Source of the DNA: Mycolicibacterium sp. HK-90
Lineage (GTDB): Bacteria; Actinomycetota; Actinomycetes; Mycobacteriales; Mycobacteriaceae
Direction: 5' to 3'
Length of the DNA stretch: 64,000 nt
NCBI RefSeq assembly: GCF_030486405.1
Contig: NZ_CP129613.1
Location: 4,650,001-4,714,000, forward strand
The notes beneath the pieces are model-generated. The model was given only the letters and a program-made list of their open reading frames with translations. It had not been told where the DNA came from and ran no database searches. Positions 1 through 64,000 of this stretch are shown here, in pieces (the first letter of the stretch is position 1; every line of letters begins with the position of its first letter). A program made the position numbers and the translations under genes.

Positions 1-1
1 C

Positions 2-310
2 GAACTGCCGCAGGACGCCGACGCCGCCACCCGCGCGCGCCTGGGGTTCCTGTTCGGCGGGGTCATCTACGACGCCGGGGGGACCCTGATCGGGCTGCGT
101 CCGGTCGGCCGGGATGTCTTCGACGAGAACCGAACCGGGCTGGACCACTTGGCCTTCCGGCTCCGGAGCCTCGCCGAGATGAACGACGCCGCGCGTCACC
201 TCGACGATCTGGGAATCGCGCACCAACCCGTCAAGGACATCGGCCCGTCCTACATCCTCGAGTTCCGCGACCCGGACAACATCGCGTTGGAGCTCACGGC
301 GCCGAAGTAG
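2..310 (+). CDS. VOC (glyoxalase/dioxygenase fold) protein, 3' part only
   Basis: The reading frame is open from the window edge to a TAG at 308-310, giving the last 102 residues. It ends in a typical vicinal-oxygen-chelate half: a GLDHLAFR segment with a likely metal-binding His, then a beta-alpha-beta stretch and a terminal FRDPDNIALEL motif, where the Glu near the end is the usual third metal ligand. The substrate cannot be inferred because the N-terminal half is missing. It may be a lyase, an extradiol dioxygenase relative or a resistance protein. Confidence 0.85.
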   Translation, partial: ELPQDADAATRARLGFLFGGVIYDAGGTLIGLRPVGRDVFDENRTGLDHLAFRLRSLAEMNDAARHLDDLGIAHQPVKDIGPSYILEFRDPDNIALELTAPK

Positions 311-316
311 GCCTGC

Positions 317-330
317 GGGGGTTATCCCCC
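317..330. other. Short G5/C5 stem-loop after the VOC gene
   Basis: GGGGG-TTAT-CCCCC starts six bases after the VOC stop codon and about 60 bases before the histidine kinase start. There is no T tract, so it is at best a weak terminator. It could instead be part of the control region of the two-component operon, as CCC-rich elements recur at about 2336-2350 before the third gene. Confidence 0.35.
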
Positions 331-388
331 ACCCGGATATCGGGAAAACGCTGTGTCGCCCGACGGAGCGACTTCGTAGGTTGAAGGC

Positions 389-1696
389 ATGGTCGCAATC
401 AGCGAAACCGGACCGACGGTCCTGCCCGCCCCCACCGAGACCGTGACACCGCGCCGCAACCTCGGCGTCGTGCCCACCGCGTCGACGATCACCGGCGCCG
501 CCGTCGCGCTGGTGTGGTTCTGGATTCCCTTGACCATCTCGGTGATCGGGTTCTCCTCGATTCCGTCGGTGATCGGATTCCTGCTCGCCGGTGTGGTGTT
601 CATCTACCTGATGCGCGGCGTCGAGAAACTGGAACGGATCCGCAGCGAAGCGGTGTTCGGCCTCGGCATCGGTATCCCACCCCGTCGCATGTCACCTCAT
701 ACCGGGTTTCAGGGCTGGGCCCACCAGCTCTGGCTGGACATCAGCGGCACCCGGTTCTGGAAAGGCGTCTGCCACAACTATCTGCGGATGCTCTACGACA
801 TGCTGGCCACCGGCACCGCGTTCGCGCTACTGGCATTCGCCTTCGTCGGTCCGGCCGCTTCGGTCGCGATCCGTGACAGCGACAACGACGCCGGCCTGGT
901 CTTCCTCTCGCCGCCGATAACCTGGCTGCTGGCGATCGTCGCCGTCGGCGCCGCGATCGCCATATTGATCTTCGCCCCCGCCATGGATGCGGCGATCGAC
1001 CGCTGGCTGTTGTCACCTTCCCCCACCGCGGAGCTGCAGTACCAGGTGAACGCGCTCGCCGACGCTCGGCAAGGCGCCGTGTCCTCGGCACAGACCGAAC
1101 GGCACCGCATCGAGCGGGATCTGCATGACAGTGTGCAACCGCGGCTGGTCTCCCTGGCGATGACGATAGGGCTGGCCCAGACCAAGCTGGATTCCGATCT
1201 GCCCTCGGCCAAGGCGTTGATCGCCGAGGCCCACGACGATGCCAAGAGCGCACTTGTCGAACTCCGCAACGTGGTGCGCGGCATCGCGCCGACGATCCTG
1301 GCCGACCGCGGCCTCGACGCCGCCCTGTCGTCGGTGGTGCAACGCACCGAAACGTCGGGAGTGCCAACCACACTGCACATCGACCTGCCCCGCCGACTGC
1401 CCGATGAGGTCGAATCGGTCGCCTACTTCGTGGTGGCCGAGGCGTTGACCAATGTCGCCAAACACGCGGCAGCCTCTCAGGCGGTGGTCACGGTCCGGTG
1501 GGATGAGCCCACCAACGTGCTCCACGTGTCGGTGTTCGACGACGGCCGGGGTGGTGCGGTGATCGACGCAGGCGAGAACGCCACCGGGCTACGCGGTCTG
1601 GAGGAACGTGTGCGCGCCGCCGGCGGGACGTTCGCGGTGTCCAGCCCCGTCACGGGCCCGACCATCGTCACGGCGGTGTTGCCATGCGCGTCATAA
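389..1696 (+). CDS. Sensor histidine kinase, NarL/LuxR-type (HisKA_3)
   Basis: 435 aa. The N-terminal half is a membrane sensor module with hydrophobic segments near 36-75, 139-160 and 177-197, matching the actinobacterial 'putative sensor' domain. The dimerisation/phosphoacceptor helix follows with His246 in ERHRIERDLHDSVQ. The C-terminal HATPase domain has the N-box (VVAEALTNVAKHA), a DDGRGG G1-box and a GLRGLEERV G2-box. The gene overlaps the response regulator by 13 bp, so the two are translationally linked. Such kinases with a DUF4097-type partner usually report cell-envelope stress; that role is inferred here. Confidence 0.93.
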   Translation: MVAISETGPTVLPAPTETVTPRRNLGVVPTASTITGAAVALVWFWIPLTISVIGFSSIPSVIGFLLAGVVFIYLMRGVEKLERIRSEAVFGLGIGIPPRRMSPHTGFQGWAHQLWLDISGTRFWKGVCHNYLRMLYDMLATGTAFALLAFAFVGPAASVAIRDSDNDAGLVFLSPPITWLLAIVAVGAAIAILIFAPAMDAAIDRWLLSPSPTAELQYQVNALADARQGAVSSAQTERHRIERDLHDSVQPRLVSLAMTIGLAQTKLDSDLPSAKALIAEAHDDAKSALVELRNVVRGIAPTILADRGLDAALSSVVQRTETSGVPTTLHIDLPRRLPDEVESVAYFVVAEALTNVAKHAAASQAVVTVRWDEPTNVLHVSVFDDGRGGAVIDAGENATGLRGLEERVRAAGGTFAVSSPVTGPTIVTAVLPCAS

Positions 1697-2328
1697 TCGC
1701 CGAGGATTCGGCCCTGCTGCGGGCCGGAATCGAGCGGATCCTGGCCGACGCCGGACACGAGGTCGTGGCCGGGGTTCCCGACGCCACCAACCTGCTGCGC
1801 CTGGTCAACGAGCACCACCCCGACCTGGCCATCCTCGACGTCCGGATGCCGCCGACCTTCACCGATGAGGGCATCCGGGCCGCGGCGCTGCTTCGCAGCC
1901 AGAACCCCGAATCCCCCGTGCTGGTGCTCTCCCACTACGTCGAAGAGCGCTACGCGGCAGATCTGATCTCTTCCGACACAAGAGGATTCGGCTATCTCCT
2001 GAAGGACCGGGTGGCGGACGTCCCGGCGTTCCTCGACGCCGTCGGCGTGGTGGGCAGCGGCGGCACGGTGCTCGACCCCGAGGTGGTGTCACAGATCTTG
2101 GTACGTTCGGCCAAACACAGCGTTCTGGATCAGCTGACCCCACGCGAACGTGACGTCCTGCAGTTGATGGCCGAGGGCAAGACGAACTCCGCCATCGCTG
2201 CCGCACTACACATCTCGGTCGGATCGGCCGAGAAACACATCGCCTCGATCTTCACGAAATTCGACCTCGCTCCTGACGAGAGTGAGAACCGCCGCGTGCT
2301 GGCGGTGCTGCGCTATCTCGAGACCTAG
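1684..2328 (+). CDS. LuxR/NarL-family response regulator
   Basis: 214 aa. The receiver domain has acidic residues near position 7-8, the phosphorylatable Asp52 in LDVRMP and a Lys in the LLKDRV segment. The C-terminal LuxR helix-turn-helix reads LTPRERDVLQLMAEGKTN followed by SVGSAEKHIASIFTKF. The start lies inside the upstream kinase gene, and the next gene begins 33 bp downstream, so kinase, regulator and membrane protein probably form one transcript. Target sites are not certain; CCC-rich elements flank the operon promoter and the region before the third gene. Confidence 0.95.
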   Translation: MRVIIAEDSALLRAGIERILADAGHEVVAGVPDATNLLRLVNEHHPDLAILDVRMPPTFTDEGIRAAALLRSQNPESPVLVLSHYVEERYAADLISSDTRGFGYLLKDRVADVPAFLDAVGVVGSGGTVLDPEVVSQILVRSAKHSVLDQLTPRERDVLQLMAEGKTNSAIAAALHISVGSAEKHIASIFTKFDLAPDESENRRVLAVLRYLET

Positions 2329-2361
2329 ACCGAATACCCCTACCGGGAAAGGACTTTCATC

Positions 2362-3243
2362 GTGACCACCATTGCCGCTCCCCCGCCGGTCGGTACGCCG
2401 CCCCAGTTGAGCCCCGGTGGGCGCACCGCGTTCCGCGGCGCCCTGATCGCCGCGGCGGCGCTCCTGGTGGCCGGCGCCGTGGCCGGCCTCGGTGTGGCGG
2501 CCTGGGGCGTGAGCACCGTCCGGGTCGTCACCGATCATCAGACCCTGCCGGCGACGATGCGTTCGCTGGTGATCGACACCGCGCGCATCCCCATCGCGAT
2601 CCGCATCACCGGAGACCGTGAAACCCGGGACGCCGCGGCGGATCTGCGCCTGGTGAACACTTCCCACAGCGGCGAACACCGACTGCAGGTCACCAACACC
2701 GGCACCGAGACCCGGATCGCCATCGCGGGCAACCCCTCCCCGGTGCTCGAATGGGCGCGCGGTGGCGAGATCACGATCGCCGTGCCGCCCGAGCAGGCCC
2801 GGCGACTGTCGGTGCGCATCCAGCAGGAGATCGGCACGGTGGTCGCCCAGGCCGACGTCGACGAACTGACGGCCCGGACCACGGACGGGTCGATCGTCCT
2901 GCGCGGTGCCGCCCGACGCGTCGAGGTCCACACCGTCAACGGCGAGATCGTCTCCCGCGATCCCATCGCGGTGACCGAGCAGTTCAGCGCCACCACCTCT
3001 GACGGCGATATCAGCGTCGACTTCCGCGATGCCGCACCGCGCCGGGTCGATGCCGTGAATCGCAACGGCGATGTGGTGATCGGGCTGCCCGAGCGGGGGC
3101 CGTACCTGGTGCACGCCCAGTCCGGTTCGTCGACCCAGGTACGGGTGTCCGAGACGACCGACCCGAAGGCCGCGGTGGCCGAGATCACCGTGCGCTCCGA
3201 CAACGGGGACGTGGTCGTGGAGGGTGTCGGCCCGGGCCGCTAG
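2362..3243 (+). CDS. DUF4097-type membrane-anchored beta-strand repeat protein
   Basis: 293 aa, GTG start preceded by a GGGAAAGG ribosome site. One transmembrane helix (about 27-50) is followed by an extracytoplasmic domain of short repeated beta strands with recurring T-x-D/N-G-x-I/V turns (TTDGSIVL, TVNGEIVS, TSDGDISV, NRNGDVVI, RSDNGDVVV). This is the pattern of the DUF4097 adhesin-like family, often an output of LiaRS-like systems. It is the third gene of the two-component operon and converges with nitronate monooxygenase with a 4-bp overlap. Its function as a stress effector or sensor accessory is inferred. Confidence 0.8.
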   Translation: MTTIAAPPPVGTPPQLSPGGRTAFRGALIAAAALLVAGAVAGLGVAAWGVSTVRVVTDHQTLPATMRSLVIDTARIPIAIRITGDRETRDAAADLRLVNTSHSGEHRLQVTNTGTETRIAIAGNPSPVLEWARGGEITIAVPPEQARRLSVRIQQEIGTVVAQADVDELTARTTDGSIVLRGAARRVEVHTVNGEIVSRDPIAVTEQFSATTSDGDISVDFRDAAPRRVDAVNRNGDVVIGLPERGPYLVHAQSGSSTQVRVSETTDPKAAVAEITVRSDNGDVVVEGVGPGR

Positions 3244-4265
3244 TCCCCTGGCGTCAGGCCGCCGATGATCTCGGCCACCGAACCGGTGCGGGCCTGCCGC
3301 CATCCGGTGCCCGCCCACACGTTGGTGGCCTGCGGATCGCCTGCCGCCACCGACGCCTTGCGCACCGGACTGGTCAGGTAGTGGATCTCGGGATATCCGA
3401 AGGGGGCTTGCACGTCGTGCTCGGCGATGAAACGGTTGCGCAGCCCGCGGGCATAACGGCCGGAAAACGACCTCGTGACAACGGTTTCGGTGAACTCCGG
3501 ACTCTGGAGGGCAGCGCGGTGCACGGCGCTGCTGCCGGCTTCGTCGGCCAGCAGGAACGCGGTGCCGAGTTGAGCGGCGATCGCACCGGCCGCGAGCACA
3601 CGGGCGACGCCGTCGGCATCGATCAACCCACCGGCCGCCGCGACCGGCACATCTACCGCCGCCAGCACCTCGGCCAAGAGCTGCTCCAGCGGTTGCGATG
3701 CGGGCTCGGCGGCCGGATCGAACGTGCCGCGATGCCCGCCCGCGGCGGGGCCCTGCACGGCGAGCCCGTCGACCCCGCGGCTCACCGCCAGCCGGGCTTC
3801 GTCCGCGGTCGTGACGGTGCCGATGGTGGTGATGCCGGCTTCGCTCAGCCTGGCGATCTCCGATCGACTCGGCAATCCAAACGTGAACGAGACGACCTCG
3901 GGCCGCAGATCGTGCACCACGTCGAGCTTGGCCGCCCAGGCGTCGTCGTCGTAGCGCGGCTCACCGAGTGCCACGCCGTAACGCTCCGCCTCGCCGGCCA
4001 ATTCCTCGGCGTAGGCCCGGATCTGTTCGGGGGTACCCGCACTGGGTTGGGGCGCAAAGAGATTCACACCCAGTGGTTCGGTGGTCAGGCCCCGGGCGGC
4101 GGTGATCCGGTCGGCGAGCGCGTCGGCGGTCAGATAACCGGCCGCCAGGAATCCGAGCCCGCCGGCGTTACTGCCGGCGGCGGCCAGCTCCGGGGTGGTG
4201 GGACCGCCGGCCATCGGCGCCACGATCACCGGCTGCCGCAGACCGCGAATATCGAATGTGCCCAT
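3240..4265 (-). CDS. Nitronate monooxygenase (2-nitropropane dioxygenase family)
   Basis: About 341 aa FMN-dependent TIM barrel. The N-terminus has the family signature PVIVAPMAGGPTTPELAAA, followed by GGLGFLAAGY, a GTVTTADEA stretch, AVQGPAAGGHRG with the conserved His near the flavin and substrate, and AAGGLIDADGV. Expected reaction: oxidation of toxic alkyl nitronates. The ATG at 4265 overlaps the TGA of the upstream acetyltransferase (TGATG); a GTG one codon earlier at 4268 is also possible. The nitronate substrate is family knowledge only. Confidence 0.9.
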   Translation of the reverse strand: MGTFDIRGLRQPVIVAPMAGGPTTPELAAAGSNAGGLGFLAAGYLTADALADRITAARGLTTEPLGVNLFAPQPSAGTPEQIRAYAEELAGEAERYGVALGEPRYDDDAWAAKLDVVHDLRPEVVSFTFGLPSRSEIARLSEAGITTIGTVTTADEARLAVSRGVDGLAVQGPAAGGHRGTFDPAAEPASQPLEQLLAEVLAAVDVPVAAAGGLIDADGVARVLAAGAIAAQLGTAFLLADEAGSSAVHRAALQSPEFTETVVTRSFSGRYARGLRNRFIAEHDVQAPFGYPEIHYLTSPVRKASVAAGDPQATNVWAGTGWRQARTGSVAEIIGGLTPGD

Positions 4266-4789
4266 CACCGCACCGCCGTTCCGAACAACAACACATCCTG
4301 GGGTTCATCACTGATATTGGGGAACAACCCGTACCGCGCCAGTCTTCCCTCAAGTGACAGACCACACCGGCGCAGCACTCCCGCCGAGCCGGCATTGTCC
4401 ACATGGCAGTAGGCCGAGACCCGATACACCGTGGGATCCGGTCGCACATCCTCCAGTACCAGCGAAACCGCTTCCGACATCAGGCCTTGACCCCACCACT
4501 GCCGGGCCAGGCAGTAGCCCAGCTCCACCGCGTGCGGCTGTGGCCGCCGGCGGCCGCACAGCCCGATCACCTCGCCGTCGAGTTCGACGAGCCAGGTCTC
4601 CTCGTCGCCGACGTTGAACAGCGCGGTGATGACCCGGCGCGTTTCGGTCACGCCCGCATGCGGACGCCAGGAAAGGTGGCGCGTCACCTCGCGGTCCGAC
4701 GCGATGCGACTGAACAGGACCTCGGCGTCCGAGACGACCGGCGGCCGCAACCGCACCCGCGGACCGGCCAGCATCGTGGGGTTCGGCAT
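4265..4789 (-). CDS. GNAT-family N-acetyltransferase (RimJ/RimL-like)
   Basis: About 174 aa. The fold begins with MLAGPRVRLRPP, then the acetyl-CoA pyrophosphate-binding region RQWWGQGLMSEAV and the late VDNAGSAGVLRRCGL motif, both diagnostic of the RimJ/L-type (Acetyltransf_3) group. The ATG at 4789 has AGGA seven bases upstream and is preferred over GTG at 4804. It is coupled to nitronate monooxygenase by TGATG. The acceptor could be a protein N-terminus or a small amine; the sequence does not decide. Confidence 0.88.
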   Translation of the reverse strand: MPNPTMLAGPRVRLRPPVVSDAEVLFSRIASDREVTRHLSWRPHAGVTETRRVITALFNVGDEETWLVELDGEVIGLCGRRRPQPHAVELGYCLARQWWGQGLMSEAVSLVLEDVRPDPTVYRVSAYCHVDNAGSAGVLRRCGLSLEGRLARYGLFPNISDEPQDVLLFGTAVR

Positions 4790-4844
4790 GTCCCCATCCT
4801 GCACCGTTGCCCCCGTGGCCGGTCCAACGGTTTACTGGACAGGT

Positions 4845-5228
4845 ATGGCCATCACCTTCAACCACACCATCGTCGCCGCGAAGGACCGGCAGGTTTCCGC
4901 GGAGTTTCTCACCGAGTTGTTCGGCCTGCCCGCACCGCAGGAGTTCGGACCGTTTCTCGCCGTCACACTCAATCACGGCGTCAACCTGGACTACGCGCAG
5001 GTCGGTGCCGACGACGAGATCCGGCCCCAGCATTACGCATTCCTGGTGTCCGAGGACGAGTTCGACGCCATCTACGGCAAGATCCGCGATCGCGGAATGC
5101 AGCACTGGGCCGATCCGCACGGTCAGCACCCGGGCGAGATCAACCACAACGACGGCGGCCGCGGGGTCTACTTCCAGGACCCGTCCGGGCATTACCTGGA
5201 GATCATCACCCGGCCGTACGGAGGCTGA
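4845..5228 (+). CDS. VOC family protein, single-domain glyoxalase fold
   Basis: 127 aa, starting MAITFNHTIVAAKD. His at position 7 and Glu in the final HYLEIITRPYG segment are the usual metal ligands, and the internal HYAFLVSEDEFD stretch begins the second beta-alpha-beta unit. The frame is open upstream to 4614, but that extension overlaps the divergent acetyltransferase, so the ATG at 4845 is chosen. It converges with the Rrf2 gene with a 9-bp gap. The substrate is unknown. Confidence 0.88.
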   Translation: MAITFNHTIVAAKDRQVSAEFLTELFGLPAPQEFGPFLAVTLNHGVNLDYAQVGADDEIRPQHYAFLVSEDEFDAIYGKIRDRGMQHWADPHGQHPGEINHNDGGRGVYFQDPSGHYLEIITRPYGG

Positions 5229-5237
5229 GGCTGCCGG

Positions 5238-5708
5238 CTAACCGTGCCCGCGCTGGTGTTCCTGATCGAGGTAGGCACCCGCCATCTTCGCGACATGAGC
5301 GGGCAGCGCGCCGGCCGCCACCTCGGCCAGGCTGGTCTCCTCCAGCACCGAGCGCATGCTGGCCCGCAGCGCACGCCAGACATCGGTCAGCGCCGCCGTC
5401 GGGCCGGAGTAGGGCAGATCGCCCAGCCCGATGTCGCGCACGCTGGCCAGCGGCCCGTCGATGCAGCGCAACACATCGGCGATGCTGATGTCACCGGCCG
5501 GGCGCGCCAGCTCATAGCCACCGTCGCGGCCTCGATGGCTGCGGACCAGACGATCGGTACGCAGATCGGACAGGATGTCGACGAGGAACTGCGCCGGAAT
5601 GCCCTGAGATTTGGCCAGGTCGTCTGTTTTCACCAGTTCGCCCTCACCGACCGTGGCGAGCTGAACCATGGCTCGGACGGCATACTCCGCCTTCGCCGAC
5701 ATCCGCAT
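5238..5708 (-). CDS. Rrf2-family transcriptional regulator (Rv1287-like)
   Basis: 156 aa. The N-terminal winged helix is typical of Rrf2 ([16 protein letters not shown], then [31 protein letters not shown]). The only cysteine is in the LRCIDGPL segment; the three-cysteine iron-sulfur site of IscR/NsrR is absent, so it is more like the CymR class that reports cysteine status through a protein partner. It is last in the orientation of the cysD operon, 27 bp after a cysteine hydrolase. Control of sulfur assimilation is inferred from location. Confidence 0.9.
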
Positions 5709-5735
5709 GCCCAGGATTGTGCCAGGCCCGCCCGG

Positions 5736-6332
5736 CTAATCCGGGATGCCGGACACGTCCGGGACGACGACGGCGAACAAATCGGCCATCGCGGCCAGGC
5801 TCGCCGACTGCATGGCCGCGGCGGGCACCGGTGCGCTGTCCGGGCCGGCCAACGCGCGGGTCGCGGTAGCGGCGGCCACCACGGTCGGGGCATATCCGAG
5901 GTTGAAGGCGCCGCGCGCGGTGGAGTTGACGCACATGTGCGTCATGAACCCGGCAAGCACCAGGTTCGACGCGTTGATCCCCTTCAACCGGTCGTCGAGG
6001 TCGGTCTGCACGAACGAGTTGGGGAACTGCTTGACCACCACCGGTTCTCCCTCGCGCGGGGCCACCGAGGCGATGATCGCGCCGCTCTCGCCCTCGATGT
6101 CATACAGCGAGCCCGGGCCGTCGGAGTGCTGGATGTGGATGATCGGGATACCCGCGCTGCGGGCCCGGTCGAGAAGTTCAGCGGTCTGCTCCAGTGCGGC
6201 CTGCACCCCTTCGAGCTCCATGATTCCCTGGGTGTAGGTGTTCTGGCAGTCGATCAGGACCAGGGTGGAATCGGTGAGGCGGGCCGGGGTGGCGGGCAGG
6301 CTGGCCAGTTCGCGCAGCGTGGGGCGGCTCAT
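5736..6332 (-). CDS. Isochorismatase-family cysteine hydrolase
   Basis: 198 aa from the chosen ATG (MSRPTLREL). The catalytic triad of the superfamily is visible: Asp28 in VLIDCQNTY, Lys101 in VVVKQFPNSF and Cys134 in THMCVNSTARGAF. Family members are nicotinamidases, ureidoacrylate amidohydrolases and similar amidases; the exact substrate cannot be read. A longer frame to 6404 would run into the palindromic repeat at 6363-6414, so it is rejected. It lies between cysQ and the Rrf2 gene in the same orientation. Confidence 0.88.
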   Translation of the reverse strand: MSRPTLRELASLPATPARLTDSTLVLIDCQNTYTQGIMELEGVQAALEQTAELLDRARSAGIPIIHIQHSDGPGSLYDIEGESGAIIASVAPREGEPVVVKQFPNSFVQTDLDDRLKGINASNLVLAGFMTHMCVNSTARGAFNLGYAPTVVAAATATRALAGPDSAPVPAAAMQSASLAAMADLFAVVVPDVSGIPD

Positions 6333-6362
6333 CTGGTTCAGCCTAGGCCGCCTGCTCGTCAT

Positions 6363-6414
6363 TTTCGACGCCACGGCTGCGCCCGCGCGGGTGAGCACAG
6401 CCATGACGTCGAAA
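6363..6414. repeat. Intergenic palindrome, copy 1 (17-bp arms, 18-bp loop)
   Basis: Left arm TTTCGACGCCACGGCTG (6363-6379) pairs with CAGCCATGACGTCGAAA (6398-6414) at 15 of 17 positions; the loop is 18 bases. It fills most of the gap between cysQ and the cysteine hydrolase. A second element with the same layout and the same CGTCATGGC/CGCCACGGC arm asymmetry lies at 11914-11969, so this looks like a dispersed repeat family rather than a one-off terminator. Confidence 0.75.
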
Positions 6415-6435
6415 CCGACGCAGCACTCGGCAGCG

Positions 6436-7179
6436 CTATCCCGCCGTGACGGCCAGTACCCGTTCGGCCAGTTCGGGCCGGCACACGATCAGGTCGGGAA
6501 GCGTGGGGTCGGCCGAGTTGTAGACCAGAGGCGAGCCGTCGATACGGGACGTGTGCAGGCCTGCTGCGCGGGCGACCGCGACGGGTGCTGCCGAATCCCA
6601 CTCGTACTGACCGCCGGCGTGTACGTACACGTCGGCGACCCCGCGGATCACCGCGGCGACTTTGGCTCCGGCCGAACCCATTTCCACGAGAGTTCCGTCG
6701 AGCGCCTCGCGCACGGCCAGCGCGACCGCCGGCGGGCGGGTGCGCGAAACCACGACCCGGGGCGGGCCGTCGAAGGCGCGCGGCGCGGCCACCTCGGGCG
6801 TGGACAGCGTGGTGTTCTGCGCCGGCAACGCGACCGCCCCCGCCACGAGGTCGCCCGCGCTCCACAGCGCCACGTGCACGGCCCAGTCGTCGCGGCCGAG
6901 CTCGGAGAACTCCCGGGTGCCGTCGAGCGGGTCGACGATCCACACCCGATCGGCGCTCAGCCGTGCCGGATCGGCCCGCTGATCGGCCGTGGCCTCCTCG
7001 GACAGCACCGAGTCGCCGGGAACCAGCCTGGCCAGCTCGGCCATCAGGAAGTCGTGGGACTGCTTGTCCCCGGCAGCCTTTCGCTCGGCGGGCGACGCGT
7101 CGGCGAAGTCGGCACGGACATCGAGCAGCAGGTCGCCTGCCTTGGTGGCCAGCCGGGCGGCCAGTTCGTGATCGTTCAC
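6436..7179 (-). CDS. cysQ: 3'(2'),5'-bisphosphate nucleotidase (CysQ)
   Basis: 247 aa inositol-monophosphatase-fold enzyme that removes the 3'-phosphate of PAP/PAPS. Visible motifs are the first metal site LSEEATADQ, the WIVDPLDGTREF motif (metal Asp residues and Thr) and the late GGQYEWDSAAPVAVARAAG motif. The GTG start overlaps the cysNC stop by four bases (GTGA), so it is co-translated with the ATP sulfurylase/APS kinase. That links PAPS production to PAP clearance in one operon. In M. tuberculosis cysQ is, from memory, unlinked to cysDN. Confidence 0.93.
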   Translation of the reverse strand: MNDHELAARLATKAGDLLLDVRADFADASPAERKAAGDKQSHDFLMAELARLVPGDSVLSEEATADQRADPARLSADRVWIVDPLDGTREFSELGRDDWAVHVALWSAGDLVAGAVALPAQNTTLSTPEVAAPRAFDGPPRVVVSRTRPPAVALAVREALDGTLVEMGSAGAKVAAVIRGVADVYVHAGGQYEWDSAAPVAVARAAGLHTSRIDGSPLVYNSADPTLPDLIVCRPELAERVLAVTAG

Positions 7180-9020
7180 GACGGCAAGCCCAGCAGCTCG
7201 ATCACCATGTCCGCGAGTTCGTCGGTGCTGCGCTCCGGGGTGAGCCGCAGGTCCGGGTTCTTCGGCCGCTGATAGGGGCTGTCGATTCCGGTGAAATGGG
7301 TGATCTCGCCGGCCCGCGCCTTGGCGTACAGCCCCTTGGGGTCGCGGCGTTCGCAGTCCTCCAGCGGGGTGTCACAGAACACCTCGAAGAATTCGAGACC
7401 CGCATCCGTGGCGACCTTGCGGGCCAGCGCGCGATGCTCCTCCAGTGGGCTGATCGCCGGGACCAGGACCACCTGGCCGGAGTCGGCCAGGATGGCCGCG
7501 ATGTGGGCCAGCCTGCGCTGGTTCTCTGCCCGGTCGGCCATCGAGAAGCCCAGGTCGGCGTTGAGGCCGTGCCGCAGGTTGTCCCCGTCCAGAACGTATG
7601 CCGGAACACCCTTTTCGAGCAGCTTCTGCTCGACGAGCATCGCCACCGAGGACTTGCCCGAGCCGGACAGACCGGTGAACCACACCGTGCGGCCCTTGGA
7701 CAGCCGATCCTCGGACGTGCACAGTGACTCGTGCCGAACCGTATTGGGGCTCGCGGTGTCGTGGCGCGTCTCGCGCAACACCATGCCGGCGCCCACGGTG
7801 CCGTTGGTGTTGGGATCGATCAGGATGAACGATCCGGTGGCGGCGTTGCGGCTGTACTCGTCGAGCAGCAACGGGCTCTGGGTACGCAGCGAGATGCGGC
7901 CCAGCTCATTGAGTTTGAGCGCGGTGGCGGACTTGTCCCGATGCAGGGTGTTGACGTCGAGACGGTAGTCCAGGCCGGTCACCTTGGCCCTGGTCGTGCG
8001 GGTGGTGTGCTTGACCAGGTATTCGCGGCCGGGTTCGAGTGAGGCCTCGTCGGCCATCCAGCACACCGTGGCATCGAAATCCTGCGTGACCCGCGGCTGA
8101 TTGTTGGGCCGGGCGATCATGTCGCCGCGGGAGATGTCGATGTCGTCGGACAGGCTGATCGACACCGCCATCGGCGGGAACGCCTCGTCGACGACGCCGC
8201 TCGGGCTGTGGATCTCGGTGATGCGGGTGGGCTTGCCGGCCGGCAACACGATCACGTCGTCACCGGGACGCAGCACGCCGCTGGCGACGGTGCCGGCATA
8301 GCTGCGGTGGTCGGCGTGCTCATGGGTTTGCGGCCTGATCACGTACTGGACCGGGAAGCGCACGTCGACGAGATTGCGGTCACCGGCGATGTAGACGTCC
8401 TCGAGATGGCTCAGCAGCGACGGCCCCTCGTACCAGGGCGTGACATCCGACTTGGTGACGACGTTGTCGCCCTTGAGCGCCGACAACGGGATCGTGGTGA
8501 CGTCGTGGACGTCCAATCGCGCTGCGAATGCGTGGAACTCGTCGCGAATAGCCTCGAAACGCGCCTGATCCCAATCGATCAGGTCCATCTTGTTCACCGC
8601 CAGCACGATGTGCTGGATGCCGAGCAGCGAGGCCAGGAACGCGTGCCGACGGGACTGCTCGAGCAGGCCGTGGCGTGCGTCGACCAGCACGATGACCAGC
8701 TGCGCGGTGGACGCTCCGGTCACCATGTTGCGGGTGTACTGGATGTGGCCCGGCGTGTCGGCGATGATGAATTTGCGCTTGGCCGTGGCGAAGTATCGGT
8801 AGGCGACGTCGATCGTGATGCCCTGCTCGCGCTCGGCCCGCAGGCCGTCGGTGACCAGCGCCAGGTCGGTGTAATCGTGGCCGCGTTCCTTCGAGGTGCG
8901 CTCGACGGCGGCCAGCTGATCCTCCATGACGGCCTTGGAGTCGAACAGCAACCGGCCGATCAGCGTGGACTTGCCGTCGTCGACGGATCCCGCGGTGGCG
9001 ATTCTCAACAACGTGCTCAT
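7176..9020 (-). CDS. cysN: Bifunctional sulfate adenylyltransferase GTPase subunit / adenylylsulfate kinase
   Basis: 614 aa fusion (CysNC). Residues 1-430 are the EF-Tu-like CysN GTPase: P-loop GSVDDGKST at 11-19, ADTPGH, NKMDLIDW, then two beta-barrel domains. Residues from about 440 are APS kinase (CysC): P-loop GLSGSGKSS at 450-458, LDGDNLRHGLN, and FCDTPLEDCERRDPKGLY. CysN drives sulfate adenylylation by CysD through GTP hydrolysis and CysC phosphorylates APS to PAPS. The ATG overlaps the cysD stop (TGATG), ensuring stoichiometric translation; the end overlaps cysQ. Confidence 0.97.
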   Translation of the reverse strand: MSTLLRIATAGSVDDGKSTLIGRLLFDSKAVMEDQLAAVERTSKERGHDYTDLALVTDGLRAEREQGITIDVAYRYFATAKRKFIIADTPGHIQYTRNMVTGASTAQLVIVLVDARHGLLEQSRRHAFLASLLGIQHIVLAVNKMDLIDWDQARFEAIRDEFHAFAARLDVHDVTTIPLSALKGDNVVTKSDVTPWYEGPSLLSHLEDVYIAGDRNLVDVRFPVQYVIRPQTHEHADHRSYAGTVASGVLRPGDDVIVLPAGKPTRITEIHSPSGVVDEAFPPMAVSISLSDDIDISRGDMIARPNNQPRVTQDFDATVCWMADEASLEPGREYLVKHTTRTTRAKVTGLDYRLDVNTLHRDKSATALKLNELGRISLRTQSPLLLDEYSRNAATGSFILIDPNTNGTVGAGMVLRETRHDTASPNTVRHESLCTSEDRLSKGRTVWFTGLSGSGKSSVAMLVEQKLLEKGVPAYVLDGDNLRHGLNADLGFSMADRAENQRRLAHIAAILADSGQVVLVPAISPLEEHRALARKVATDAGLEFFEVFCDTPLEDCERRDPKGLYAKARAGEITHFTGIDSPYQRPKNPDLRLTPERSTDELADMVIELLGLPS

Positions 9021-9958
9021 CAGAAATACCCCTCGCGCTTGCGATCTTCCATGCCGGCCTCGGAGATCCGATCATCGGCGCGGGTGGCGCCACGTTCGGT
9101 GAGCCGGGACACCGCGGTTTCGGCGATGACCTCGGAAACCGTTGCGGCCGTGGACTCGACGCAGCCGGTGCAGGTGACGTCACCGACGGTGCGGAACCGC
9201 ACCGTCTTCTCGATCACCGGTTCGTCCTTGCGGGGCTGCATGTACTTGTGCACCGCGAGCAGCATGCCGTCGCGCTCGAACACCTTGCGCTGGTGCGCGT
9301 AGTAGATCGACGGCAGCTTGATCTTCTCGGCACCGATGTAGGACCAGATGTCGAACTCGGTCCAGTTGGAGATCGGGAAGGCGCGGATGTGTTCACCCTT
9401 GTTGTGCCGGCCGTTGTACAGGTTCCACAGCTCGGGGCGCTGCGCCTTGGGGTCCCACTGGCCGAACTCGTCGCGGAACGAGAACACCCGCTCCTTTGCG
9501 CGAGCCTTCTCCTCGTCGCGCCGGGCCCCGCCGAAGGCGGCGTCGAACTTGTTCTCCCGGATGCCGCGCAGCAGCGTCACGGTCTGGATCGGGTTGCGCG
9601 ACGGGATGGTCTCCACCACGCGTCCGGCGTCGATGTCGTCCTGCACCTTGGCGACGACCAGGCGGGCACCATAGTGCTCGACGAGCTCGTCGCGGGCCTC
9701 GTAGACCTCGTCGAAGTTATGGCCGGTGTCGACGTGCATCACCGGGAACGGCAGCCGGCCCGGTGCGAATGCCTTCACCGCCAGGTGCAGCATCACGATC
9801 GAGTCCTTGCCGCCCGAGAACAGCAGCACGGGCTTCTCGAACTCCGCGGCGACCTCACGGATGATGTGGATGGCCTCGGCCTCCAGCGCACGCAGGTGAC
9901 TCAGCTCGTAATGGCCGGCGCGGGCCGACTGCTGATCGGATTTCTGTGCGGTGGTCAT
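9020..9958 (-). CDS. cysD: Sulfate adenylyltransferase subunit 2 (CysD)
   Basis: About 312 aa ATP-PPase-fold subunit of ATP sulfurylase. The PP-loop SGGKDS is at about 48-53, followed by MHVDTGHNFDE, FGGARRDEEKARAKER and the C-terminal RFRTVGDVTCTGCVES motif. First gene of cysD-cysNC-cysQ. ATG at 9958 is chosen; a GTG one codon earlier (9961) is in frame. The ATG shares its A with the TGA of a 14-codon upstream frame, and a GGGGAAG sequence just before it may act as ribosome site. Confidence 0.96.
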   Translation of the reverse strand: MTTAQKSDQQSARAGHYELSHLRALEAEAIHIIREVAAEFEKPVLLFSGGKDSIVMLHLAVKAFAPGRLPFPVMHVDTGHNFDEVYEARDELVEHYGARLVVAKVQDDIDAGRVVETIPSRNPIQTVTLLRGIRENKFDAAFGGARRDEEKARAKERVFSFRDEFGQWDPKAQRPELWNLYNGRHNKGEHIRAFPISNWTEFDIWSYIGAEKIKLPSIYYAHQRKVFERDGMLLAVHKYMQPRKDEPVIEKTVRFRTVGDVTCTGCVESTAATVSEVIAETAVSRLTERGATRADDRISEAGMEDRKREGYF

Positions 9959-10002
9959 CACTTCCCCATTAAGTTGGTAGGAATGGCCAGAATTGCAAGC
10001 AT
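9958..10002 (-). CDS. Candidate leaderless 14-codon upstream frame of cysD
   Basis: An ATG at 10002 opens a frame reading MLAILAIPTNLMGK and its TGA overlaps the cysD ATG (TGATG). The ATG sits seven bases after a TAGATT hexamer, the spacing of a mycobacterial -10 element (TANNNT) to a leaderless start. Unlike the polycysteine leader frames described in mycobacteria it contains no Cys, so if real it more likely provides translational coupling than cysteine attenuation. Inferred from layout only. Confidence 0.4.
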   Translation of the reverse strand: MLAILAIPTNLMGK

Positions 10003-10009
10003 GGCCAGG

Positions 10010-10015
10010 AATCTA
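10010..10015 (-). promoter_or_regulatory. Candidate -10 element of the cysD operon
   Basis: TAGATT on the minus strand, seven bases from the ATG of the short upstream frame, fits TANNNT. An 8-bp direct repeat ATGGCCAG (plus-strand reading) lies at 9983-9990 and 10001-10008, 18 bp apart, just downstream of it and could be an operator. Confidence 0.4.
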
Positions 10016-10051
10016 GCGGCCCCAGGGGGCCGTGTCAACGACAGGTCGCCG

Positions 10052-11410
10052 TCACCTGCGGTGCCCGCTGACGTGCGCCCCCGCCCGCCGCGGCAACCGC
10101 ACCGTCGCGACCAGGGTCAGCGCCAGCAACGCGCCCAGGACCAGGTAGGTCAGCGCGTACGAGGTGAGCTGACTCAGCAGCAGTGCCGCGACCGCCACAC
10201 CGACCCCGGCCGCCAACTCCTGCACCGAGGCGTTGAGCGTGTTGGCATGGGTCAACTCCTCCCCTTCGACGTCGGAGAACGCCAGGCTGTTGTAGGCGGT
10301 GAAACCGATCGACCGCAGCGCACCGCTGACGTAGAGGACGGCGGCCATGACCGCCACCGGCAGGCCCGGCTGCAGCAGGGCCAGCAGACCGAAACACGCC
10401 ACCGAGGCCGCCCCGTTGACCAGCAGCACCGTGCGGATGCCGAACCGGCGCATCAGCGGCGTGGTGACCGGCTTGATGGTGAGATTGCCCGCGAACAGCG
10501 CCGCCACCATGACGCCGGCGGCCAGCGGCGTCCACCCGAACTCCAGCTGGAACTGCAGCGGCAACAGGAACGGCACCGCGGTGATCACCAGCCGGTACAA
10601 CGATCCCGCGGCCACGGTGATGCGCAGCGTATGCACCCGCAGCACCCGCAGCTGCACCAGCGGGGCCGACGCGGTCAGCAGCCGCCACACCGCGCCGGCG
10701 AGCAGCAGGACGGCCGCGGCACCGCACGCGGTGACCAGTCGCCAATCGGTGCCCGAGACCCTGATGTTCTCCAGTGCGATCAGGGCCGCAGCAATCCCTG
10801 AGCCGAGCGCCAACAGGCCCGGCCAGTCCAGTGGCCGGACCGAGGATTGCGGTCCGCCGCGGACGAGTTTGAGCGCGAGGACGATTCCGATCACGCCGAT
10901 CGGAATGTTGACCGCGAAGATCCATCGCCAGCTACCCAGCGTCGCGATCGCCCCGCCGAGAACCGGCGCGAGCACCGGAGCGGTCAACGCCGGCCAGGTC
11001 AGCAAGGCGATGGCCCGCACCAGATCGGCCTTGCCGCTGTGCCGCAGTACCGCGAGCCTTCCGACCGGCACCATCATGGCGCCGCCGACCCCCTGCAGGA
11101 TCCGCATGCCCACCAGCATCGGCAGCGAGGCACTGACCGCACAGCCGACCGAGGCCACCGTGAACACCGCGATCGCCACGATGAACACCCGGCGGGTACC
11201 GAACCGGCCGGCCAGCCAGCCACTGGCCGGAATCAGCACCGCGACGGTGACCAGGTAGGCCGAGATCGCCACGTTGACATCGACGGCGTCGACGCCGAAT
11301 GATGCCGCGATCAGGGGGATGGCCGGCACGATGATCGTGGCGTCGAGGATCTCCATGAACAACGCGCCGGCCACCAGCAGCGCCAGGCCCCGTGGGAAAG
11401 GCGGGTTCAC
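10052..11410 (-). CDS. MFS drug-efflux transporter, DHA2 (EmrB/QacA) family
   Basis: About 452 aa with roughly 14 hydrophobic segments. Diagnostic motifs are LDATIIVPAIPLIAASFG (motif D1 region of the DHA2 family), GWLAGRFGTRRVF (motif A) and the antiporter motif region GVGGAMMVPVGRLAV. GTG at 11410 (VNPPFPRG) is preferred; a longer frame to 11461 would approach the divergent thioesterase to within eight bases. Predicted proton-driven export of hydrophobic compounds; substrate unknown. It stands alone between cysD and the thioesterase. Confidence 0.9.
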   Translation of the reverse strand: MNPPFPRGLALLVAGALFMEILDATIIVPAIPLIAASFGVDAVDVNVAISAYLVTVAVLIPASGWLAGRFGTRRVFIVAIAVFTVASVGCAVSASLPMLVGMRILQGVGGAMMVPVGRLAVLRHSGKADLVRAIALLTWPALTAPVLAPVLGGAIATLGSWRWIFAVNIPIGVIGIVLALKLVRGGPQSSVRPLDWPGLLALGSGIAAALIALENIRVSGTDWRLVTACGAAAVLLLAGAVWRLLTASAPLVQLRVLRVHTLRITVAAGSLYRLVITAVPFLLPLQFQLEFGWTPLAAGVMVAALFAGNLTIKPVTTPLMRRFGIRTVLLVNGAASVACFGLLALLQPGLPVAVMAAVLYVSGALRSIGFTAYNSLAFSDVEGEELTHANTLNASVQELAAGVGVAVAALLLSQLTSYALTYLVLGALLALTLVATVRLPRRAGAHVSGHRR

Positions 11411-11469
11411 GGGGCCGTTACCCCGGAGGTAATTGAGACGCCGACCGCCGGCGACACACACTGGCAGCC

Positions 11470-11883
11470 ATGAGCACCCAGACCGGCCCGGCCGTCATGG
11501 CGCAGTTCCTGCCCCAGTCGCCGTTTGTCACCAAACTCGGCATCATCGCCGAAACCCTGGAAAGCCCCGAAGTTCGGCTTCGGTTGCCGTGGGATCCGTC
11601 GAACATCACCATCGCCGACATGGTGCACGGCGGTGCGATCGCGGCGTTGGCCGATGTCACGGTGATGGCGGCGGCCTGGGCAGAGGCCGAGGTTCCGGAT
11701 TCGCTTCGCGGAGTTACGGTCTCGATGTCGATCAGCTATCTGGCACCGGCGCGGGCGACCGATCTGATCGGCCTCGGGCGCGTGCTGCGCCAGGGTAGGT
11801 CCCTGGTGAATTGTGAGGCCGACATCGTCACGCCCGACGGCGAGGCGGTGGCCAAGGCCATTGCCACCTACAAGGTGGGGTGA
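11470..11883 (+). CDS. PaaI-family hotdog-fold thioesterase
   Basis: 137 aa. The motif NITIADMVHGGAIAALADVTVMAAAW is the PaaI/4HBT signature, with the HGG turn and catalytic Asp-containing helix; VTVSMSISYLAPAR is the central strand. Expected to hydrolyse aryl- or acyl-CoA thioesters in the cytoplasm. It is divergent from the MFS gene and converges with carbonic anhydrase across the palindrome at 11914-11969. The CoA substrate is not predictable. Confidence 0.9.
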   Translation: MSTQTGPAVMAQFLPQSPFVTKLGIIAETLESPEVRLRLPWDPSNITIADMVHGGAIAALADVTVMAAAWAEAEVPDSLRGVTVSMSISYLAPARATDLIGLGRVLRQGRSLVNCEADIVTPDGEAVAKAIATYKVG

Positions 11884-11913
11884 GCAGACACCGAAAATCC
11901 GGTGTGGCGGCCA

Positions 11914-11969
11914 CGTTCGTAACGTCATGGCGAAAATCGCGCCGGATTCCCGCCGTGGCGTTACGAACG
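11914..11969. repeat. Intergenic palindrome, copy 2 (19-bp arms, 18-bp loop)
   Basis: CGTTCGTAACGTCATGGCG (11914-11932) pairs with CGCCGTGGCGTTACGAACG (11951-11969) at 17 of 19 positions, with an 18-base loop, as in the 6363-6414 copy. It lies between two convergent genes and could fold in either transcript, so a bidirectional terminator role is possible. A smaller hairpin ACCG-AAAATC-CGGT precedes it at about 11890-11903. Confidence 0.75.
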
Positions 11970-12005
11970 CGAGCTTCAGCCCGTGCGTCAACCGCCAGAA
12001 ATCCG

Positions 12006-12497
12006 CTACAGCGTCACCTCGTTGAGCTTGCCGGTGGCGACGTCGAAGATGAAGCCGCGCAACGACTCGTGCTTGGTGACGAACGGGCTCGATTCGATGC
12101 GGCGCAAGGATTGACGCACATCTTCTTCGAGGTCGACGAACGCCTCGGCCGCCCAGTTCGGCTTGATACCGGTCTCGTCCTGGATCTGTTGTTTGAACCC
12201 GTCATCGGTGAAAGTCAGCATGCCGCAGTCGGTGTGGTGGATCAGGATGATCTCCTTGGTCCCGAGCAACCGCTGACTGATGGCCAGCGAGCGGATCTCG
12301 TCGTCGGTGATGACGCCACCGGCGTTGCGGATGACATGTGCCTCACCGTCACCCAGCCCGAGGATGCGATAGACGTCCAGCCTGGCATCCATGCACGCCA
12401 CCACCGCGACATGCTTGCTCGGCGGCAGCGGCAACGGCCCGGTGAAGGTCTCGGCATAGACCTCGTTGTTGGCCAGGTACTGATCGGTGACAGACAT
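12006..12497 (-). CDS. canA: Beta-carbonic anhydrase (CanA/Rv1284-like)
   Basis: 163 aa cytoplasmic zinc enzyme for CO2/bicarbonate interconversion. The ligands Cys35 and Asp37 lie in ACMDARLD, and His88 and Cys91 in HHTDCGM; Arg39 pairs with Asp37. Short length and ligand spacing match the mycobacterial Rv1284 type. It lies near cysD as in M. tuberculosis (Rv1284-Rv1285), though here the MFS and thioesterase genes intervene. Confidence 0.95.
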   Translation of the reverse strand: MSVTDQYLANNEVYAETFTGPLPLPPSKHVAVVACMDARLDVYRILGLGDGEAHVIRNAGGVITDDEIRSLAISQRLLGTKEIILIHHTDCGMLTFTDDGFKQQIQDETGIKPNWAAEAFVDLEEDVRQSLRRIESSPFVTKHESLRGFIFDVATGKLNEVTL

Positions 12498-12542
12498 GAT
12501 TCGACGCTAGCCCCGCGATGGCCGGCGGGGCCAGCGCCAGAA

Positions 12543-14465
12543 TCAGGCTGAGCCGATGGGCTGCAGGTCGTAGACGGGGACGTTGCCGACCATGGTCTTG
12601 GTGAAGTTCGCCTTCACCCAGTCGGTGATCTGCCCCGCGCTCCCGTGCGCCTCGTGCGGCGGCCCACCACGGCCGCCCTCGGGCCGGTCCAGGAAGTAGC
12701 GCACCTGGCCGTCGGCGACGTACTGCTGGAACTGCGCGAGGGTGGGCGAGTTGTCGCTGCCGGTGAATCCGCCGATCGCCATCAGCGACTCCCCGGTCCG
12801 AAGTTCCAGGTCGCTGACCATCATCGAGCCCACACTGGCGGCGGCCCATCGACCGTCGGCGCCCGCGATCAGCGCGGCCAACGCCGGATCGTCGGTCAGC
12901 CCGAAACCGCCGCCGGGCCCACCCGGTCCACCGAACCCCATGTCGCGCTTGGGTCCGGAGGTGGCGATCGGCCCGCCGGTGTGGCCGGCGGCCACGGTCT
13001 CGACGGTGTAGGCGGCGGTCGCGGCGAGGCCGCAGATCACCGCGGCCGTGGCCACCACGGCGGACAGCCTGCCCGGCCGGTGAGCGACGACGGCCAGGGC
13101 CACTGCGGTCAGGACCGCCCCGATCACCACCACCCAACGCAGCGCGGGCAGCCAGTCCGGCGTCCGGTCGAGCAGCACGAACGCCCACACTCCGGTGCCG
13201 GCCAGCATGGCCGCCAGCACCAGCCGGGCCGCCGGTCGCGCACGGACCCGCCACAAGTCGGCGACTGACATGCCCACCAGCGCGGCCACCGCGGGGGCCA
13301 GCGCCACGGTGTAGTACGGGTGGATGATCCCGTCCATGAAGCTGAACACCACGGCGGTGACCAGCATCCAGCCGCCCCACATCAGCAGGCCGGCCCGGGG
13401 CGCGCCGGTTCGCGGACTACGCCGGGTCAGCCACAGGGCGGCCAGCAGACCGATCAGCGCGGCCGGCAGCAACCACGACGCCTCGGTCCCCATCGACATT
13501 CCGAACATGCGGCCGATGCCCGGGTCGCCGCCGAACATCAGGTTGGCCCCGCGCCCGGGTCCACCGCCCGGGCCGCCCGGGCCGGGGCTGAAGCCTGGCC
13601 CGGACTGCTCACGACCCAGGATGCGTTGCAGGCCGTTGTACCCGAAGGCCAGCTGCAGCAGGCTGTTGTCGGTCGAGCCGGCGATGTACGGCCGCGACTC
13701 CGTGGGCCACAACGCCACCAGCGCGAGGTACCAGCCCGACGAGATCACCATCGTCGCCGCACCGATCAGCAAGGTGCCCAACCGCTTCCACACCCCTACT
13801 GCCGGTGCGGCAACGAGAAACATCAGCGCCAGGCCGGGAACGATCAGGAACGCCTGCAGCATCTTGGTCAGGAACGCGAAACCCAGCACGCACCCCGCCA
13901 ACGCCACCCAGCCGGCACTGGCCCTGGCCGACACCGGCCCGACCGCGCGCACCATGAAATAGGCGGCCAGCACCAGCAGCAGGACCAGCAGCGCGTCTGG
14001 ATTGTTGTAGCGGAACATCGCGGCGGCCACCGGGGTCAAGGCCAGCGCCGCTCCGGCGATCAGGGCGGCGGCCGGGCCGCTGGTGCGCCGCACCGTGGCG
14101 TAGAGCAGTGCCACCGCACCCACACCCATCAGGGCCTGCGGCAGCAGCATGGTGAACTCGTCGAAGCCGAACAGTCGGCCCGACAATCCCATTGCCCACA
14201 GCGCCGCCGGCGGCTTGTCCACCGTGATCGCGTTTCCGGCGTCCAGGGATCCGAACAGCCAGGCTTTCCAGGATTGGGTGCCGGCCTGGGCCGCGGCCGC
14301 GTAGTAGCTGTTGGCCCAGCCGGAGGATCCGAGGCCCCACAGATACAGCACGGCGGTGGCGGCCAGCAGCGCCCAGTACGAGGGCCGAACCCAGCGCGGT
14401 GCCGGCGTAATCGGTGCCGCGGGTTCTGCCGCCGCATCGGGTGCGGTGTCGACGATCGTCGTCAT
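12543..14465 (-). CDS. GT39/ArnT-like membrane glycosyltransferase, paralogue A
   Basis: 640 aa. An N-terminal cytoplasmic tail is followed by about 12-13 membrane helices. The first periplasmic loop has GSLDAGNAITVDKPPAAL with the acidic residue expected to be catalytic in the GT-C/PMT fold. Two Gly/Pro-rich stretches stand out: one near the middle (PGFSPGPGGPGGGPGRG) and one before the C-terminal soluble domain (GFGGPGGPGGGFG). GT39 enzymes move sugars from polyprenyl-phosphate carriers. The ATG at 14465 overlaps the GT2/GtrA stop (ATGA). The soluble C-terminal domain shares the IAxWVxAxxxxxxVxNVxxYDL pattern with the paralogue at 15804-17651. Confidence 0.9.
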   Translation of the reverse strand: MTTIVDTAPDAAAEPAAPITPAPRWVRPSYWALLAATAVLYLWGLGSSGWANSYYAAAAQAGTQSWKAWLFGSLDAGNAITVDKPPAALWAMGLSGRLFGFDEFTMLLPQALMGVGAVALLYATVRRTSGPAAALIAGAALALTPVAAAMFRYNNPDALLVLLLVLAAYFMVRAVGPVSARASAGWVALAGCVLGFAFLTKMLQAFLIVPGLALMFLVAAPAVGVWKRLGTLLIGAATMVISSGWYLALVALWPTESRPYIAGSTDNSLLQLAFGYNGLQRILGREQSGPGFSPGPGGPGGGPGRGANLMFGGDPGIGRMFGMSMGTEASWLLPAALIGLLAALWLTRRSPRTGAPRAGLLMWGGWMLVTAVVFSFMDGIIHPYYTVALAPAVAALVGMSVADLWRVRARPAARLVLAAMLAGTGVWAFVLLDRTPDWLPALRWVVVIGAVLTAVALAVVAHRPGRLSAVVATAAVICGLAATAAYTVETVAAGHTGGPIATSGPKRDMGFGGPGGPGGGFGLTDDPALAALIAGADGRWAAASVGSMMVSDLELRTGESLMAIGGFTGSDNSPTLAQFQQYVADGQVRYFLDRPEGGRGGPPHEAHGSAGQITDWVKANFTKTMVGNVPVYDLQPIGSA

Positions 14466-15748
14466 TTCCCTGTCCCTCGATTCGGCCCGGCGGTGCGCCG
14501 TGTGCGCGACGGGTGGAACACCCATCCCCGCAACAGAACGAAGCGCACGACGGTGGCCAGCAAGTTGGCCACCACCAGTACTGCGAGTTCGACGCCGCGA
14601 TGGGGTACCGGCGTCATGGCGTGCAAGATCCCGAGCGATCCGCTGGTGATGGTCAGTGCGATCGCGAACACGGTCAACCCCTCGGCGTGATGCCGGGTGA
14701 GGCTGCCGGCACCCGCGATGCCGAACGTGAACCGCCGGTTGGCGGCGGTGTTCCCGATCGCGGTCACCAGCAGGGCCACCAGATTGGCCGCCTGGGCCCC
14801 GACCCCGGACCGCAACGCCATGAACAGCAGCAGGTAGGCGAGCGTCGAGACCACACCGACGGCGGCGAATCGGACTGCCTGGCGCAGCAGGGAGCCCGGC
14901 GCCGCCGATTTCCGCGAGGACCCGAGCTGGGCGGCGATGGTGTTCACCGGGATCGACCCATCGGCGAAGCCGCGCAGCAGCCGGCCGATGCCCTTGAGAT
15001 CCGCCTTGGCGGTGGCGACGATGTCCACCCGGCTGTCCGGATCGTCCACCCAGTCCACGGGCACCTCGTGAATCCGCAGGCCACTGCGCTCGGCCAGCAC
15101 CAACAGCTCGGTGTCGAAGAACCACCCGGTGTCGGCCACATGGGGCAACAGGCGGCGGGCCACGTCGGCGCGGATCGCCTTGAACCCACACTGGGCATCT
15201 GAGAACCTCGCTGCCAGAGTCGATTTCAGGATCAGGTTGTAGCAGCGCGAGATGAACTCGCGCTTGGCGCCGCGGACCACCCGTGAGCCGCGGCCGAGCC
15301 GGGTGCCGATGGCCAGGTCGGAGTGACCGGAGATCAGCGGCGCCACCAGCGGCGCGAGGGCAGCCAGGTCGGTGGACAGGTCGACATCCATGTAGGCCAG
15401 CACCGGGGCATCGGAGGCCGACCACACCGCATGCAGCGCCCGACCACGTCCCTTCTGCTCCAGTCGGACCACCCGGACCCCGTCGAGCTCGGCGGCCAGT
15501 TCGGCGGCGATCTTCGGGGTCTCGTCCACGCTGGCGTTGTCGGCGATGGTGATGCGGACCGGCACCGCGAAGTTCTCGTCCAGGTAGCGATGCAGCCGCC
15601 GTACCGAATGTGCAAGTGTGGCTTGCTCGTTGTGCACCGGGACGACGATGTCGAGTACCGGAACACCGGCTGCCCGGGCGGCCAGCGCGGCATTGGGCCG
15701 GGACGCGAAGTGGAACCGCTGCTCGGGGACGTGGACCGTGGCTGTCAT
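14462..15748 (-). CDS. Bifunctional GT2 polyprenyl-phosphate glycosyltransferase / GtrA membrane protein
   Basis: 428 aa from the chosen ATG. Residues 30-260 are a dolichol-phosphate-mannose-synthase-like GT2 domain: DIVVPVHNEQ, IADNASVDET, the metal-binding DVD at 121-123 and a QCGFKAIR segment. After about residue 285 comes a four-helix GtrA domain (RFAAVGVVSTLAYLLLF, ending FVLLRGWVF). Together they would make a polyprenyl-phosphate sugar and help present it outside, supplying donor for the two flanking GT39 enzymes. A tandem direct-repeat regulator site lies 44 bp upstream of the start. Confidence 0.92.
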   Translation of the reverse strand: MTATVHVPEQRFHFASRPNAALAARAAGVPVLDIVVPVHNEQATLAHSVRRLHRYLDENFAVPVRITIADNASVDETPKIAAELAAELDGVRVVRLEQKGRGRALHAVWSASDAPVLAYMDVDLSTDLAALAPLVAPLISGHSDLAIGTRLGRGSRVVRGAKREFISRCYNLILKSTLAARFSDAQCGFKAIRADVARRLLPHVADTGWFFDTELLVLAERSGLRIHEVPVDWVDDPDSRVDIVATAKADLKGIGRLLRGFADGSIPVNTIAAQLGSSRKSAAPGSLLRQAVRFAAVGVVSTLAYLLLFMALRSGVGAQAANLVALLVTAIGNTAANRRFTFGIAGAGSLTRHHAEGLTVFAIALTITSGSLGILHAMTPVPHRGVELAVLVVANLLATVVRFVLLRGWVFHPSRTRRTAGPNRGTGK

Positions 15749-15791
15749 GACTTCATCGTTCTTCGGCGAATTGTGTTCTCGGTTGGGCGAA

Positions 15792-15809
15792 GCTATGCGC
15801 CGGCTATGT
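15792..15809 (-). promoter_or_regulatory. PhoP-like direct repeat upstream of GT2/GtrA
   Basis: GCTATGC-GCCG-GCTATGT: two 7-mers with a 4-base spacer (11-bp period), overlapping the stop codon of the upstream GT39 gene. It has the layout of the mycobacterial PhoP site (TCACAGC-N4-TCACAGC read on the other strand) and matches sites at 20080-20108 and 21067-21095. It probably marks an internal promoter. Confidence 0.6.
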
Positions 15810-17651
15810 GTTCGTCGCATGCTGTGTCAGGTCGTAGATCGTGACGTTGTCGACGGTGATCGGGTTGTAGTGCGCCTGCACCCATTCCGCGATCTCGATC
15901 GCGGCCCGGCTGCCACTCGGGGTATGCCCGCCGAAACCGCCTGCCATGATCCGGGACCGGATGAAGTAGTGGATGGCACCGTCGCCGACGAGACCCTGGA
16001 ACTCATCAAGTGTCGGTGCGGGGTCGGTGCCGTTGAAACCGCCGACAGCCATCACCGGTGCACGGGTGGCCAGTTGGTATCCCGCGGCGTTCGACGATCC
16101 CACCACCGCCGCCGCCCACCGGTAGCGCCCCGCGTCGGCGGCCAGCATCGCGGTCAGCGCCGGCCCGGGCTCCGGAGCCGCGAAGAGTCCGCCGCCGAAG
16201 CCGTGGCTGCGCGGCGGCCCCACCGACGGGATCGCGCCAGTGTGCGGGTTCGCCGCGGTGGCGATCGTGTATGCGGCCGGTCCGGCCAGGCAGGCGACGG
16301 CGGCCAGCGCGGCCGTCACCCGCGTCATCGGGCGGCTCGGCTTTCGGAACATCAGCAGCGTGGCGGCCCCCGCTCCGCAGACTGCCACCGCCGCCTGCAA
16401 CCATCCGAAAGTCCCGCCGTGCCGAGACAGCAGCACCATCGCCAGGATCGCGGTCACCAGCACCGCACCCGACATCGCCGTCGCGGCAAGGACATCGGCT
16501 CGGTGTTGCCACAGCAGCGTGGCGCCGATGCCGATCACCGCGCCGACCGCGGGAGCGAGCGCCACGGTGTAGTACGCGTGGACGATGCCGTTCATGAAGC
16601 TGAACACCACCGCGGTGACCACCAGCCAACCGCCCCACATGATGAGGGCGGCCCGGGCCGGGTCGGTGCGGGCCGCCCGGCGCCGCGCGTATAGCCCGGC
16701 GACCAGACAGATCAGGGCGGCGGGCAGCAGCCAGGCGATATCGGCGGCCATGTGTGAACCGAACAACCGGCCGGGCCCGACATCGAAGTTGAGGTTGCCG
16801 AGTCCGCCGGTTTCCTCACCGGTCAGCCGGCCCAAACCGTTGTACCCCAGGGCCAATTCGACGATGCTGTCGTGCTGCGAGCCACCGATGTACGGGCGCG
16901 CCGAGGCCGGCCACAGCTCGACCAGCAGCAGATACCAACCCCCGCTGGCCACCAGGGCCGCACCGGCCACGACCACATCGAGGACGCGCCGGCCCAGCGG
17001 GCGGTCCCCGGCGACCAGCATGGTCGTGGCGAGCGCCGGCACCACGAGGAACGCCTGCAGCATCTTGGCCAGGAAGCCGAACCCGACCGCGACGCCCGCG
17101 GCCACGAACCACCAACGGCCGGCGTCTTTTTCGATCCCGCGCTGCACGCAATAGGCCGCCACCACGAGCAGAAGCACGAGCAACGCGTCAGGGTTGTTGA
17201 ACCGGAAGATCAACGCCGCCACCGGCGTCAGGGCCAGCACGGCCCCGGCCGACAACCCGGCCCACGGTCCGGCAGCCCGGCGCACCGCGGCGTAGAGCAC
17301 GGCGACGGCCCCGACCCCCATCAACGCCTGCGGCACCAGGATGCTCCACGGATTCACGCCGAACAGGCGGACCGAGGTGTCGATGATCCACAGCGCGGCC
17401 GGTGTCTTGTCCACCGTGATCGCATTGCCCGCGTCACTGGACCCGAACAGCATGGCGGTCCAGTTCTGCGCTCCGGCCTGCGCTGCGGCCGAATAGAACG
17501 CATTCGCCCACCCGCTGCTCGAAAGGTTCCACAGGTAGAGCACCGCCGTGCCGGCCAGCAGCACCGCCAACAGGATGCGATGACCGGACTTCGTGCCCTC
17601 AGGAGAGACCGCCTCCGCCTCGGCAGCGGGTTCTGCGGCAACCAGAGTCAC
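15804..17651 (-). CDS. GT39/ArnT-like membrane glycosyltransferase, paralogue B
   Basis: 615 aa, GTG start. Membrane topology and loop sequences follow paralogue A closely (SSGWANAFYSAAAQAG, DAGNAITVDKTPAALW, QALMGVGAVAVLYA, FNNPDALLVLLLV), so the pair arose by duplication. It lacks the long central Gly/Pro-rich insert of paralogue A. Predicted to transfer a sugar from polyprenyl phosphate to an exported acceptor. It starts 22 bp after the histidine kinase, in operon with it. Whether A and B use different acceptors is unknown. Confidence 0.9.
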   Translation of the reverse strand: MTLVAAEPAAEAEAVSPEGTKSGHRILLAVLLAGTAVLYLWNLSSSGWANAFYSAAAQAGAQNWTAMLFGSSDAGNAITVDKTPAALWIIDTSVRLFGVNPWSILVPQALMGVGAVAVLYAAVRRAAGPWAGLSAGAVLALTPVAALIFRFNNPDALLVLLLVVAAYCVQRGIEKDAGRWWFVAAGVAVGFGFLAKMLQAFLVVPALATTMLVAGDRPLGRRVLDVVVAGAALVASGGWYLLLVELWPASARPYIGGSQHDSIVELALGYNGLGRLTGEETGGLGNLNFDVGPGRLFGSHMAADIAWLLPAALICLVAGLYARRRAARTDPARAALIMWGGWLVVTAVVFSFMNGIVHAYYTVALAPAVGAVIGIGATLLWQHRADVLAATAMSGAVLVTAILAMVLLSRHGGTFGWLQAAVAVCGAGAATLLMFRKPSRPMTRVTAALAAVACLAGPAAYTIATAANPHTGAIPSVGPPRSHGFGGGLFAAPEPGPALTAMLAADAGRYRWAAAVVGSSNAAGYQLATRAPVMAVGGFNGTDPAPTLDEFQGLVGDGAIHYFIRSRIMAGGFGGHTPSGSRAAIEIAEWVQAHYNPITVDNVTIYDLTQHATNT

Positions 17652-17673
17652 GGCTCCATCGTGGCCGTGACCG

Positions 17674-19317
17674 CTAGGTGCCCGATTGGTCCGAACTGTG
17701 CGTGTGCTGTGACTCGGGCAGGCGCACCACGAATTCCGTCGCCCCCGGCACGCTGCTCACCTCGATGGTGCCGCCGTGCGCCCTGACCACGGCAGCCACG
17801 ATCGCCAGGCCGAGCCCGGTGCTGCCCTCCCGTCGCGACCGCGACGAATCTCCTCGGGCGAACCGTTCGAACACGTCCGGCAGCAGGGTCGGCGAGATCC
17901 CGGGACCGTCGTCCGCAACGGTGAGCACCACCGCGTCCTCGCCGGCCTTCAGCGATATCGTCACCGACGTCCCGGCCGGCGTATGGGTGCGGGCGTTGGC
18001 CAGCAGATTCGCCAGCACCTGGTGCAGTCTGGCCTCATCACCCTGGACCGTCACCGGATCGTCGGGCAGGTCCAGCGACCACTGGTGATCCGGCCCGGCG
18101 ACATGGGCATCGCTGACGGAGTCGACCACCAGCCGGGACAGGTCGACGGCGGCGCGCTCCAATGGCCGGCCGGCGTCGAGTCGGGCCAGCAGCAGCATGT
18201 CCTCGACCAGTTGGGTCATCCGGGTCGTCTCGGATTCCACGCGGTTCATCGCGTGGGCCACGTCCGTGGGCAGGTCGTCGCGCTTGCGCTGGGCCAGCTC
18301 GGTGTAGCCCCGGATCGCCGCGAGCGGGGTCCGCAACTCGTGGCTGGCGTCGGCGACGAACTGGCGCACCCGGGTCTCACTGGCGTGGCGCGCCGAGAGC
18401 GCGCCGGCGATGCGATCGAGCATCCGGTTCAGCGAGGTGCCGAGCTGCCCCACCTCGGTATGGGCGCCGGCCGGGTCGACCGGCACGATCTGGGTGGGCA
18501 GCTGCACCTCGCCACGGTCGAGTTCGAGATCGGCCACCTGCCGCGCGGCCACCGAAACCCTTGACAGCGGGGCGAGTTGGCGCCGGATGATCAGGATTCC
18601 GCCCGTTGTCGCCGCGATCAGCGCGATCACCGCGAGCAGGAAGAACATTCCTAGCACCCACAGCAGGGTGTCGTCGACGACCGCGGTCGGCAGTCCCGTC
18701 ACGATGGTCTGCGGGCCGCCGTGGCGCGGGTGCAGGCCGATGACCCGGTACCGACCCAGACCGTCGAGGTCAACGGTCTCGGGAGACCGGGTCGCCGGAA
18801 TCTGCGAAAGCTGTTCAGCCGCAGCCGCACTGACCTCGACCCGCTCCCCCTCGGTGGTGATCAGCCCGGCGTCGACGGGCCGACCCGGTGAGATGACCGC
18901 ACCGACCGTGCGTGCCGCCTGGCCGGGAGCGTTGAGGAACCCCGGCCCCGAGCCCTGTTCGGGGTCGACCACCACCCGGTATCGAGGTCCCGGATGGGGC
19001 GCGTCTGGCGCACCCATCTCGGAGCCGATGATCACCGGCGGCGGAAAACGGTGCGGCGGCGGAAAACCCATCGGCGGGGGTGGCAGTTCGAAGATCGCCG
19101 CCGAGCGCCGGCCGGCCTCGATCAACTGGTCGTCCAGCTGGTTCATCAGAAACCGCTGCAGCGCAAACTCTGTCGCTATTCCGATGCTGGCGCACACCAC
19201 GGCCAACAGGGCCACCTGGGTGACGACCAGGCGGGCGCGCAACGACCAGCTCCGCGGTGACCACCACCGAAACCCGACCGGTCCGGCCGGTGCCTCAGCG
19301 CGCGGGTCGGAGGACAT
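17674..19317 (-). CDS. Sensor histidine kinase, HAMP/HisKA/HATPase (OmpR-type partner)
   Basis: 547 aa from ATG 19317; a GTG three codons earlier (19326) is also possible. Transmembrane helix 1 is near residue 30 and helix 2 near 220-245, enclosing a periplasmic domain of about 170 aa with a Pro-rich stretch (PPPPMGFPPPHRFPPP). HAMP follows, then phospho-acceptor His in ADASHELRTP, NLLANARTH, DDGPGI and GSTGLGLAIV boxes. Its start lies inside the response regulator gene (23-bp overlap). The Pro-rich sensor loop is a distinguishing feature; the signal is unknown. Confidence 0.94.
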   Translation of the reverse strand: MSSDPRAEAPAGPVGFRWWSPRSWSLRARLVVTQVALLAVVCASIGIATEFALQRFLMNQLDDQLIEAGRRSAAIFELPPPPMGFPPPHRFPPPVIIGSEMGAPDAPHPGPRYRVVVDPEQGSGPGFLNAPGQAARTVGAVISPGRPVDAGLITTEGERVEVSAAAAEQLSQIPATRSPETVDLDGLGRYRVIGLHPRHGGPQTIVTGLPTAVVDDTLLWVLGMFFLLAVIALIAATTGGILIIRRQLAPLSRVSVAARQVADLELDRGEVQLPTQIVPVDPAGAHTEVGQLGTSLNRMLDRIAGALSARHASETRVRQFVADASHELRTPLAAIRGYTELAQRKRDDLPTDVAHAMNRVESETTRMTQLVEDMLLLARLDAGRPLERAAVDLSRLVVDSVSDAHVAGPDHQWSLDLPDDPVTVQGDEARLHQVLANLLANARTHTPAGTSVTISLKAGEDAVVLTVADDGPGISPTLLPDVFERFARGDSSRSRREGSTGLGLAIVAAVVRAHGGTIEVSSVPGATEFVVRLPESQHTHSSDQSGT

Positions 19318-20047
19318 AACCCGCACCGCGCAGCGTGTGGATCATCGGATCGCGGCCGCTGTCGATCTTCTTTCGCAGATACGACACATACAGCTCGACG
19401 ATGTTGGACCGGCCGCCGAAGTCGTAACTCCACACCCGATCGAGGATCTGCGCCTTGCTCAGCACTCGTTTGGCGTTGCGCATCATGAACCGCAGCAGTT
19501 CGAATTCGGTGGCGGTCAACGAGATCGGGTCGCCGCCCCGAGTCACCTCATGACTGTCCTCGTCGAGCACCAGGTCCCCGACGACGATCTTGGCGCCGCC
19601 GTCCTCGGTGGTGACGCCGGTGCGACGCAGCAGCGCGCGCAACCGGAGCACCACTTCCTCCAGGCTGAACGGCTTGGTGACGTAGTCGTCACCACCGGCG
19701 GTCAGCCCGGCGATGCGGTCCTCGACCGAATCCTTGGCGGTGAGAAGCAGCAGCGGCAGACCGGGGATCTGCTGCCGCAGCTTGCGCAGCACGTCCAGGC
19801 CGCTCATGTCGGGCAGCATCACGTCGAGCACGACGACATCCGGCGGGTTCTCCCGGGCCGTGGCGATGGCACTCGCACCATCGCCGGCCGTCGCGATGTC
19901 CCAGCCCTCATATCGCAACGCCATCGACACCAGCTCGGCCAGCACGGGCTCGTCGTCGACCACCAGCACGCGGATCGGGTTTCCGTCGGCGCGGCGCATC
20001 ACCGCGCGCCCGGACTCGGACTCGGCACTGTCGGTCGTCGAGCTCAT
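19295..20047 (-). CDS. OmpR/PhoP-like response regulator
   Basis: 250 aa. The receiver has Asp31-Asp32, phospho-acceptor Asp75 in LDVMLPD and Lys in DDYVTKPFSLEEVV. The C-terminal winged helix carries YDFGGRSNIVELYVSYLRKKID, very close to the recognition region of mycobacterial PhoP, and RGAGYVLRP at the end. It is first in a five-gene run (regulator, kinase, GT39-B, GT2/GtrA, GT39-A). A triple 11-bp-period direct repeat sits 33 bp upstream of the start, suggesting autoregulation. Probably a PhoP paralogue rather than PhoP itself, judging by the neighbours. Confidence 0.95.
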   Translation of the reverse strand: MSSTTDSAESESGRAVMRRADGNPIRVLVVDDEPVLAELVSMALRYEGWDIATAGDGASAIATARENPPDVVVLDVMLPDMSGLDVLRKLRQQIPGLPLLLLTAKDSVEDRIAGLTAGGDDYVTKPFSLEEVVLRLRALLRRTGVTTEDGGAKIVVGDLVLDEDSHEVTRGGDPISLTATEFELLRFMMRNAKRVLSKAQILDRVWSYDFGGRSNIVELYVSYLRKKIDSGRDPMIHTLRGAGYVLRPAR

Positions 20048-20079
20048 CCGCTCATTATTCGCCCGCCGAATAGGCTCCG

Positions 20080-20108
20080 ACTGTGCGCTTCCTATGCGCC
20101 GGCTGTGA
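20080..20108 (-). promoter_or_regulatory. Triple PhoP-like direct repeat before the response regulator
   Basis: ACTGTGC (20080), CCTATGC (20091) and GCTGTGA (20102) are spaced exactly 11 bp. The last repeat is identical to the mycobacterial PhoP half-site (GCTGTGA, reverse TCACAGC). It lies between the regulator start and the stop of the first small membrane protein, in position to control the regulator operon. Confidence 0.65.
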
Positions 20109-20154
20109 ACACCAACCTCACAGGCAACATCTGCACCGTGGGATGGTCAATTCG

Positions 20155-20397
20155 TCAGCCGTTGCCATACCCGTCGGGCAGTTCCACCTTCACCGGCGGG
20201 GTCGCCACCGAGGTTTCCAATTCGCTGGGAGCTGTTGATTTGGTGATGGTTTCGCCGGCGGTGGCGGCCGGCACCGGGCCGGTCTCCGCGCCGCTGATGG
20301 GCACCATCGCGCCGACTGCACCCATCGCTGCCAGTGCGATCGCTCCCACACCGGCCATCACGTACTTGGTCCGCTTGTTGCGTTCGTCTCCTGTCAC
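20155..20397 (-). CDS. Small single-span membrane/exported protein, tandem paralogue 1
   Basis: 80 aa, GTG start with GGGAGG five bases upstream. The layout is a basic N-terminus (DERNKRTKY), one hydrophobic helix (VMAGVGAIALAAMGAVGAMV), then a Thr/Pro/Ser-rich tail with AGETITKSTAPSELETSVATP. The tail aligns with the two neighbouring small genes. I do not recognise a named family. Last of three tandem copies and directly upstream of the response regulator in the same orientation. Thr/Pro-rich exported tails are typical O-mannosylation acceptors, and GT39 enzymes lie next door; this link is inference. Confidence 0.75.
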   Translation of the reverse strand: MTGDERNKRTKYVMAGVGAIALAAMGAVGAMVPISGAETGPVPAATAGETITKSTAPSELETSVATPPVKVELPDGYGNG

Positions 20398-20471
20398 ACC
20401 GACCTCCCTACCCGCACCGCAGCGGCGGGTAAACCCACCGCTGCGCCTATCGGGTGACAGGTTCGTTGCGA

Positions 20472-20732
20472 TCAGTGCGGAGTAGCAAACCCCGACGGCG
20501 TGGTCGCCGAGACCGACGGCGTGGCCACCGAGGTTTCCGGTTCCGTCGGCGCGGTCGTCGGGGTGATGGTCTGTCCAGTGGTGACGGCCGGCGGCTCGAC
20601 CCGCTGGGGGGCACCGGTGATGCCACCGGCCACGCCGACGCCGAGCACCGCCGTGGCTAACCCGCCGATGGCGCCGACGCCGGCTGATATCAATTTCAGA
20701 TTTCGCCGATTGTTTTCCTTCGCGCTACTCAA
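20472..20732 (-). CDS. Small single-span membrane/exported protein, tandem paralogue 2
   Basis: 86 aa from a TTG at 20732, chosen because GGGAGG lies eight bases upstream; a GTG at 20741 is too close to that site. The layout is a basic N-terminus (KENNRRNLK), a Gly/Ala hydrophobic helix, then VTTGQTITPTTAPTEPETSV followed by ATPSVSATTPSGFATPH. The motif T-x-GQT-x-T-x-TTAP-x-x-PE and the C-terminal P-SGFAT-H are shared with paralogue 3. Degenerate 11-bp-spaced repeats (GCTCTGG-N4-CCGATGC) lie at 20749-20766. Confidence 0.72.
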   Translation of the reverse strand: MSSAKENNRRNLKLISAGVGAIGGLATAVLGVGVAGGITGAPQRVEPPAVTTGQTITPTTAPTEPETSVATPSVSATTPSGFATPH

Positions 20733-20796
20733 TGAGCTCACCTCCCGAGCTCTGGGTAACCGATGCGGCCGTAGGTGAAACCGCACCGGCAGGCGA

Positions 20797-21045
20797 TCAA
20801 TGGGTGGTGGCGAAACCCGACGGCGGCGTGTTGCCCCTCAGCGCAGGCACCGCCATCGAGACCTCCGGCGCGGACGGTGGCGTGGTCTCGGTGCTGGTCT
20901 GGCCCACGTTCATGTGGGAAGTCGAGGCCATGGCCTCGGCACCTGAGCCCATCGCGACGGCCCCGAACACTCCCAAGCCCACGATTGCCGCGCCCCCGGC
21001 GCCAGCAGCGAGCAGTTTCACCTTCTTGAGTTCGCCGACCAACAT
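20797..21045 (-). CDS. Small single-span membrane/exported protein, tandem paralogue 3
   Basis: 82 aa, ATG start. A short basic N-terminus (ELKKVK), an Ala/Gly-rich helix (LLAAGAGGAAIVGLGVFGAV), then a tail with MNVGQTSTETTPPSAPEVSM and a C-terminal TPPSGFATTH, matching paralogue 2. First of the three in transcription order. A triple 11-bp direct repeat begins 22 bp upstream of its start. Function unknown; a one-span protein with an exported Thr/Pro tail is all that can be said. Confidence 0.75.
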   Translation of the reverse strand: MLVGELKKVKLLAAGAGGAAIVGLGVFGAVAMGSGAEAMASTSHMNVGQTSTETTPPSAPEVSMAVPALRGNTPPSGFATTH

Positions 21046-21066
21046 GTTTCCAGTGAACGCCCGGTT

Positions 21067-21095
21067 GCTATGCCCAGGCTGTGAACCGGCTGCCA
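21067..21095 (-). promoter_or_regulatory. Triple PhoP-like direct repeat before the small-protein cluster
   Basis: GCTATGC (21067), GCTGTGA (21078) and GCTGCCA (21089) are at an 11-bp period, the middle one identical to the PhoP half-site. It lies 22 bp upstream of small paralogue 3 and about 85 bp upstream of the candidate oppB transcription start, so it could act on either side. Confidence 0.62.
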
Positions 21096-21166
21096 GTTGG
21101 CCGACCGGGCGGGCGCGCCGGACGGCAACATCACCACGATGAGCGGGATCCGGTTCCCGGCTGTTT

Positions 21167-21172
21167 TACCCT
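21167..21172 (+). promoter_or_regulatory. Candidate -10 element of the opp operon
   Basis: TACCCT (TANNNT) seven bases before an ATG that opens a nine-codon frame joined to oppB. The spacing is the same as at cysD and at the molybdopterin gene at 45981. Confidence 0.4.
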
Positions 21173-21179
21173 GTGTCCC

Positions 21180-21209
21180 ATGCAGCCGTGGGCAGGGACG
21201 ACCGGATGA
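21180..21209 (+). CDS. Candidate leaderless 9-codon upstream frame of oppB
   Basis: ATG at 21180 reads MQPWAGTTG and ends in a TGA that overlaps the oppB ATG by four bases (ATGA). The ATG is seven bases after a TACCCT hexamer. The layout matches the 14-codon frame in front of cysD. It could load ribosomes on a leaderless transcript and pass them to oppB. Inferred from position only. Confidence 0.38.
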   Translation: MQPWAGTTG

Positions 21210-22183
21210 CGCGCTTCCTGGCGCGCCGGCTGCTCAACTACACCGTGTTGCTGGCTCTGGCGTCCTTCCTGACGTTCACGCTGACGTCGCTGACGTTCGA
21301 GCCGCTCGACAGCCTGCTGCAGCGCAACCCGCGGCCACCGCAGTCCGCGATCGATGCCAAAGCCGCCGAACTCGGTCTCGACAAGCCCATTCCGCTCCGG
21401 TATGTCGACTGGGCGTCCGGCGCGGTCCGCGGCGACTTCGGAACGACGGTCACCGGGCAACCGGTGTCCGATGAACTGTGGCGCCGCATCGGAGTCAGTC
21501 TGCGGCTGCTCGTCATCGGCTCGGTCGTGGGCACCGTGATCGGTGTGGTGTTCGGCGCCTGGGGCGCCATCCGGCAGTATCGGCTCTCCGACCGGTTCAT
21601 CACTCTGCTGTCGTTGCTCGTGCTGAGCGCGCCGACGTTCGTGATCGCCAACATGCTGATCCTGGCTGCGCTCAACGTGAACTCGCTACTGGGCGTGCAG
21701 TTGTTCGAGTACACCGGGGAGAGCTCGCCCGACGCCATCGGCGGGTCGTGGAACCAGTTCGTGGACCGCATACAGCATCTGGTGCTGCCCACCTTCACCC
21801 TGGCCCTCGGCGCCATCGCCGGCTACAGCCGCTACCAGCGCAACGCCATGCTCGATGTGCTCGGTCAGGACTTCATCCGCACGGCGCGGGCCAAGGGGCT
21901 CACCCGCGGCCAGGCGTTGTTCAAGCACGGCCTGCGCACCGCACTCATCCCGATGGCGACGCTGTTCGCCTACGGCGTGGCAGGGCTGGTGACGGGCGCG
22001 GTGTTCGTCGAGAAGATCTTCGGCTGGCACGGCATGGGTGAATGGGTGGTGCAGGGCATCGCCACCCAGGACACCAACATCATCGCCGCCATCACGGTGT
22101 TCACCGGCGCGGTGGTGCTCTTGGCAGGGTTGTTGTCGGACGTCATATATGCGGCGCTGGATCCCCGGGTGCGGGTGCGATGA
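21206..22183 (+). CDS. oppB: Peptide ABC transporter permease (OppB)
   Basis: 325 aa, about six membrane helices. The ATG at 21206 (MTRFLARRLLNYTVLL) has AGGGACG upstream and is preferred to the longer frame from 21173. The N-terminal FxxRRLL start and the cytoplasmic EAA loop (YQRNAMLDVLGQDFIRTARAKGLTRGQALFKHGLR) are diagnostic of OppB/DppB permeases. First gene of oppB-oppC-oppD-oppA. In M. tuberculosis the Rv1283c-Rv1280c importer has been linked to uptake of peptides, including glutathione. Confidence 0.95.
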   Translation: MTRFLARRLLNYTVLLALASFLTFTLTSLTFEPLDSLLQRNPRPPQSAIDAKAAELGLDKPIPLRYVDWASGAVRGDFGTTVTGQPVSDELWRRIGVSLRLLVIGSVVGTVIGVVFGAWGAIRQYRLSDRFITLLSLLVLSAPTFVIANMLILAALNVNSLLGVQLFEYTGESSPDAIGGSWNQFVDRIQHLVLPTFTLALGAIAGYSRYQRNAMLDVLGQDFIRTARAKGLTRGQALFKHGLRTALIPMATLFAYGVAGLVTGAVFVEKIFGWHGMGEWVVQGIATQDTNIIAAITVFTGAVVLLAGLLSDVIYAALDPRVRVR

Positions 22184-22211
22184 GCGCTTGCGCGAAGAGC
22201 CGAGGAATGCG

Positions 22212-23138
22212 ATGACCCAGACTTCCGATGCCACGTCTGCCCGGTCCGGGCTGCACACCGAGGAATTCGCGACGCGGCGCACCCTGGTGTTCCGCCGGTT
22301 CCTGCGCAACAAACCCGCGGTGGTGTCGCTGGGACTGCTCGTCGTGCTGTTCGTCGGCTGCTACGCCCTGCCGCCGCTGTTGCCCTACAGCTACACCGAC
22401 CTCGACTACTACGCGCTGCAACAGCCGCCGTCACTCGACCACTGGTTCGGCACGAACGCCCTGGGCCAGGACATCTTCGCCCAAACCCTGCGCGGCATGC
22501 AGAAATCCATGCTGATCGGGGTCTGCGTCGCGTTCATCTCGACCATCATCGCTGCCACCGTCGGAGCGATCGCCGGCTACTTCGGCGGCTGGCGCGACAC
22601 CGCACTGATGTGGATCGTCGACCTGCTACTGGTGGTGCCCAGTTTCATCCTCATCGCCATCGTCACGCCCCGCCTCGGCCAGTCCGACCGGGTGTTCTGG
22701 CTGATCCTCTTGTTCTCGATGTTCGGCTGGATGATCAGCTCGCGCATCGTCCGCGGCTTGACGCTGAGCCTGCGCGAACGCGAGTTCGTCGTCGCCGCAC
22801 GATATATGGGCGTGAGCAACTGGCGGATCATCGCCCGCCACATCCTGCCCAACGTGGCATCGCTGCTGATCATCGACACCGCGCTCAACGTCGGTCTGGC
22901 GATTCTGGGCGAAACCGGTTTGAGCTTCCTGGGTTTCGGCATCCAGGCGCCCGACGTGTCGCTGGGCACCCTGATCGCCGACGGCACCCGCTCCGCCACC
23001 ACGTTCCCCTGGGTGTTCCTGTTCCCGGCCGGGGTGCTGGTGCTGATCGTGCTGTGCGCCAACCTGACCGGTGACGGGTTGCGGGATGCGTTCGACCCCG
23101 GCAGCCGTCAGCTGCGTCGACGGAGGTCGCGAAAGTGA
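22212..23138 (+). CDS. oppC: Peptide ABC transporter permease (OppC)
   Basis: 308 aa. The start MTQTSD is preceded by GAGGAATG-type spacing; the open frame extends further upstream only inside oppB. It has the OppC features: [17 protein letters not shown] first helix, [19 protein letters not shown], and the EAA loop [26 protein letters not shown]. Partner of OppB in the membrane channel. The end overlaps the ATPase gene by four bases (GTGA). Confidence 0.95.
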
Positions 23139-24979
23139 GCCGGCTCCTCGAAGTGTCCGACCTGCGGGTGGACTTTCCCACCGACACCGATGCCGTACAT
23201 GCGGTGCGGGGAGTGAACTTTCACGTCGACTCCGGTGAGGTGGTCGCGCTCGTCGGTGAATCCGGCGCCGGGAAGTCGGCCAGCGCCATGGCCGTCGTCG
23301 GGCTGCTGCCCGAATTCGCCGAGGTGTCCGGATCGGTGCGCCTGCGCGGCGAGGAACTCGTCGGCCTGGCCGATCCGGAGATGTCGCGCATTCGGGGCAA
23401 CGTCATCGGCACGGTGTTCCAGGACCCGATGTCCGCACTCACCCCCGTCTACACCGTCGGCGACCAGATCGCCGAGGCGCTCACCGTCCACAACCGGGAA
23501 CTCGGCCGGCGCGCGGCCCGGGCCCGCGCGATCGAACTACTCGAGCTGGTCGGTATCGCCCAGCCGGAACGACGGGCGCGCGCTTTCCCGCACGAACTGT
23601 CCGGCGGCGAACGCCAGCGCGTGGTGATCGCCATCGCCATCGCCAACGACCCCGACCTGCTGATCTGTGACGAGCCCACCACCGCCCTCGACGTCACGGT
23701 GCAGGCCCAGATCCTCGACGTCCTCAAGACCGCCCGCGACGTCACCGGCGCCGGAGTCCTGATCATCACCCACGATCTCGGTGTGGTGGCCGAGTTCGCC
23801 GACCGCGCGCTGGTGATGTACGCCGGACGGGCCGTCGAGGACGCCCCGGTGGCCCGGCTGTACGACGGGGCCCGGATGCCGTACACCGTCGGCCTGCTCG
23901 GCTCCGTACCGCGGCTGGACGCCCCGCAGGGCACCCGGCTCGTACCGATCCCCGGTGCTCCCCCGTCGCTCACCACCGAGCCGCACAGTTGTCCGTTCGC
24001 CCCGCGCTGCCCACTGGCCATCGACGAATGTGAAGCCGCCGAGCCCGAACTCGTCGAGTTGGCGCCCGACCACCATGCTGCGTGCATCCGCACCGAGGAG
24101 GTGGCCGGCCGCAGCGCCGCCGAGATCTATCAGGTGCCGGGCACCGCTCCGATCGCATCCGAAACCGGATCCGAGGACACCCCACTGGTGCTGCGGGTGC
24201 GCGACCTGTCCAAGACCTACAAACTGACCAAAGGCGTGGTGCTGCGCAGGCAGATCGGCGAGGTGCGCGCCGTCGACAAGGTCAGCTTCGACCTGCATGG
24301 CGGTCGCACCCTCGGGATCGTCGGCGAGTCCGGATCCGGCAAATCCACCACCCTGCACCAGATCCTCGATCTGACTGCACCACAATCGGGTTCGATCGAG
24401 GTACTCGGCTCCGATGTGGCATCCCTGGACCGGAGGACCCGCCAGGCCCTGCGCACCGACCTGCAGGTGGTGTTCCAGGATCCCGTCGCCTCACTGGATC
24501 CGCGACTACCCGTGTCCGACGTGCTGGCGGAGCCGTTGACCGCCAACGGTTTCGACAAGCCACGGATCGATGAACGGGTGGCCGGGCTACTGGAATTGGT
24601 GGGCCTGCGGCGCGCCGACGCCAGCCGCTACCCGGCGGAGTTCTCCGGCGGCCAGAAGCAGCGCATCGGCATCGCCCGGGCACTGGCCCTGCAGCCCAAG
24701 ATCATCGCCCTGGACGAACCGGTGTCCGCGCTCGACGTGTCCATCCAGGCCGGGATCATCAACCTACTGCTCGACCTGCAGGACCGGTTCGGCCTGGCCT
24801 ACCTGTTCGTGTCGCACGACCTGTCGGTGGTCAAGCATCTCGCCCACGACGTCGCGGTCATGTACAAGGGCGCGGTGGTCGAACAGGGCTCCGGAGAGTC
24901 GGTGTTCGCCGACCCGCAGCACGCCTACACCCGCAAGTTGCTGGCCGCGGTGCCGCAACCACGGCCCGCCACTGATTAG
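23135..24979 (+). CDS. oppD: Peptide ABC transporter ATPase, fused OppD-OppF
   Basis: 614 aa with two complete nucleotide-binding domains in one chain. First NBD: Walker [11 protein letters not shown] at 41-50, [13 protein letters not shown] signature and CDEPTTALD Walker B. Between them is the Opp-type C-terminal zinc-like motif ([14 protein letters not shown]). Second NBD: Walker [11 protein letters not shown] near 397, [15 protein letters not shown] and LDEPVSALD. The fusion replaces the separate OppD and OppF of many bacteria, as in mycobacterial Rv1281c. GTG start overlaps the oppC stop. Confidence 0.96.
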
Positions 24980-25021
24980 GTATTGCCGCGTCCGCGGGTT
25001 GCTGCATCTAGCATCGACTGG

Positions 25022-26713
25022 GTGAACGGGTTCAAGGGGTTCAAACTCCAGCGCTTCGCCATCGTCGCAGCAATCACCACACTCGCCCTGGCCGGGTGTA
25101 CCGGAGGCGACCGGGAAACCCCGTCGGCCGGCGGCAACGCCGAGGTCGGCACCACCAACGACGTCAACCCACAAGACGTGGCGAACCTGCGCCAAGGCGG
25201 CAACCTGCGGCTGGCCCTGACCGAGTTCCCGTCGAACTTCAACCCGCTGCACATCGACGGCAACACCGGCGACGTCGGCTCGCTGACCAAGCCCACCCTG
25301 CCCCGCGCGTTCGTCATCGCCGCCGACGGCTCCGCCACGGTGAACACCGACTTCTTCACCAACGTCGAACTGACCGGGACCAACCCTCAGGTGGTGACGT
25401 ACACGATCAATCCCAAGGCGGTGTGGTCCGACGGCGTCCCGATCACCTGGGAGGACATCAAGTCGCAGACCGAGGCCAACAGCGGGAAGAATCCGGACTT
25501 CATCATCGCCGCCCCCAACGGCTTCGAGCGGGTGGCCTCGGTGACCCGCGGGGTCGACGACCGGCAGGCCGTGATGACCTTCGCCAAACCGTACGCGGAC
25601 TGGAAGGGCATGTTCGCCGGCAACGGACGGCTGCTGCCCAAGAGCATGACCGCGACCCCCGAGGCCTTCAACAAGGCCCAGCTCGGTGGGCCCGGACCAT
25701 CGGCCGGCCCGTTCATCGTGTCCAACATCGACCGCGGCGCACAGCGGATCACGTTGAGCCGCAACCCGAAATGGTGGGGTGCCCCTCCCCTGCTCGACAC
25801 CATCACCTTCCTGGTGCTCGATGACGCGGCCCGCATCCCGGCGCTGCAGAACAACACCATCGACGCCACCGGAACCGCGTCACTGGACGAGCTGACCATC
25901 GCCCGCAAGACCCCGGGCATCACGATCCGGCGGGCCCCCTCGGCCAGCTGGTACCACTTGACCTTCAACGGTGCGCCCGGCTCGATCCTGGCCGATCCGG
26001 GCCTGCGGCGCGCGGTCGCCAAGGGCATCGACCGGCAGGCGCTGGCCAACATCACGCAGCGCGGTCTCACCGACAATCCGGTGCCGCTGAACAACCACAT
26101 CTTCGTGGCGGGTCAGCAGGGCTATCAGGACAACGCCGCTTCCGTGGCCTTCGACCCCGAGAAAGCCAAGGCCGAACTCGACGCACTGGGCTGGAAAGTG
26201 CCGGAGGGACGGCAGTTCCGGGAGAAGGACGGCAAAGAACTGGTGATCCGCAACGTGTTCTACGACGCGGGCAGCACCCGCCAGGTGGCCCAGATCGCGC
26301 AGAACATGCTGGGCCAGATCGGGGTGAACCTCCAGCTCGACACGAAGCCCGGCACCGGCTTCTTCACCAACTACATCATCAAGGGCGACTTCGACATCGC
26401 CCAGTTCGCCTTCCTCGGCGACGCGTTCCCGCTGAGCTCGCTGACCCAGATCTATGCGCAGGAGGGAGCGAGCAACTTCGGCAAGATCGGCAGCCCGGAG
26501 ATCGACGCCAAGATCGAACAGACGCTGGAGGAGCTGGATCCGGAAAAGGCGCGCGCGCTGGCCAACGAACTCGATCAGATGTTGTTCGAGGAGGTGTTCA
26601 GCCTCCCGCTGTTCCAGTCACCGGGCAACGTCGCGGTGCGCAGCAATCTGGCCAATTTCGGGGCCTTCGGCCTGGCCGACGCGGATTACACCAAGATCGG
26701 ATTCGTCAAGTAG
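25022..26713 (+). CDS. oppA: Peptide-binding lipoprotein of the ABC importer (OppA)
   Basis: 563 aa, SBP_bac_5 family. The GTG at 25022 gives a signal peptide ending in the lipobox LALAGC, so the mature protein is a lipid-anchored receptor. Family features include GGNLRLALTEFPSNFNPLH, the KAVWSDGVPITWEDIK segment and a C-terminal domain with LASDxL-like LANELDQMLFEEVFSLPLF. Last gene of the importer operon, 42 bp after oppD. The ligand is probably oligopeptide; glutathione is possible by analogy with Rv1280c. Confidence 0.94.
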   Translation: MNGFKGFKLQRFAIVAAITTLALAGCTGGDRETPSAGGNAEVGTTNDVNPQDVANLRQGGNLRLALTEFPSNFNPLHIDGNTGDVGSLTKPTLPRAFVIAADGSATVNTDFFTNVELTGTNPQVVTYTINPKAVWSDGVPITWEDIKSQTEANSGKNPDFIIAAPNGFERVASVTRGVDDRQAVMTFAKPYADWKGMFAGNGRLLPKSMTATPEAFNKAQLGGPGPSAGPFIVSNIDRGAQRITLSRNPKWWGAPPLLDTITFLVLDDAARIPALQNNTIDATGTASLDELTIARKTPGITIRRAPSASWYHLTFNGAPGSILADPGLRRAVAKGIDRQALANITQRGLTDNPVPLNNHIFVAGQQGYQDNAASVAFDPEKAKAELDALGWKVPEGRQFREKDGKELVIRNVFYDAGSTRQVAQIAQNMLGQIGVNLQLDTKPGTGFFTNYIIKGDFDIAQFAFLGDAFPLSSLTQIYAQEGASNFGKIGSPEIDAKIEQTLEELDPEKARALANELDQMLFEEVFSLPLFQSPGNVAVRSNLANFGAFGLADADYTKIGFVK

Positions 26714-26721
26714 CCGTGAGC

Positions 26722-27960
26722 TCAACCCGCCGGTGGGAGCGGCAATGCCGCCTCCACCGCGGTGGCCGCCGCTATCGCCGACACGGTCAGCCGGATGACA
26801 CCGCGCGCCGGCAGGGCGTCCAGCTCGGTCGCGGTGGCCGAAAGTTGTTCTAGCTCACCGTCATACACCGCGCGGATCACCGCGAAGGCGGCATGCACGC
26901 GGGTGTCGAGCACACTGTGCGCGACCGTCGGCATGCGTACCAGTACCGCACCGGGCACCAGCGCCGCGACCCGTTCGGCGACGGCCGGTGGGGTGGTCAG
27001 GTCGCGGCCGCCGGATACCACGACCGTGGGCCAGTGGAACTCCGGCAACTCGCGCGTCAGGTCGAACGGCTCCGCCTCGAACGGTTCGTAGAACTTCGCG
27101 CTACCGATCAGGTCGGCCATGTCCAGCGCGGGGTCCAGCGGTAGCCCGTCGGGCACTCCGGCGTAGTTCAGTTCGCGGAAGGCGATCCGCCCGACCAGAT
27201 CGACCTCGTTGCGGTACGGCGCTTTTCGCGCCGACAGCCCGCTCAGCCGGCGAAGCCCCGACCAGACCACGGTCCGGCCGCGCAGCAGCAGGTCGAGCTG
27301 GCGGTCCAGCAGTGCGGCGCCGCCGAAGCCGTACAGCAGCCCGGCCAGCTCTCCGCCCTTGGTGGCCAATCTCCCGTCGGCCACCAGCCGGCGAACCTTG
27401 GGCGCGAGTTCCACCGTCTCCGGATTGTTGCCCTCCCACAGCAGACCGCGGATGGCGCTGCGAATGGCCTCGATGTCGGCAGTGGACAACAGCGGGGAGT
27501 CCAGGACCATGGCCGCCACCCGGTCGGGATGACGCACGCCGAAGCCCGCGGCGATGTAACTCCCGTACGAGGTGCCGTAGACCATCGCCTGGTGCACGCC
27601 GGCGTCGTCGAGCACCGCGGCGATGTCGTCGACCACCTGCTCGACGGTGATCGCCGCCGGAGGCAGATCCGCACCCGAGTCGGTGTGCCGCGACATCCCG
27701 ATTCCCCGGTGCTCGATCATGATCACGTCGAAGCCCGCCGCAGCCGCGCGCCGGCGCAGCGCGCGGTAGGGCTGGACCGACGCGACACCGGGGCCACCGG
27801 GTATGAGCACCACGGGATGCGCCGATTTACGCCCGGTCCGCACGTAGAACAGGTCGAACCGTTCGCCGGAGCCCGGACTGACCGGGCGCCGCACGGCGCG
27901 CACCCCCGGAAGCGCGGCGAGCTTGTCGTGCACCCGCCTGCGCTTGGCGTTCATCGTCAT
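26722..27960 (-). CDS. Alpha/beta hydrolase, proline-iminopeptidase/tricorn-factor-like
   Basis: 412 aa. It has VVLIPGGPGVAS (oxyanion GGPG motif typical of prolyl aminopeptidases and tricorn-interacting factors), EHRGIGMS, the nucleophile elbow GTSYGSYIA and a late PTVAHSVLD with the catalytic His; Asp in the GGRDLTTPP segment completes the triad. No signal peptide is obvious. It converges with oppA nine bases away. Peptidase activity on imported peptides is an attractive but unproven idea. Confidence 0.87.
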   Translation of the reverse strand: MTMNAKRRRVHDKLAALPGVRAVRRPVSPGSGERFDLFYVRTGRKSAHPVVLIPGGPGVASVQPYRALRRRAAAAGFDVIMIEHRGIGMSRHTDSGADLPPAAITVEQVVDDIAAVLDDAGVHQAMVYGTSYGSYIAAGFGVRHPDRVAAMVLDSPLLSTADIEAIRSAIRGLLWEGNNPETVELAPKVRRLVADGRLATKGGELAGLLYGFGGAALLDRQLDLLLRGRTVVWSGLRRLSGLSARKAPYRNEVDLVGRIAFRELNYAGVPDGLPLDPALDMADLIGSAKFYEPFEAEPFDLTRELPEFHWPTVVVSGGRDLTTPPAVAERVAALVPGAVLVRMPTVAHSVLDTRVHAAFAVIRAVYDGELEQLSATATELDALPARGVIRLTVSAIAAATAVEAALPLPPAG

Positions 27961-27990
27961 TGCACCCCATTGTGCCGCGCACCGCGCTGG

Positions 27991-28257
27991 TCAGATCAGG
28001 TAGATCGTGAAGATCGCCCCGAACAGCACCGCGAGCCAGCCGTCGGTAGCGAGTTTGAGCCACCGCGGGGCGGTCCGGACCTCCATGAACTGACGGATGA
28101 TCAAGCGGGACTTGATCAGTGTCAGCGCCAGCACCAGCGCGGTGATCGGCACGCTGGCCCGAAGGGTGTCCGAGTACTGCGCCGGGGCCAACCACCACGA
28201 GCCGACGGTGATGGCGACCAGTACCAGCCACGTCTGGGTCACAGCCTTGTCGGTCAT
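27991..28257 (-). CDS. Cytochrome c oxidase subunit IV-like small membrane protein (NorF-like)
   Basis: 88 aa, three membrane helices, ATG with GAGGTGACG upstream. The pattern (W-x-LVxxT-xxSWWLA, ALVLALTLIKSRLIIRQFMEVR, then a C-terminal helix) matches the prokaryotic COX4/NorF group that accompanies NorE-type subunit III proteins. It is the last gene of a four-gene operon. No catalytic subunit I is encoded nearby, so it must serve an oxidase encoded elsewhere or a different complex. Confidence 0.8.
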   Translation of the reverse strand: MTDKAVTQTWLVLVAITVGSWWLAPAQYSDTLRASVPITALVLALTLIKSRLIIRQFMEVRTAPRWLKLATDGWLAVLFGAIFTIYLI

Positions 28258-28259
28258 CG

Positions 28260-28838
28260 TCACCTCACCACGTAGAGCAGGCCGAAGATGATCACCCAGA
28301 GCAGGTCGACCATGTGCCAGTACACCGCGCTCGCCTCCACCACCGATCCGCGACGCCGCGACGGATTGCGCAACTCCCGCACGATCACGCCCAATACGAT
28401 GAGCCCGATCAGCACGTGGATCAGATGCACGCCCGTCAGCACGTAGTAGAACGAGTAGAACATCTCCGAGTTGGTGTGCCCGTTCCGGATCTTGACCACC
28501 CACTCATAGCCCTTGCAGGCCATGAACATCAGACCGCCGATACCGCCGGCGTAGGTGAGTTTGACGGCCGTTTCGTGACGGCCGGCACGGGAGGCCAGCA
28601 CCGCGCGGGCCACCAGCCAGGAGCTGGTCAGCAGGATCACGGTGTTGACGACGCCGATCGTGATGTCGAGATGCTGCTGGGCACGCAGGAATTCATCCGG
28701 ATACATGGTCCGGTAGATCATGAAGACGATGAAGTAGCCACCGAAGATGACCAGATCGCCCAGCACCATCACCCACATGTGGCCGTCGCCGGGCAAGTGT
28801 TCCGACGGCGCCTGCGGTCGTGAATCAGTTTGCGTCAC
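28260..28838 (-). CDS. Cytochrome c oxidase subunit III-like protein (NorE-like)
   Basis: 192 aa with five membrane helices, the short COX3 form seen in NorE. Recognisable segments: GDLVIFGGYFIVFMIYR, LTSSWLVARAVLASRAGR, MACKGYEWVVKI, YYVLTGVHLIHVLIGLIVLGVIVREL and the C-terminal YWHMVDLLWVIIFGLLYVVR with the conserved His. In heme-copper enzymes subunit III does not carry metals but stabilises proton uptake. It overlaps the upstream membrane gene by 14 bp. Which catalytic core it partners is unknown. Confidence 0.88.
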   Translation of the reverse strand: MTQTDSRPQAPSEHLPGDGHMWVMVLGDLVIFGGYFIVFMIYRTMYPDEFLRAQQHLDITIGVVNTVILLTSSWLVARAVLASRAGRHETAVKLTYAGGIGGLMFMACKGYEWVVKIRNGHTNSEMFYSFYYVLTGVHLIHVLIGLIVLGVIVRELRNPSRRRGSVVEASAVYWHMVDLLWVIIFGLLYVVR

Positions 28839-29544
28839 TGGATATTTCCTGACGATTGAGGGCCTGCCGGAGCAGCACGATCAGGGCCGACAACCAGACC
28901 GAGAACACCACCACGGCCCACCAGAATGCGATCGACCCGTTCCAGGCGAACGGCCCGGACTGGAACAGGAACATCTGGGTGGCGATCACCTCGGTGATGA
29001 TCTGCCAGATGGTCACGTACGCGAACCACGCCGGGAAGATCTCGTTCTTGTCGTAGAGAATCGCGATGGCAAATACCAGGTACGCCGCCGTGAAGCAGCC
29101 CAAAGAGCCGTTGTAGGACAGCATTCCGAGGTCATAGAGCAGGCTGATCAGCTCGGGGTCTCGGTCGGGCCGAAACGCGGCGGTCAGAAAGCACACCGAC
29201 ACCAGCAGGAAGCCGGGAAGCGCGCCGACACCCATGCCGCCGATGTAGCCATAGGCGAACACCGAGCCCACCGACATGCGCTTGATCTGGTAGGCGACGA
29301 GACCATTGGTCATGGCCGCGCCGCCGAGCAGGATCAGCAGCAGACAGAAGCCGATCTTGATGGTCAAACCATGCTCGACGAAGAACGCCACCTTGTCGGC
29401 CGCGGTGACATCGGGGCGCGGCGGCGGTGTCACCCGGGTCAGGATGCAGATGATGACGCCGAAGACGCCGTACCAGAGCGGGAAGAACCAGGTCATCAGC
29501 CGCACGTCGGGCTTGCCCGGCGGCGCCTCGGTCAGTAGCGTCAC
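28825..29544 (-). CDS. Uncharacterised polytopic membrane protein, paralogue of the upstream gene
   Basis: 239 aa from a GTG that overlaps the upstream stop (GTGA). About six hydrophobic helices. I do not recognise the family. It shares with the gene at 29541-30296 the motif AAFRPDRxPELIxLLxDL in the middle and FQxGPxAWxG near the last loop, so the two are paralogues and probably form a heteromer. It is translated together with the COX3-like and COX4-like subunits and may be a membrane accessory of the same complex. Confidence 0.75.
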   Translation of the reverse strand: MTLLTEAPPGKPDVRLMTWFFPLWYGVFGVIICILTRVTPPPRPDVTAADKVAFFVEHGLTIKIGFCLLLILLGGAAMTNGLVAYQIKRMSVGSVFAYGYIGGMGVGALPGFLLVSVCFLTAAFRPDRDPELISLLYDLGMLSYNGSLGCFTAAYLVFAIAILYDKNEIFPAWFAYVTIWQIITEVIATQMFLFQSGPFAWNGSIAFWWAVVVFSVWLSALIVLLRQALNRQEISSDAN

Positions 29545-30296
29545 CGGCCCTCCAGGGCGATGACGCCGTCCTGCACGGCCTGGCGGAGCACCGCGCGGCG
29601 CAGCACGAAGAACATCACGATGACAAAGACCGCGAAGGCGCCGTTGCGTAACCAGAAGGACAGCAAGCCGTCCCACGCCATCGGTCCGGTCTGGAACACC
29701 GCCGCACCGGCGGCCGGAATCATCGCAATGGCGGTTGCCAGCGAGTAGTGCCCCACCCATCGCGGAAACACCGGATCGGGCCCGTTGTCGAAGTACACCG
29801 CCACCGCGAGCAGGACGAACTGCGACACCACCATGCCGACCGGCGCGATGAACACGATCCAGGCCAGATCATTGAGCAGCATGATCAATTCCGGGTTGCG
29901 GTCCGGGCGGAACGCGGCCACCAGGAAAAAGACGTTGGACAGCGCGAAGATGGTGGCGCCGCTGACCACCGCGGTGAGGTAGCAGTAGGCGAACACCTCG
30001 GTCTGGCCCTTCATTCGCTTCATCTGGACGACGATCACCATGAAGAACGGCAGGATCAGGATTCCGCAGAGGTTGAAGGTCACCTGGCTGAACCGGATCC
30101 ACGCAGTGTGGTCGGCGTAGAACTCGGAGACCTGCTGAGCGTTCCAGGTCGGCGACATCGGCGGCCAGAAGCCGGGGAACGCCAGCATGGCCAACAGTAG
30201 GACGACGCCCACGGCCGGCCCGGTCCACAGGCTCACCCACTGGGCCTTGACATTGCCGGCTTTCGGCAGGTCTTGGACCTGCTCAAGGATCTGCAC
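29541..30296 (-). CDS. Uncharacterised polytopic membrane protein, first gene of the oxidase-subunit operon
   Basis: 251 aa from GTG 30296, which has GGAGG five bases upstream; a TTG at 30308 is less likely. About six helices, with FPGFWPPMSPTWNAQQVSEFYADH after the first. It carries AAFRPDRNPELIMLLNDL and FQTGPMAWDG, shared with the downstream paralogue. Promoter evidence: minus-strand TACGGT at 30345-30340 and a TetR-type palindrome just downstream. No cofactor-binding motif is evident. Confidence 0.75.
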   Translation of the reverse strand: MQILEQVQDLPKAGNVKAQWVSLWTGPAVGVVLLLAMLAFPGFWPPMSPTWNAQQVSEFYADHTAWIRFSQVTFNLCGILILPFFMVIVVQMKRMKGQTEVFAYCYLTAVVSGATIFALSNVFFLVAAFRPDRNPELIMLLNDLAWIVFIAPVGMVVSQFVLLAVAVYFDNGPDPVFPRWVGHYSLATAIAMIPAAGAAVFQTGPMAWDGLLSFWLRNGAFAVFVIVMFFVLRRAVLRQAVQDGVIALEGR

Positions 30297-30309
30297 ACCA
30301 ACCTCCAAA

Positions 30310-30325
30310 ACTGACTCGAGTCAGA
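30310..30325. promoter_or_regulatory. TetR-type operator 1 (oxidase-subunit operon side)
   Basis: ACTGACTCGAGTCAGA, with arms ACTGA and TCAG(A/T) six bases apart, lies between the predicted -10 (30340-30345, minus strand) and the ribosome site of the operon. Its twin is at 30376-30391, 66 bp away. A repressor here would block elongation or initiation. Confidence 0.72.
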
Positions 30326-30375
30326 AGCTCTACACCGAAACCGTAATGGCAGGAGCCTGATTATGAAAGAGCCAT

Positions 30376-30391
30376 ACTGAGTACAGTCAGT
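30376..30391. promoter_or_regulatory. TetR-type operator 2 (tetR side)
   Basis: ACTGAGTACAGTCAGT, with the same ACTGA-N6-TCAGT pattern as operator 1. It covers the -35 region of the putative leaderless tetR promoter, consistent with autorepression. Confidence 0.72.
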
Positions 30392-30402
30392 TGTTAATGT
30401 CG

Positions 30403-30408
30403 TAACAT
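30403..30408 (+). promoter_or_regulatory. Candidate -10 of leaderless tetR
   Basis: TAACAT (TANNNT) ends six bases before the GTG at 30415, so the transcript could start at the initiation codon. There is no ribosome-binding sequence before this GTG, which fits a leaderless message. Confidence 0.45.
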
Positions 30409-30414
30409 CGAGCC

Positions 30415-31014
30415 GTGCTCAAGACCACTGCCCGCAGCCGCAAGGGTCTCCAGACGCGAGAGCGGCTCCTGGGCGCGGCGATCTCCGAGTTCAAGCGCGA
30501 CGGAATGGCGGCGGCCGATACGGCCGCGATCGCGTCCGCGGCGGGCGTCGCCCACGGCACCTTCTTCTTCCACTTCCCCACCAAGGAACACGTCCTGCTG
30601 GAATTGGAGCAACGCGAGCAACAGCGGATGGCCGGCGATTTGGCCCGGTTCTTCTCCGAGCCGCACGATGTGCGCGCCACCCTGGCCGAATCGGTGCGGG
30701 TGCTTGAGAAACTGGAACGCCGCCTGGGCAGGCCATTGTTCAAAGACTTTCTGGCCCTGCACTTTTCCAGTACCCGGCCGCCGACGGAGGAATGGACGCA
30801 CCATCCCGCGCTGGTCGCGCTGGTCGAGGAACTGCAACGCGCCAGGGACACCGGCGAGATCCCGGACGAGGTGGACGTCATGTACAACGGAGCGTCGTTC
30901 TTCGCCGGGCTCTACGCGCTGCTGATCACCATCCCCGACGCACCCGAGGTGCGGGCGCCGGTGATCGCCGAGTACCTGACCACCTATCTGTACGGCATGC
31001 GGGTGCTGCGTTAG
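30415..31014 (+). CDS. TetR/AcrR-family regulator of the divergent membrane operon
   Basis: 199 aa. The N-terminal helix-turn-helix is clear (TRERLLGAAISEFKRDGMAAADTAAIASAAGVAHGTFFFHFPTKEHVL, read as separate helices). The ligand-binding domain is all-helical and unremarkable. It is divergent from the oxidase-subunit operon, with two matching palindromes in the 118-bp gap, so it most likely represses both directions. The DszC-like gene 55 bp downstream in the same direction may be co-transcribed. Confidence 0.92.
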   Translation: MLKTTARSRKGLQTRERLLGAAISEFKRDGMAAADTAAIASAAGVAHGTFFFHFPTKEHVLLELEQREQQRMAGDLARFFSEPHDVRATLAESVRVLEKLERRLGRPLFKDFLALHFSSTRPPTEEWTHHPALVALVEELQRARDTGEIPDEVDVMYNGASFFAGLYALLITIPDAPEVRAPVIAEYLTTYLYGMRVLR

Positions 31015-31069
31015 GTTCGGGCTGATCCAAACACGTGCTCCCGATGGCCGGCCCGGATACAACGGTGCC

Positions 31070-32290
31070 ATGACCACCGTCGAGAACGTGACCCGTGTCC
31101 TGCCCGGTACACCGGAATGGGATGACCTGCTGGCTTCGATCGCCTCAGGCGCCAAGGACCGCGACCTGAACGATGAGAACCCCTTCGATCAGGTCGCTGC
31201 GCTCAAGCGGGCCGGCTTCGGCACGCTGCGGCTTCCGGAATCCCTCGGCGGGTCGGGATTCACCGTGCCACAGCTGTTCTCGGCGGTGATCGACGTCGCC
31301 AGGGCCGATCCGATCGTGGCGCACATCTTCCGGACCCACTTCTGGTTCACCGAGGAACGGTTGCGCAACGCCGAGGATCCGGTGTCCAAGCATTGGCTCG
31401 GAAAGATCGCCGAGGGCAAGATCTTCGGTAATGCGTTCAGCGAGAAGGGATCCCTGGCCGTGGGCAGCCTGGTGTTCAACACCCGGTTGCTGGCCGACCC
31501 GGCGAACCCGGGTGCCTTCCGGCTCACCGGCGAGAAGTACTACAGCACCGGCACCCTGTTCTCGGACTACCTCACCGTGACCGCCACCACCGATCACGAC
31601 TCGGTGGCGAACGTGCTGGTACCCGCCGACCGCGACGGCGTGCGCCTCGTGGACGACTGGGACGGCTTCGGCCAGCGGCGCACCGGGACCGGCACCACGA
31701 CGTTCACCGATGTCGCGGTCGCCGCCGACGAGATCCTCACCGACACACCGTATGACGCCGAACCGGTGCCGACCGTGCAGTACGCCTCGCTGCAGTTGTT
31801 CATCCATGCGGTGGTGGCCGGCATCCTGGCCAATGTGGTCGACGACGGCGTGGCGCTGCTGCGCTCCCGCGAGCGCAACTTCAGCCACGCCGTCACCGAG
31901 CGGCCCACCGACGATCCCCTGCTACAGCGCCAGCTCGGCGTCCTGGCCAGCACGGCCTATGTGGCGCGGGCAGCGGTGTTGGACGCGGCCGCGGCGATCG
32001 GCGAGGCCACCGACTCCGCCGTCGACGGCGTGCCCGACACCAAGTTGGCAGGGGAAGCCCAGCTGAAGGTCGCCAAGGTCAAGGTCCACCTCGACGACGT
32101 CGCGCCCGAGGCCGCCACCCGGCTGCTGGAACTTGGCGGCGCCAGCGCGGCCAGCCGGCAGCGCAATCTCGACCGGCACTGGCGCAACATCCGCACCATC
32201 ACCCTGCACAACCCGGTGGCCTACAAGGCCAGGGTGATCGGACAGAACCTGTTGCACGGCACGCCCGTTCCGGCCAACGCCTACTTCTGA
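31070..32290 (+). CDS. Acyl-CoA dehydrogenase-fold flavin monooxygenase (DszC/SfnB-like)
   Basis: 406 aa. The acyl-CoA dehydrogenase fold is clear, but the sequence fits the DszC/SfnB branch: LRLPESLGGSGFTVPQLF, HIFRTHFWFTEERL, GKIFGNAFSEKGS, LTGEKYYSTGTLFSDYL, WDGFGQRRTGTGTTTF and the end HNPVAYKARVIGQNLL. That branch uses FMNH2 and O2 on sulfur compounds and other substrates. A role in scavenging organosulfur would suit the nearby sulfur genes but is inference. It follows tetR in the same direction. Confidence 0.85.
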   Translation: MTTVENVTRVLPGTPEWDDLLASIASGAKDRDLNDENPFDQVAALKRAGFGTLRLPESLGGSGFTVPQLFSAVIDVARADPIVAHIFRTHFWFTEERLRNAEDPVSKHWLGKIAEGKIFGNAFSEKGSLAVGSLVFNTRLLADPANPGAFRLTGEKYYSTGTLFSDYLTVTATTDHDSVANVLVPADRDGVRLVDDWDGFGQRRTGTGTTTFTDVAVAADEILTDTPYDAEPVPTVQYASLQLFIHAVVAGILANVVDDGVALLRSRERNFSHAVTERPTDDPLLQRQLGVLASTAYVARAAVLDAAAAIGEATDSAVDGVPDTKLAGEAQLKVAKVKVHLDDVAPEAATRLLELGGASAASRQRNLDRHWRNIRTITLHNPVAYKARVIGQNLLHGTPVPANAYF

Positions 32291-32334
32291 TCCCGAGTCA
32301 TGACGACGCCCACGGCCCTAGCCATCGGGCAGCG

Positions 32335-33831
32335 TCAGCCCACGATCAGCTCCGCCGCCTTCTCACCGATCAGCACGCTGGGCGCGTGGGTGTGGCCACG
32401 GATGAGTGTCGGCATCACCGACGCATCAGCGACCCGCAACGCCTCGATGCCCCGCACTCGCAGCTGCGGGTCGACCACGCTGTCGTCGGCGCTGCCCATC
32501 CGGCAGGTGCCGACCGGGTGATACAGCGTGTGCGACACCGAATTCAGTGCCCGCGTGAGTGTTTCGTCATCCAGCGTGGTCGCGTCCACCGGCCGGGCCA
32601 CTTTGCCGACCACATCTCTGAGCGCGGGAGCCTTGGCGATCTCGGCACTCATCTTCAGGCCGGCCATCAGCGCGGTGCGGTCGGCCTCGTCGCTGAGATA
32701 GCGCGGGTCGATGACGGGTTTGTCCATCGGATCGGCCGAGCGCAACGTGACGGTGCCGGTGCTGCGCGGCTTGAGCAGGATCGGGCCCATCACGATGGCG
32801 TGCCCGTACGGGTCCCCTATGCCCTCGTCGAAGAACGGGGCCGGCGCGAAGATCAGTTCCAGGTCAGGCAGATCCAAGTCGGGCCTGCTGCGGACGAACC
32901 CGTACGCCTCGCCGACGTTCGAGGTCAGCATGCCCCGTCGCCGGGTCAGATAGTTGACGAGTTCGAGCGGTTTCTCGGCGGCGAACAGGCTGTCGTTCCG
33001 CACCTCGAAACCCAGCGGAACCACCAGGTGGTCGAGGAGATTGGCGCCGACACCCGGTGCGTGCCGGATCACCTCGATCCCGTGGGAGGCCAGCTGGTCC
33101 CGGTCACCGATGCCGGACAGCATCAGCAGCTGCGGGGAGTTGATCGCTCCCCCGCACAGGATGACCTCGCGGCGGGCCGTCACCACATCTCGGACCCCGC
33201 CCTTGTCGTATTCGACCCCGATGGCTCGGTTACCGGCGAACATGATGCGGGTGACGGTGGCCTCGGTCACCAGCGTGAGGTTTCGGCGCCGCAGCGCGGG
33301 CTTGAGGTAGGCGTCTGCGGTGCTCCACCGGGCGCCACGACGCTGGGTCACCCGGGTTTCGCGAAAGCCGTCGTGCCCGCACTCCTTGGCGGCGGCCAAC
33401 CACGCCGCCGTCGAACTGCGCGGGCTGCGCTGCGGCTCGATGACCAGCGGCCCGGCCTCGATGCGCTTCAGGTACTTTTCGAGGCCGGCGTAGTTCCAGT
33501 CCTCGCCGGCATGATCGCCCCACTCGTCGTAATCGGCCGGGAAGCCCGGCACCCACATCATCGCGTTCATCGACGATGAACCGCCGAGGGTCTTGCCACG
33601 CGGCCAATAGATCCGGCGCCCATCGAGTTCGGGTTGCGGCTCGGTCAGGTAGTCCCAGTCGACCTCACTGCGGAACAACTTCGAGAAGGCCGCCGGGATA
33701 TGGATGAACTTGTTTCGGTCGCGCGGCCCAGCCTCCAGCGCCAGGACCGACACGTCCGGTCGGTCACTCAGCCGCTTCGCCACGACGGCTCCGGCCGAAC
33801 CGGTCCCCACCACGATGTAGTCAGCCTCCAC
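32335..33831 (-). CDS. GMC oxidoreductase (choline dehydrogenase-like, Rv1279-like)
   Basis: 498 aa FAD enzyme. The N-terminal dinucleotide fold YIVVGTGSAGAVVAKRLSD (GxGxxG), GGSSSMNAMMWVPG, the internal GAINSPQLLMLSGIGD signature and the C-terminal HTLYHPVGTCRMG with the conserved active-site His are all present. The GTG start is 27 bp after the SbcC-like gene, in operon with it. Alcohol or aldehyde oxidation is expected; the true substrate of the mycobacterial Rv1279 group is unknown. Confidence 0.93.
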   Translation of the reverse strand: MEADYIVVGTGSAGAVVAKRLSDRPDVSVLALEAGPRDRNKFIHIPAAFSKLFRSEVDWDYLTEPQPELDGRRIYWPRGKTLGGSSSMNAMMWVPGFPADYDEWGDHAGEDWNYAGLEKYLKRIEAGPLVIEPQRSPRSSTAAWLAAAKECGHDGFRETRVTQRRGARWSTADAYLKPALRRRNLTLVTEATVTRIMFAGNRAIGVEYDKGGVRDVVTARREVILCGGAINSPQLLMLSGIGDRDQLASHGIEVIRHAPGVGANLLDHLVVPLGFEVRNDSLFAAEKPLELVNYLTRRRGMLTSNVGEAYGFVRSRPDLDLPDLELIFAPAPFFDEGIGDPYGHAIVMGPILLKPRSTGTVTLRSADPMDKPVIDPRYLSDEADRTALMAGLKMSAEIAKAPALRDVVGKVARPVDATTLDDETLTRALNSVSHTLYHPVGTCRMGSADDSVVDPQLRVRGIEALRVADASVMPTLIRGHTHAPSVLIGEKAAELIVG

Positions 33832-33858
33832 GTGGCGGAGTGTATGCGGCGTGACGGG

Positions 33859-36492
33859 CTAAATGGCCAATTCGATGTGGTGCGCACCGCCCACCGCGGC
33901 GTATCGCTCCGGACTGCAGGTCAGCACGATGACCTGCCCGTCCCCGCCGACCGCGTCGAACACCGCGCCCATCTTGGTCAACCGGTCCGGATCGGTGAAC
34001 CCGAGCGCATCGTCGATGATGACGGGCACGCTGTCCTCCTTGGCCACCATGGTGGCGCCGGCCAGCCGCGCCACGATGGCCAACTGCTCCTTGGCTCCGC
34101 CGGACAGCGACTCATAGGGCACCGTCCGCCCGGACAGCGTGCGGCTGCGGATGTTCAGGTCGCTGTCGACGGCGACCTCGAAGTCCTCGCCGAACACCAG
34201 CCGGCCCAGCCGCTGCACCTCGAGCCGGAACGGATCGGCGTACCGCTGCCGGGTGGCGTCCCGGTGGCGCGCCATCACCGATCGCAGCGTCTCGGCCGCA
34301 CGAGCCCGGCGGTGTACCCGCAGATACTCGGCGTGAGCATGTTCGCGTTCGGTCTCGGCGGCGTCCAGCAGGCCCTTACGTCCCTGCGTGCCGTACACCT
34401 TGAGCCGCGCGGCCACCTCGCGCAGCTCCTCGACCGCCGCGTCGTGACGGGCGCCCAGCAACTCACTGCGGCGCGTCGCCTCGTCCAGCGCGGCTTGCAC
34501 CGAATCCGGTTGGGTGGCTGACAATTCGGTGCGCAGAGCCGTCACCCGGGCCGCAGTGGCGGCGGCGTCCTCGTCGGCGGCTTGGGCCTTGACGGCCAGA
34601 TCGTCGTCCCCGACCTGCGCGCGCTGCACCTCGAGCCGACCACTGGCCACTGTCAACTCGGCCTGCGCCGTGGTGAGTTTGTCGCGCAGCACACTCAGGC
34701 GGGTGGACTTCTCCGAAAGCCGCTGTGCCGCCGCGGCGATCACCTTCCGGCTGGTTTCACTGTCGGCGACGGCCTGGCGATGTGCAGCCACCGCGGCATC
34801 AAGTTCGGTGCGGGCAGTGGCGATGTCCGCGGGGCCGGTCAGCTCGAACAGCCCCGTCTCATCGGGCTGACCGTCCCGCAGCTGCGCGAGGCGTGAGCGC
34901 AGATCCGTCAGCTGGTCCTCGCCCGTCAGCGCATCGACCGTGGCACGCAACCGATCTCGGTTTGCCAGCAGGTCCCTACGGCGCGCTTCCAGGGCCCGTG
35001 CCGCCTCCACCCCGTCGACGCCGGCTGCGGCCAGCGCGGCCGTGAGCGTGGTCTGCGCCTCGTCGAGGCGGGCCCGGGTCTGCGCGGCGGGCGTTCCCGG
35101 CACCACGCGCACGGTGAGCACGCCGGGCACGTCGATCTCGGTGTCAGCGGTGGTGTTGACCGTCCATGGCAGGCCGGCGCCCAGGGCGACCTCGGCGTCG
35201 TCGACTCGGACATCGAGGTTCGCGGTCGCGACGAGTTCGATTCGCGCCGAGGCAAGTTCGGCCTGCCCCGTGGCACGTTCCACCGCCGCCGCAGCGGCCT
35301 CGATGGCCCGCAGCCCGGCATCGTCGAGGGTGATCTCGGCGAGTTCGGGATCGACCCGGTCGAGCTCGCGCATTGCGGCGTCGATCTTGCTCAGCCGGGT
35401 CGCCAGCCGGTCTGCCTCGTCCCGGTCGGTCATCCGGGTCAGGGTGGCACGGGCCGCGTCCACCTGGACGGCGTGCGTTTCCGCGGTGACCCGGGCCTGT
35501 TCGGCGGCCTCCTCGGCGGCCTCCTGAACCGCACGCGCCGTGGTGGTTTCCTCGTCGGCCACGCCCAGTGCCGCGTGCAGTTCGGTGATGGTGGTGGCCC
35601 GTTCGTCGAGCTCGGCGCGCAACCGTCGACGTTCGGTGAGCGCGGCCGCCGAGGCCGACTGAGCAACTCTGGCCGCCTCGGCCACCACCTCGGCCTCTCT
35701 GAGCCGGTTGACCAGTGCGGCCACGGCCTCGGCAGCCGTGCGGGCCGCGACCAGAGCCGCCTGGGCCTGTTCGCGTTGGCCGGCCAGACCGGTGACCTCG
35801 ACGCTGAGTTCGGTGTGCCGGCGCACCGCGTCATCGACCTCGGCGACCGCGGCGGCACACCGCGCCACGTCGTCGTCGGCGGCCGCGAGCCGCTTGGTCA
35901 CCGCGGCCCATTCGCCCGTCGGCCGGCCGGTGGCGGTGAAGTAGCGCAGGTATTCGGCGTCGATCCGCTCGACCAGCAGCGGTTCATCCCCCGACAGCGC
36001 GACGGCCTCACCGGCCGCCACGTCCAGCGCGCGGGCCAGCGCGTCCGAGCCCGACAGGTCGACCGGTGCGGTCGAGCTCGCCTGCAGCACCCGCTGGGCC
36101 TGCCACAGGCTGGTGTCCACCGTCTCGGTGAGCATGGCCAGTACCCGCTCGTGCGCCTCGTCGCCGCTGAGCTGTTCCCGGACCGGGGCCAGCACCGTCA
36201 ACTGCGTCTCGGCGCGCTTGTGAAACCGCTTGCGATACACGAACCGGTAAGGGCCGGTGGAGATTTCGGCCGTCACCTCGGCACCGACATCGGCGTGGGT
36301 GGGCTTGACCTGCTTGACTTCCTTCTTGCCCGAGCGGTCCTTGGCCTCCAGCAGCAGATCCAGCGCCTCGATCATCGAGGACTTGCCGATCTCGTTGGCC
36401 CCGCTGACCACCACCACACCGTGATCGGGGAACTCGATCTCGCGGTGGGTGATGCCGCGGTAGTTGGTCAGGACCAGGCGGTGCAGTTTCAT
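33859..36492 (-). CDS. SbcC/Rad50-like ATPase with central coiled coil (Rv1278-like)
   Basis: 877 aa. The N-terminal half-site has LTNYRGITHREIEFPD and Walker A SGANEIGKSSMIEAL. About 600 residues of Ala/Glu/Arg-rich coiled coil follow, then the C-terminal half-site with the YESLSGGAKEQLAIVARLA signature and VPVIIDDALGF Walker B. There is no clear CxxC zinc hook in the middle. The ATG overlaps the stop of the nuclease partner by four bases. Likely a DNA end-processing complex; this pair is distinct from a canonical SbcCD. Confidence 0.92.
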   Translation of the reverse strand: MKLHRLVLTNYRGITHREIEFPDHGVVVVSGANEIGKSSMIEALDLLLEAKDRSGKKEVKQVKPTHADVGAEVTAEISTGPYRFVYRKRFHKRAETQLTVLAPVREQLSGDEAHERVLAMLTETVDTSLWQAQRVLQASSTAPVDLSGSDALARALDVAAGEAVALSGDEPLLVERIDAEYLRYFTATGRPTGEWAAVTKRLAAADDDVARCAAAVAEVDDAVRRHTELSVEVTGLAGQREQAQAALVAARTAAEAVAALVNRLREAEVVAEAARVAQSASAAALTERRRLRAELDERATTITELHAALGVADEETTTARAVQEAAEEAAEQARVTAETHAVQVDAARATLTRMTDRDEADRLATRLSKIDAAMRELDRVDPELAEITLDDAGLRAIEAAAAAVERATGQAELASARIELVATANLDVRVDDAEVALGAGLPWTVNTTADTEIDVPGVLTVRVVPGTPAAQTRARLDEAQTTLTAALAAAGVDGVEAARALEARRRDLLANRDRLRATVDALTGEDQLTDLRSRLAQLRDGQPDETGLFELTGPADIATARTELDAAVAAHRQAVADSETSRKVIAAAAQRLSEKSTRLSVLRDKLTTAQAELTVASGRLEVQRAQVGDDDLAVKAQAADEDAAATAARVTALRTELSATQPDSVQAALDEATRRSELLGARHDAAVEELREVAARLKVYGTQGRKGLLDAAETEREHAHAEYLRVHRRARAAETLRSVMARHRDATRQRYADPFRLEVQRLGRLVFGEDFEVAVDSDLNIRSRTLSGRTVPYESLSGGAKEQLAIVARLAGATMVAKEDSVPVIIDDALGFTDPDRLTKMGAVFDAVGGDGQVIVLTCSPERYAAVGGAHHIELAI

Positions 36493-37649
36493 GCCGCACC
36501 CCGCCGGTCCACCAACCGGAGCAGCAGCCCGAGCGCGGCGCGCGCATCTTCGGCCCCGGCGCCCTCGGTACGTGCCGTCGCCACCAGCTCATCGACGGCG
36601 GCCGCCGCGAACCCGCCGATACCCAGATCGTCGAACTCGCCGTCGGCGGGCAGCACCGCGATCTCGGTATGCCGCTCCCAGAGGGTCAGCGCCGCGAACA
36701 GCCGGGCGTACTTGTCCAGGCACGCGTCCAGCGTCGCCTTGTCCGTCACGGTCAGGGAACCCGTCAGCGCCAGGCGCACCACGGTGCGTTCCTTGTCGGC
36801 CAGCAGATCGAGGTTGAGATCCAGATCGGCCACGTCCCGGTCGGTGTCCACCTCACGGCGCAAGGTGACGAACCGCCACCGGCCCACTCGCCGCGAATCA
36901 ACCTGGACCGCGCGATGGGGATCGGTCTCGTCGACCTCGACAACGAGCACGTGACCCGGGTCGGATTCGATGTCGTCGTAGTTGGTCACCTCGGGCGAAC
37001 CCGAGTACCACACCCGACCGGTGGACCCGACCTCGGTACGAGAATGTTTGTCCCCCAAGGCCACATAGTGAACGGCCCCGCGGGCCAGGGCATCCTCGAC
37101 CGCCGACAGCCGGATCAGTGAAGGCTTGTCCTTGTCCGGATCGAGGATGTCGACCCCGCCGTGGCCCACCACGATCCGGGTGACCCCGTCGGACGGAAGC
37201 TCGGCGAGCACATCGCCCAGCAGGTCGGAGGTCGGCGCCTTCGATCGCCACGGTGCGGCCACGATCTCCAATCCGGGCCGCACCTCGTGGACCCCGGCAC
37301 GGTCCAGGACCACGACGTTGTCCGGGCATTCCGCGATGAACAGGGCACTCGTGTAGACGGATGCGGCATCCAGCGGGTCATGGTTGCCCGGCAGCAGATA
37401 CACCGGCACTCCGATGGCACGCATGGCCTCCAGCGACAAGCTGACATCGCGCGGGGCCAGCTGGTTGTGCTCGAACACGTCGCCCGAGACCACCACGAAC
37501 TCCGCACCCGAGTCCGCGGCCACCTGGCCGAGGGCGGCCACCGCCTCCCGGCGCGACGCCGAGTACCTGGGCTGCGCTTCGCCGTCACCGGCACTGAGGA
37601 AGTGACGGGTCATGCCGAGCTGCCAGTCGGCTGTGTGTAGAAAACGCAT
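36489..37649 (-). CDS. SbcD/Mre11-like metallophosphoesterase (Rv1277-like)
   Basis: 386 aa. Motifs in order: RFLHTADWQLGM (Asp/His metal ligands), VVSGDVFEHNQL, LPGNHDPLDAAS and VGHGGVDI, with a later ALGDKHSRTEV. All five phosphoesterase motifs are in place, so it should be an active Mn-dependent nuclease. It is first in the operon nuclease, ATPase, GMC oxidoreductase. The region upstream (37650-37897) has no gene I can support. Confidence 0.93.
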   Translation of the reverse strand: MRFLHTADWQLGMTRHFLSAGDGEAQPRYSASRREAVAALGQVAADSGAEFVVVSGDVFEHNQLAPRDVSLSLEAMRAIGVPVYLLPGNHDPLDAASVYTSALFIAECPDNVVVLDRAGVHEVRPGLEIVAAPWRSKAPTSDLLGDVLAELPSDGVTRIVVGHGGVDILDPDKDKPSLIRLSAVEDALARGAVHYVALGDKHSRTEVGSTGRVWYSGSPEVTNYDDIESDPGHVLVVEVDETDPHRAVQVDSRRVGRWRFVTLRREVDTDRDVADLDLNLDLLADKERTVVRLALTGSLTVTDKATLDACLDKYARLFAALTLWERHTEIAVLPADGEFDDLGIGGFAAAAVDELVATARTEGAGAEDARAALGLLLRLVDRRGAA

Positions 37650-37897
37650 CGGCTCCGTCCCTCCTCATCGGCTCTGTTTGCCAGGCACCGCGAGTGTAGG
37701 ACTGGGGGCCGACAAGTCCGGTGAGGCGCGGCGGGCTACCCGCCACCCAGCGGTCATCGCGCGCTCGACGACCAGCCGAACCGCGCTCGGTCACCGCACC
37801 TCAACGCGATGGGCGTAGTCGCGATAGTGCGGCAAATCCATTGGTGCACCCGACGTTTCGAAGAACCTGAATCGCCACCGGCAGCGCGGCAACCGCC

Positions 37898-38722
37898 TTA
37901 CCCGTGTGCATCCAGCCTGAACAGGTTCAACTTGTAGGTCTTCACGATCGAGGGCGCCAACCGGGCCATCAAGCGCAAACCGTAGCGGTAACGTGCCGGC
38001 CAGGTCTTGCCCACCTCGGGTTGGGGCTGGGCGAACGTGCGCGATTCGACCAGCCGCAGCCCCCACTCCTCCAGGCGGCGGGGATTCTCGCAAACCCATT
38101 GCATGCGAGCGGAAACCGACTTCATCGCACCGTTTCGGTCTTGATTGTTCATCATCGCGGCGCCACCGGTGTCGAAGGCGAGCAGCGAGCCGTCGAAGCG
38201 CGAGGCCAGTTGGCGCACGACGGTGCGGACCTGATCCTCGGACAGGTAGAGCAGAACGGCCTCACTGACGAAGAAGTACGGGCCCGGCGCGGCGGCGACC
38301 GTCTCGAACCAGTCGGTTTCCAGCACCGAGCCCGCCACCATGGTGCACCGACCCTGTTGTTCGAAGAAGCGCCGCCGCAGTGCGATCGAGTCGGGCAGAT
38401 CCAGGTCGAACCAGCGCACCTGCCCGTTGTCGAGCCGGTCGAATCGGGTGTTCAACCCGGTTCCCAGTTCGACGACCGTCCCGGCCGGGTTCTCGGCGAG
38501 AAACCGCCGCACCCAGCCGTCGAAGATCGCGGTGCGGAGCACCGATCCGGGCAACGACGGACCCTTGAATCGGGTGAAGTCGTAGTCGATGTCGCCGACC
38601 AACTGCACCGCACGCCGATCGCCCAGCACCGGACGGCGGGACTCGGCGTCGAGTGCCCGTCCGTACAGCGGGATCAGCAGGGTCTCTTGCACTGCGCCGA
38701 GTTCAGGTTCGACGTTGTTCAC
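37898..38722 (-). CDS. SAM-dependent methyltransferase, leucine carboxyl methyltransferase family
   Basis: 274 aa from GTG 38722 (VNNVEPELGAVQETLL). The LCM fold is shown by RRAVQLVGDIDYDF, GTVVELGTGLNTRFDRL (SAM-binding), RWFDLDLPDSIALRRRFF and YFFVSEAVLLYLSEDQVRTVV. Such mycobacterial enzymes often methylate small acids or polyketide-type products. It is divergent from a TetR gene across a 97-bp gap that holds a TTTAC-N4-GTAAA palindrome, so TetR control is likely. Confidence 0.88.
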   Translation of the reverse strand: MNNVEPELGAVQETLLIPLYGRALDAESRRPVLGDRRAVQLVGDIDYDFTRFKGPSLPGSVLRTAIFDGWVRRFLAENPAGTVVELGTGLNTRFDRLDNGQVRWFDLDLPDSIALRRRFFEQQGRCTMVAGSVLETDWFETVAAAPGPYFFVSEAVLLYLSEDQVRTVVRQLASRFDGSLLAFDTGGAAMMNNQDRNGAMKSVSARMQWVCENPRRLEEWGLRLVESRTFAQPQPEVGKTWPARYRYGLRLMARLAPSIVKTYKLNLFRLDAHG

Positions 38723-38759
38723 GGTTGGGTGCCCTCCGGTTGGTGATAACGCTGTACGC

Positions 38760-38773
38760 TTTACTAAGGTAAA
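38760..38773. promoter_or_regulatory. Palindrome in the methyltransferase/tetR divergent promoter
   Basis: TTTAC-TAAG-GTAAA is a 5-bp-arm inverted repeat in the gap between the two divergent genes, placed to control both. The flanking sequence TTTACTAAGGTAAACCTAA has 13 of 19 matches to the mycobacterial iron box, which is too weak to claim IdeR control. Confidence 0.4.
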
Positions 38774-38819
38774 CCTAATCAGCCCTGTTGTCAGGGCCAC
38801 CCGGAGCACATAGGGAGAC

Positions 38820-39458
38820 ATGACACCGCTCACCGCGATCCGCCGCAGCCGCCGCATGGAGGGCCCACTGACGCAGGCCACCATCGTCGAGGCGGCGATG
38901 GCCATCGCGCGTACCGAAGGCATCGAAGCCCTGACCATGCGCCGGCTGGCCGCGGACCTGCGCACCGCCCCGATGTCGGTGTACCGCCATATCGCGGATC
39001 GCCAGGAGATCCTGGTCGCGATGCTCGACGCGGTCGCCGCGGGCATCGTGCTACCGCCGGTGGCCGGCGAGGCAGATGCCGAGATCATCGGAGTGTTCAC
39101 GGCGATACACGATGCGTTGCGCGCCGATGTCTGGGCCGTCGACCTGATCGTCGTCAACAAGCTCGCCAGTGCTCAGATCCTGCCCGCGATCGAGCGCATC
39201 TACGTGGCGATGCAGTCCGCCGGCCTGTCGGCGGCCGACACCGCGGCGGGTTACGCCTTGCTGTGGCAGTACACCGTGGGAGAACTGCTCGACACCGCGC
39301 GGAGTCAAGCCGACGAATACCGAAAGCAGATGGTGCGGAACTCGGACCGTCGGAGATTTCCCGTCCTGCACGACGTACTCACCGGGGCACCCGATGCCGA
39401 ATCCGAAACCCGTTATGTCGCGAATCTCCGCCGAATCGTCGACGGAATCCTGATCTGA
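38820..39458 (+). CDS. TetR-family regulator with TetR_C-type ligand domain
   Basis: 212 aa, ATG with GGGAGA upstream. The HTH is LTQATIVEAAMAIARTEG followed by LTMRRLAADLRTAPMSVYRHIADRQEIL, which is the TetR subclass with APMSVYRH. The rest is a helical TetR_C-like domain with many Ala residues. The luciferase-like gene starts 15 bp downstream, so the two are co-transcribed. The likely operator lies in the divergent gap. Confidence 0.92.
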   Translation: MTPLTAIRRSRRMEGPLTQATIVEAAMAIARTEGIEALTMRRLAADLRTAPMSVYRHIADRQEILVAMLDAVAAGIVLPPVAGEADAEIIGVFTAIHDALRADVWAVDLIVVNKLASAQILPAIERIYVAMQSAGLSAADTAAGYALLWQYTVGELLDTARSQADEYRKQMVRNSDRRRFPVLHDVLTGAPDAESETRYVANLRRIVDGILI

Positions 39459-39473
39459 AGTAGGTGGCGCTCG

Positions 39474-40535
39474 ATGGCTGGAGAAACTGGGACCGAGACG
39501 CATGACCGGCGCGTCAAACTCGGTGTCCTGCTGAACATGGGCGCCGGCCTGGGCACGGGGCCCGGCGAGGTATTCGACTTCACCGTCGAGCAGGCCACGG
39601 CCGCGGAGCAACTCGGCTACGACGAACTGTGGGTCACGGAGCACCATTTCATCCGCTTCGGGATCAACCCCAGCGCGGTGACCACCGCGGCGTTCCTTCT
39701 CGGTCGCACCTCGCGCATCAGCGTCGGCACCGCGGTCGCCCTCTCGCCGCTGTACCACCCCGTCGACCTCGCCGAGCGGACCGCGCTGCTCGACCAGTTG
39801 AGTCACGGCAGGTTCGTCCTCGGCCTCGGCCGCGGCGGGTACCGGCGCGACTTCGACGTACTCGACATCGATTACGCGCGGTGGGACGGCGAGCCGATGA
39901 CCGGCGCGCAACGGATTCTCGACCTGTGGGCCTCCACCGACAGCGTCGAGATCCAGCCACCGGCACGCACCCGCCCGCACCCCGAACTACTGCTCGCCAC
40001 CTCAAGTCCCGCCGGTGTCGATTTCGCCGCCCGCAATGGTCTTGCGCTGCAACATTATTTCGCCGTGCCGGCAGAGCAGCGCGTGCGGCTCGAAGCGCGT
40101 TACGCCGAACTCCTCGGCGACGGCCGGCCGGCGCCCGACCATCTGCACACCCTGATCGTCGTCGTGGACGACGGCCCAGACGTGCGGGAGCGGCTGGAGG
40201 CATCGCTGCGCACATCGTTCCGCGACGGCGATCACCCGCACGTGCCGCAGGCGGGCGACCGGCACATCGGACCCGACGGAAAGCCGGTCGACAGGGACGC
40301 GATGGCGACGTCCGTCGCCAACCTCGCGATCGTCGGGGGCCCGAACCAGGTCGCCGACGAACTCGGGCGGTTCATGGAGACCACCGGAGCCACCCGAATC
40401 GCCGTCTACCACGAGGCCATCGGAGATCCGGCCACCACGATGAAGTCCTTGCAGGATTTTGCGATCCTCGTCGCGCCGCAGATCGGCGCAGCAGCGCCGA
40501 TCGAATCATCGGGTTCCCGTACGGTGAGACGGTGA
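39474..40535 (+). CDS. LLM-class flavin-dependent oxidoreductase
   Basis: 353 aa bacterial-luciferase-fold enzyme. It shows KLGVLLNMG at the first strand, AAEQLGYDELWVTEHHFIRFG with the conserved His pair, ISVGTAVALSPLYHPVDLAERTALLDQLSHGRFVLGLGRGGYRRDF and NLAIVGGPNQVADEL. It would use FMN or F420 with an unknown substrate. The next gene starts inside its stop codon (GTGA), so sixA is translationally coupled to it. Confidence 0.92.
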   Translation: MAGETGTETHDRRVKLGVLLNMGAGLGTGPGEVFDFTVEQATAAEQLGYDELWVTEHHFIRFGINPSAVTTAAFLLGRTSRISVGTAVALSPLYHPVDLAERTALLDQLSHGRFVLGLGRGGYRRDFDVLDIDYARWDGEPMTGAQRILDLWASTDSVEIQPPARTRPHPELLLATSSPAGVDFAARNGLALQHYFAVPAEQRVRLEARYAELLGDGRPAPDHLHTLIVVVDDGPDVRERLEASLRTSFRDGDHPHVPQAGDRHIGPDGKPVDRDAMATSVANLAIVGGPNQVADELGRFMETTGATRIAVYHEAIGDPATTMKSLQDFAILVAPQIGAAAPIESSGSRTVRR

Positions 40536-41044
40536 GCGACTCCCACCGCACCCTGCTGCTGATGCGCCACGCCAAGTCGGACTATCCCGACGGGGTGGCC
40601 GACCATGAGCGCCCGCTGGCCGCCCGTGGCATCCGGGAGGCCGCGCTGGCCGGCGACTGGATCCGGGCGAACTACTCCCCGGTGGACGCGGTGTTGTGTT
40701 CGACGGCCACGCGGACCCGCCAGACCTTGGAGCGCACCGGCATCGAGGCACCCGTGCAGTACGCCGAGCGCATCTACGACGCCAGGCCGGGCACCGTCAT
40801 CGACGAGATCAACGGCGTGTCGTCACATTTCGCCGCCGACCCGTCCACGGTGTTGCTGATCGGCCACGAACCGGCCATGTCCGCGGTCGCTCTCGGCCTG
40901 GCCGACGGCTCCAACCGGACTGCGGCGGAAAGCATCTCGCTGAAGTTCCCGACCTCGGCGATCGCTGTCCTACGCACCAGCGGCTCCTGGGACCAGCTCG
41001 CGCTGGGCGGCGCGGCGCTGGTGCGCTTCCACATACCCCGCTAG
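40532..41044 (+). CDS. sixA: SixA-like phosphohistidine phosphatase
   Basis: 170 aa histidine-phosphatase-superfamily protein. The N-terminal catalytic LLLMRHAKSDYP (RHG-type Arg-His), RPLAARGIREA, LCSTATRTRQTLE and the later LIGHEPAMSAVA with the second catalytic His are all present. SixA enzymes remove phosphate from His-phosphorylated proteins. GTG start overlaps the upstream oxidoreductase stop. It ends in a 4-bp tail overlap with lprC. Rv1276c-like by position and sequence. Confidence 0.92.
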   Translation: MSDSHRTLLLMRHAKSDYPDGVADHERPLAARGIREAALAGDWIRANYSPVDAVLCSTATRTRQTLERTGIEAPVQYAERIYDARPGTVIDEINGVSSHFAADPSTVLLIGHEPAMSAVALGLADGSNRTAAESISLKFPTSAIAVLRTSGSWDQLALGGAALVRFHIPR

Positions 41045-41601
41045 GAGTTCGTGGCCAGCGTGAGCTCCATCAGCTTGGTGGCCATCGGGCAGGCATCGAT
41101 CCCCGGGCCCTGCGGATTGACCCACCAGCCGACCACACCGGCCGCGTCGCTGGCCACACCGCACGCGCCGTTGAGACCCTGGGGCCTCATGATGATCGAA
41201 TCCACACCGGCGATCCGGCGGGTCTCGATCGCGTACTGCAGCTTCTCGGCGGTCTGACGCTCGTTGTCCAGGCTGCCCTGCTCGTACCAGAACCGGGTGA
41301 TGTCGACCAGGCCGGCCGGGTTGGCCGCCTGCCAGCGGCACACCGCGCCGACGAACGTGCTCTGGATGTCCAGCGGATCGGCACCGACCGTCTCGGCCAG
41401 GATGTCCTCGGTCAGGACATCGCATTCCTTGAGCAGATTCGGGTAGGTCTTCTCGGAATTGTTGTTGCTGGGACCGCCACCGGAACCCGCCTTGGCCGCG
41501 GTGCCGTCCACCGTCTTGGTGCAACCCGTCAGCCCGGCGAACACCGCCAGCACGGCGACCAGCCCGGCGGCCCCGCGTCGCATCTTCACCGCGGCGCTCA
41601 T
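41041..41601 (-). CDS. lprC: DUF3558 lipoprotein LprC
   Basis: 186 aa. The signal peptide ends in the lipobox FAGLTGC, giving a lipid-anchored envelope protein. The mature part has the DUF3558 pattern with CDVLTEDIL near the start and a Cys-rich end (GACGVAS, GIDACPMATKL). The ATG overlaps the lprB stop (ATGA). It is the second of a tandem DUF3558 pair, as with lprB/lprC of M. tuberculosis. Function unknown. Confidence 0.9.
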   Translation of the reverse strand: MSAAVKMRRGAAGLVAVLAVFAGLTGCTKTVDGTAAKAGSGGGPSNNNSEKTYPNLLKECDVLTEDILAETVGADPLDIQSTFVGAVCRWQAANPAGLVDITRFWYEQGSLDNERQTAEKLQYAIETRRIAGVDSIIMRPQGLNGACGVASDAAGVVGWWVNPQGPGIDACPMATKLMELTLATNS

Positions 41602-42182
41602 TTGGCATTCACAATCGATTGGCGGGTCAGCTCCTTGGCGACCTCGCACGGATCCGGATAGGGCTTCTGGTCGAAGCTCACCGACCACTCGATGAAGTCG
41701 TCGTCGAACTGGATGCCGATCTCGCACAGGTTCACGTCGCCGGCCTTGAGCGGGTTCTCCCCGATCGCGATGAAGCCGCTCTCGCCTTCGATGGTGATGT
41801 CCTCGACGCTGGTCCGCGACAGCTCCTCGGTCTTGCGTTCCCGGCCGATCGGGCTGCCCCGGAACCAGGTGAACGAGAAGTGCGGGCCAAGGATGCTGCC
41901 GCCCTGCAACCACTGGCAACCCGACGAGTTGGTCGCGGTGTTGACCAGCCCCTGCACCTGGGTCAACTCCGTCACCGTCTGATCGCTGACACCGCCGCAC
42001 TGCGGAAAGTGTGGACCGTGCGTGCCGGTACCGTCGGCGCTCGGAGTCTCGGTCTGGGGAACCTCCGGGGACGCGGGCTCGTCGGACGAGCAGCCGGCGA
42101 ACACCGGAACCATTGCCGCAGCCAATACCGCCAGGGCCTTGGCATGGGCGAAGCGTGGCTTGGTGGCCGTACGGACAGTCAC
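41598..42182 (-). CDS. lprB: DUF3558 lipoprotein LprB
   Basis: 194 aa from GTG 42182. Signal peptide with lipobox VPVFAGC, then a Pro/Thr/Ser linker (EPASPEVPQTETPSADGTGT), then the DUF3558 domain with CGGVSDQTVTEL, SSGCQWLQGG and DPCEVAKELTRQSI. Paralogue of the downstream lprC. It is divergent from the ABC exporter genes across 126 bp. A membrane-side partner role is guessed for this family; there is no direct clue here. Confidence 0.9.
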   Translation of the reverse strand: MTVRTATKPRFAHAKALAVLAAAMVPVFAGCSSDEPASPEVPQTETPSADGTGTHGPHFPQCGGVSDQTVTELTQVQGLVNTATNSSGCQWLQGGSILGPHFSFTWFRGSPIGRERKTEELSRTSVEDITIEGESGFIAIGENPLKAGDVNLCEIGIQFDDDFIEWSVSFDQKPYPDPCEVAKELTRQSIVNAK

Positions 42183-42308
42183 GCCATGCACTGTAGCCGC
42201 AGCGCCGAACCCCAACCACCGACAGGCCGATTGACCTGGACTTTCATCAACCCGGACACAGCGGCAGCGGAACACGAACCGCACCGGGCGGTGTGCGAGA
42301 GTAGCCAG

Positions 42309-44054
42309 ATGCTCTGGGCGCTGCTGCGACAGTATGTGCGGCCGTACCGGCGGCTGCTCGCGGTCGTCGCGGCGCTGCAGGTGATCAGCACCCTGGCCTC
42401 GCTGTACCTGCCGACGGTCAACGCGGCCATCATCGACGACGGGGTGGCCAAGGGCGACACCAATCGCATCGTCGAACTGGGCGCGGTGATGCTGGCCGTC
42501 ACCGGTCTGCAGGTGTTGTGCGCCATCGGCGCGGTGTTCTTCGGCTCGCGTGCGGCCATGAGCTTCGGCCGGGACCTGCGCTCGGCGATCTTCCACCACG
42601 TCACCACGTTCTCGGCGGAGGAGACCGCCCGGTTCGGCGCCCCCTCGCTGCTGACCCGGACCACCAACGACGTCGGCCAGATCCAGCAGCTGCTGCAGAT
42701 GACCGCCACCATCCTGATCACCGCCCCGATCATGTCGGTCGGCGGCATCCTGATGGCGCTGCATCAGGATGCCGGGCTGTCGTGGCTGCTGTTGGTCAGC
42801 GTGCCGGTGCTGGCGCTGACCAACTTCTGGATCATCAGGCACCTGATGCCGATCTTCCGTCGCATGCAGCGACTGATCGACGGGCTCAACCGGGTGATGC
42901 GCGATCAGCTGTCCGGCATCCGCGTGATCCGGGCGTTCGCCCGCGAACCCGTCGAACGACGGCGGTTCGCCGAGGCCAGCGAGGCCGTGTCGGCCACCGC
43001 GCTGGAAGCCGGGCAGTGGCAGGCGCTCATGCTGCCCGCGACCACCCTGGTGATCAACGTCTCCAGCGTCGCGCTGATCTGGTTCGGCGGGCTGCGCATC
43101 GACACGGGGCACATGCAGGTGGGCTCGCTGATCGCGTTCCTCGCGTACTTCATGCAGATCCTGATGGCCGTGCTGATGGCCACCGTCCTGGCGGTGATGT
43201 TCCCGCGGGCTTCGGTGTGCGCCGAGCGCATCACCGGCGTCCTGGAGACCCGGCCGCAGATCACAAGTCCGGCCGATCCGGTCCGGCCGCCGGCCCTGCG
43301 CGGCGAGATCGTGTTCGACGACGCGTCATTCAGTTACCCGGGTGCCGATCGCCCGGTGCTGCAGGAGGTCTCGCTGCGCGCCGCGCGCGGCACGACCACG
43401 GCGGTGGTGGGGTCCACCGGCTCGGGGAAGTCGACCCTGCTTGCCTTGATCTGCCGGTTCTACGACGTCATCGCGGGCTCGGTGCGCGTCGACGGCGTCG
43501 ACGTCCGCGATCTCGATCTCGAACAGCTGTGGTCGGCGATCGGTCTGGTGCCCCAACGCGGGTACCTGTTCTCCGGGACCGTCGCCGAGAACCTGAGCTA
43601 CGGTGCCGCACCGGGACAGGAACTGACGGACGAACAGATGTGGGAGGCCCTGCGGATCGCGGCCGCCGACGACTTCGTCGCAGCACACCCCGACGGGCTG
43701 AACCGGCCGGTGGCCCAGGGCGGCATCAACTTCTCCGGTGGTCAGCGGCAGCGGCTCGCGATCGCCCGCGCGGTGATCCGCAGACCCGCGATCTACCTGT
43801 TCGACGACGCCTTCTCGGCCCTGGACGTGCACACCGATGCCCGGGTGCGCGCCGCGCTGCGCGAGGTGTCGGCCGATGCCACCGTCGTCATCGTGGCGCA
43901 ACGGATCTCGACGGTGATCGAGGCCGACCAGGTGGTCGTCGTGGAGGACGGCCGCATCGTCGGCATCGGCACCCACGAAACGCTGCTCGCCGAGTGCCCC
44001 ACCTACGCCGAGTTCGCCGCATCGCAGGCCGTCACCGCGGGGGGCCCGCGATGA
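42309..44054 (+). CDS. ABC exporter half-transporter, subunit 1 (Rv1273c-like)
   Basis: 581 aa: six-helix exporter domain followed by an NBD. Walker A is [14 protein letters not shown], with [15 protein letters not shown] and [11 protein letters not shown]; the coupling [23 protein letters not shown] precedes it. Walker B ends in Asp (FDDAFSALD) instead of Glu, the usual sign of a degenerate site in heterodimeric exporters. It overlaps subunit 2 by four bases, so the two form a heterodimer. The substrate is unknown. Confidence 0.93.
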
Positions 44055-45943
44055 CCGGAGCCGTGTTGCGCCGCAGCGGAACCCCCGCCGCGCCGGTCGA
44101 GCGCACCCGCGACTTCCGCGGCTCGGCACTGCGCCTGCTCAAACGCCTGGTGCCACAGCGCGGCCTGGCGATCTCGGTGGTGCTGCTCGGCGTGGCCGGC
44201 ATCGCGATCGGGGTGATCGGCCCGCGGATCCTCGGTCACGCCACCGATTTGCTGTTCAACGGGGTCATCGGGCGTGAGCTGCCCGCCGGCGTGTCCAAGG
44301 AGCAGGCCGTCGAGGCGGCGCGCGCCCGCGGGGACACCACGTTCGCCGATCTGCTGTCCGGGATGAACATCGTCCCCGGCCAGGGCGTCGACTTCGCGGC
44401 GGTGGCCCGCACCCTGGCCCTGGCCCTGGGCCTGTATCTGCTCGCCGCGGTGCTGGTCTGGTTGCAGGCGCGGCTGCTCAACGTCACGGTGCAACGCACC
44501 ATGGTGGCGCTGCGCGCCGAGGTCGAGGAGAAGGTGCACCGGCTTCCGTTGTCCTACTTCGACTCCCGCCAGCGCGGCGAGGTGCTCAGCCGGGTCACCA
44601 ACGACGTCGACAACATCCAGGGCTCGGTGTCGATGACCATCAGCCAACTGCTGACCTCGGTGCTGACGGTCTTCGCCGTGCTGGCGATGATGCTGACCAT
44701 CTCCCCGCTGCTCGCACTGCTGACCGTGATCACCGTGCCCCTGTCGCTGTGGGTGATCCGCTGGATCACCCGTCGCTCCCAGCCGTTGTTCGTCGCGCAG
44801 TGGCGCAACACCGGACGGCTGTCCGCCCACATCGAGGAGACCTACAGCGGTTTCACGATCGTCAAGACGTTCGGCCACCGCGAGGCGGCGCAACAGCGTT
44901 TCGACGAGCTCAACGACGAGGTCTACCGATCGAGCATCGGCGCCCAGTTCTTCTCGGGCCTGGTCGGTCCGTCGACGATGTTCATCGGCAATCTCAGCTA
45001 CGTGGCCGTCGCGGTGGTGGGTGGCCTGCAGGTGGCCACCGGGCAGATCACGCTGGGCAGCATCCAGGCGTTCATCCAATACGTGCGGCAGTTCAACCAA
45101 CCGCTGGGCCAGGTGGCCGGCATGTACAACACGCTGCAGTCCGGGATCGCCAGCGCCGAACGGGTTTTCGAGCTGCTCGACGCCGACGAACAATCCCCGG
45201 AACCGGCCACCGCACTGCAGAACCGGACCGGCCGCGTCGAGTTCGAGCGGGTGAACTTCAGCTACGTGCCGGGCACCCCGGTGATCGAGGACCTGTCCCT
45301 GCTGGCCGAACCGGGCAGCACCGTGGCGATCGTCGGCCCCACCGGGGCGGGCAAGACCACGCTGGTGAACCTGCTGATGCGGTTCTACGACGTCGACTCC
45401 GGCCGCATCCTGATCGACGGTGTGGACCTCTCGACCGTGAGCCGGCAATCGGTGCGGTCCTCGATCGGCATGGTGCTGCAGGACACCTGGCTGTTCGGCG
45501 GCACCATCTACGACAACATCGCCTACGGCCGGCCGGAGGCATCTGAGGACGAGGTGCTCGAGGCGGCCCGGGCGGCCTACGTGGACCGGTTCGTGCACAC
45601 CCTGCCGGACGGTTACGCGACCCGTGTCGACGACGACGGCGGCGCGATCAGCGCCGGGGAGAAGCAGCTGATCACGATCGCCCGCGCGGTGCTGGCACGA
45701 CCCCGGGTGCTGGTGCTCGACGAGGCCACCAGCGCGGTGGACACCCGCACCGAATCGATGATCCAGCACGCGATGGCCGAACTCCGCCGGGACCGGACGA
45801 GTTTCATCATCGCGCATCGGCTTTCGACGATCCGGGACGCCGACCTGATCCTGGTGATGGACGCGGGCCGGATCATCGAACGCGGCACCCACGAGGAGTT
45901 GATGGAGCGACACGGCCGGTACTGGGAGATGACCCAGGTTTAG
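44051..45943 (+). CDS. ABC exporter half-transporter, subunit 2 (Rv1272c-like)
   Basis: 630 aa exporter domain plus NBD. Walker [27 protein letters not shown] in the coupling region and Walker [13 protein letters not shown] with an intact Glu; the signature segment reads [14 protein letters not shown] rather than LSGGQ. Compared with subunit 1, the two chains together have one canonical and one degenerate ATP site. The N-terminal half has an extra stretch (about 45 aa) between the first two helices. The end is 37 bp before the molybdopterin gene. Confidence 0.93.
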
Positions 45944-45956
45944 TACCCGCAAACTC

Positions 45957-45982
45957 ATTACAAATTGTAGTGTCGGTGTAAT
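45957..45982 (+). promoter_or_regulatory. Leaderless promoter with inverted TGTAAT sites before the molybdopterin gene
   Basis: ATTACA (45957-45962) and TGTAAT (45977-45982) face each other across a 14-base spacer. TAGTGT at 45968-45973 fits a -10 element and ends seven bases before the ATG, indicating a leaderless start. The hexamer also occurs three times before the RHH gene at 48670. Confidence 0.5.
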
Positions 45983-48146
45983 GACGACCAGTACCGTGCA
46001 CACGTTCTGCCGGTACTGCCTGGCGTCCTGTGGCCTGGAGGTGACGGTCGATGACAACCGCGTCGTCAAGATTGCCCCCGACAAGCTCAACCCGCACACC
46101 TGGGGCGATTTCTGCGCGAAGGGCCGCACCGCCGGCGAGGTGGTGGAGCATCCGCGGCGCATCGTGACGCCGATGCGCCGGGTCGGTGACGGCTATGTCG
46201 AGGCGACCTGGGACGAGGCGATCGCCGACATCGCAGTGCGGATGAACCGCATCATCGAGGCAGACGGGCCGGATGCGGTGGCCGCCTATTACGGCAACCC
46301 GGCCGGGTATTCGTCGTCGAACCTCGTGTTCATGAACGCCTGGCTGGACGCCGTCGGCACGCACAACCGCTATGCGGTCGGGTCGGTGGACCAGAACGCG
46401 CTGCACGTGGTGGCCGAGGCCATGTACGGATCACCGCTGATGGTGCCGGTGTCCGATGTCGACAATTGCGACTACTTCCTGCTCGTCGGCGCCAATCCCG
46501 CTGTGAGCGCCTGGAATTGGGTGGAGAGCGTGCCGGGCGGCTGGCGCCGGGCACTGGCCCGCCAGAAGCGCGGGGCCCGCATCGTCGTGGTCGATCCGAT
46601 TCGCACCGAGAGCGCGCAGGCCGCGGATCTGCATCTTCCGGTGCGTCCGGGCGCGGACTGGGCGCTGCTGCTGGCGATGGTCAAGGTGATCCTCGACGAG
46701 GGACGCGAGCACCGCGCCGACTGCACCGAGCTGGCCACCGGAGTGCCCGCCCTGCGTGCCCTGGCCGCGGACGCCGACCTCGACGATCTGGCTCTGCGCT
46801 GCGACATCGGACGCGACGTGATCGAACGGGTGGCCCGTGAATTCGCCTCGGCCCCAGGGGCGATGGCCGTCACCCGCACCGGGGTGTCCCTGCACGCCGC
46901 GGGCACCGTGGCCGAATGGTTGGGGCACGTGCTGAACGTCATCACCGGCCGGATGGACCGCCCCGGTGGTCGGCGCTTCGAGCCGGGTTACGTCGACACC
47001 CTGCGACTGGCGGGGCTGGCGGCCACCCGCCCGCACCTCAGCCGGCTGGCCCGGCGCGATCTGGTGGCCGGGGCGCACGCGCTGGCGGAGCTGCCCGACG
47101 AGATCACCACGCCCGGCCGCGGCCAGATCCGTGCGCTGCTGATCAACTCCGGCAACCCCGTGATCTCCGGGCCGGACGGTGGCCGGCTCGATGAGGCCTT
47201 GGCACAGCTGGATCTGCTGGTGGCCGTCGACCTGGTGCAGCGCGAGAGTCACCGGCACGCGCACTGGTTGCTACCGGCGGTGCACTGGCTGGAACGCGAT
47301 GATCTGCTGGCCTTCACCAGCGGTATGCACGACGAACCCTATGTGCAGTACGGCGTGAAGGCCGTCGAACCACCGGCCGGCGCCCGCGAGGAATGGCGGG
47401 TCTTCACCGATCTGGCACTGGCCATGCGCCGTCCGCTGTTCGGCGCCAAGGGCTTCAACAGTTTCGTGCGCGCCACCCGCCGGCTGGCGGCGTGGACCCG
47501 CAGGCCCGTCCTCGAGTTCGGGCCGCACTGGATGGACCGCCTGATCATCCTGACCTCACGCAGGGTCGACGGGCACAAGCTCACCTGGCGCGAGTTGAAG
47601 GCGCACCCGCACGGCTTGGTGTTGGGGCCCAGGCAGTTCGGCCGGTTCCGCGACGCGTTGCGGACCGTCGACCACAAGGTTCACGCGGCACCCTCCGAGT
47701 TCGTGGCGCGGGCGCGGGAACTGTTGGCCACCCCTGATCCGGAAGCGCCGGAAGGGTTTCCGTTCGTGATGGGCAACCGGCGACGCCGCCATTCGATGAA
47801 CTCGTGGCTGAACGAGTTGCCGGGCCTGCATCCCGGCGGCAAGGGCAACGAGGTGCTGTTGCACCCCGCGGACGCCGCCGTGCTCGGTATCGCGGCGGGC
47901 GACCGGGTGCGGGTGTTCTCACCGACCGGGCAGGTGGAGGTGACGGCCGCGCTGAGCGACCGGCCCCGTCGTGGCGTGGTCGTACTCGATCATGGCTGGG
48001 GCTCAGGGGTGTTCGACCCGCGCCATGGCAGCCCGCCGGAGTCTCACGGCGTCAATCGCAACCTGCTGGCCGATCGGACGTCGATCGATCCGCTGTCGCA
48101 GACGTCCGCCCTGGGCTCGGTCTACGTGGGGATCGAGCGGGTTTAG
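45981..48146 (+). CDS. Molybdopterin (bis-MGD) oxidoreductase, FdhF/NarB-like
   Basis: 721 aa. Cys10, Cys13, Cys17 and Cys45 bind the N-terminal 4Fe-4S cluster. The central molybdopterin domain and the C-terminal dinucleotide-binding domain (PFVMGNRRRRHSMNSWLNEL, then NEVLLHPADAAVLGIAAGDRVRVFSPTG) are intact. At the usual metal-ligand position the sequence reads GSVDQ (133-138 region) with Asp137 or Ser135 instead of Cys/Sec, suggesting it is not a typical formate dehydrogenase. No partner subunit is adjacent. Reaction unknown. Confidence 0.88.
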   Translation: MTTSTVHTFCRYCLASCGLEVTVDDNRVVKIAPDKLNPHTWGDFCAKGRTAGEVVEHPRRIVTPMRRVGDGYVEATWDEAIADIAVRMNRIIEADGPDAVAAYYGNPAGYSSSNLVFMNAWLDAVGTHNRYAVGSVDQNALHVVAEAMYGSPLMVPVSDVDNCDYFLLVGANPAVSAWNWVESVPGGWRRALARQKRGARIVVVDPIRTESAQAADLHLPVRPGADWALLLAMVKVILDEGREHRADCTELATGVPALRALAADADLDDLALRCDIGRDVIERVAREFASAPGAMAVTRTGVSLHAAGTVAEWLGHVLNVITGRMDRPGGRRFEPGYVDTLRLAGLAATRPHLSRLARRDLVAGAHALAELPDEITTPGRGQIRALLINSGNPVISGPDGGRLDEALAQLDLLVAVDLVQRESHRHAHWLLPAVHWLERDDLLAFTSGMHDEPYVQYGVKAVEPPAGAREEWRVFTDLALAMRRPLFGAKGFNSFVRATRRLAAWTRRPVLEFGPHWMDRLIILTSRRVDGHKLTWRELKAHPHGLVLGPRQFGRFRDALRTVDHKVHAAPSEFVARARELLATPDPEAPEGFPFVMGNRRRRHSMNSWLNELPGLHPGGKGNEVLLHPADAAVLGIAAGDRVRVFSPTGQVEVTAALSDRPRRGVVVLDHGWGSGVFDPRHGSPPESHGVNRNLLADRTSIDPLSQTSALGSVYVGIERV

Positions 48147-48670
48147 ACCCCCGGACCTTCGGCCCGCAGATCGTCGACGGCCTTCATGGCGTCGCGCAGC
48201 TTGTCCAGCCATTCCTCGGTGTGCTGCCCGACCAGGCGTACCGACCAGGCCAACGCCTCCGAGCGGGACCGGGCCACACCGGCGTCGACCAGGGTGTCGA
48301 GCACCTGCCGTTCGGGCTGTTTCAGGCGGGTCATCACCGGAACGGCGATGTGGGTGAACAGGATTCGCTCGACGTCCTCGCCCGCAGTGATTTCGACACC
48401 CCAGGAGACCTTGCGGTCGAACCGGCCTTGCGCCTCGTCGGCGATGCGCATCCGCTCGCCGCGGGTTTCCTCGCGGAAGCGCGCAGCACGGCCGGAGGCG
48501 CGGGCCTTGGTCTCGGAATCCTCCGGGTCGGGAAGCCTGCCGATGACGGTGATCTCTTCACGGTCGACGATCACGGTGGGGTCGCCGGTGAACCAGGTGT
48601 CGGGCAATCGGCCCGCGAACCACTCCGCAGCCTCGTCCGCGGAGCGGCGGTGATGCTGATGTTTTGTCAT
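48143..48670 (-). CDS. Uncharacterised protein with C-terminal ribbon-helix-helix-like domain
   Basis: 175 aa, not assigned to a named family. The N-terminal two-thirds has alternating charged and hydrophobic segments (VIVDREEITVIGRLPDP). The last 50 residues look like a ribbon-helix-helix DNA-binding fold: ERQVLDTLVDAGVARSRSEA followed by LAWSVRLVGQHTEEWLDKL. Three hexamers (ATTACA, ATTACA, GTTACA) at exact 8-bp spacing begin right at its start codon, as expected for an autoregulated RHH protein. It converges with the molybdopterin gene, with a 4-bp tail overlap. Confidence 0.75.
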   Translation of the reverse strand: MTKHQHHRRSADEAAEWFAGRLPDTWFTGDPTVIVDREEITVIGRLPDPEDSETKARASGRAARFREETRGERMRIADEAQGRFDRKVSWGVEITAGEDVERILFTHIAVPVMTRLKQPERQVLDTLVDAGVARSRSEALAWSVRLVGQHTEEWLDKLRDAMKAVDDLRAEGPGV

Positions 48671-48671
48671 G

Positions 48672-48693
48672 ATTACATGATTACACCGTTACA
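48672..48693 (-). promoter_or_regulatory. Three tandem 8-bp-spaced operator hexamers
   Basis: ATTACA at 48672 and 48680, and GTTACA at 48688 (TGTAAT, TGTAAT, TGTAAC on the gene strand). The exact 8-bp period and position directly upstream of the start codon suggest a multimeric RHH operator. Confidence 0.6.
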
Positions 48694-48749
48694 CCGCTGG
48701 TGGGACGGCGTTCACCCTCGGCGAACGTCCGATGTTCGACGAACGTGTG

Positions 48750-48953
48750 TCAGTTGCGCTTGAGCAGCAGCGCAGCGCCGCCGGCCAGCACCAGGGCCAC
48801 CAGCAGCAGCCCGGCCCAGCCCGGTCCGGCGATCCACCACACGGCACCCAGCAGGATGATCGCCGGCGACGCCGCGAACAGCACCATGCCGGGGTGCTGC
48901 TTCAAGACCGCGAGCGCACCCTGAGCGCGGATCGGGTCGATTTCCTTTGCCAT
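48750..48953 (-). CDS. Small two-helix membrane protein
   Basis: 67 aa. A short soluble N-terminus (MAKEIDPIRAQGALAVLKQH) precedes two close hydrophobic helices (GMVLFAASPAIILLGAVWWI and GWAGLLLVALVLAGGAALLL) and a basic end (KRN). I do not recognise a family. Divergent from the AIM24 gene across 82 bp. Length, codon use and a clean hydrophobic pattern support it as real. Confidence 0.65.
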   Translation of the reverse strand: MAKEIDPIRAQGALAVLKQHPGMVLFAASPAIILLGAVWWIAGPGWAGLLLVALVLAGGAALLLKRN

Positions 48954-49035
48954 GGCACCAGAATGCCAGGGGTTCGCCGCGTTCGTGACGACTTGTAGCC
49001 TGGTGTCGATTTCGCCTGCATCGACGATTCGAGGA

Positions 49036-49920
49036 ATGACTGTGAACGGAAATTGGCAACCCGGCTGGCTGCCGGACCCTGACGGCCGCTACGAATACCG
49101 GTGGTGGGACGGGCAATCGTGGACCGACCAGGTATCCCATCAGGGACAGCCCGGCCGCGCACCGCTCGGGGGATCCCCGCAGCAAGCCGCGCCGCAGCAG
49201 CCTCAGCAGCCGCAGCGCCCGCAGGCGCAGTCCCAGCCCCAGGGCGACGGATTCGCCGGGATCAGCGGAGATCTGGTCGACGGCCGGTTCAGCGAGAAAG
49301 AGGCGACGCCGATCGCCAACCAGAACAAGAAGATGCTGCGGGTACGGCTGGGCGAACCGTTCATGGCCCGGCAGGGTTCGATGGTCGCCTACCAGGGCAA
49401 CGTCGACTTCGCCTTCGAGGGCGGCGGCGCATCGAAGTTCATCAAGAAGGCCCTGACCGGTGAAGGCCTGCCGCTGATGCGCTGCCAGGGGCAGGGTGAC
49501 GTGTTCCTGGCCGATCAGGGATTCGACGTGCACCTGCTGCAGCTGTCCAACTCCGGCCTGTCGATCAGCGGCAAGAACGTCCTGGCCTTCTCCTCGAGCC
49601 TGGACTGGAACATCGAACGCGTCCGCGGCGGCAGCATCGCCACCGGGGGTCTGTTCAACACCACCTTGCGCGGCACCGGATGGGTGGCGCTCACCACCGA
49701 CGGCCCGCCGGTGGTGCTCAACGCCTCGGAGGCCCCGACCTTCGCCGACACCAACGCCGTGGTGGCCTGGTCGGCGCACCTGCAGACTCAGCTCAAGACC
49801 AGCTTCAAGGCCGGTGCGCTGATCGGCCGGGGCTCCGGAGAGGCCTTGCAGGTCGCGTTCCACGGCAACGGCTTCGTGATCGTGCAGCCGTCGGAGGGCA
49901 TCACCGTCCCGATGCAGTGA
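49036..49920 (+). CDS. DUF2510/AIM24-family protein
   Basis: 294 aa from the ATG at 49036 (MTVNGNWQPGWL), with GAGGA just upstream. The first 40 residues are a DUF2510 module (PGWLPDPDGRYEYRWWDGQSWTDQV). A Gln/Pro linker follows, then an AIM24 beta-barrel domain of repeated strands (LGEPFMARQGSMVAYQGNVDF, AFSSSLDWNIERV). Membrane association of the AIM24 group is suspected but unproven. The 3' end overlaps the convergent MFS gene by 20 bp. Confidence 0.85.
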   Translation: MTVNGNWQPGWLPDPDGRYEYRWWDGQSWTDQVSHQGQPGRAPLGGSPQQAAPQQPQQPQRPQAQSQPQGDGFAGISGDLVDGRFSEKEATPIANQNKKMLRVRLGEPFMARQGSMVAYQGNVDFAFEGGGASKFIKKALTGEGLPLMRCQGQGDVFLADQGFDVHLLQLSNSGLSISGKNVLAFSSSLDWNIERVRGGSIATGGLFNTTLRGTGWVALTTDGPPVVLNASEAPTFADTNAVVAWSAHLQTQLKTSFKAGALIGRGSGEALQVAFHGNGFVIVQPSEGITVPMQ

Positions 49921-51163
49921 CCGACTCGCTGGGCGCCAGCTTCCCGCCGTCGCGGGTCAGCGCGTAGAGCGCCGCCGCGGACGCCAGCCCGATCACGGTG
50001 AGGCCCAGCCACACCAGTTCGGCGACGCCCGCGGCGCGCGCCGCGCCGATCAGCGAGCCGGTGGCCACATTGCCCAGCAGGATCCCGACGCCGACCACGG
50101 TGTTGTAGAAGCCGTAGTGGGTGGCCACAAGCCGGTCTCCCGACAGCGCCACCACGGTGTCCATCTCGAACGGGAACACCGCCGCCGACCCGAGGGCCAG
50201 CAGTGCGGACGATGCGATGAGCGCTGCCACGGCGGCGGTGGTGCCGAACGGGCCGCCGTCGGGCACCACGGCCATCGGAACGAACGCCGCCGCCAGCACC
50301 AGCAGGCCGACCACCAGGCTGCGGCGCGGCCCCCAGCGGTCGGCGAACCACCGGGTGATCCGGAGTTGCCCGCCGACGGCGATCAGTCCGGACACCACGA
50401 ACACTGCTGCCACCAAGGCTGTTTCGTCACCGGGCCGCAGCACCGCGGCTTGCAGCGGCAATGCCAGGTACACCTGGAACGACAACACGTAAGAGCCGAT
50501 CATCGCCACCGCGAACAACAGGAATCCGCGGTTGGCGACGACGCTGCGCCAGTCCTCGAGCACCGAACTCCGCTGCTCGAGCCGCTCGGCCCGGTGCCGC
50601 GGCAGCGCCAGCAGTTGGGCCACCGTCAGCACGGCGAACACCCCGGCCGCCACCGCCGCCGTCACCCGGAAATCGAACGCCAGCAACGCCATTCCGGCGA
50701 GGGGGCCCAGCAGGATCCCGGCCTGGTAGAACACGTTGAACGTGGCGAATGCCTCCACGCGCCGGTCACCGGCATCAGCGGCCAGGTAGGCCCGCACCGC
50801 GGGGTTGAACAGCGCCCCCGCGAAACCGGTTGCCGCCGAGGCGATCAGCATCGCCGGCAGCGAATCCGCGAACACGAGCAGCCCGAACCCGGCGGTGCGC
50901 AACAGACAGCCGGCCACGATCAGCGGCTTGTATCCCAGCCGGTCGGCCAGGGTGCCGCCAATGATGAACATGCCCTGCTGCGAGAAATTGCGGACACCGA
51001 GCACCAGGCCGACCGCCCACGCCGCCAACCCCAGCGGGCCGGCCAGGTATCCGGCGAGATACGGCATCAGCATGTAGAAGCCGAGGTTGATCCCGAATTG
51101 GTTGACCATCAACAGCCGACTGGGCAGGTCGAAACTGCGGAACTGGGTGATCAGCCCCCTCAT
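49901..51163 (-). CDS. MFS transporter, last gene of the copper operon (Rv0849-like)
   Basis: 420 aa, about 12 membrane helices. Motif A reads [14 protein letters not shown], and the sequence resembles drug/metabolite efflux members. It starts inside the cysK2 stop codon (ATGA). In M. tuberculosis the homologous Rv0849 follows cysK2 in the copper-induced lpqS operon. Export of a thiol product or copper complex is an inference from that context. Confidence 0.88.
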
Positions 51164-52248
51164 CCGGCAACCGCCATCGGATCGGCGACATTCTCGCAGC
51201 GGGTCCAGGACTGCACCACCCGATCGCCGGGGTACTGGATGGTGTCGGGCTCATCGGCTGGTTGGTGGCCGAGCAGACCGCGTTCGCGGCAGTAGTCGTC
51301 GTTGTACACGGTGTCGAAGTAGCGCTGCGGACCGTCCGGGAACACCGCGGCAATCGTGGTGCCCGACGGATTGTTTCGCGCCGCCCAGCCCGCAACCAGA
51401 CTCACCGCCCCCACGCTCCAGCCCCCGCTGGCGTAGTACGTCGACGCCAGCGTCCGGCACGCCCACACCGCGTCGGCCGGCGCCACCCAGTGCACCTCGT
51501 CGAAGGCACCGTAATCGACGTTGCGCGGGTAGATGCTCGATCCGAGCCCCCGCATGACACGGGTGGCGGCGGGCTGCCCGAAAATCGTCGAGCCGATGGT
51601 GTCCACCCCGATCAGGCGCAGGTTCGGGTTGAACTCACGCAGTACCCGCGCCACCCCGGCCGAATGCCCACCGGTGCCCACCGAGCACACCAGGACATCG
51701 ACATGACCGATCTGGGCATTGAGTTCCAGCGCCAGCGGCCGGTAGGCCTCGACATTGTCGGGATTGTTGTACTGGTCGGGATACCAGGCGTTGTCGTCAG
51801 CAGCGAGCAACTCGGCCACCCGGTCCCGGCGGGCCTGCTGCCAACCGCCGGTGGGATGCGGTTCGGTGACGATCGAGACCTCGGCACCGTAGGCGGTGAG
51901 CATGCGCTCGATGATGGGCTCCAGTCCCGGATCGGTCACCAGCGTCACCGGGTGGTGATAGATTGTCCCGGCGAATGCCAGGCCCAGACCCAAAGTGCCA
52001 CTGGTCGATTCGATGATGCGGCCGCCGGGGCGCAGATCTCCCCTGGCCCGGGCCTGCTCCACCATGTGCATGGCCGGGCGGTCTTTCATTCCGCCCGGGT
52101 TGAAGCCCTCGAGTTTCGCCCAGAATCCGCGTCCGTCGTCGGTGAACGGAGTGGAGACCCAGAGCGTCGGAGTGTGGCCGACCATGGTGTTCGGGCCACG
52201 GTTTCGGCGTAAGACATGGAAAGAACGGGTGGAAAGAGCATGGTTCAT
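51160..52248 (-). CDS. cysK2: PLP-dependent CysK2-type S-sulfocysteine/cysteine synthase
   Basis: 362 aa. The PLP Lys lies in [17 protein letters not shown], followed by SGTLGLGLA (cofactor-phosphate cradle) and [13 protein letters not shown]. Length and N-terminus ([20 protein letters not shown]) match the mycobacterial CysK2 group, which uses O-phosphoserine with thiosulfate rather than acetylserine with sulfide. It sits between lpqS and the MFS gene in the same order as in M. tuberculosis, placing it in the copper response. Confidence 0.9.
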
Positions 52249-52350
52249 GGATTCGTCGTTTCTGTTCGGCGCCGCGCCGATCGCGGCGAGTGACCTGGAC
52301 AGCGTTGGGACGACGGCGCATTGTGCGCTGTTTCGTCCCGCGCTGGCCGA

Positions 52351-52743
52351 TCAGCGGCGCGCGATACAGATCCGGTTCAGCAGAGTTCGACCGGCGAGTG
52401 GCACCCGGTGCCGGTCCGGCGGGCCACGGTTGACCCGGGCCATGGCGCAGGCACACAACACCGCGCAACCGGCGATGAGCGCGACGACCGACAACGCGGC
52501 CAGATTGACGGTGGTCCGGGGCAGCACCGCGGCAGTGAAACTCTCCGGCAGGTGAGAAGCCGAATTCTCACCGACATGAGGATGTTCCAGCATCGTCGCG
52601 GCGCTGTCCGGGCCGATCGCGGCAGCGACCGCGTGCGGGAGGTGCACCGGGTGATCGTGGGGCGTCGCCTGCCACTGCCCGGCAAGCATGGCCGCCCACA
52701 GCACAACCGCCATCATGGCTGCCAGCCGTGACAGTGAGTGCAT
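52351..52743 (-). CDS. lpqS: LpqS-family copper-induced envelope protein
   Basis: 130 aa. An N-terminal hydrophobic segment is followed by a His-rich stretch (TPHDHPVHLPHAV, LEHPHVGENSASH), a second hydrophobic helix with Cys residues (IAGCAVLCACAMARV) and the end RGPPDRHRVPLAGRTLLNRICIARR read in parts as RGPP...LLNRICIARR, the LpqS terminus I recall from Rv0847. There is no clean lipobox after the first helix, so lipid anchoring is doubtful. Expected to bind Cu(I) outside the membrane. Confidence 0.8.
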   Translation of the reverse strand: MHSLSRLAAMMAVVLWAAMLAGQWQATPHDHPVHLPHAVAAAIGPDSAATMLEHPHVGENSASHLPESFTAAVLPRTTVNLAALSVVALIAGCAVLCACAMARVNRGPPDRHRVPLAGRTLLNRICIARR

Positions 52744-52843
52744 GCGAGAGCCGCCCGGTATCACGATGTTTCCAACTGTAGCAATGGGATGTCCACGATT
52801 CCGGTTGTGCGCGAATCGAATCCGGCCCGTGACGGATTTGCGA

Positions 52844-55060
52844 TCATCGGAACCTTCTCAGCCTCAGGCTGTTGCTGACCACGAAGACCGACGAGAACGC
52901 CATCGCCGCACCGGCCAGCATCGGGTTGAGCAGTCCGGCCGCGGCCAGGGGCAGCGCCGCGACGTTGTAGGCGAACGCCCAGAACAGGTTGCCCTTGATG
53001 GTGGCCAGGGTGCGCCGGGACAACCGGATGGCATCGGCGGCTGCGCGCAGATCACCGCGTACCAGGGTCAGGTCACTGGCCTCGATCGCGACGTCGGTAC
53101 CGGTACCCATGGCCAGGCCGAGGTCGGCCTGGGCCAGCGCCGCGGCGTCGTTGACACCGTCGCCGACCATCGCCACCACCCGGCCTTCGGACTGCAGCCG
53201 TTTGACCACATCGACCTTGTCCTGCGGCAACACCTCGGCGTAAACCTCTTGCACACCAACATGTTCGGCGATCGCTCGAGCGGCGGCCTCGTTGTCGCCG
53301 GTCAGCATGATCGGTTCCAGGCCCAGGGACCGGAGCTGTTCGATCGCTTCCTTCGAGGTGGGCTTCACCGCGTCCGCGACCACCAGCACTCCCCGGGCCT
53401 GCCCGTCCCACCCCACGGCGATCGCCGTGCGACCCAGGGCCTGAGCGTCACGCATGGCGGTGTCGAGCTCGGGTGTCAGCTGCTGTGACCAGTCGGCCAA
53501 CAGCGCCGGCCGGCCCACCACCATCGCGTGACCCTCGACGACACCCTGCACGCCGAGCCCCGCCACGTTCGCGAAGCCCTCCACCGCAGGCAGCTCCCCC
53601 ACCTTGTTGCGGGCACCGACGGCGATGGCCCGGGCGATCGGATGCTCCGAGCCGTCCTCGACCGCTCCGGCCAACCGCAGCACCTCGCCGGAATCCTCGC
53701 CGGCGGCGGGGATCACGTCGAGCAGTGCCATCGCCCCGGTGGTCACCGTCCCGGTCTTGTCCAGCACCACGGTGTCCACACGGCGGGTGGACTCCAGCAC
53801 CTCGGGTCCCTTGATCAGGATGCCGAGCTGGGCGCCGCGGCCGGTCCCGACCAGCAGCGCGGTCGGGGTGGCCAGGCCAAGGGCACACGGGCAGGCGATG
53901 ATCAGCACCGCCACCGCTGCGGTGAAGGCCGCGGCCACCGATCCGCCGGTGCCCAGCCAGAAGCCGAGGGTGCCGACCGCGAGCGCGATGACGATGGGCA
54001 CGAAAACCGCGGAGACCCGGTCGGCCAGGCGTTGCGCCTGCGCCTTGCCGGACTGTGCGTCCTCGACCAGTCGGGCCATCTGAGCCAGCTGGGTGTCGGA
54101 TCCGATTCGCTTGGCCCGCACCACGAGCCGCCCGCCGACGTTGACCGTGGCGCCGACCACCTGGTCGCCTGGGGCGACCTCGACCGGCACCGATTCGCCG
54201 GTGAGCATCGAGGCATCGACTGCCGATGCGCCCTCGGTCACCTCGCCGTCGGTGGCGATCTTCTCACCGGGCCGGACCACGAACTCGTCGCCGACGCTGA
54301 GCGACTCGATGGGGATGCGTTGTTCCACACCGTCTCTCAGGACCGAGACATCCTTGGCGCCGAGCTCGAGCAACGCCCGCAGCGCGGCACCGGCGCGCCG
54401 CTTGGAGCGGGCCTCGAAGTACCGGCCGGCCAGGATGAAGGTGGTGACGCCGGCGGCGACCTCCAGGTAGATGTTGCCGGTGCCGTCGGAGTGGGAGATG
54501 GCCAGTGAGAACGGGTGCGTCATGCCCGGCGTCCCTGCGGTGCCGAAGAACAGGGCGTACAGCGACCAGCCGAAGGCGGCGATGGTGCCCATCGAGATGA
54601 GAGTGTCCATGGTGGCCGTGCCGTGGCGCAGATTCGTCCAGGCGGCGCGGTGGAACGGCAGCGCGCCCCACACCACGACCGGCGCAGCCAGGGTCAGCGA
54701 GAGCCACTGCCAGTTGGTGAACTGCAGCGCCGGGACCATCGCCATGGCCACCACGGGGACGGTGAGTACGGCGGCGACGATCAGCCGGGTACGCAGCGCG
54801 GCGGTCGGATCGTCCTCGGGGGTGCTCTCCGCCGGTTCGGCTGCGGGCAGGTGCGCGGTGTAGCCCGCGATCTCGACGGCTTCGATCAGCTGCTCGGGAG
54901 TGACCTCACCGGTGACGTCGACCGTGGCCTTCTCGGTCGCGTAGTTCACCGTCGCGGTGACGCCGTCGATCTTGTTGAGCTTGCGCTCGATACGGGCCGC
55001 GCAGGAGGCGCATGTCATCCCGCCGATCGCCAGTTCGACATGTCCGGCAGCGGTGGTCAC
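52844..55060 (-). CDS. copA: Copper-translocating P-type ATPase
   Basis: 738 aa P1B-1 ATPase. One N-terminal HMA domain carries GMTCASC (Cys17/Cys20). The actuator domain has TGES at 287-290, helix 6 has the Cu(I)-binding CPC at 390-392, and the catalytic Asp434 lies in DKTGT. The HP motif (GSEHP) and [10 protein letters not shown] complete it. It closely resembles the mycobacterial CtpA/CtpB/CtpV group. The GTG start overlaps the stop of the upstream HxHP gene. It exports Cu(I) from the cytoplasm. Confidence 0.95.
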
Positions 55061-55872
55061 GATGCCTCCTCAACGGTGAATTCGGCGGTGTGCACCACAT
55101 CGCGGTGCTTGAAATCCAGGAACAGCCGGTACGTTCCGGCGCTGGGAAGTGTGGTGTGGAAGGCGATCTGCGGGCCCGCCGGGGTGGCCGGGTCGGCCGC
55201 GTCGCCCATCGGGTGGACGTGCAGGTACTCCAGGTCCGACGCCCGCACCGCCACCAGGTGCCCGTAGGCGCCCAGGTAGGGCTGGAGATCGGTGACGGGC
55301 TTGCCGTCCCGGCTGACCGAGAGCGTCAGCTCCGATTCCTCGCCGGCATTGGCCACTCCGGCGAGCGTGACGGTGTAACCGTCGACGGCGGCAGTGGTGG
55401 CCGGCGCCGGCAGCGGCTGCGGCCGGTAGGCCCCGGCCACGGTCATGTCGGCGCCGATCGTCGCCGCGGGACCCTCGGCCGCGACGAAGTCGGCGAATAC
55501 CCGATAGTCACCGGGGGCGGTGAGATCCAGCGGAACACTCCACGTGCCCTCACTGTCGAGCGTCGGGTGAACGTGCTGGTAGGTGGCGAGATCGCGGCGC
55601 ACCACGATCAGGTGCAGGAGCTTCTCGTGGCTCTCGACGTAATCGGTCACAGGTGCGCCGTCGCCGTCGAGGACGCGGAACCTCAGTGGTACCGCGTCAC
55701 CGGACGGCAGCCGCGACTCAGCGAGTTCGAGCGTGTACCCGGCAGCGTGGCCGGAGTCGTGCCCGGCGGCCGGGGCGCTGCGCGGAGCCACCGCCGAGCC
55801 GATCCCGAAGGACACGGCGAACACGGCGACGAGTCCCACGACGAACCCGACGAGTTTCTGGGGCGCACTCAT
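55057..55872 (-). CDS. Membrane-anchored HxHP-repeat protein of the copper operon
   Basis: 271 aa. One N-terminal helix ([18 protein letters not shown]), then an exported region with two homologous units, each containing H-x-[19 protein letters not shown] near 90-105 and [17 protein letters not shown] near 208-224, each followed by a beta-rich GxYRxFxDF segment. The His pairs plus a Met-poor surface suggest Cu(II) rather than Cu(I) binding, but no family name is secure. It lies between copZ and copA, with a 4-bp overlap at the copA end. Confidence 0.8.
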
Positions 55873-55885
55873 GATCGATTCTCAC

Positions 55886-56092
55886 TCACCCTGCGATGGA
55901 GTAGCCGGCCTCGACCACGGCGTCGTTGATCGCCACCGGATCGAGCCGACTCTCGCTGTTGATCGTCACCAGCCCGGTCGCCAGGTCGACGTCGACGCCC
56001 TGCACACCGGGGATGGCACCGACCTCTTCGCGTACCGACGTCGCGCAGTGCCCGCAGGTCATGCCGGTCACGGTGACGGTCTGGCTGTTCAT
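55886..56092 (-). CDS. copZ: Copper chaperone, HMA domain (CopZ)
   Basis: 68 aa single HMA domain with TVTGMTCGHCATSV (Cys pair CxxC) and the usual VDLATGLVTI strand. It delivers Cu(I) to the ATPase. AGGAGG lies eight bases before the ATG. First gene of the copper operon, just downstream of the palindrome at 56133-56149. The next gene begins 13 bp after it. Confidence 0.95.
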   Translation of the reverse strand: MNSQTVTVTGMTCGHCATSVREEVGAIPGVQGVDVDLATGLVTINSESRLDPVAINDAVVEAGYSIAG

Positions 56093-56132
56093 CCGATTTC
56101 CTCCTGAATCAAGCTTGCTGTCGATTCATACT

Positions 56133-56149
56133 ATACCCCCCTAGGGTAT
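56133..56149. promoter_or_regulatory. RicR/CsoR-type copper operator over the copZ promoter
   Basis: ATACCC-N5-GGGTAT is a perfect 6-bp-arm palindrome matching the mycobacterial RicR box (TACCC-N5-GGGTA). It overlaps a minus-strand TATAGT (56135-56130) that fits the -10 of the copper operon. It also lies 44 bp before the divergent response regulator, so both sides could be Cu-induced. Confidence 0.78.
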
Positions 56150-56192
56150 TAAACGGCACGGCTCCCCGGCCTACCTGTTGCACTATGGGCTC

Positions 56193-56906
56193 ATGGAGCA
56201 CATTCCGGGTGGTTACCGGGCCCTGGTGGTCGACGACGAAGCCCCGCTGGCCGCGGTCATCGCCAGTTATCTGACCCGCGAACAGTTCGAGGTCACCGTC
56301 GCCCACGACGGCTCCGAGGCCGTGCGGCTGGCCCGCGAGGTCGATCCCGATGTCGTCGTCCTCGACCTCGGCCTGCCCGGGATCGACGGCGTGGAAGCCT
56401 GCCGGCAGTTGCGCACCTTCTCCGACGCGTACGTGGTGATGCTGACCGCCCGCGACACCGAGGTGGACACCATCGTGGGCCTGTCGGTGGGTGCCGACGA
56501 CTACATGACCAAACCCTTCAGCCCGCGCGAACTGGTGGCCCGGATCCGCGCGATGCTGCGCCGGCCACGCGCGTCCGCGCCGGCGGCCGACGGCCGGGTG
56601 TTCGGGTCCCTGCGCATCGATGTCGACGGACGCCAGGTATTCCTCGACGACGAACCGATCATGCTGACCCGCACCGAATTCGACGTGCTCGCCGCGCTCT
56701 CCGCCCGTCCCGGGGTGGCGCTCAGCCGTCGCCAGATCCTGGAGTCCGTTTGGGAGACAACCTATTTCGGTAACGAACATCTGGTCGACGTCCATATCGG
56801 TCATCTCCGTCGCAAACTCGGCGACGACCCGGCCGACCCGCGGTACGTGATCACCGTGCGCGGCGTCGGATACCGGATGGGCACCGGGCAGGACAACCAG
56901 CGGTGA
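56193..56906 (+). CDS. OmpR-family response regulator next to the copper operon
   Basis: 237 aa from ATG 56193 (MEHIPGGYRALVVDDE). Receiver acidic pair at 14-15, phospho-acceptor Asp58 in VVLDLGLPG and Lys in DDYMTKPFSPREL; C-terminal winged helix ends RGVGYRMG. No ribosome site is evident before the ATG, so a leaderless message is possible; a TTG 15 bases earlier is less likely. The kinase gene follows with a 4-bp GTGA overlap. A CopR-like role is inferred from the neighbours. Confidence 0.93.
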   Translation: MEHIPGGYRALVVDDEAPLAAVIASYLTREQFEVTVAHDGSEAVRLAREVDPDVVVLDLGLPGIDGVEACRQLRTFSDAYVVMLTARDTEVDTIVGLSVGADDYMTKPFSPRELVARIRAMLRRPRASAPAADGRVFGSLRIDVDGRQVFLDDEPIMLTRTEFDVLAALSARPGVALSRRQILESVWETTYFGNEHLVDVHIGHLRRKLGDDPADPRYVITVRGVGYRMGTGQDNQR

Positions 56907-58006
56907 CCGCCGGACTGCGCACCCGACTGCTCTCGGCCCAGGCGCTGGTCCTCGCCGCCGGCGCGGGCACCACCGGCCTGGTGGCCGCCGTCGTCGGACC
57001 GCCGCTGTTTCGCGAACATCTGCACCGTGCCGGGGTATCGGGCGACTCGGCCGAGCAGATGCATGCCGAAGAGGCCTACGTGTACGCCACCTTCATCTCC
57101 GTCGCGGTGGCGCTGTGCGTGGCCGTACTGGCGGCACTGATCGTCACCTGGTATCTCGGCAGGCGCCTGCAACGGTCGCTGACCCAGGTGGCGCAGGCCG
57201 CCACCGCGATCGCCGACGGCCACTACGACTCCCGGGTGCCACCCGCCCACCTCGGTGACGATTTCGACTCCCTGGCACATTCTTTCAATCAGATGGCGGG
57301 ACGACTGGAGGCCGTCGATGCCGGCCGTCGCAGGCTGTTCAGCGACCTGGCTCACGAGATCCGCACCCCGGTTTCGGTCCTGGAAGCCTACTTCGAAGCC
57401 ATCGAGGATGGCGTGAGAACCCTTGACCCCGAGACTGTTTCGATGCTGCGGCAGCAGACCCACCGGCTGGTCAGGTTCGCCGGAGACGCAGCCGCCCTGG
57501 CCCAGGCCGAGGAGACCTCGGCCACGGTGACCCCGGCCCCGGTGGCCGTCCACACCGTGGTGGCGGCCGCCGTCGCCGCGGCCCAGGACCGCTTCGAAGA
57601 CAAGGGCGTGGGCCTGCACCGGCGGGTCGCCGACGACCTGCCGTCCCTGTGGGCCGATCCGCACCGGCTGGCTCAGATCCTGGGCAACCTGCTCGACAAC
57701 GCCCTGCGGCACACCCCGGCCGGGGGGCAGGTGACGATCGCGGCCACCCCGGGCCCGGATGCCGATACGGTCGAACTGACCGTGAGCGACACCGGCGAGG
57801 GAATCCCGGCCGAGCATCTGTCACACGTCTTCGAACGGTTCTACCGCGCCGACACCGCCCGCGACCGCGACCACGGCGGCTCGGGTATCGGGCTGGCGAT
57901 CGTGAAGGCCCTGGTCGAGGCCCACGGCGGGCGCATCAGCGTGTCCAGTTCCAGCGCCGATCCGGACGCCGGGACGACCTTCACGATCATCCTGCCGACC
58001 GGTTAG
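56903..58006 (+). CDS. HAMP-type sensor histidine kinase, copper-island
   Basis: 367 aa. Two helices (13-33, 62-85) enclose a very short extracytoplasmic loop of about 28 residues containing His and Met (LHRAGVSGDSAEQMHAEEA), enough to bind a metal but not a large ligand. HAMP follows, then His151 in SDLAHEIRTP, NLLDNALRHT, DTGEGI and HGGSGIGLAIV. The small loop differs from the large sensor domain of the 17674 kinase. The 3' end overlaps the DUF305 gene by four bases. Confidence 0.93.
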   Translation: MTAGLRTRLLSAQALVLAAGAGTTGLVAAVVGPPLFREHLHRAGVSGDSAEQMHAEEAYVYATFISVAVALCVAVLAALIVTWYLGRRLQRSLTQVAQAATAIADGHYDSRVPPAHLGDDFDSLAHSFNQMAGRLEAVDAGRRRLFSDLAHEIRTPVSVLEAYFEAIEDGVRTLDPETVSMLRQQTHRLVRFAGDAAALAQAEETSATVTPAPVAVHTVVAAAVAAAQDRFEDKGVGLHRRVADDLPSLWADPHRLAQILGNLLDNALRHTPAGGQVTIAATPGPDADTVELTVSDTGEGIPAEHLSHVFERFYRADTARDRDHGGSGIGLAIVKALVEAHGGRISVSSSSADPDAGTTFTIILPTG

Positions 58007-58668
58007 AGCGAGCCCAGGATCTGGCGCATGGTGTCGATCTCCTGCTGCTGCGTGGCCACGATGGTGCGGGCCATCTCGACCGCGGGCGCGTACTGACCGT
58101 CGTCGATCTCGTCCTTGGCCATGGTGATCGCGCCCTCGTGGTGGGCGATCATGTGCGTCAGGTACAGCTTGGCCGCCTCGACGCCCTGCGCGTCGCGCAG
58201 CGCGTTCATGTCGGCTTCCGACACCATGCCCTCCATCGCGGGCATGTCTTCCGGCATGCTGCCGTGGCCCATGTCGCCATGGCCCATATCGCCCTGCGGG
58301 GCCGACGGCATCGGCGGCATCGGCGGGTTGCCCCAGGCCTGGAGCCAGCCCTGCATCTGCGCGATCTCGGGGCCCTGCGCAGCCTTGATCTGGGTGGCCA
58401 GCTCGCTGACCCGCGGATCGATGTCCTTCTTGGTGAGCAGCCCTTCGCTCATCTCGACCGCCTGCTGATGGTGCGGAATCATGTGCTGGGCGAACATCAC
58501 GTCGGCATCGTTGTGCGCCTCGCTGGTGACGTCTGGGCCGGCCACCGCCGAGGTGGTCGACGTGTTCGTCGCCGGCTCGGCGGTCCGGTCGGCGGTCTCG
58601 TCGCCACAGCCGGCCAGCAGGGCCGCCGTCACCGCCGCGCCGGCGCTCAGCATCATCAGTTTCGACAT
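58003..58668 (-). CDS. DUF305 lipoprotein, Met/His-rich
   Basis: 221 aa from ATG 58668, with GGAGG about ten bases upstream. Signal peptide MSKLMMLSAGAAVTAALLAGC with a clear lipobox. Two DUF305 half-units show FAQHMIPHHQQAVEMSEGLL and LTHMIAHHEGAITMAKDEI, and the linker is Met/His-rich (GDMGHGDMGHGSMPEDMP). DUF305 proteins are common near copper resistance genes; metal binding at the membrane is plausible. It converges with the kinase. Confidence 0.88.
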   Translation of the reverse strand: MSKLMMLSAGAAVTAALLAGCGDETADRTAEPATNTSTTSAVAGPDVTSEAHNDADVMFAQHMIPHHQQAVEMSEGLLTKKDIDPRVSELATQIKAAQGPEIAQMQGWLQAWGNPPMPPMPSAPQGDMGHGDMGHGSMPEDMPAMEGMVSEADMNALRDAQGVEAAKLYLTHMIAHHEGAITMAKDEIDDGQYAPAVEMARTIVATQQQEIDTMRQILGSL

Positions 58669-58741
58669 CGGTACGCGTTCCTCCATCACATCGTTGTCAG
58701 GCGTCTCCACATCAACCCTCCCGAGGATCGATGTGGCTGCC

Positions 58742-59881
58742 CTAGTCGTTCGATGAAGATTCGATAAAGCTCTGCGCGCGGCGGGCCCGGAAGAGCTTCA
58801 CGTCGTTCTTGACGCCCTTCAGGTGACGGGCCCCGGCGAACGACCAGGTGAACCGGCTCGCATCGCCGCCCGACTCGGCGATCGCGGTCCGGGTGGACTC
58901 GGCCACCAGGACCGTTCCCGCCCGCGCCGCCCCGGTCACCCGGCTGGCCAGATTCACCGAGCCGCCGAACCAGTCACCGGCCCGGCTCACCGCCATCCCG
59001 GTGGCCAACCCGACCCGCAGCCGCGGGAAGTCCTCGTCGGTCTCGGTGGTGGCCACCAACTGCAGCACCGCGTCCAGCAGCGCCGCCGGGTCGGGGCTCA
59101 CGAACATCACCGCGTCGCCGATCGTCTTGATCAACCGCACCGGCGCCACCGCCACCTCGCGCGCCGCGTCGGCCAGCCGATTCGCCAGCCGCTCAAGATC
59201 TTCCGGTTGCACCACCTCGCCCAGCCGGGTGAACCCGACGATGTCGGCGAACGCGATGGTGACCGACCGGGCGCCGGGCAGCGGAACACCCTCGGCCCGC
59301 TCGGATGCATTGACCGCCTCGGTCTCCATCGCGTGCCGAAGCTGGACGAACAACATGTCCCGGATCATCGGGCCGATCAGCGGGGCCGCCTCGGCCACCA
59401 GCGCCTCGGAGGCCTTGGCGGTCTCCAGTTCGGTGGCCCCCGGCGCCAGCACCGCCGCCAGCGCGGCGTACCGCATCACCTCCGCGGCCCGGCCGAGCCC
59501 CTCGGCCAGCACCCGGGTGATCAGCACGATCTGATCCGGGTCGATACCCAACTCCAGGAAGCGCTCGGCGAACCCCACCGCCTCGGCGTCGGCCCGCAGC
59601 AGCACCGCGGCATCGGGGTCTTCGACGGTGGGCAGCCCCATCGCCCGCTGCAGGCGCTGCACCAGTGCGACGTCGAGTCCGGTCTGCTCGCTGATCTCCC
59701 GGGTCGAGACGTAGGTGCCGTCATCGCCGGCCACCCGGCGCGAGGCCAGCAACATCGGCGTCACGGCCTGGCGGATCTGGTCGGCGCTGATGCCGCGGCC
59801 CAGCAGCCATTCGACCAGCTCGGCACGCTGTGCGCCCGCCTCGCCGTCGAGGCCATCAAGAAGACTCGGATCGGCCGTCAT
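58742..59881 (-). CDS. Class III adenylyl cyclase with autoinhibitory N-terminal domain (Rv1264-like)
   Basis: 379 aa. Residues 1-190 match the Rv1264 regulatory domain ([63 protein letters not shown]). The catalytic domain has [17 protein letters not shown] (metal Asp), [12 protein letters not shown] (substrate Lys and second metal Asp) and [18 protein letters not shown]. Rv1264 is a pH-sensing cyclase, so cytoplasmic cAMP synthesis under acid control is inferred. It begins four bases after the GAF regulator ends. Confidence 0.92.
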
Positions 59882-59885
59882 CAGG

Positions 59886-61166
59886 TCAAGGTATACCGCG
59901 CACCGCGTGAACCGCCGGAGCTGTCGAGGAGGTCAGCAGAGCCGACATGTCCTGGGGATAGCGGACGTCCACGACCACCGAATCCCCGAAGCGGTACGGC
60001 TTGCCGGCCACCAGGCCGACGAACTGCTTACGCAGCCGGGACATCTCGGCCCGCACCGTCACCACGCGGGACCGATCGCCGTAGAGGTCCTCGGCCAGCT
60101 CGGGCGCCGATCGGCCCTGCCTGCTGGTCGCCAGCACGAGCAGGATCTCGGCGTGGCGGCTGGAGATGCTGCGCCGCCAACTGCCGAACTGGCCGGCCAT
60201 CTCGAGTGACGGCTCACCGTCGCGCAGGTCGAGGATGACCCGGGACGGTGCCGCAGTGGATTCGGCGTCGTCGGCCACCCGGACCAGCCACCCACCCGGC
60301 AACGACTCCACATCGCACATGCCCAGCGGCGGGATCCACACCCGTCCAGGTAACCCGTTCTCGGGCAACAGGATCCGATTGTGCAGCGGCAGCGAGTCGA
60401 CCGCCGCCACCCAGCCGTCGGCGTCGACCGCCAACGCGGGGCTGCCCACCCTGGCCAGGATGGGTGCCGCGACCGTGCGCAGCAGGTTCAGCGTACGGTC
60501 ATGCGCCTCCCGCAATTGCGATTCGGCCAGCCGGGCGACGAGATCCACCAGGGCCACCGTGGTGGGGTGCACCGTTGCGGCCGGGCCGGAGACATCCACG
60601 ATGCCGATCACCTGACCGGTCCGCGGGTCGCGGATCGGCGCACCGGCGCACGTCCACGGGTGATGGCTGCGCAGGAAGTGTTCGGCCGAGAAGATCTGTA
60701 CCGCCCGGTGCGAGGCGAGCGCGGTACCGATCCCGTTGGTGCCCACCGCGTTCTCACTCCAGGTGGCACCCTCGATGAATCCGAGACGGTCGGCCAGCCC
60801 GAGCACCCGCGGCGAACCCGACCGCCAAAGCACCCGGCCGCGGGCATCGGCGATGACCAGGATGTTGTCGCCCACTTCGATCACCGATTCGAGCCCGCGC
60901 GTGACGTCGTCGAGCACCGCCAGCAGCCCGGACTGCTGCCGCAGCAAGTCCAGCCCGGCGGTTTCCACGCGTGGCGGTATATGGCAATCGGGGTTTATCC
61001 CCTTGGCCCGCAACCTGTTCCAGGAGTCTTCGATCACCGCACGAGGACGGGCGGGCGCCCGGTCGCCCGACATGGTCGCGTCGTACACGGCGGACAACAG
61101 CATGGCGTAACGCCGCGGATCCTCTCCGGAGGAAACCGCGGGTTCGGGGACCTGCGAACCTGCCAT
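59886..61166 (-). CDS. AcoR-like GAF-domain regulator without AAA+ module
   Basis: 426 aa. The N-terminus has the activator-family pattern ([21 protein letters not shown]), then a GAF domain with [19 protein letters not shown] and [26 protein letters not shown], as in AcoR-type regulators. The AAA+ sigma-54 module and Fis helix are absent; instead residues 345-410 look like a different winged-helix DNA-binding end ([25 protein letters not shown]). Mycobacteria lack sigma-54, so this suits direct activation. It is adjacent to acetoin/butanediol dehydrogenases. Confidence 0.85.
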
Positions 61167-61211
61167 CACCGCCGATTGTGCTCCACATCACAGCGATGCG
61201 CCACGGCGCCC

Positions 61212-61991
61212 CTACCGATAGACCAGCCCTCCGTCGATCAGACCGGCCTGACCGGTCATGTAATCGGCGTCCGGGCCGGCCAGATACGACACGAATCCGG
61301 CCACGTCGTCAGGCGTTTCCGGTCGGCCCAAGGCGATGCCACCCGCGTACTTCTCGAACGTCTCGCCCTCGGCCGCGCCCGTGAGCTCGGCGAACCGCTT
61401 GTCGATCTCGACCCACATGTCCGTACCGACGATCCCCGGGCAGTACGCATTGACCGTGATCCCGGCAGACGCGTACTCCTTGGCCGCCGCCTGGGTCAGC
61501 CCGCGGACCGCGAACTTGGTTGCGCTGTACACCCCGAGCATCGCGAAGCCGTCGTGCCCGGCAATCGATGAGGCGTTGATGATCTTGCCGGGGCGGCCCA
61601 GCTCGACGAATTTGGCTGCCGCGGCCTGGATTCCCCACAACACTCCGTCGACGTTGATCTTCCACACCCGCGCCACGTCGGCCGGCGTGACCTCGGCGAT
61701 CGGACCGACCAGCGCCACGCCGGCATTGTTGACCATCACGTCGAACCCGCCCAGCGCGGCGGTGGCATGTTCGACCGCCGCGTACACCGAGTCGCGATCA
61801 CTCACATCGGCGACGAACGTCGTTGTTTCGGAACCTATTTCGGAGATCTCCCGGGCTACGGCATCGATCCCGTCGGCTGCCACGTCGACCAGTGCGACGT
61901 CGGCACCGTCCCGCGCCAGCCGCAGTGCGATACCCCGGCCGATCCCCCGCCCCGCTCCGGTGACCAGCGCTACCTTGCCCTCTAGTGTCAC
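61212..61991 (-). CDS. Short-chain dehydrogenase, acetoin reductase/meso-2,3-butanediol dehydrogenase
   Basis: 259 aa SDR. Cofactor motif [12 protein letters not shown], Asp38 region ([10 protein letters not shown]) favouring NAD(H), NNAGV, and the Ser-Tyr-Lys active site ([23 protein letters not shown]). [14 protein letters not shown] is the strong clue for the butanediol/acetoin group. The GTG start overlaps the stop of the zinc dehydrogenase. It interconverts acetoin and 2,3-butanediol (or diacetyl and acetoin); direction depends on growth conditions. Confidence 0.9.
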
Positions 61992-63043
61992 GATGCTTCT
62001 CCGTTCGGGTTGACCAGCACCTTCATCTTCTTTCCGGCGTGCAGGGCTTCGAATCCCTCATCGATCACATCGTCGATCGCGATGGGCGTCACCCACCCCC
62101 TCGTGTCGTAAACCCCTTGTGCCATCAGATCGATGACCGCCTCGAAGTCGGCCGACGTGTAGCACAACGACCCCTGTATCCGGGATTCGTTCATCACCAG
62201 ATTGAGCAGTGGCGTCGTCAACGGCTTCTCGTAGATCGCCACGCTGACCGTCGGCTTGCGCGCGCCCACGCAGGCCGTGGCCGCCGCGATCGCCGGCGCC
62301 ACCCCCGCAGCGTCGAACGCCGCGTCGGCCCCGCGTCCATCGGTGTGATCGGCGATGAAAGCCGGCACGTCGGTGGTCGTCGGGTCAAGGGTCCTCGCCC
62401 CGAGCACTTCGATGGCGGCCCGCCGCGTCGGCGACGGCTCGACGACGTAAACCTCGTCGAGTCCCTTGCCCCGCAAGGCGAACCACAGACCGATGCCGAT
62501 CGGGCCGGCCCCGAAGATCACCGCGGTGTGCAGCGGGCCGACCTCGCCGAGCGTGGCGGCGTGGTAGGCGACCGACATCGGTTCCACGAGCGCGCCGAGT
62601 TCCAGGGAGACGTTGTCGGGCAGCCGGTGCAGCATGTTGACCGGAACGACGGTGTACTCGGCCATGCCGCCGTCGGACATCAGGCCGTGGAACCCGATCT
62701 GCTGGCAGATGTTGTAGGTGCCGGCGCGGCACGGCGCGCACTGACCACACCGGTAGATCGGCTCGACCGCGACCCGGTCACCCGGCGCGAAGCCGGTGAC
62801 GCCGGAGCCGATGTCGGTGATGGTTCCGGAGAATTCGTGGCCCATGGTCAACGGCAGCTGCCTGCCGGTCAACGGATGCGGCCCGGTCGGCACGAAGATC
62901 GGGCCCGCATAGTATTCATGCAGGTCAGTACCGCAGATACCGTTGAAGCCGACCTTGATCTTGACGGTGCCGGGGGTCGGGTCGGGCTCTGGGACGTCGG
63001 CCACTTCGACCTTGTTCGGTCCGTAGTACACGGCTGCTTTCAT
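61988..63043 (-). CDS. Zinc-dependent 2,3-butanediol dehydrogenase
   Basis: 351 aa from ATG 63043 ([14 protein letters not shown]). Catalytic-zinc ligands lie in [14 protein letters not shown] and TMGHEFSG; the structural-zinc cysteines are in [17 protein letters not shown]; the cofactor fold has [28 protein letters not shown] is characteristic of the BDH/ButB group. It is first in the operon with the SDR gene, read from the divergent region at 63044-63184. Confidence 0.92.
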
Positions 63044-63080
63044 GGTGGTCGTTTCTAGGCCAGTAGGCGCAGCGGCGTAA

Positions 63081-63148
63081 GGGTTGCAAGACGTTGCGAG
63101 CCTGTTTGCGCAGGCAAGCGTCGGGGGCGCTGCAACCCCGTGCAACCC
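63081..63148. promoter_or_regulatory. Paired inverted 18-base elements in the bdh/monooxygenase divergent region
   Basis: GGGTTGCAAGACGTTGCG at 63081-63098 and, on the opposite strand, GGGTTGCACGGGGTTGCA at 63148-63131, agree at 14 of 18 positions. Each element is itself two TTGC-core repeats about 10-11 bp apart. The symmetric layout in a 141-bp divergent promoter suggests binding of two regulator dimers. Confidence 0.6.
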
Positions 63149-63184
63149 TTGTCGGGGTGTTTGACACCGTGTGGGCTGACTCAC

Positions 63185-64000
63185 ATGACTCAGACCACCG
63201 CTGCACCGCTGGCCACACTGTCACCGCAGGAACGGGTTGACGCCTGGTTGGCCGACTTCGAGTCCGCCCTGGCAGATCGGGATCTCGACCGCGTCGTCGG
63301 CAAGTTCGCCACCGACAGTTTCTGGCGCGACCTGGTGGCGTTCACCTGGAATCTGAAGACCGTCGAAGGCCACGAGGGCATCGCCGACATGTTGACCGCC
63401 CGCCTGCACGACACCGACCCGTGCCGGTTCCGGACCAGTGAGACCCCGACGGAGGATTTCGACGGCGAGCACGTCATCACCTCGGCGTTCATCGAGTTCG
63501 AAACCGCGACCGGCCGCGGCAAGGGCCATCTGCGGTTGCGCGACGAACTGGGGTGGACCCTGCTCACCACCCTGCAGGAGCTCAAGGGCCACGAGGAGCG
63601 CAAGGGTGCCACCCGGCCGCTCGGCGCCACCCACGGCTCCGATCCCGACACCCGGTCGTGGGCGGAAAAGCGTCTCGACGAGGAGCTGACGCTGGGCTAC
63701 TCCGAGGAGCCCTACATCCTGGTGATCGGCGGCGGGCAGGGCGGGATCGCGCTCGGGGCCCGGCTCCGCCAGCTCGGCGTGCCCGCGATCGTCGTCGACA
63801 AGCACGAACGACCCGGCGACCAGTGGCGCAAGCGTTACAAGTCGCTGTGCCTGCACGACCCCGTCTGGTACGACCACCTGCCCTACCTGCCGTTCCCGCC
63901 GAACTGGCCGGTGTTCGCGCCCAAGGACAAGATCGGTGACTGGCTGGAGTTCTACACCCGGGTCATGGAAGTGCCCTACTGGAGTTCGACGACCTGCCTC
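63185..64000 (+). CDS. Flavin-containing monooxygenase with N-terminal SnoaL-like domain, 5' part only
   Basis: The frame is open from the ATG to the window end (272 codons). Residues 15-140 form a SnoaL/NTF2-like domain (ADFESALADRDLDRVVGKFATDSFWRDL). FAD-binding begins near 180 (YILVIGGGQGGIALGARLRQLG, GxGxxG), and the flavin-monooxygenase pattern continues as DQWRKRYKSLCLHDPVWYDHLPYLPFPPNWP. The product is probably about 600 aa. It is divergent from the butanediol genes and shares their control region. Baeyer-Villiger or N-oxidation activity is possible. Confidence 0.88.
   Translation, partial: MTQTTAAPLATLSPQERVDAWLADFESALADRDLDRVVGKFATDSFWRDLVAFTWNLKTVEGHEGIADMLTARLHDTDPCRFRTSETPTEDFDGEHVITSAFIEFETATGRGKGHLRLRDELGWTLLTTLQELKGHEERKGATRPLGATHGSDPDTRSWAEKRLDEELTLGYSEEPYILVIGGGQGGIALGARLRQLGVPAIVVDKHERPGDQWRKRYKSLCLHDPVWYDHLPYLPFPPNWPVFAPKDKIGDWLEFYTRVMEVPYWSSTTCL

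What the first reader, a model, noticed from the sequence alone, without database searches (positions are those of the whole stretch)
15792..21095. An 11-bp-period direct repeat ties small membrane paralogues, a PhoP-like two-component system and lipid-linked glycosyltransferases into one candidate regulon
Seen: three sites with 7-mers at exact 11-bp spacing (15792, 20080, 21067), two of them triple, using GCTATGC/CCTATGC/GCTGTGA. GCTGTGA is the reverse of the known mycobacterial PhoP half-site TCACAGC, which is also spaced by four bases. Weaker versions lie at 20749-20766 and 20440-20457. The adjacent regulator has a PhoP-like recognition helix. Inference: it binds these sites and controls the small proteins, itself and the GT cluster as a surface-modification regulon.
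Basis: partly seen in the sequence, partly recalled or inferred. Interest (0 to 1): 0.75.

Follow-up and report, generated by a model that had tools for sequence, protein, structure and literature searches.

The report
TcrX operator array and its regulon
A short DNA word repeated every 11 letters in front of several mycobacterial genes looks like the docking site of the acid-sensing regulator TcrX, for which no common site had been found, and it points to surface-sugar enzymes and small membrane proteins as its targets.

Summary
On the gene strand it is a tandem array of PhoP-like half-sites, TCACAGC-N4-RCATAGR-N4-GCAYAGN plus a weak fourth unit, ending near a -10-like box. It precedes the regulator in 79 of 79 usable relatives, and also the adjacent glycosyltransferases (GT2 37 of 38, first GT39 21 of 31, second GT39 1 of 38) and the first small-protein gene. 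By neighbourhood the regulator is the orthologue of TcrX, the acid-sensing regulator of M. tuberculosis. A 2024 paper shows TcrX binding its own and the Rv3706c (tarA) promoter but reports no shared motif. tarA homologues carry this array in 45 of 50 genomes with tcrX and 1 of 12 without. The published 'mirror repeat' is probably one half-site plus the -10 box. The repeat architecture is a known kind; the TcrX operator and the glycosylation link appear new.

The parts
20069..20110 (-). Array at the regulator promoter: TCACAGC-N4-GCATAGG-N4-GCACAGT-N4-GCCTATT, followed by GAATAAT; first half-site base 61 bp before the ATG
   Evidence: (40.7 bits, but this site is one of the model's 56 training sites)
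21062..21085 (-). Array (two half-sites) 39 bp before the ATG of small protein 1
   Evidence: (16.9 bits)
17673..17712 (-).
   Evidence: 6.8 bits, E 0.78, weak alone; 21 of 31 placed relatives
15786..15810 (-). Array before the GT2-GtrA gene; ACATAGC-N4-GCATAGC take the second and third slots of the model
   Evidence: 11.4 bits; 37 of 38 placed relatives
19295..20047 (-). Response regulator, OmpR/PhoB type, inferred orthologue of TcrX
17674..19326 (-). Sensor histidine kinase (HAMP, HisKA, HATPase_c), inferred TcrY orthologue
15804..17651 (-). GT39-type membrane glycosyltransferase (PMT_2, YkcB_C)
14462..15748 (-). GT2 glycosyltransferase fused to a GtrA/DPMS membrane domain
12543..14465 (-). 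Second GT39-type glycosyltransferase; no array of its own
20797..21045 (-). Small membrane protein 1 (82 aa, Thr/Pro-rich tail)
20472..20738 (-). Small membrane protein 2 (start uncertain), no supported array
20155..20397 (-). Small membrane protein 3 (80 aa), no supported array

Best explanation
The repeat is the operator of TcrX. Phosphorylated TcrX would bind head to tail on three to four 7-bp half-sites, one per 11 bp, as PhoP does on TCACAGC-N4-TCACAGC, with its downstream subunits over the -35 region, and activate the promoter. Array positions and geometry are shown by sequence; binding and activation are inferred. In this organism TcrX would turn on its own operon, small membrane protein 1, the first GT39 and the GT2-GtrA gene, and, elsewhere in the genome, the tarA homologue. 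The GT2-GtrA plus GT39 proteins have the parts of a lipid-linked transmembrane glycosylation system, so the likely output under acid stress is a change of an envelope glycan or glycoprotein plus small membrane proteins (inferred).
For: Distances between CAYAG words there: 135 at 11 bp, 67 at 22, 1 at 13, 1 at 24; far flanks (804,632 bp, both strands counted) gave 1 pair at 11 bp. A -10-like box begins 48-49 bp after the first half-site in 73 of 79. Model R1, trained on 56 regulator promoters, gave 32 other hits in 1.19 Mb: 28 within 81 bp and 1 at 249 bp upstream of the extrapolated start of GT2 or GT39, 3 on the opposite strand just upstream of the regulator. Exact pairs within 170 bp upstream: GT2 37 of 38, first GT39 21 of 31, second GT39 1 of 38. 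Rv3706c homologues found by a protein tail: array at the same place in 11 of 11, R1 E below 0.05 in 7; 45 of 50 genomes with tcrX against 1 of 12 without (Fisher P 9e-8). TcrX binds its own and the Rv3706c and Rv3705A promoters in vitro (PMC10883919). The recognition helix keeps N, E, Y, Y of PhoP's contact residues.
Against: No binding or expression data here. Relatives are not independent; 7 of the 12 tcrX-less genomes look like one clade, and their tarA-like genes are distant homologues (E 4e-13 to 8e-7). TcrX identity rests on neighbourhood, since M. tuberculosis was not recognised among the sampled genomes. Tandem second tarA copies lack the array in 8 of 8 seen; if Rv3705A is such a copy, its published binding is not explained. 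Ten of 50 genomes gave no R1 hit at E 0.2; of six of these inspected, five keep at most one half-site before the regulator and one keeps a single pair. The published regulon has 70 genes, far more than the arrays found here. 12 of the 19 exact pairs in this genome and 7 of 20 R1 hits outside regulator promoters elsewhere are unassigned.
Confidence: 0.82

Rival explanations
1. The array is read by PhoP, which has nearly the same half-site and the same 4-bp spacer, and TcrX is only a bystander or shares the sites.
For: PhoP recognises TCACAGC-N4-TCACAGC (PMC4832192). The genome has a PhoP orthologue with its own pair TCACAGG-AACT-GCACAGC upstream.
Against: Of 12 genomes with a tarA-like gene but no intact tcrX, 9 have a PhoP-type regulator (55-57% identity) and 0 of these 9 keep the array before tarA; 7 of them read TCACAGG (one GCACAGG) -AACT-TCACGGG instead, which scores 4.2-5.9 on the second-pair matrix. 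The second half-site is CATAG (81% T) where PhoP's is CACAG. Restoring PhoPR in H37Ra did not change tcrX expression (PMC8424205, passages). TcrX and PhoP helices differ at a base-contacting residue, L in 78 of 78 readable TcrX loci (2 unreadable), S in 11 of 11 PhoP-type loci.
Confidence: 0.09
2. Another paralogue of the same subgroup (the 62%-identical regulator at 1146123 of this genome) reads the array.
For: It is the closest paralogue in the genome.
Against: The array sits at the promoter of the TcrX-type regulator itself in 79 of 79 usable loci, the usual autoregulatory arrangement, and at homologues of a promoter that TcrX is published to bind. The paralogue's own promoter was not examined. 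G324 has a 60% paralogue and a tarA-like gene without the array.
Confidence: 0.05
3. The repeats are chance or a by-product of local composition.
For: CAYAG is a common 5-mer (91 in the window, both strands).
Against: Strict 11/22-bp spacing, position just before gene starts, and conservation in Nocardia and Skermania as well as Mycobacterium.
Confidence: 0.01

Closest known systems
TcrXY of Mycobacterium tuberculosis (Rv3765c/Rv3764c), PMC10883919
   Same: Regulator and kinase of the same type; in 23 of 79 loci an LpqH-like gene lies 2.6-2.9 kb downstream on the opposite strand, as expected from the numbering Rv3763-Rv3765c; homologues of the published direct targets tcrX and Rv3706c have the array.
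   Different: The paper assigns a 7-bp mirror repeat at tcrX and reports no motif at Rv3706c or Rv3705A. In the window the kinase is followed by glycosyltransferases, not lpqH; the paper's main text has no word beginning 'mannosyl' or 'glycosyl'.
PhoP box of M. tuberculosis, PMC4832192
   Same: 7-bp direct repeats with 4-bp spacer, able to extend to three or four motifs; contact residues N, E, Y, Y shared.
   Different: Second half-site is mostly CATAG, not CACAG; helix has L in place of S216; the genome's PhoP is a separate protein.
Multi-component transmembrane glycosylation systems, B. subtilis YkcC/YkcB type, PMC8035078
   Same: GT-A type glycosyltransferase, GtrA-type domain and PMT_2/YkcB_C-type GT-C enzyme.
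   Different: GtrA is fused to the GT2; two GT39 enzymes; sugar and acceptor unknown here. No teichoic acids in mycobacteria (recalled).
B. subtilis YrkPQ regulon, as cited in PMC10128005
   Same: A two-component system whose regulon includes YkcB and YkcC (passage).
   Different: Common descent and gene arrangement not tested here.

Membership tests
OmpR/PhoB-family response regulator | Receiver plus Trans_reg_C winged-helix domain | tested here: met
   PF00072 and PF00486 over cut-off
TcrX (Rv3765c) orthologue | Neighbourhood regulator-kinase-lpqH in relatives | tested here: met
   PF05481 in L076; LpqH-like ORF in 25 of 79 loci, 23 of them 2.6-2.9 kb downstream, all on the opposite strand. 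Rv3763 = LpqH from a search listing. The window itself has no lpqH next to the kinase
TcrX (Rv3765c) orthologue | Reciprocal best match to the M. tuberculosis protein | not testable with these tools
   No M. tuberculosis genome recognised among those sampled
TcrX (Rv3765c) orthologue | Controls its own promoter and Rv3706c | tested here: inconclusive
   Shared array at both; binding itself not tested here, published for M. tuberculosis
PhoP orthologue | Closest relative in the genome of M. tuberculosis PhoP | tested here: not met
   PhoP is another protein, 5517931-5518608, E 1e-137 to PDB PhoP against 3.5e-80 for the window protein
PhoP-type operator (7-bp direct repeat, 4-bp spacer) | Strict 11-bp period | tested here: met
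PhoP-type operator (7-bp direct repeat, 4-bp spacer) | TCACAGC in both half-sites | tested here: not met
   Second half-site RCATAGR
Multi-component transmembrane glycosylation system | GT-A synthase, GtrA-type domain, GT-C transferase | tested here: met
   PF00535, PF04138, PF13231 and PF24878
Multi-component transmembrane glycosylation system | Polyprenyl-phosphate sugar made and moved to an extracellular acceptor | not testable with these tools
   needs biochemistry
Rv3706c/TarA family | Sequence similarity of the window's small proteins | tested here: not met
   profile comparison of A1 and A3, probability 0.5%

The most novel reading that the evidence does not exclude
TcrXY is an acid-triggered envelope glycosylation switch: the co-regulated GT2-GtrA and GT39 enzymes add sugars to the Thr/Pro-rich tails of the co-regulated small membrane proteins (the small-protein family here, TarA elsewhere), so substrate and enzymes share one operator. 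Rv3706c and Rv3705A tail peptides are reported with hexoses in M. tuberculosis (PMC7287972 table), but which enzyme adds them in any species with this cluster is not tested.
Probability: 0.13. Interest if true: 0.8.

Novelty: new variant of a known kind. Interest (0 to 1): 0.62.

Why it matters
TcrXY was reported in 2024 as an acid-sensing system needed for persistence, with direct binding at two small-protein promoters but no recognisable motif. A 42-bp array that stands before the regulator and before tarA across the genus makes that open question directly testable, gives a likely reason for the earlier 'mirror repeat', and adds a lipid-linked glycosylation cluster and a VTC-domain gene as candidate targets.

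Tried and rejected
Small-protein family in general as target: 2 of 24 upstream regions exceed control 99% (window SP1 and L022); among nearer relatives of SP1 7 of 13 with at least 70 bp upstream exceed the 95% level (17 of 30 homologues had too little upstream DNA). SP family as TarA homologue: rejected. Absence of further sites in the genome: not claimed, because the first look scored 150 of 2082 candidates and missed the tarA site found. Rv3705A promoter: no homologue was identified by name; tandem second tarA copies were scored and lack the array (8 of 8). Seven of 20 R1 hits outside regulator promoters in 50 other genomes remain unassigned and may be chance. In one search the GT2 and GT39b queries were out of frame by my mistake; those columns are not used, and searches used the right frames. 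Controls overlapped the targets and are not used as a test. NCBIfam gave no model over its cut-off for the regulator among the 25 shown. HexRK (PMC10128005) was considered as a parallel and kept only for its sentence on YrkPQ.
Full report
What is there. The window is part of a single-contig 6.49-Mb genome; the relatives of its regulator found in named genomes are mostly Mycobacterium and Mycolicibacterium. On the minus strand it carries small membrane protein genes, a response regulator, a histidine kinase, a GT39-type glycosyltransferase (PMT_2, YkcB_C), a GT2 fused to a GtrA domain, and a second GT39. On the gene strand the repeats read as 7-bp half-sites one per 11 bp: TCACAGC-N4-GCATAGC before small protein 1, TCACAGC-N4-GCATAGG-N4-GCACAGT-N4-GCCTATT before the regulator, TCACAGC-N4-GCACAGT before the first GT39, ACATAGC-N4-GCATAGC before GT2. 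The exact core CAYAG-N6-CAYAG occurs 19 times in the genome, 5 of them here. The others include one before the tarA homologue (6021374-6021389; gene 6020943-6021332) and one before phoP (5518689-5518704); 12 are unassigned, some inside likely genes.

The regulator promoter. In 79 of 79 with upstream DNA the array stands before the regulator: 58 match all 16 defined positions, 16 match 15, 4 match 14, 1 matches 13; of 2931 control windows 11 reach 14 and none more. The set includes three Nocardia and one Skermania. Distances between CAYAG words there are 11 bp (135), 22 bp (67), 13 bp (1) and 24 bp (1); 804,632 bp of distant flank, both strands counted, gives a single pair at 11 bp. Four units can be seen in the column frequencies, the fourth weak; a -10-like box starts 48 or 49 bp after the first half-site in 73 of 79. 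In the window the first half-site begins 61 bp before the ATG, and the same 61 bp separate the first GT39 array from its assumed GTG, which would suit leaderless transcripts (inference).

Other promoters of the cluster. A sequence model (R1) built from 56 regulator promoters, the window's included, aligned without gaps, ranks the four window sites first in the 64 kb at 40.7, 16.9, 11.4 and 6.8 bits, the next being 4.8; the fourth alone (E 0.78) would not be significant. Over the 80 loci (1.19 Mb) it gives 111 hits: 79 at regulator promoters, which largely trained it, and 32 others. Of these 28 are within 81 bp upstream of the extrapolated start of GT2 or the first GT39, 1 is 249 bp upstream of GT2, and 3 are on the opposite strand just upstream of the regulator, two of them before an ORF of about 160 aa. 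Counting exact pairs within 170 bp upstream of placed genes, named by their better match to the window's first or second GT39: GT2 37 of 38, first GT39 21 of 31, second GT39 1 of 38. So the gene that can be read through from GT2 is the one without an array.

Which regulator. In 23 of 79 loci the regulator and kinase are followed, 2.6-2.9 kb from the regulator start, by an LpqH-like gene on the opposite strand (25 of 79 if two further away are counted; PF05481 in L076), as expected for tcrX Rv3765c, tcrY Rv3764c (PMC10883919, passages) and LpqH Rv3763 (search listing). M. tuberculosis itself was not recognised in the genomes sampled, so a direct comparison is missing. The genome has a separate PhoP.

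Link to proven TcrX targets. Stupar et al. 2024 (PMC10883919; abstract, section 6 and passages read) show TcrX binding in vitro to its own promoter and to those of Rv3706c and Rv3705A, name a 7-bp mirror repeat as putative site at tcrX, and state that the other two promoters lack it and that a genome-wide screen gave no obvious consensus. I searched for Rv3706c homologues by protein only, with a tail peptide printed in PMC7287972: 11 of 296 genomes. An array stands upstream of the gene in 11 of 11; R1 hits that place in each, 7 with E below 0.05, the others at 0.44 to 2.2. With a profile (A3) 50 of 51 genomes, chosen because they have tcrX, have a family member. Among the 30 best loci 29 exceed the control 99% level with the full matrix and 27 with the first pair (1459 control windows); among the other 46 matches 19 exceed the same pair level in a somewhat wider window. 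Per genome, 45 of 50 have at least one such gene with the array; one of the 45 (G345) rests on a distant site before a second copy. Tandem second copies lack it in 8 of 8. Of 17 genomes with no regulator match at 1e-90, 12 have a tarA-like gene; 1 of these 12 has the array, and it is the one that keeps a partial tcrX. Nine of the 12 have a PhoP-type regulator, and 0 of these 9 has the array. Fisher P for 45 of 50 against 1 of 12 is 9e-8, without correction for shared descent; seven of the 12 look like one clade, with distant homologues. In that clade the site reads TCACAGG (once GCACAGG) -AACT-TCACGGG, closer to this genome's phoP promoter, TCACAGG-AACT-GCACAGC.

The mirror repeat explained. 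In the 25 lpqH-linked loci a half-site and the -10 box often mirror each other (CATAGG and GGATAC; GTCATAG and GATACTG): 15 of 25 have a mirror of 6 bp or more and 4 of 25 a 7-bp one, against 7% and 2% with the downstream part shuffled. The paper notes that its BS2 overlaps the putative -10. I infer that BS1 is one unit of the array and BS2 is the promoter's own -10 box.

Mechanism. PhoP contacts TCACAGC through N212, V213, E215, S216, Y217 and Y220, binds as a tandem dimer, requires the 4-bp spacer, and extends to three and four repeats with higher affinity (PMC4832192, passages). The window helix reads N, I, E, L, Y, Y at these places; L is present in 78 of 78 readable loci (2 unreadable) and S in 11 of 11 PhoP-type loci. 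I therefore propose tandem TcrX on three to four units with the third over the -35 region. Restored PhoPR in H37Ra left tcrX expression unchanged (PMC8424205, passages), which speaks against PhoP at that promoter.

Other targets. A VTC-domain gene (PF09359) is present in 6 of 51 genomes; a pair stands upstream in 5 of the 6 by inspection (its controls overlapped the targets), two of them found by the model first. In 50 genomes R1 gave 58 hits at E 0.2; the 36 best and 2 others are taken as regulator promoters, not each checked by place. Of the other 20, 10 lie in the tcrX cluster (5 of these assigned by distance alone), 1 at tarA, 2 at VTC, 7 unassigned. Ten of the 50 genomes had no hit at E 0.2; of six of these inspected, five keep at most one half-site before the regulator and one (G277) a single pair, although tarA keeps a pair in all ten, so autoregulation seems easier to lose than tarA control.

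Function of the output. GT-A, GtrA and GT-C parts together match multi-component transmembrane glycosylation systems; YkcBC of B. subtilis has no known product (PMC8035078, passages), and a two-component system with YkcB and YkcC in its regulon is known there (PMC10128005, passage). What sugar is moved onto what in mycobacteria is unknown. Searches for a TcrX motif in print; no title or abstract start listed there gives this array, and PMC10883919 says that none was found. Subscription papers, including the 2011 paper on the mirror repeat, were not available.

Noticed in passing
L161 1923-2133 (genome G386): A regulator of this family diverges from a small proline-rich protein gene, and each side has its own array; this genome has no tarA match.
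   Followed up: partly
L158, L160, L289-L293: A VTC-domain (polyphosphate-polymerase type, recalled) gene stands behind a half-site pair in 5 of the 6 genomes of 51 that have it.
   Followed up: partly
L206-L209, L211-L213: In seven genomes without tcrX the tarA-like promoter carries TCACAGG (once GCACAGG) -AACT-TCACGGG, resembling the phoP promoter: possible takeover by PhoP.
   Followed up: no
L136, L138-L141: Genomes whose tcrX promoter has lost the array (at most one half-site left) but keeps the -10-like box, while tarA keeps a pair.
   Followed up: partly
L043, L046, L047, L049 upstream of the regulator, minus strand: A divergent ORF of about 150-185 aa with a TWG-R-type N-terminus, no Pfam match for the one tested (L046); in L046 and L049 directly behind an array.
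   Followed up: partly
genome position 1146123-1146821 (L232, L295): A 62%-identical paralogue of the regulator, followed by a kinase gene, near a sulfate permease-carbonic anhydrase fusion gene.
   Followed up: no
window 21173-26713 (+): Divergent peptide-type ABC transporter genes; the first start lies about 90 bp from the small protein 1 array, so shared control is possible.
   Followed up: no
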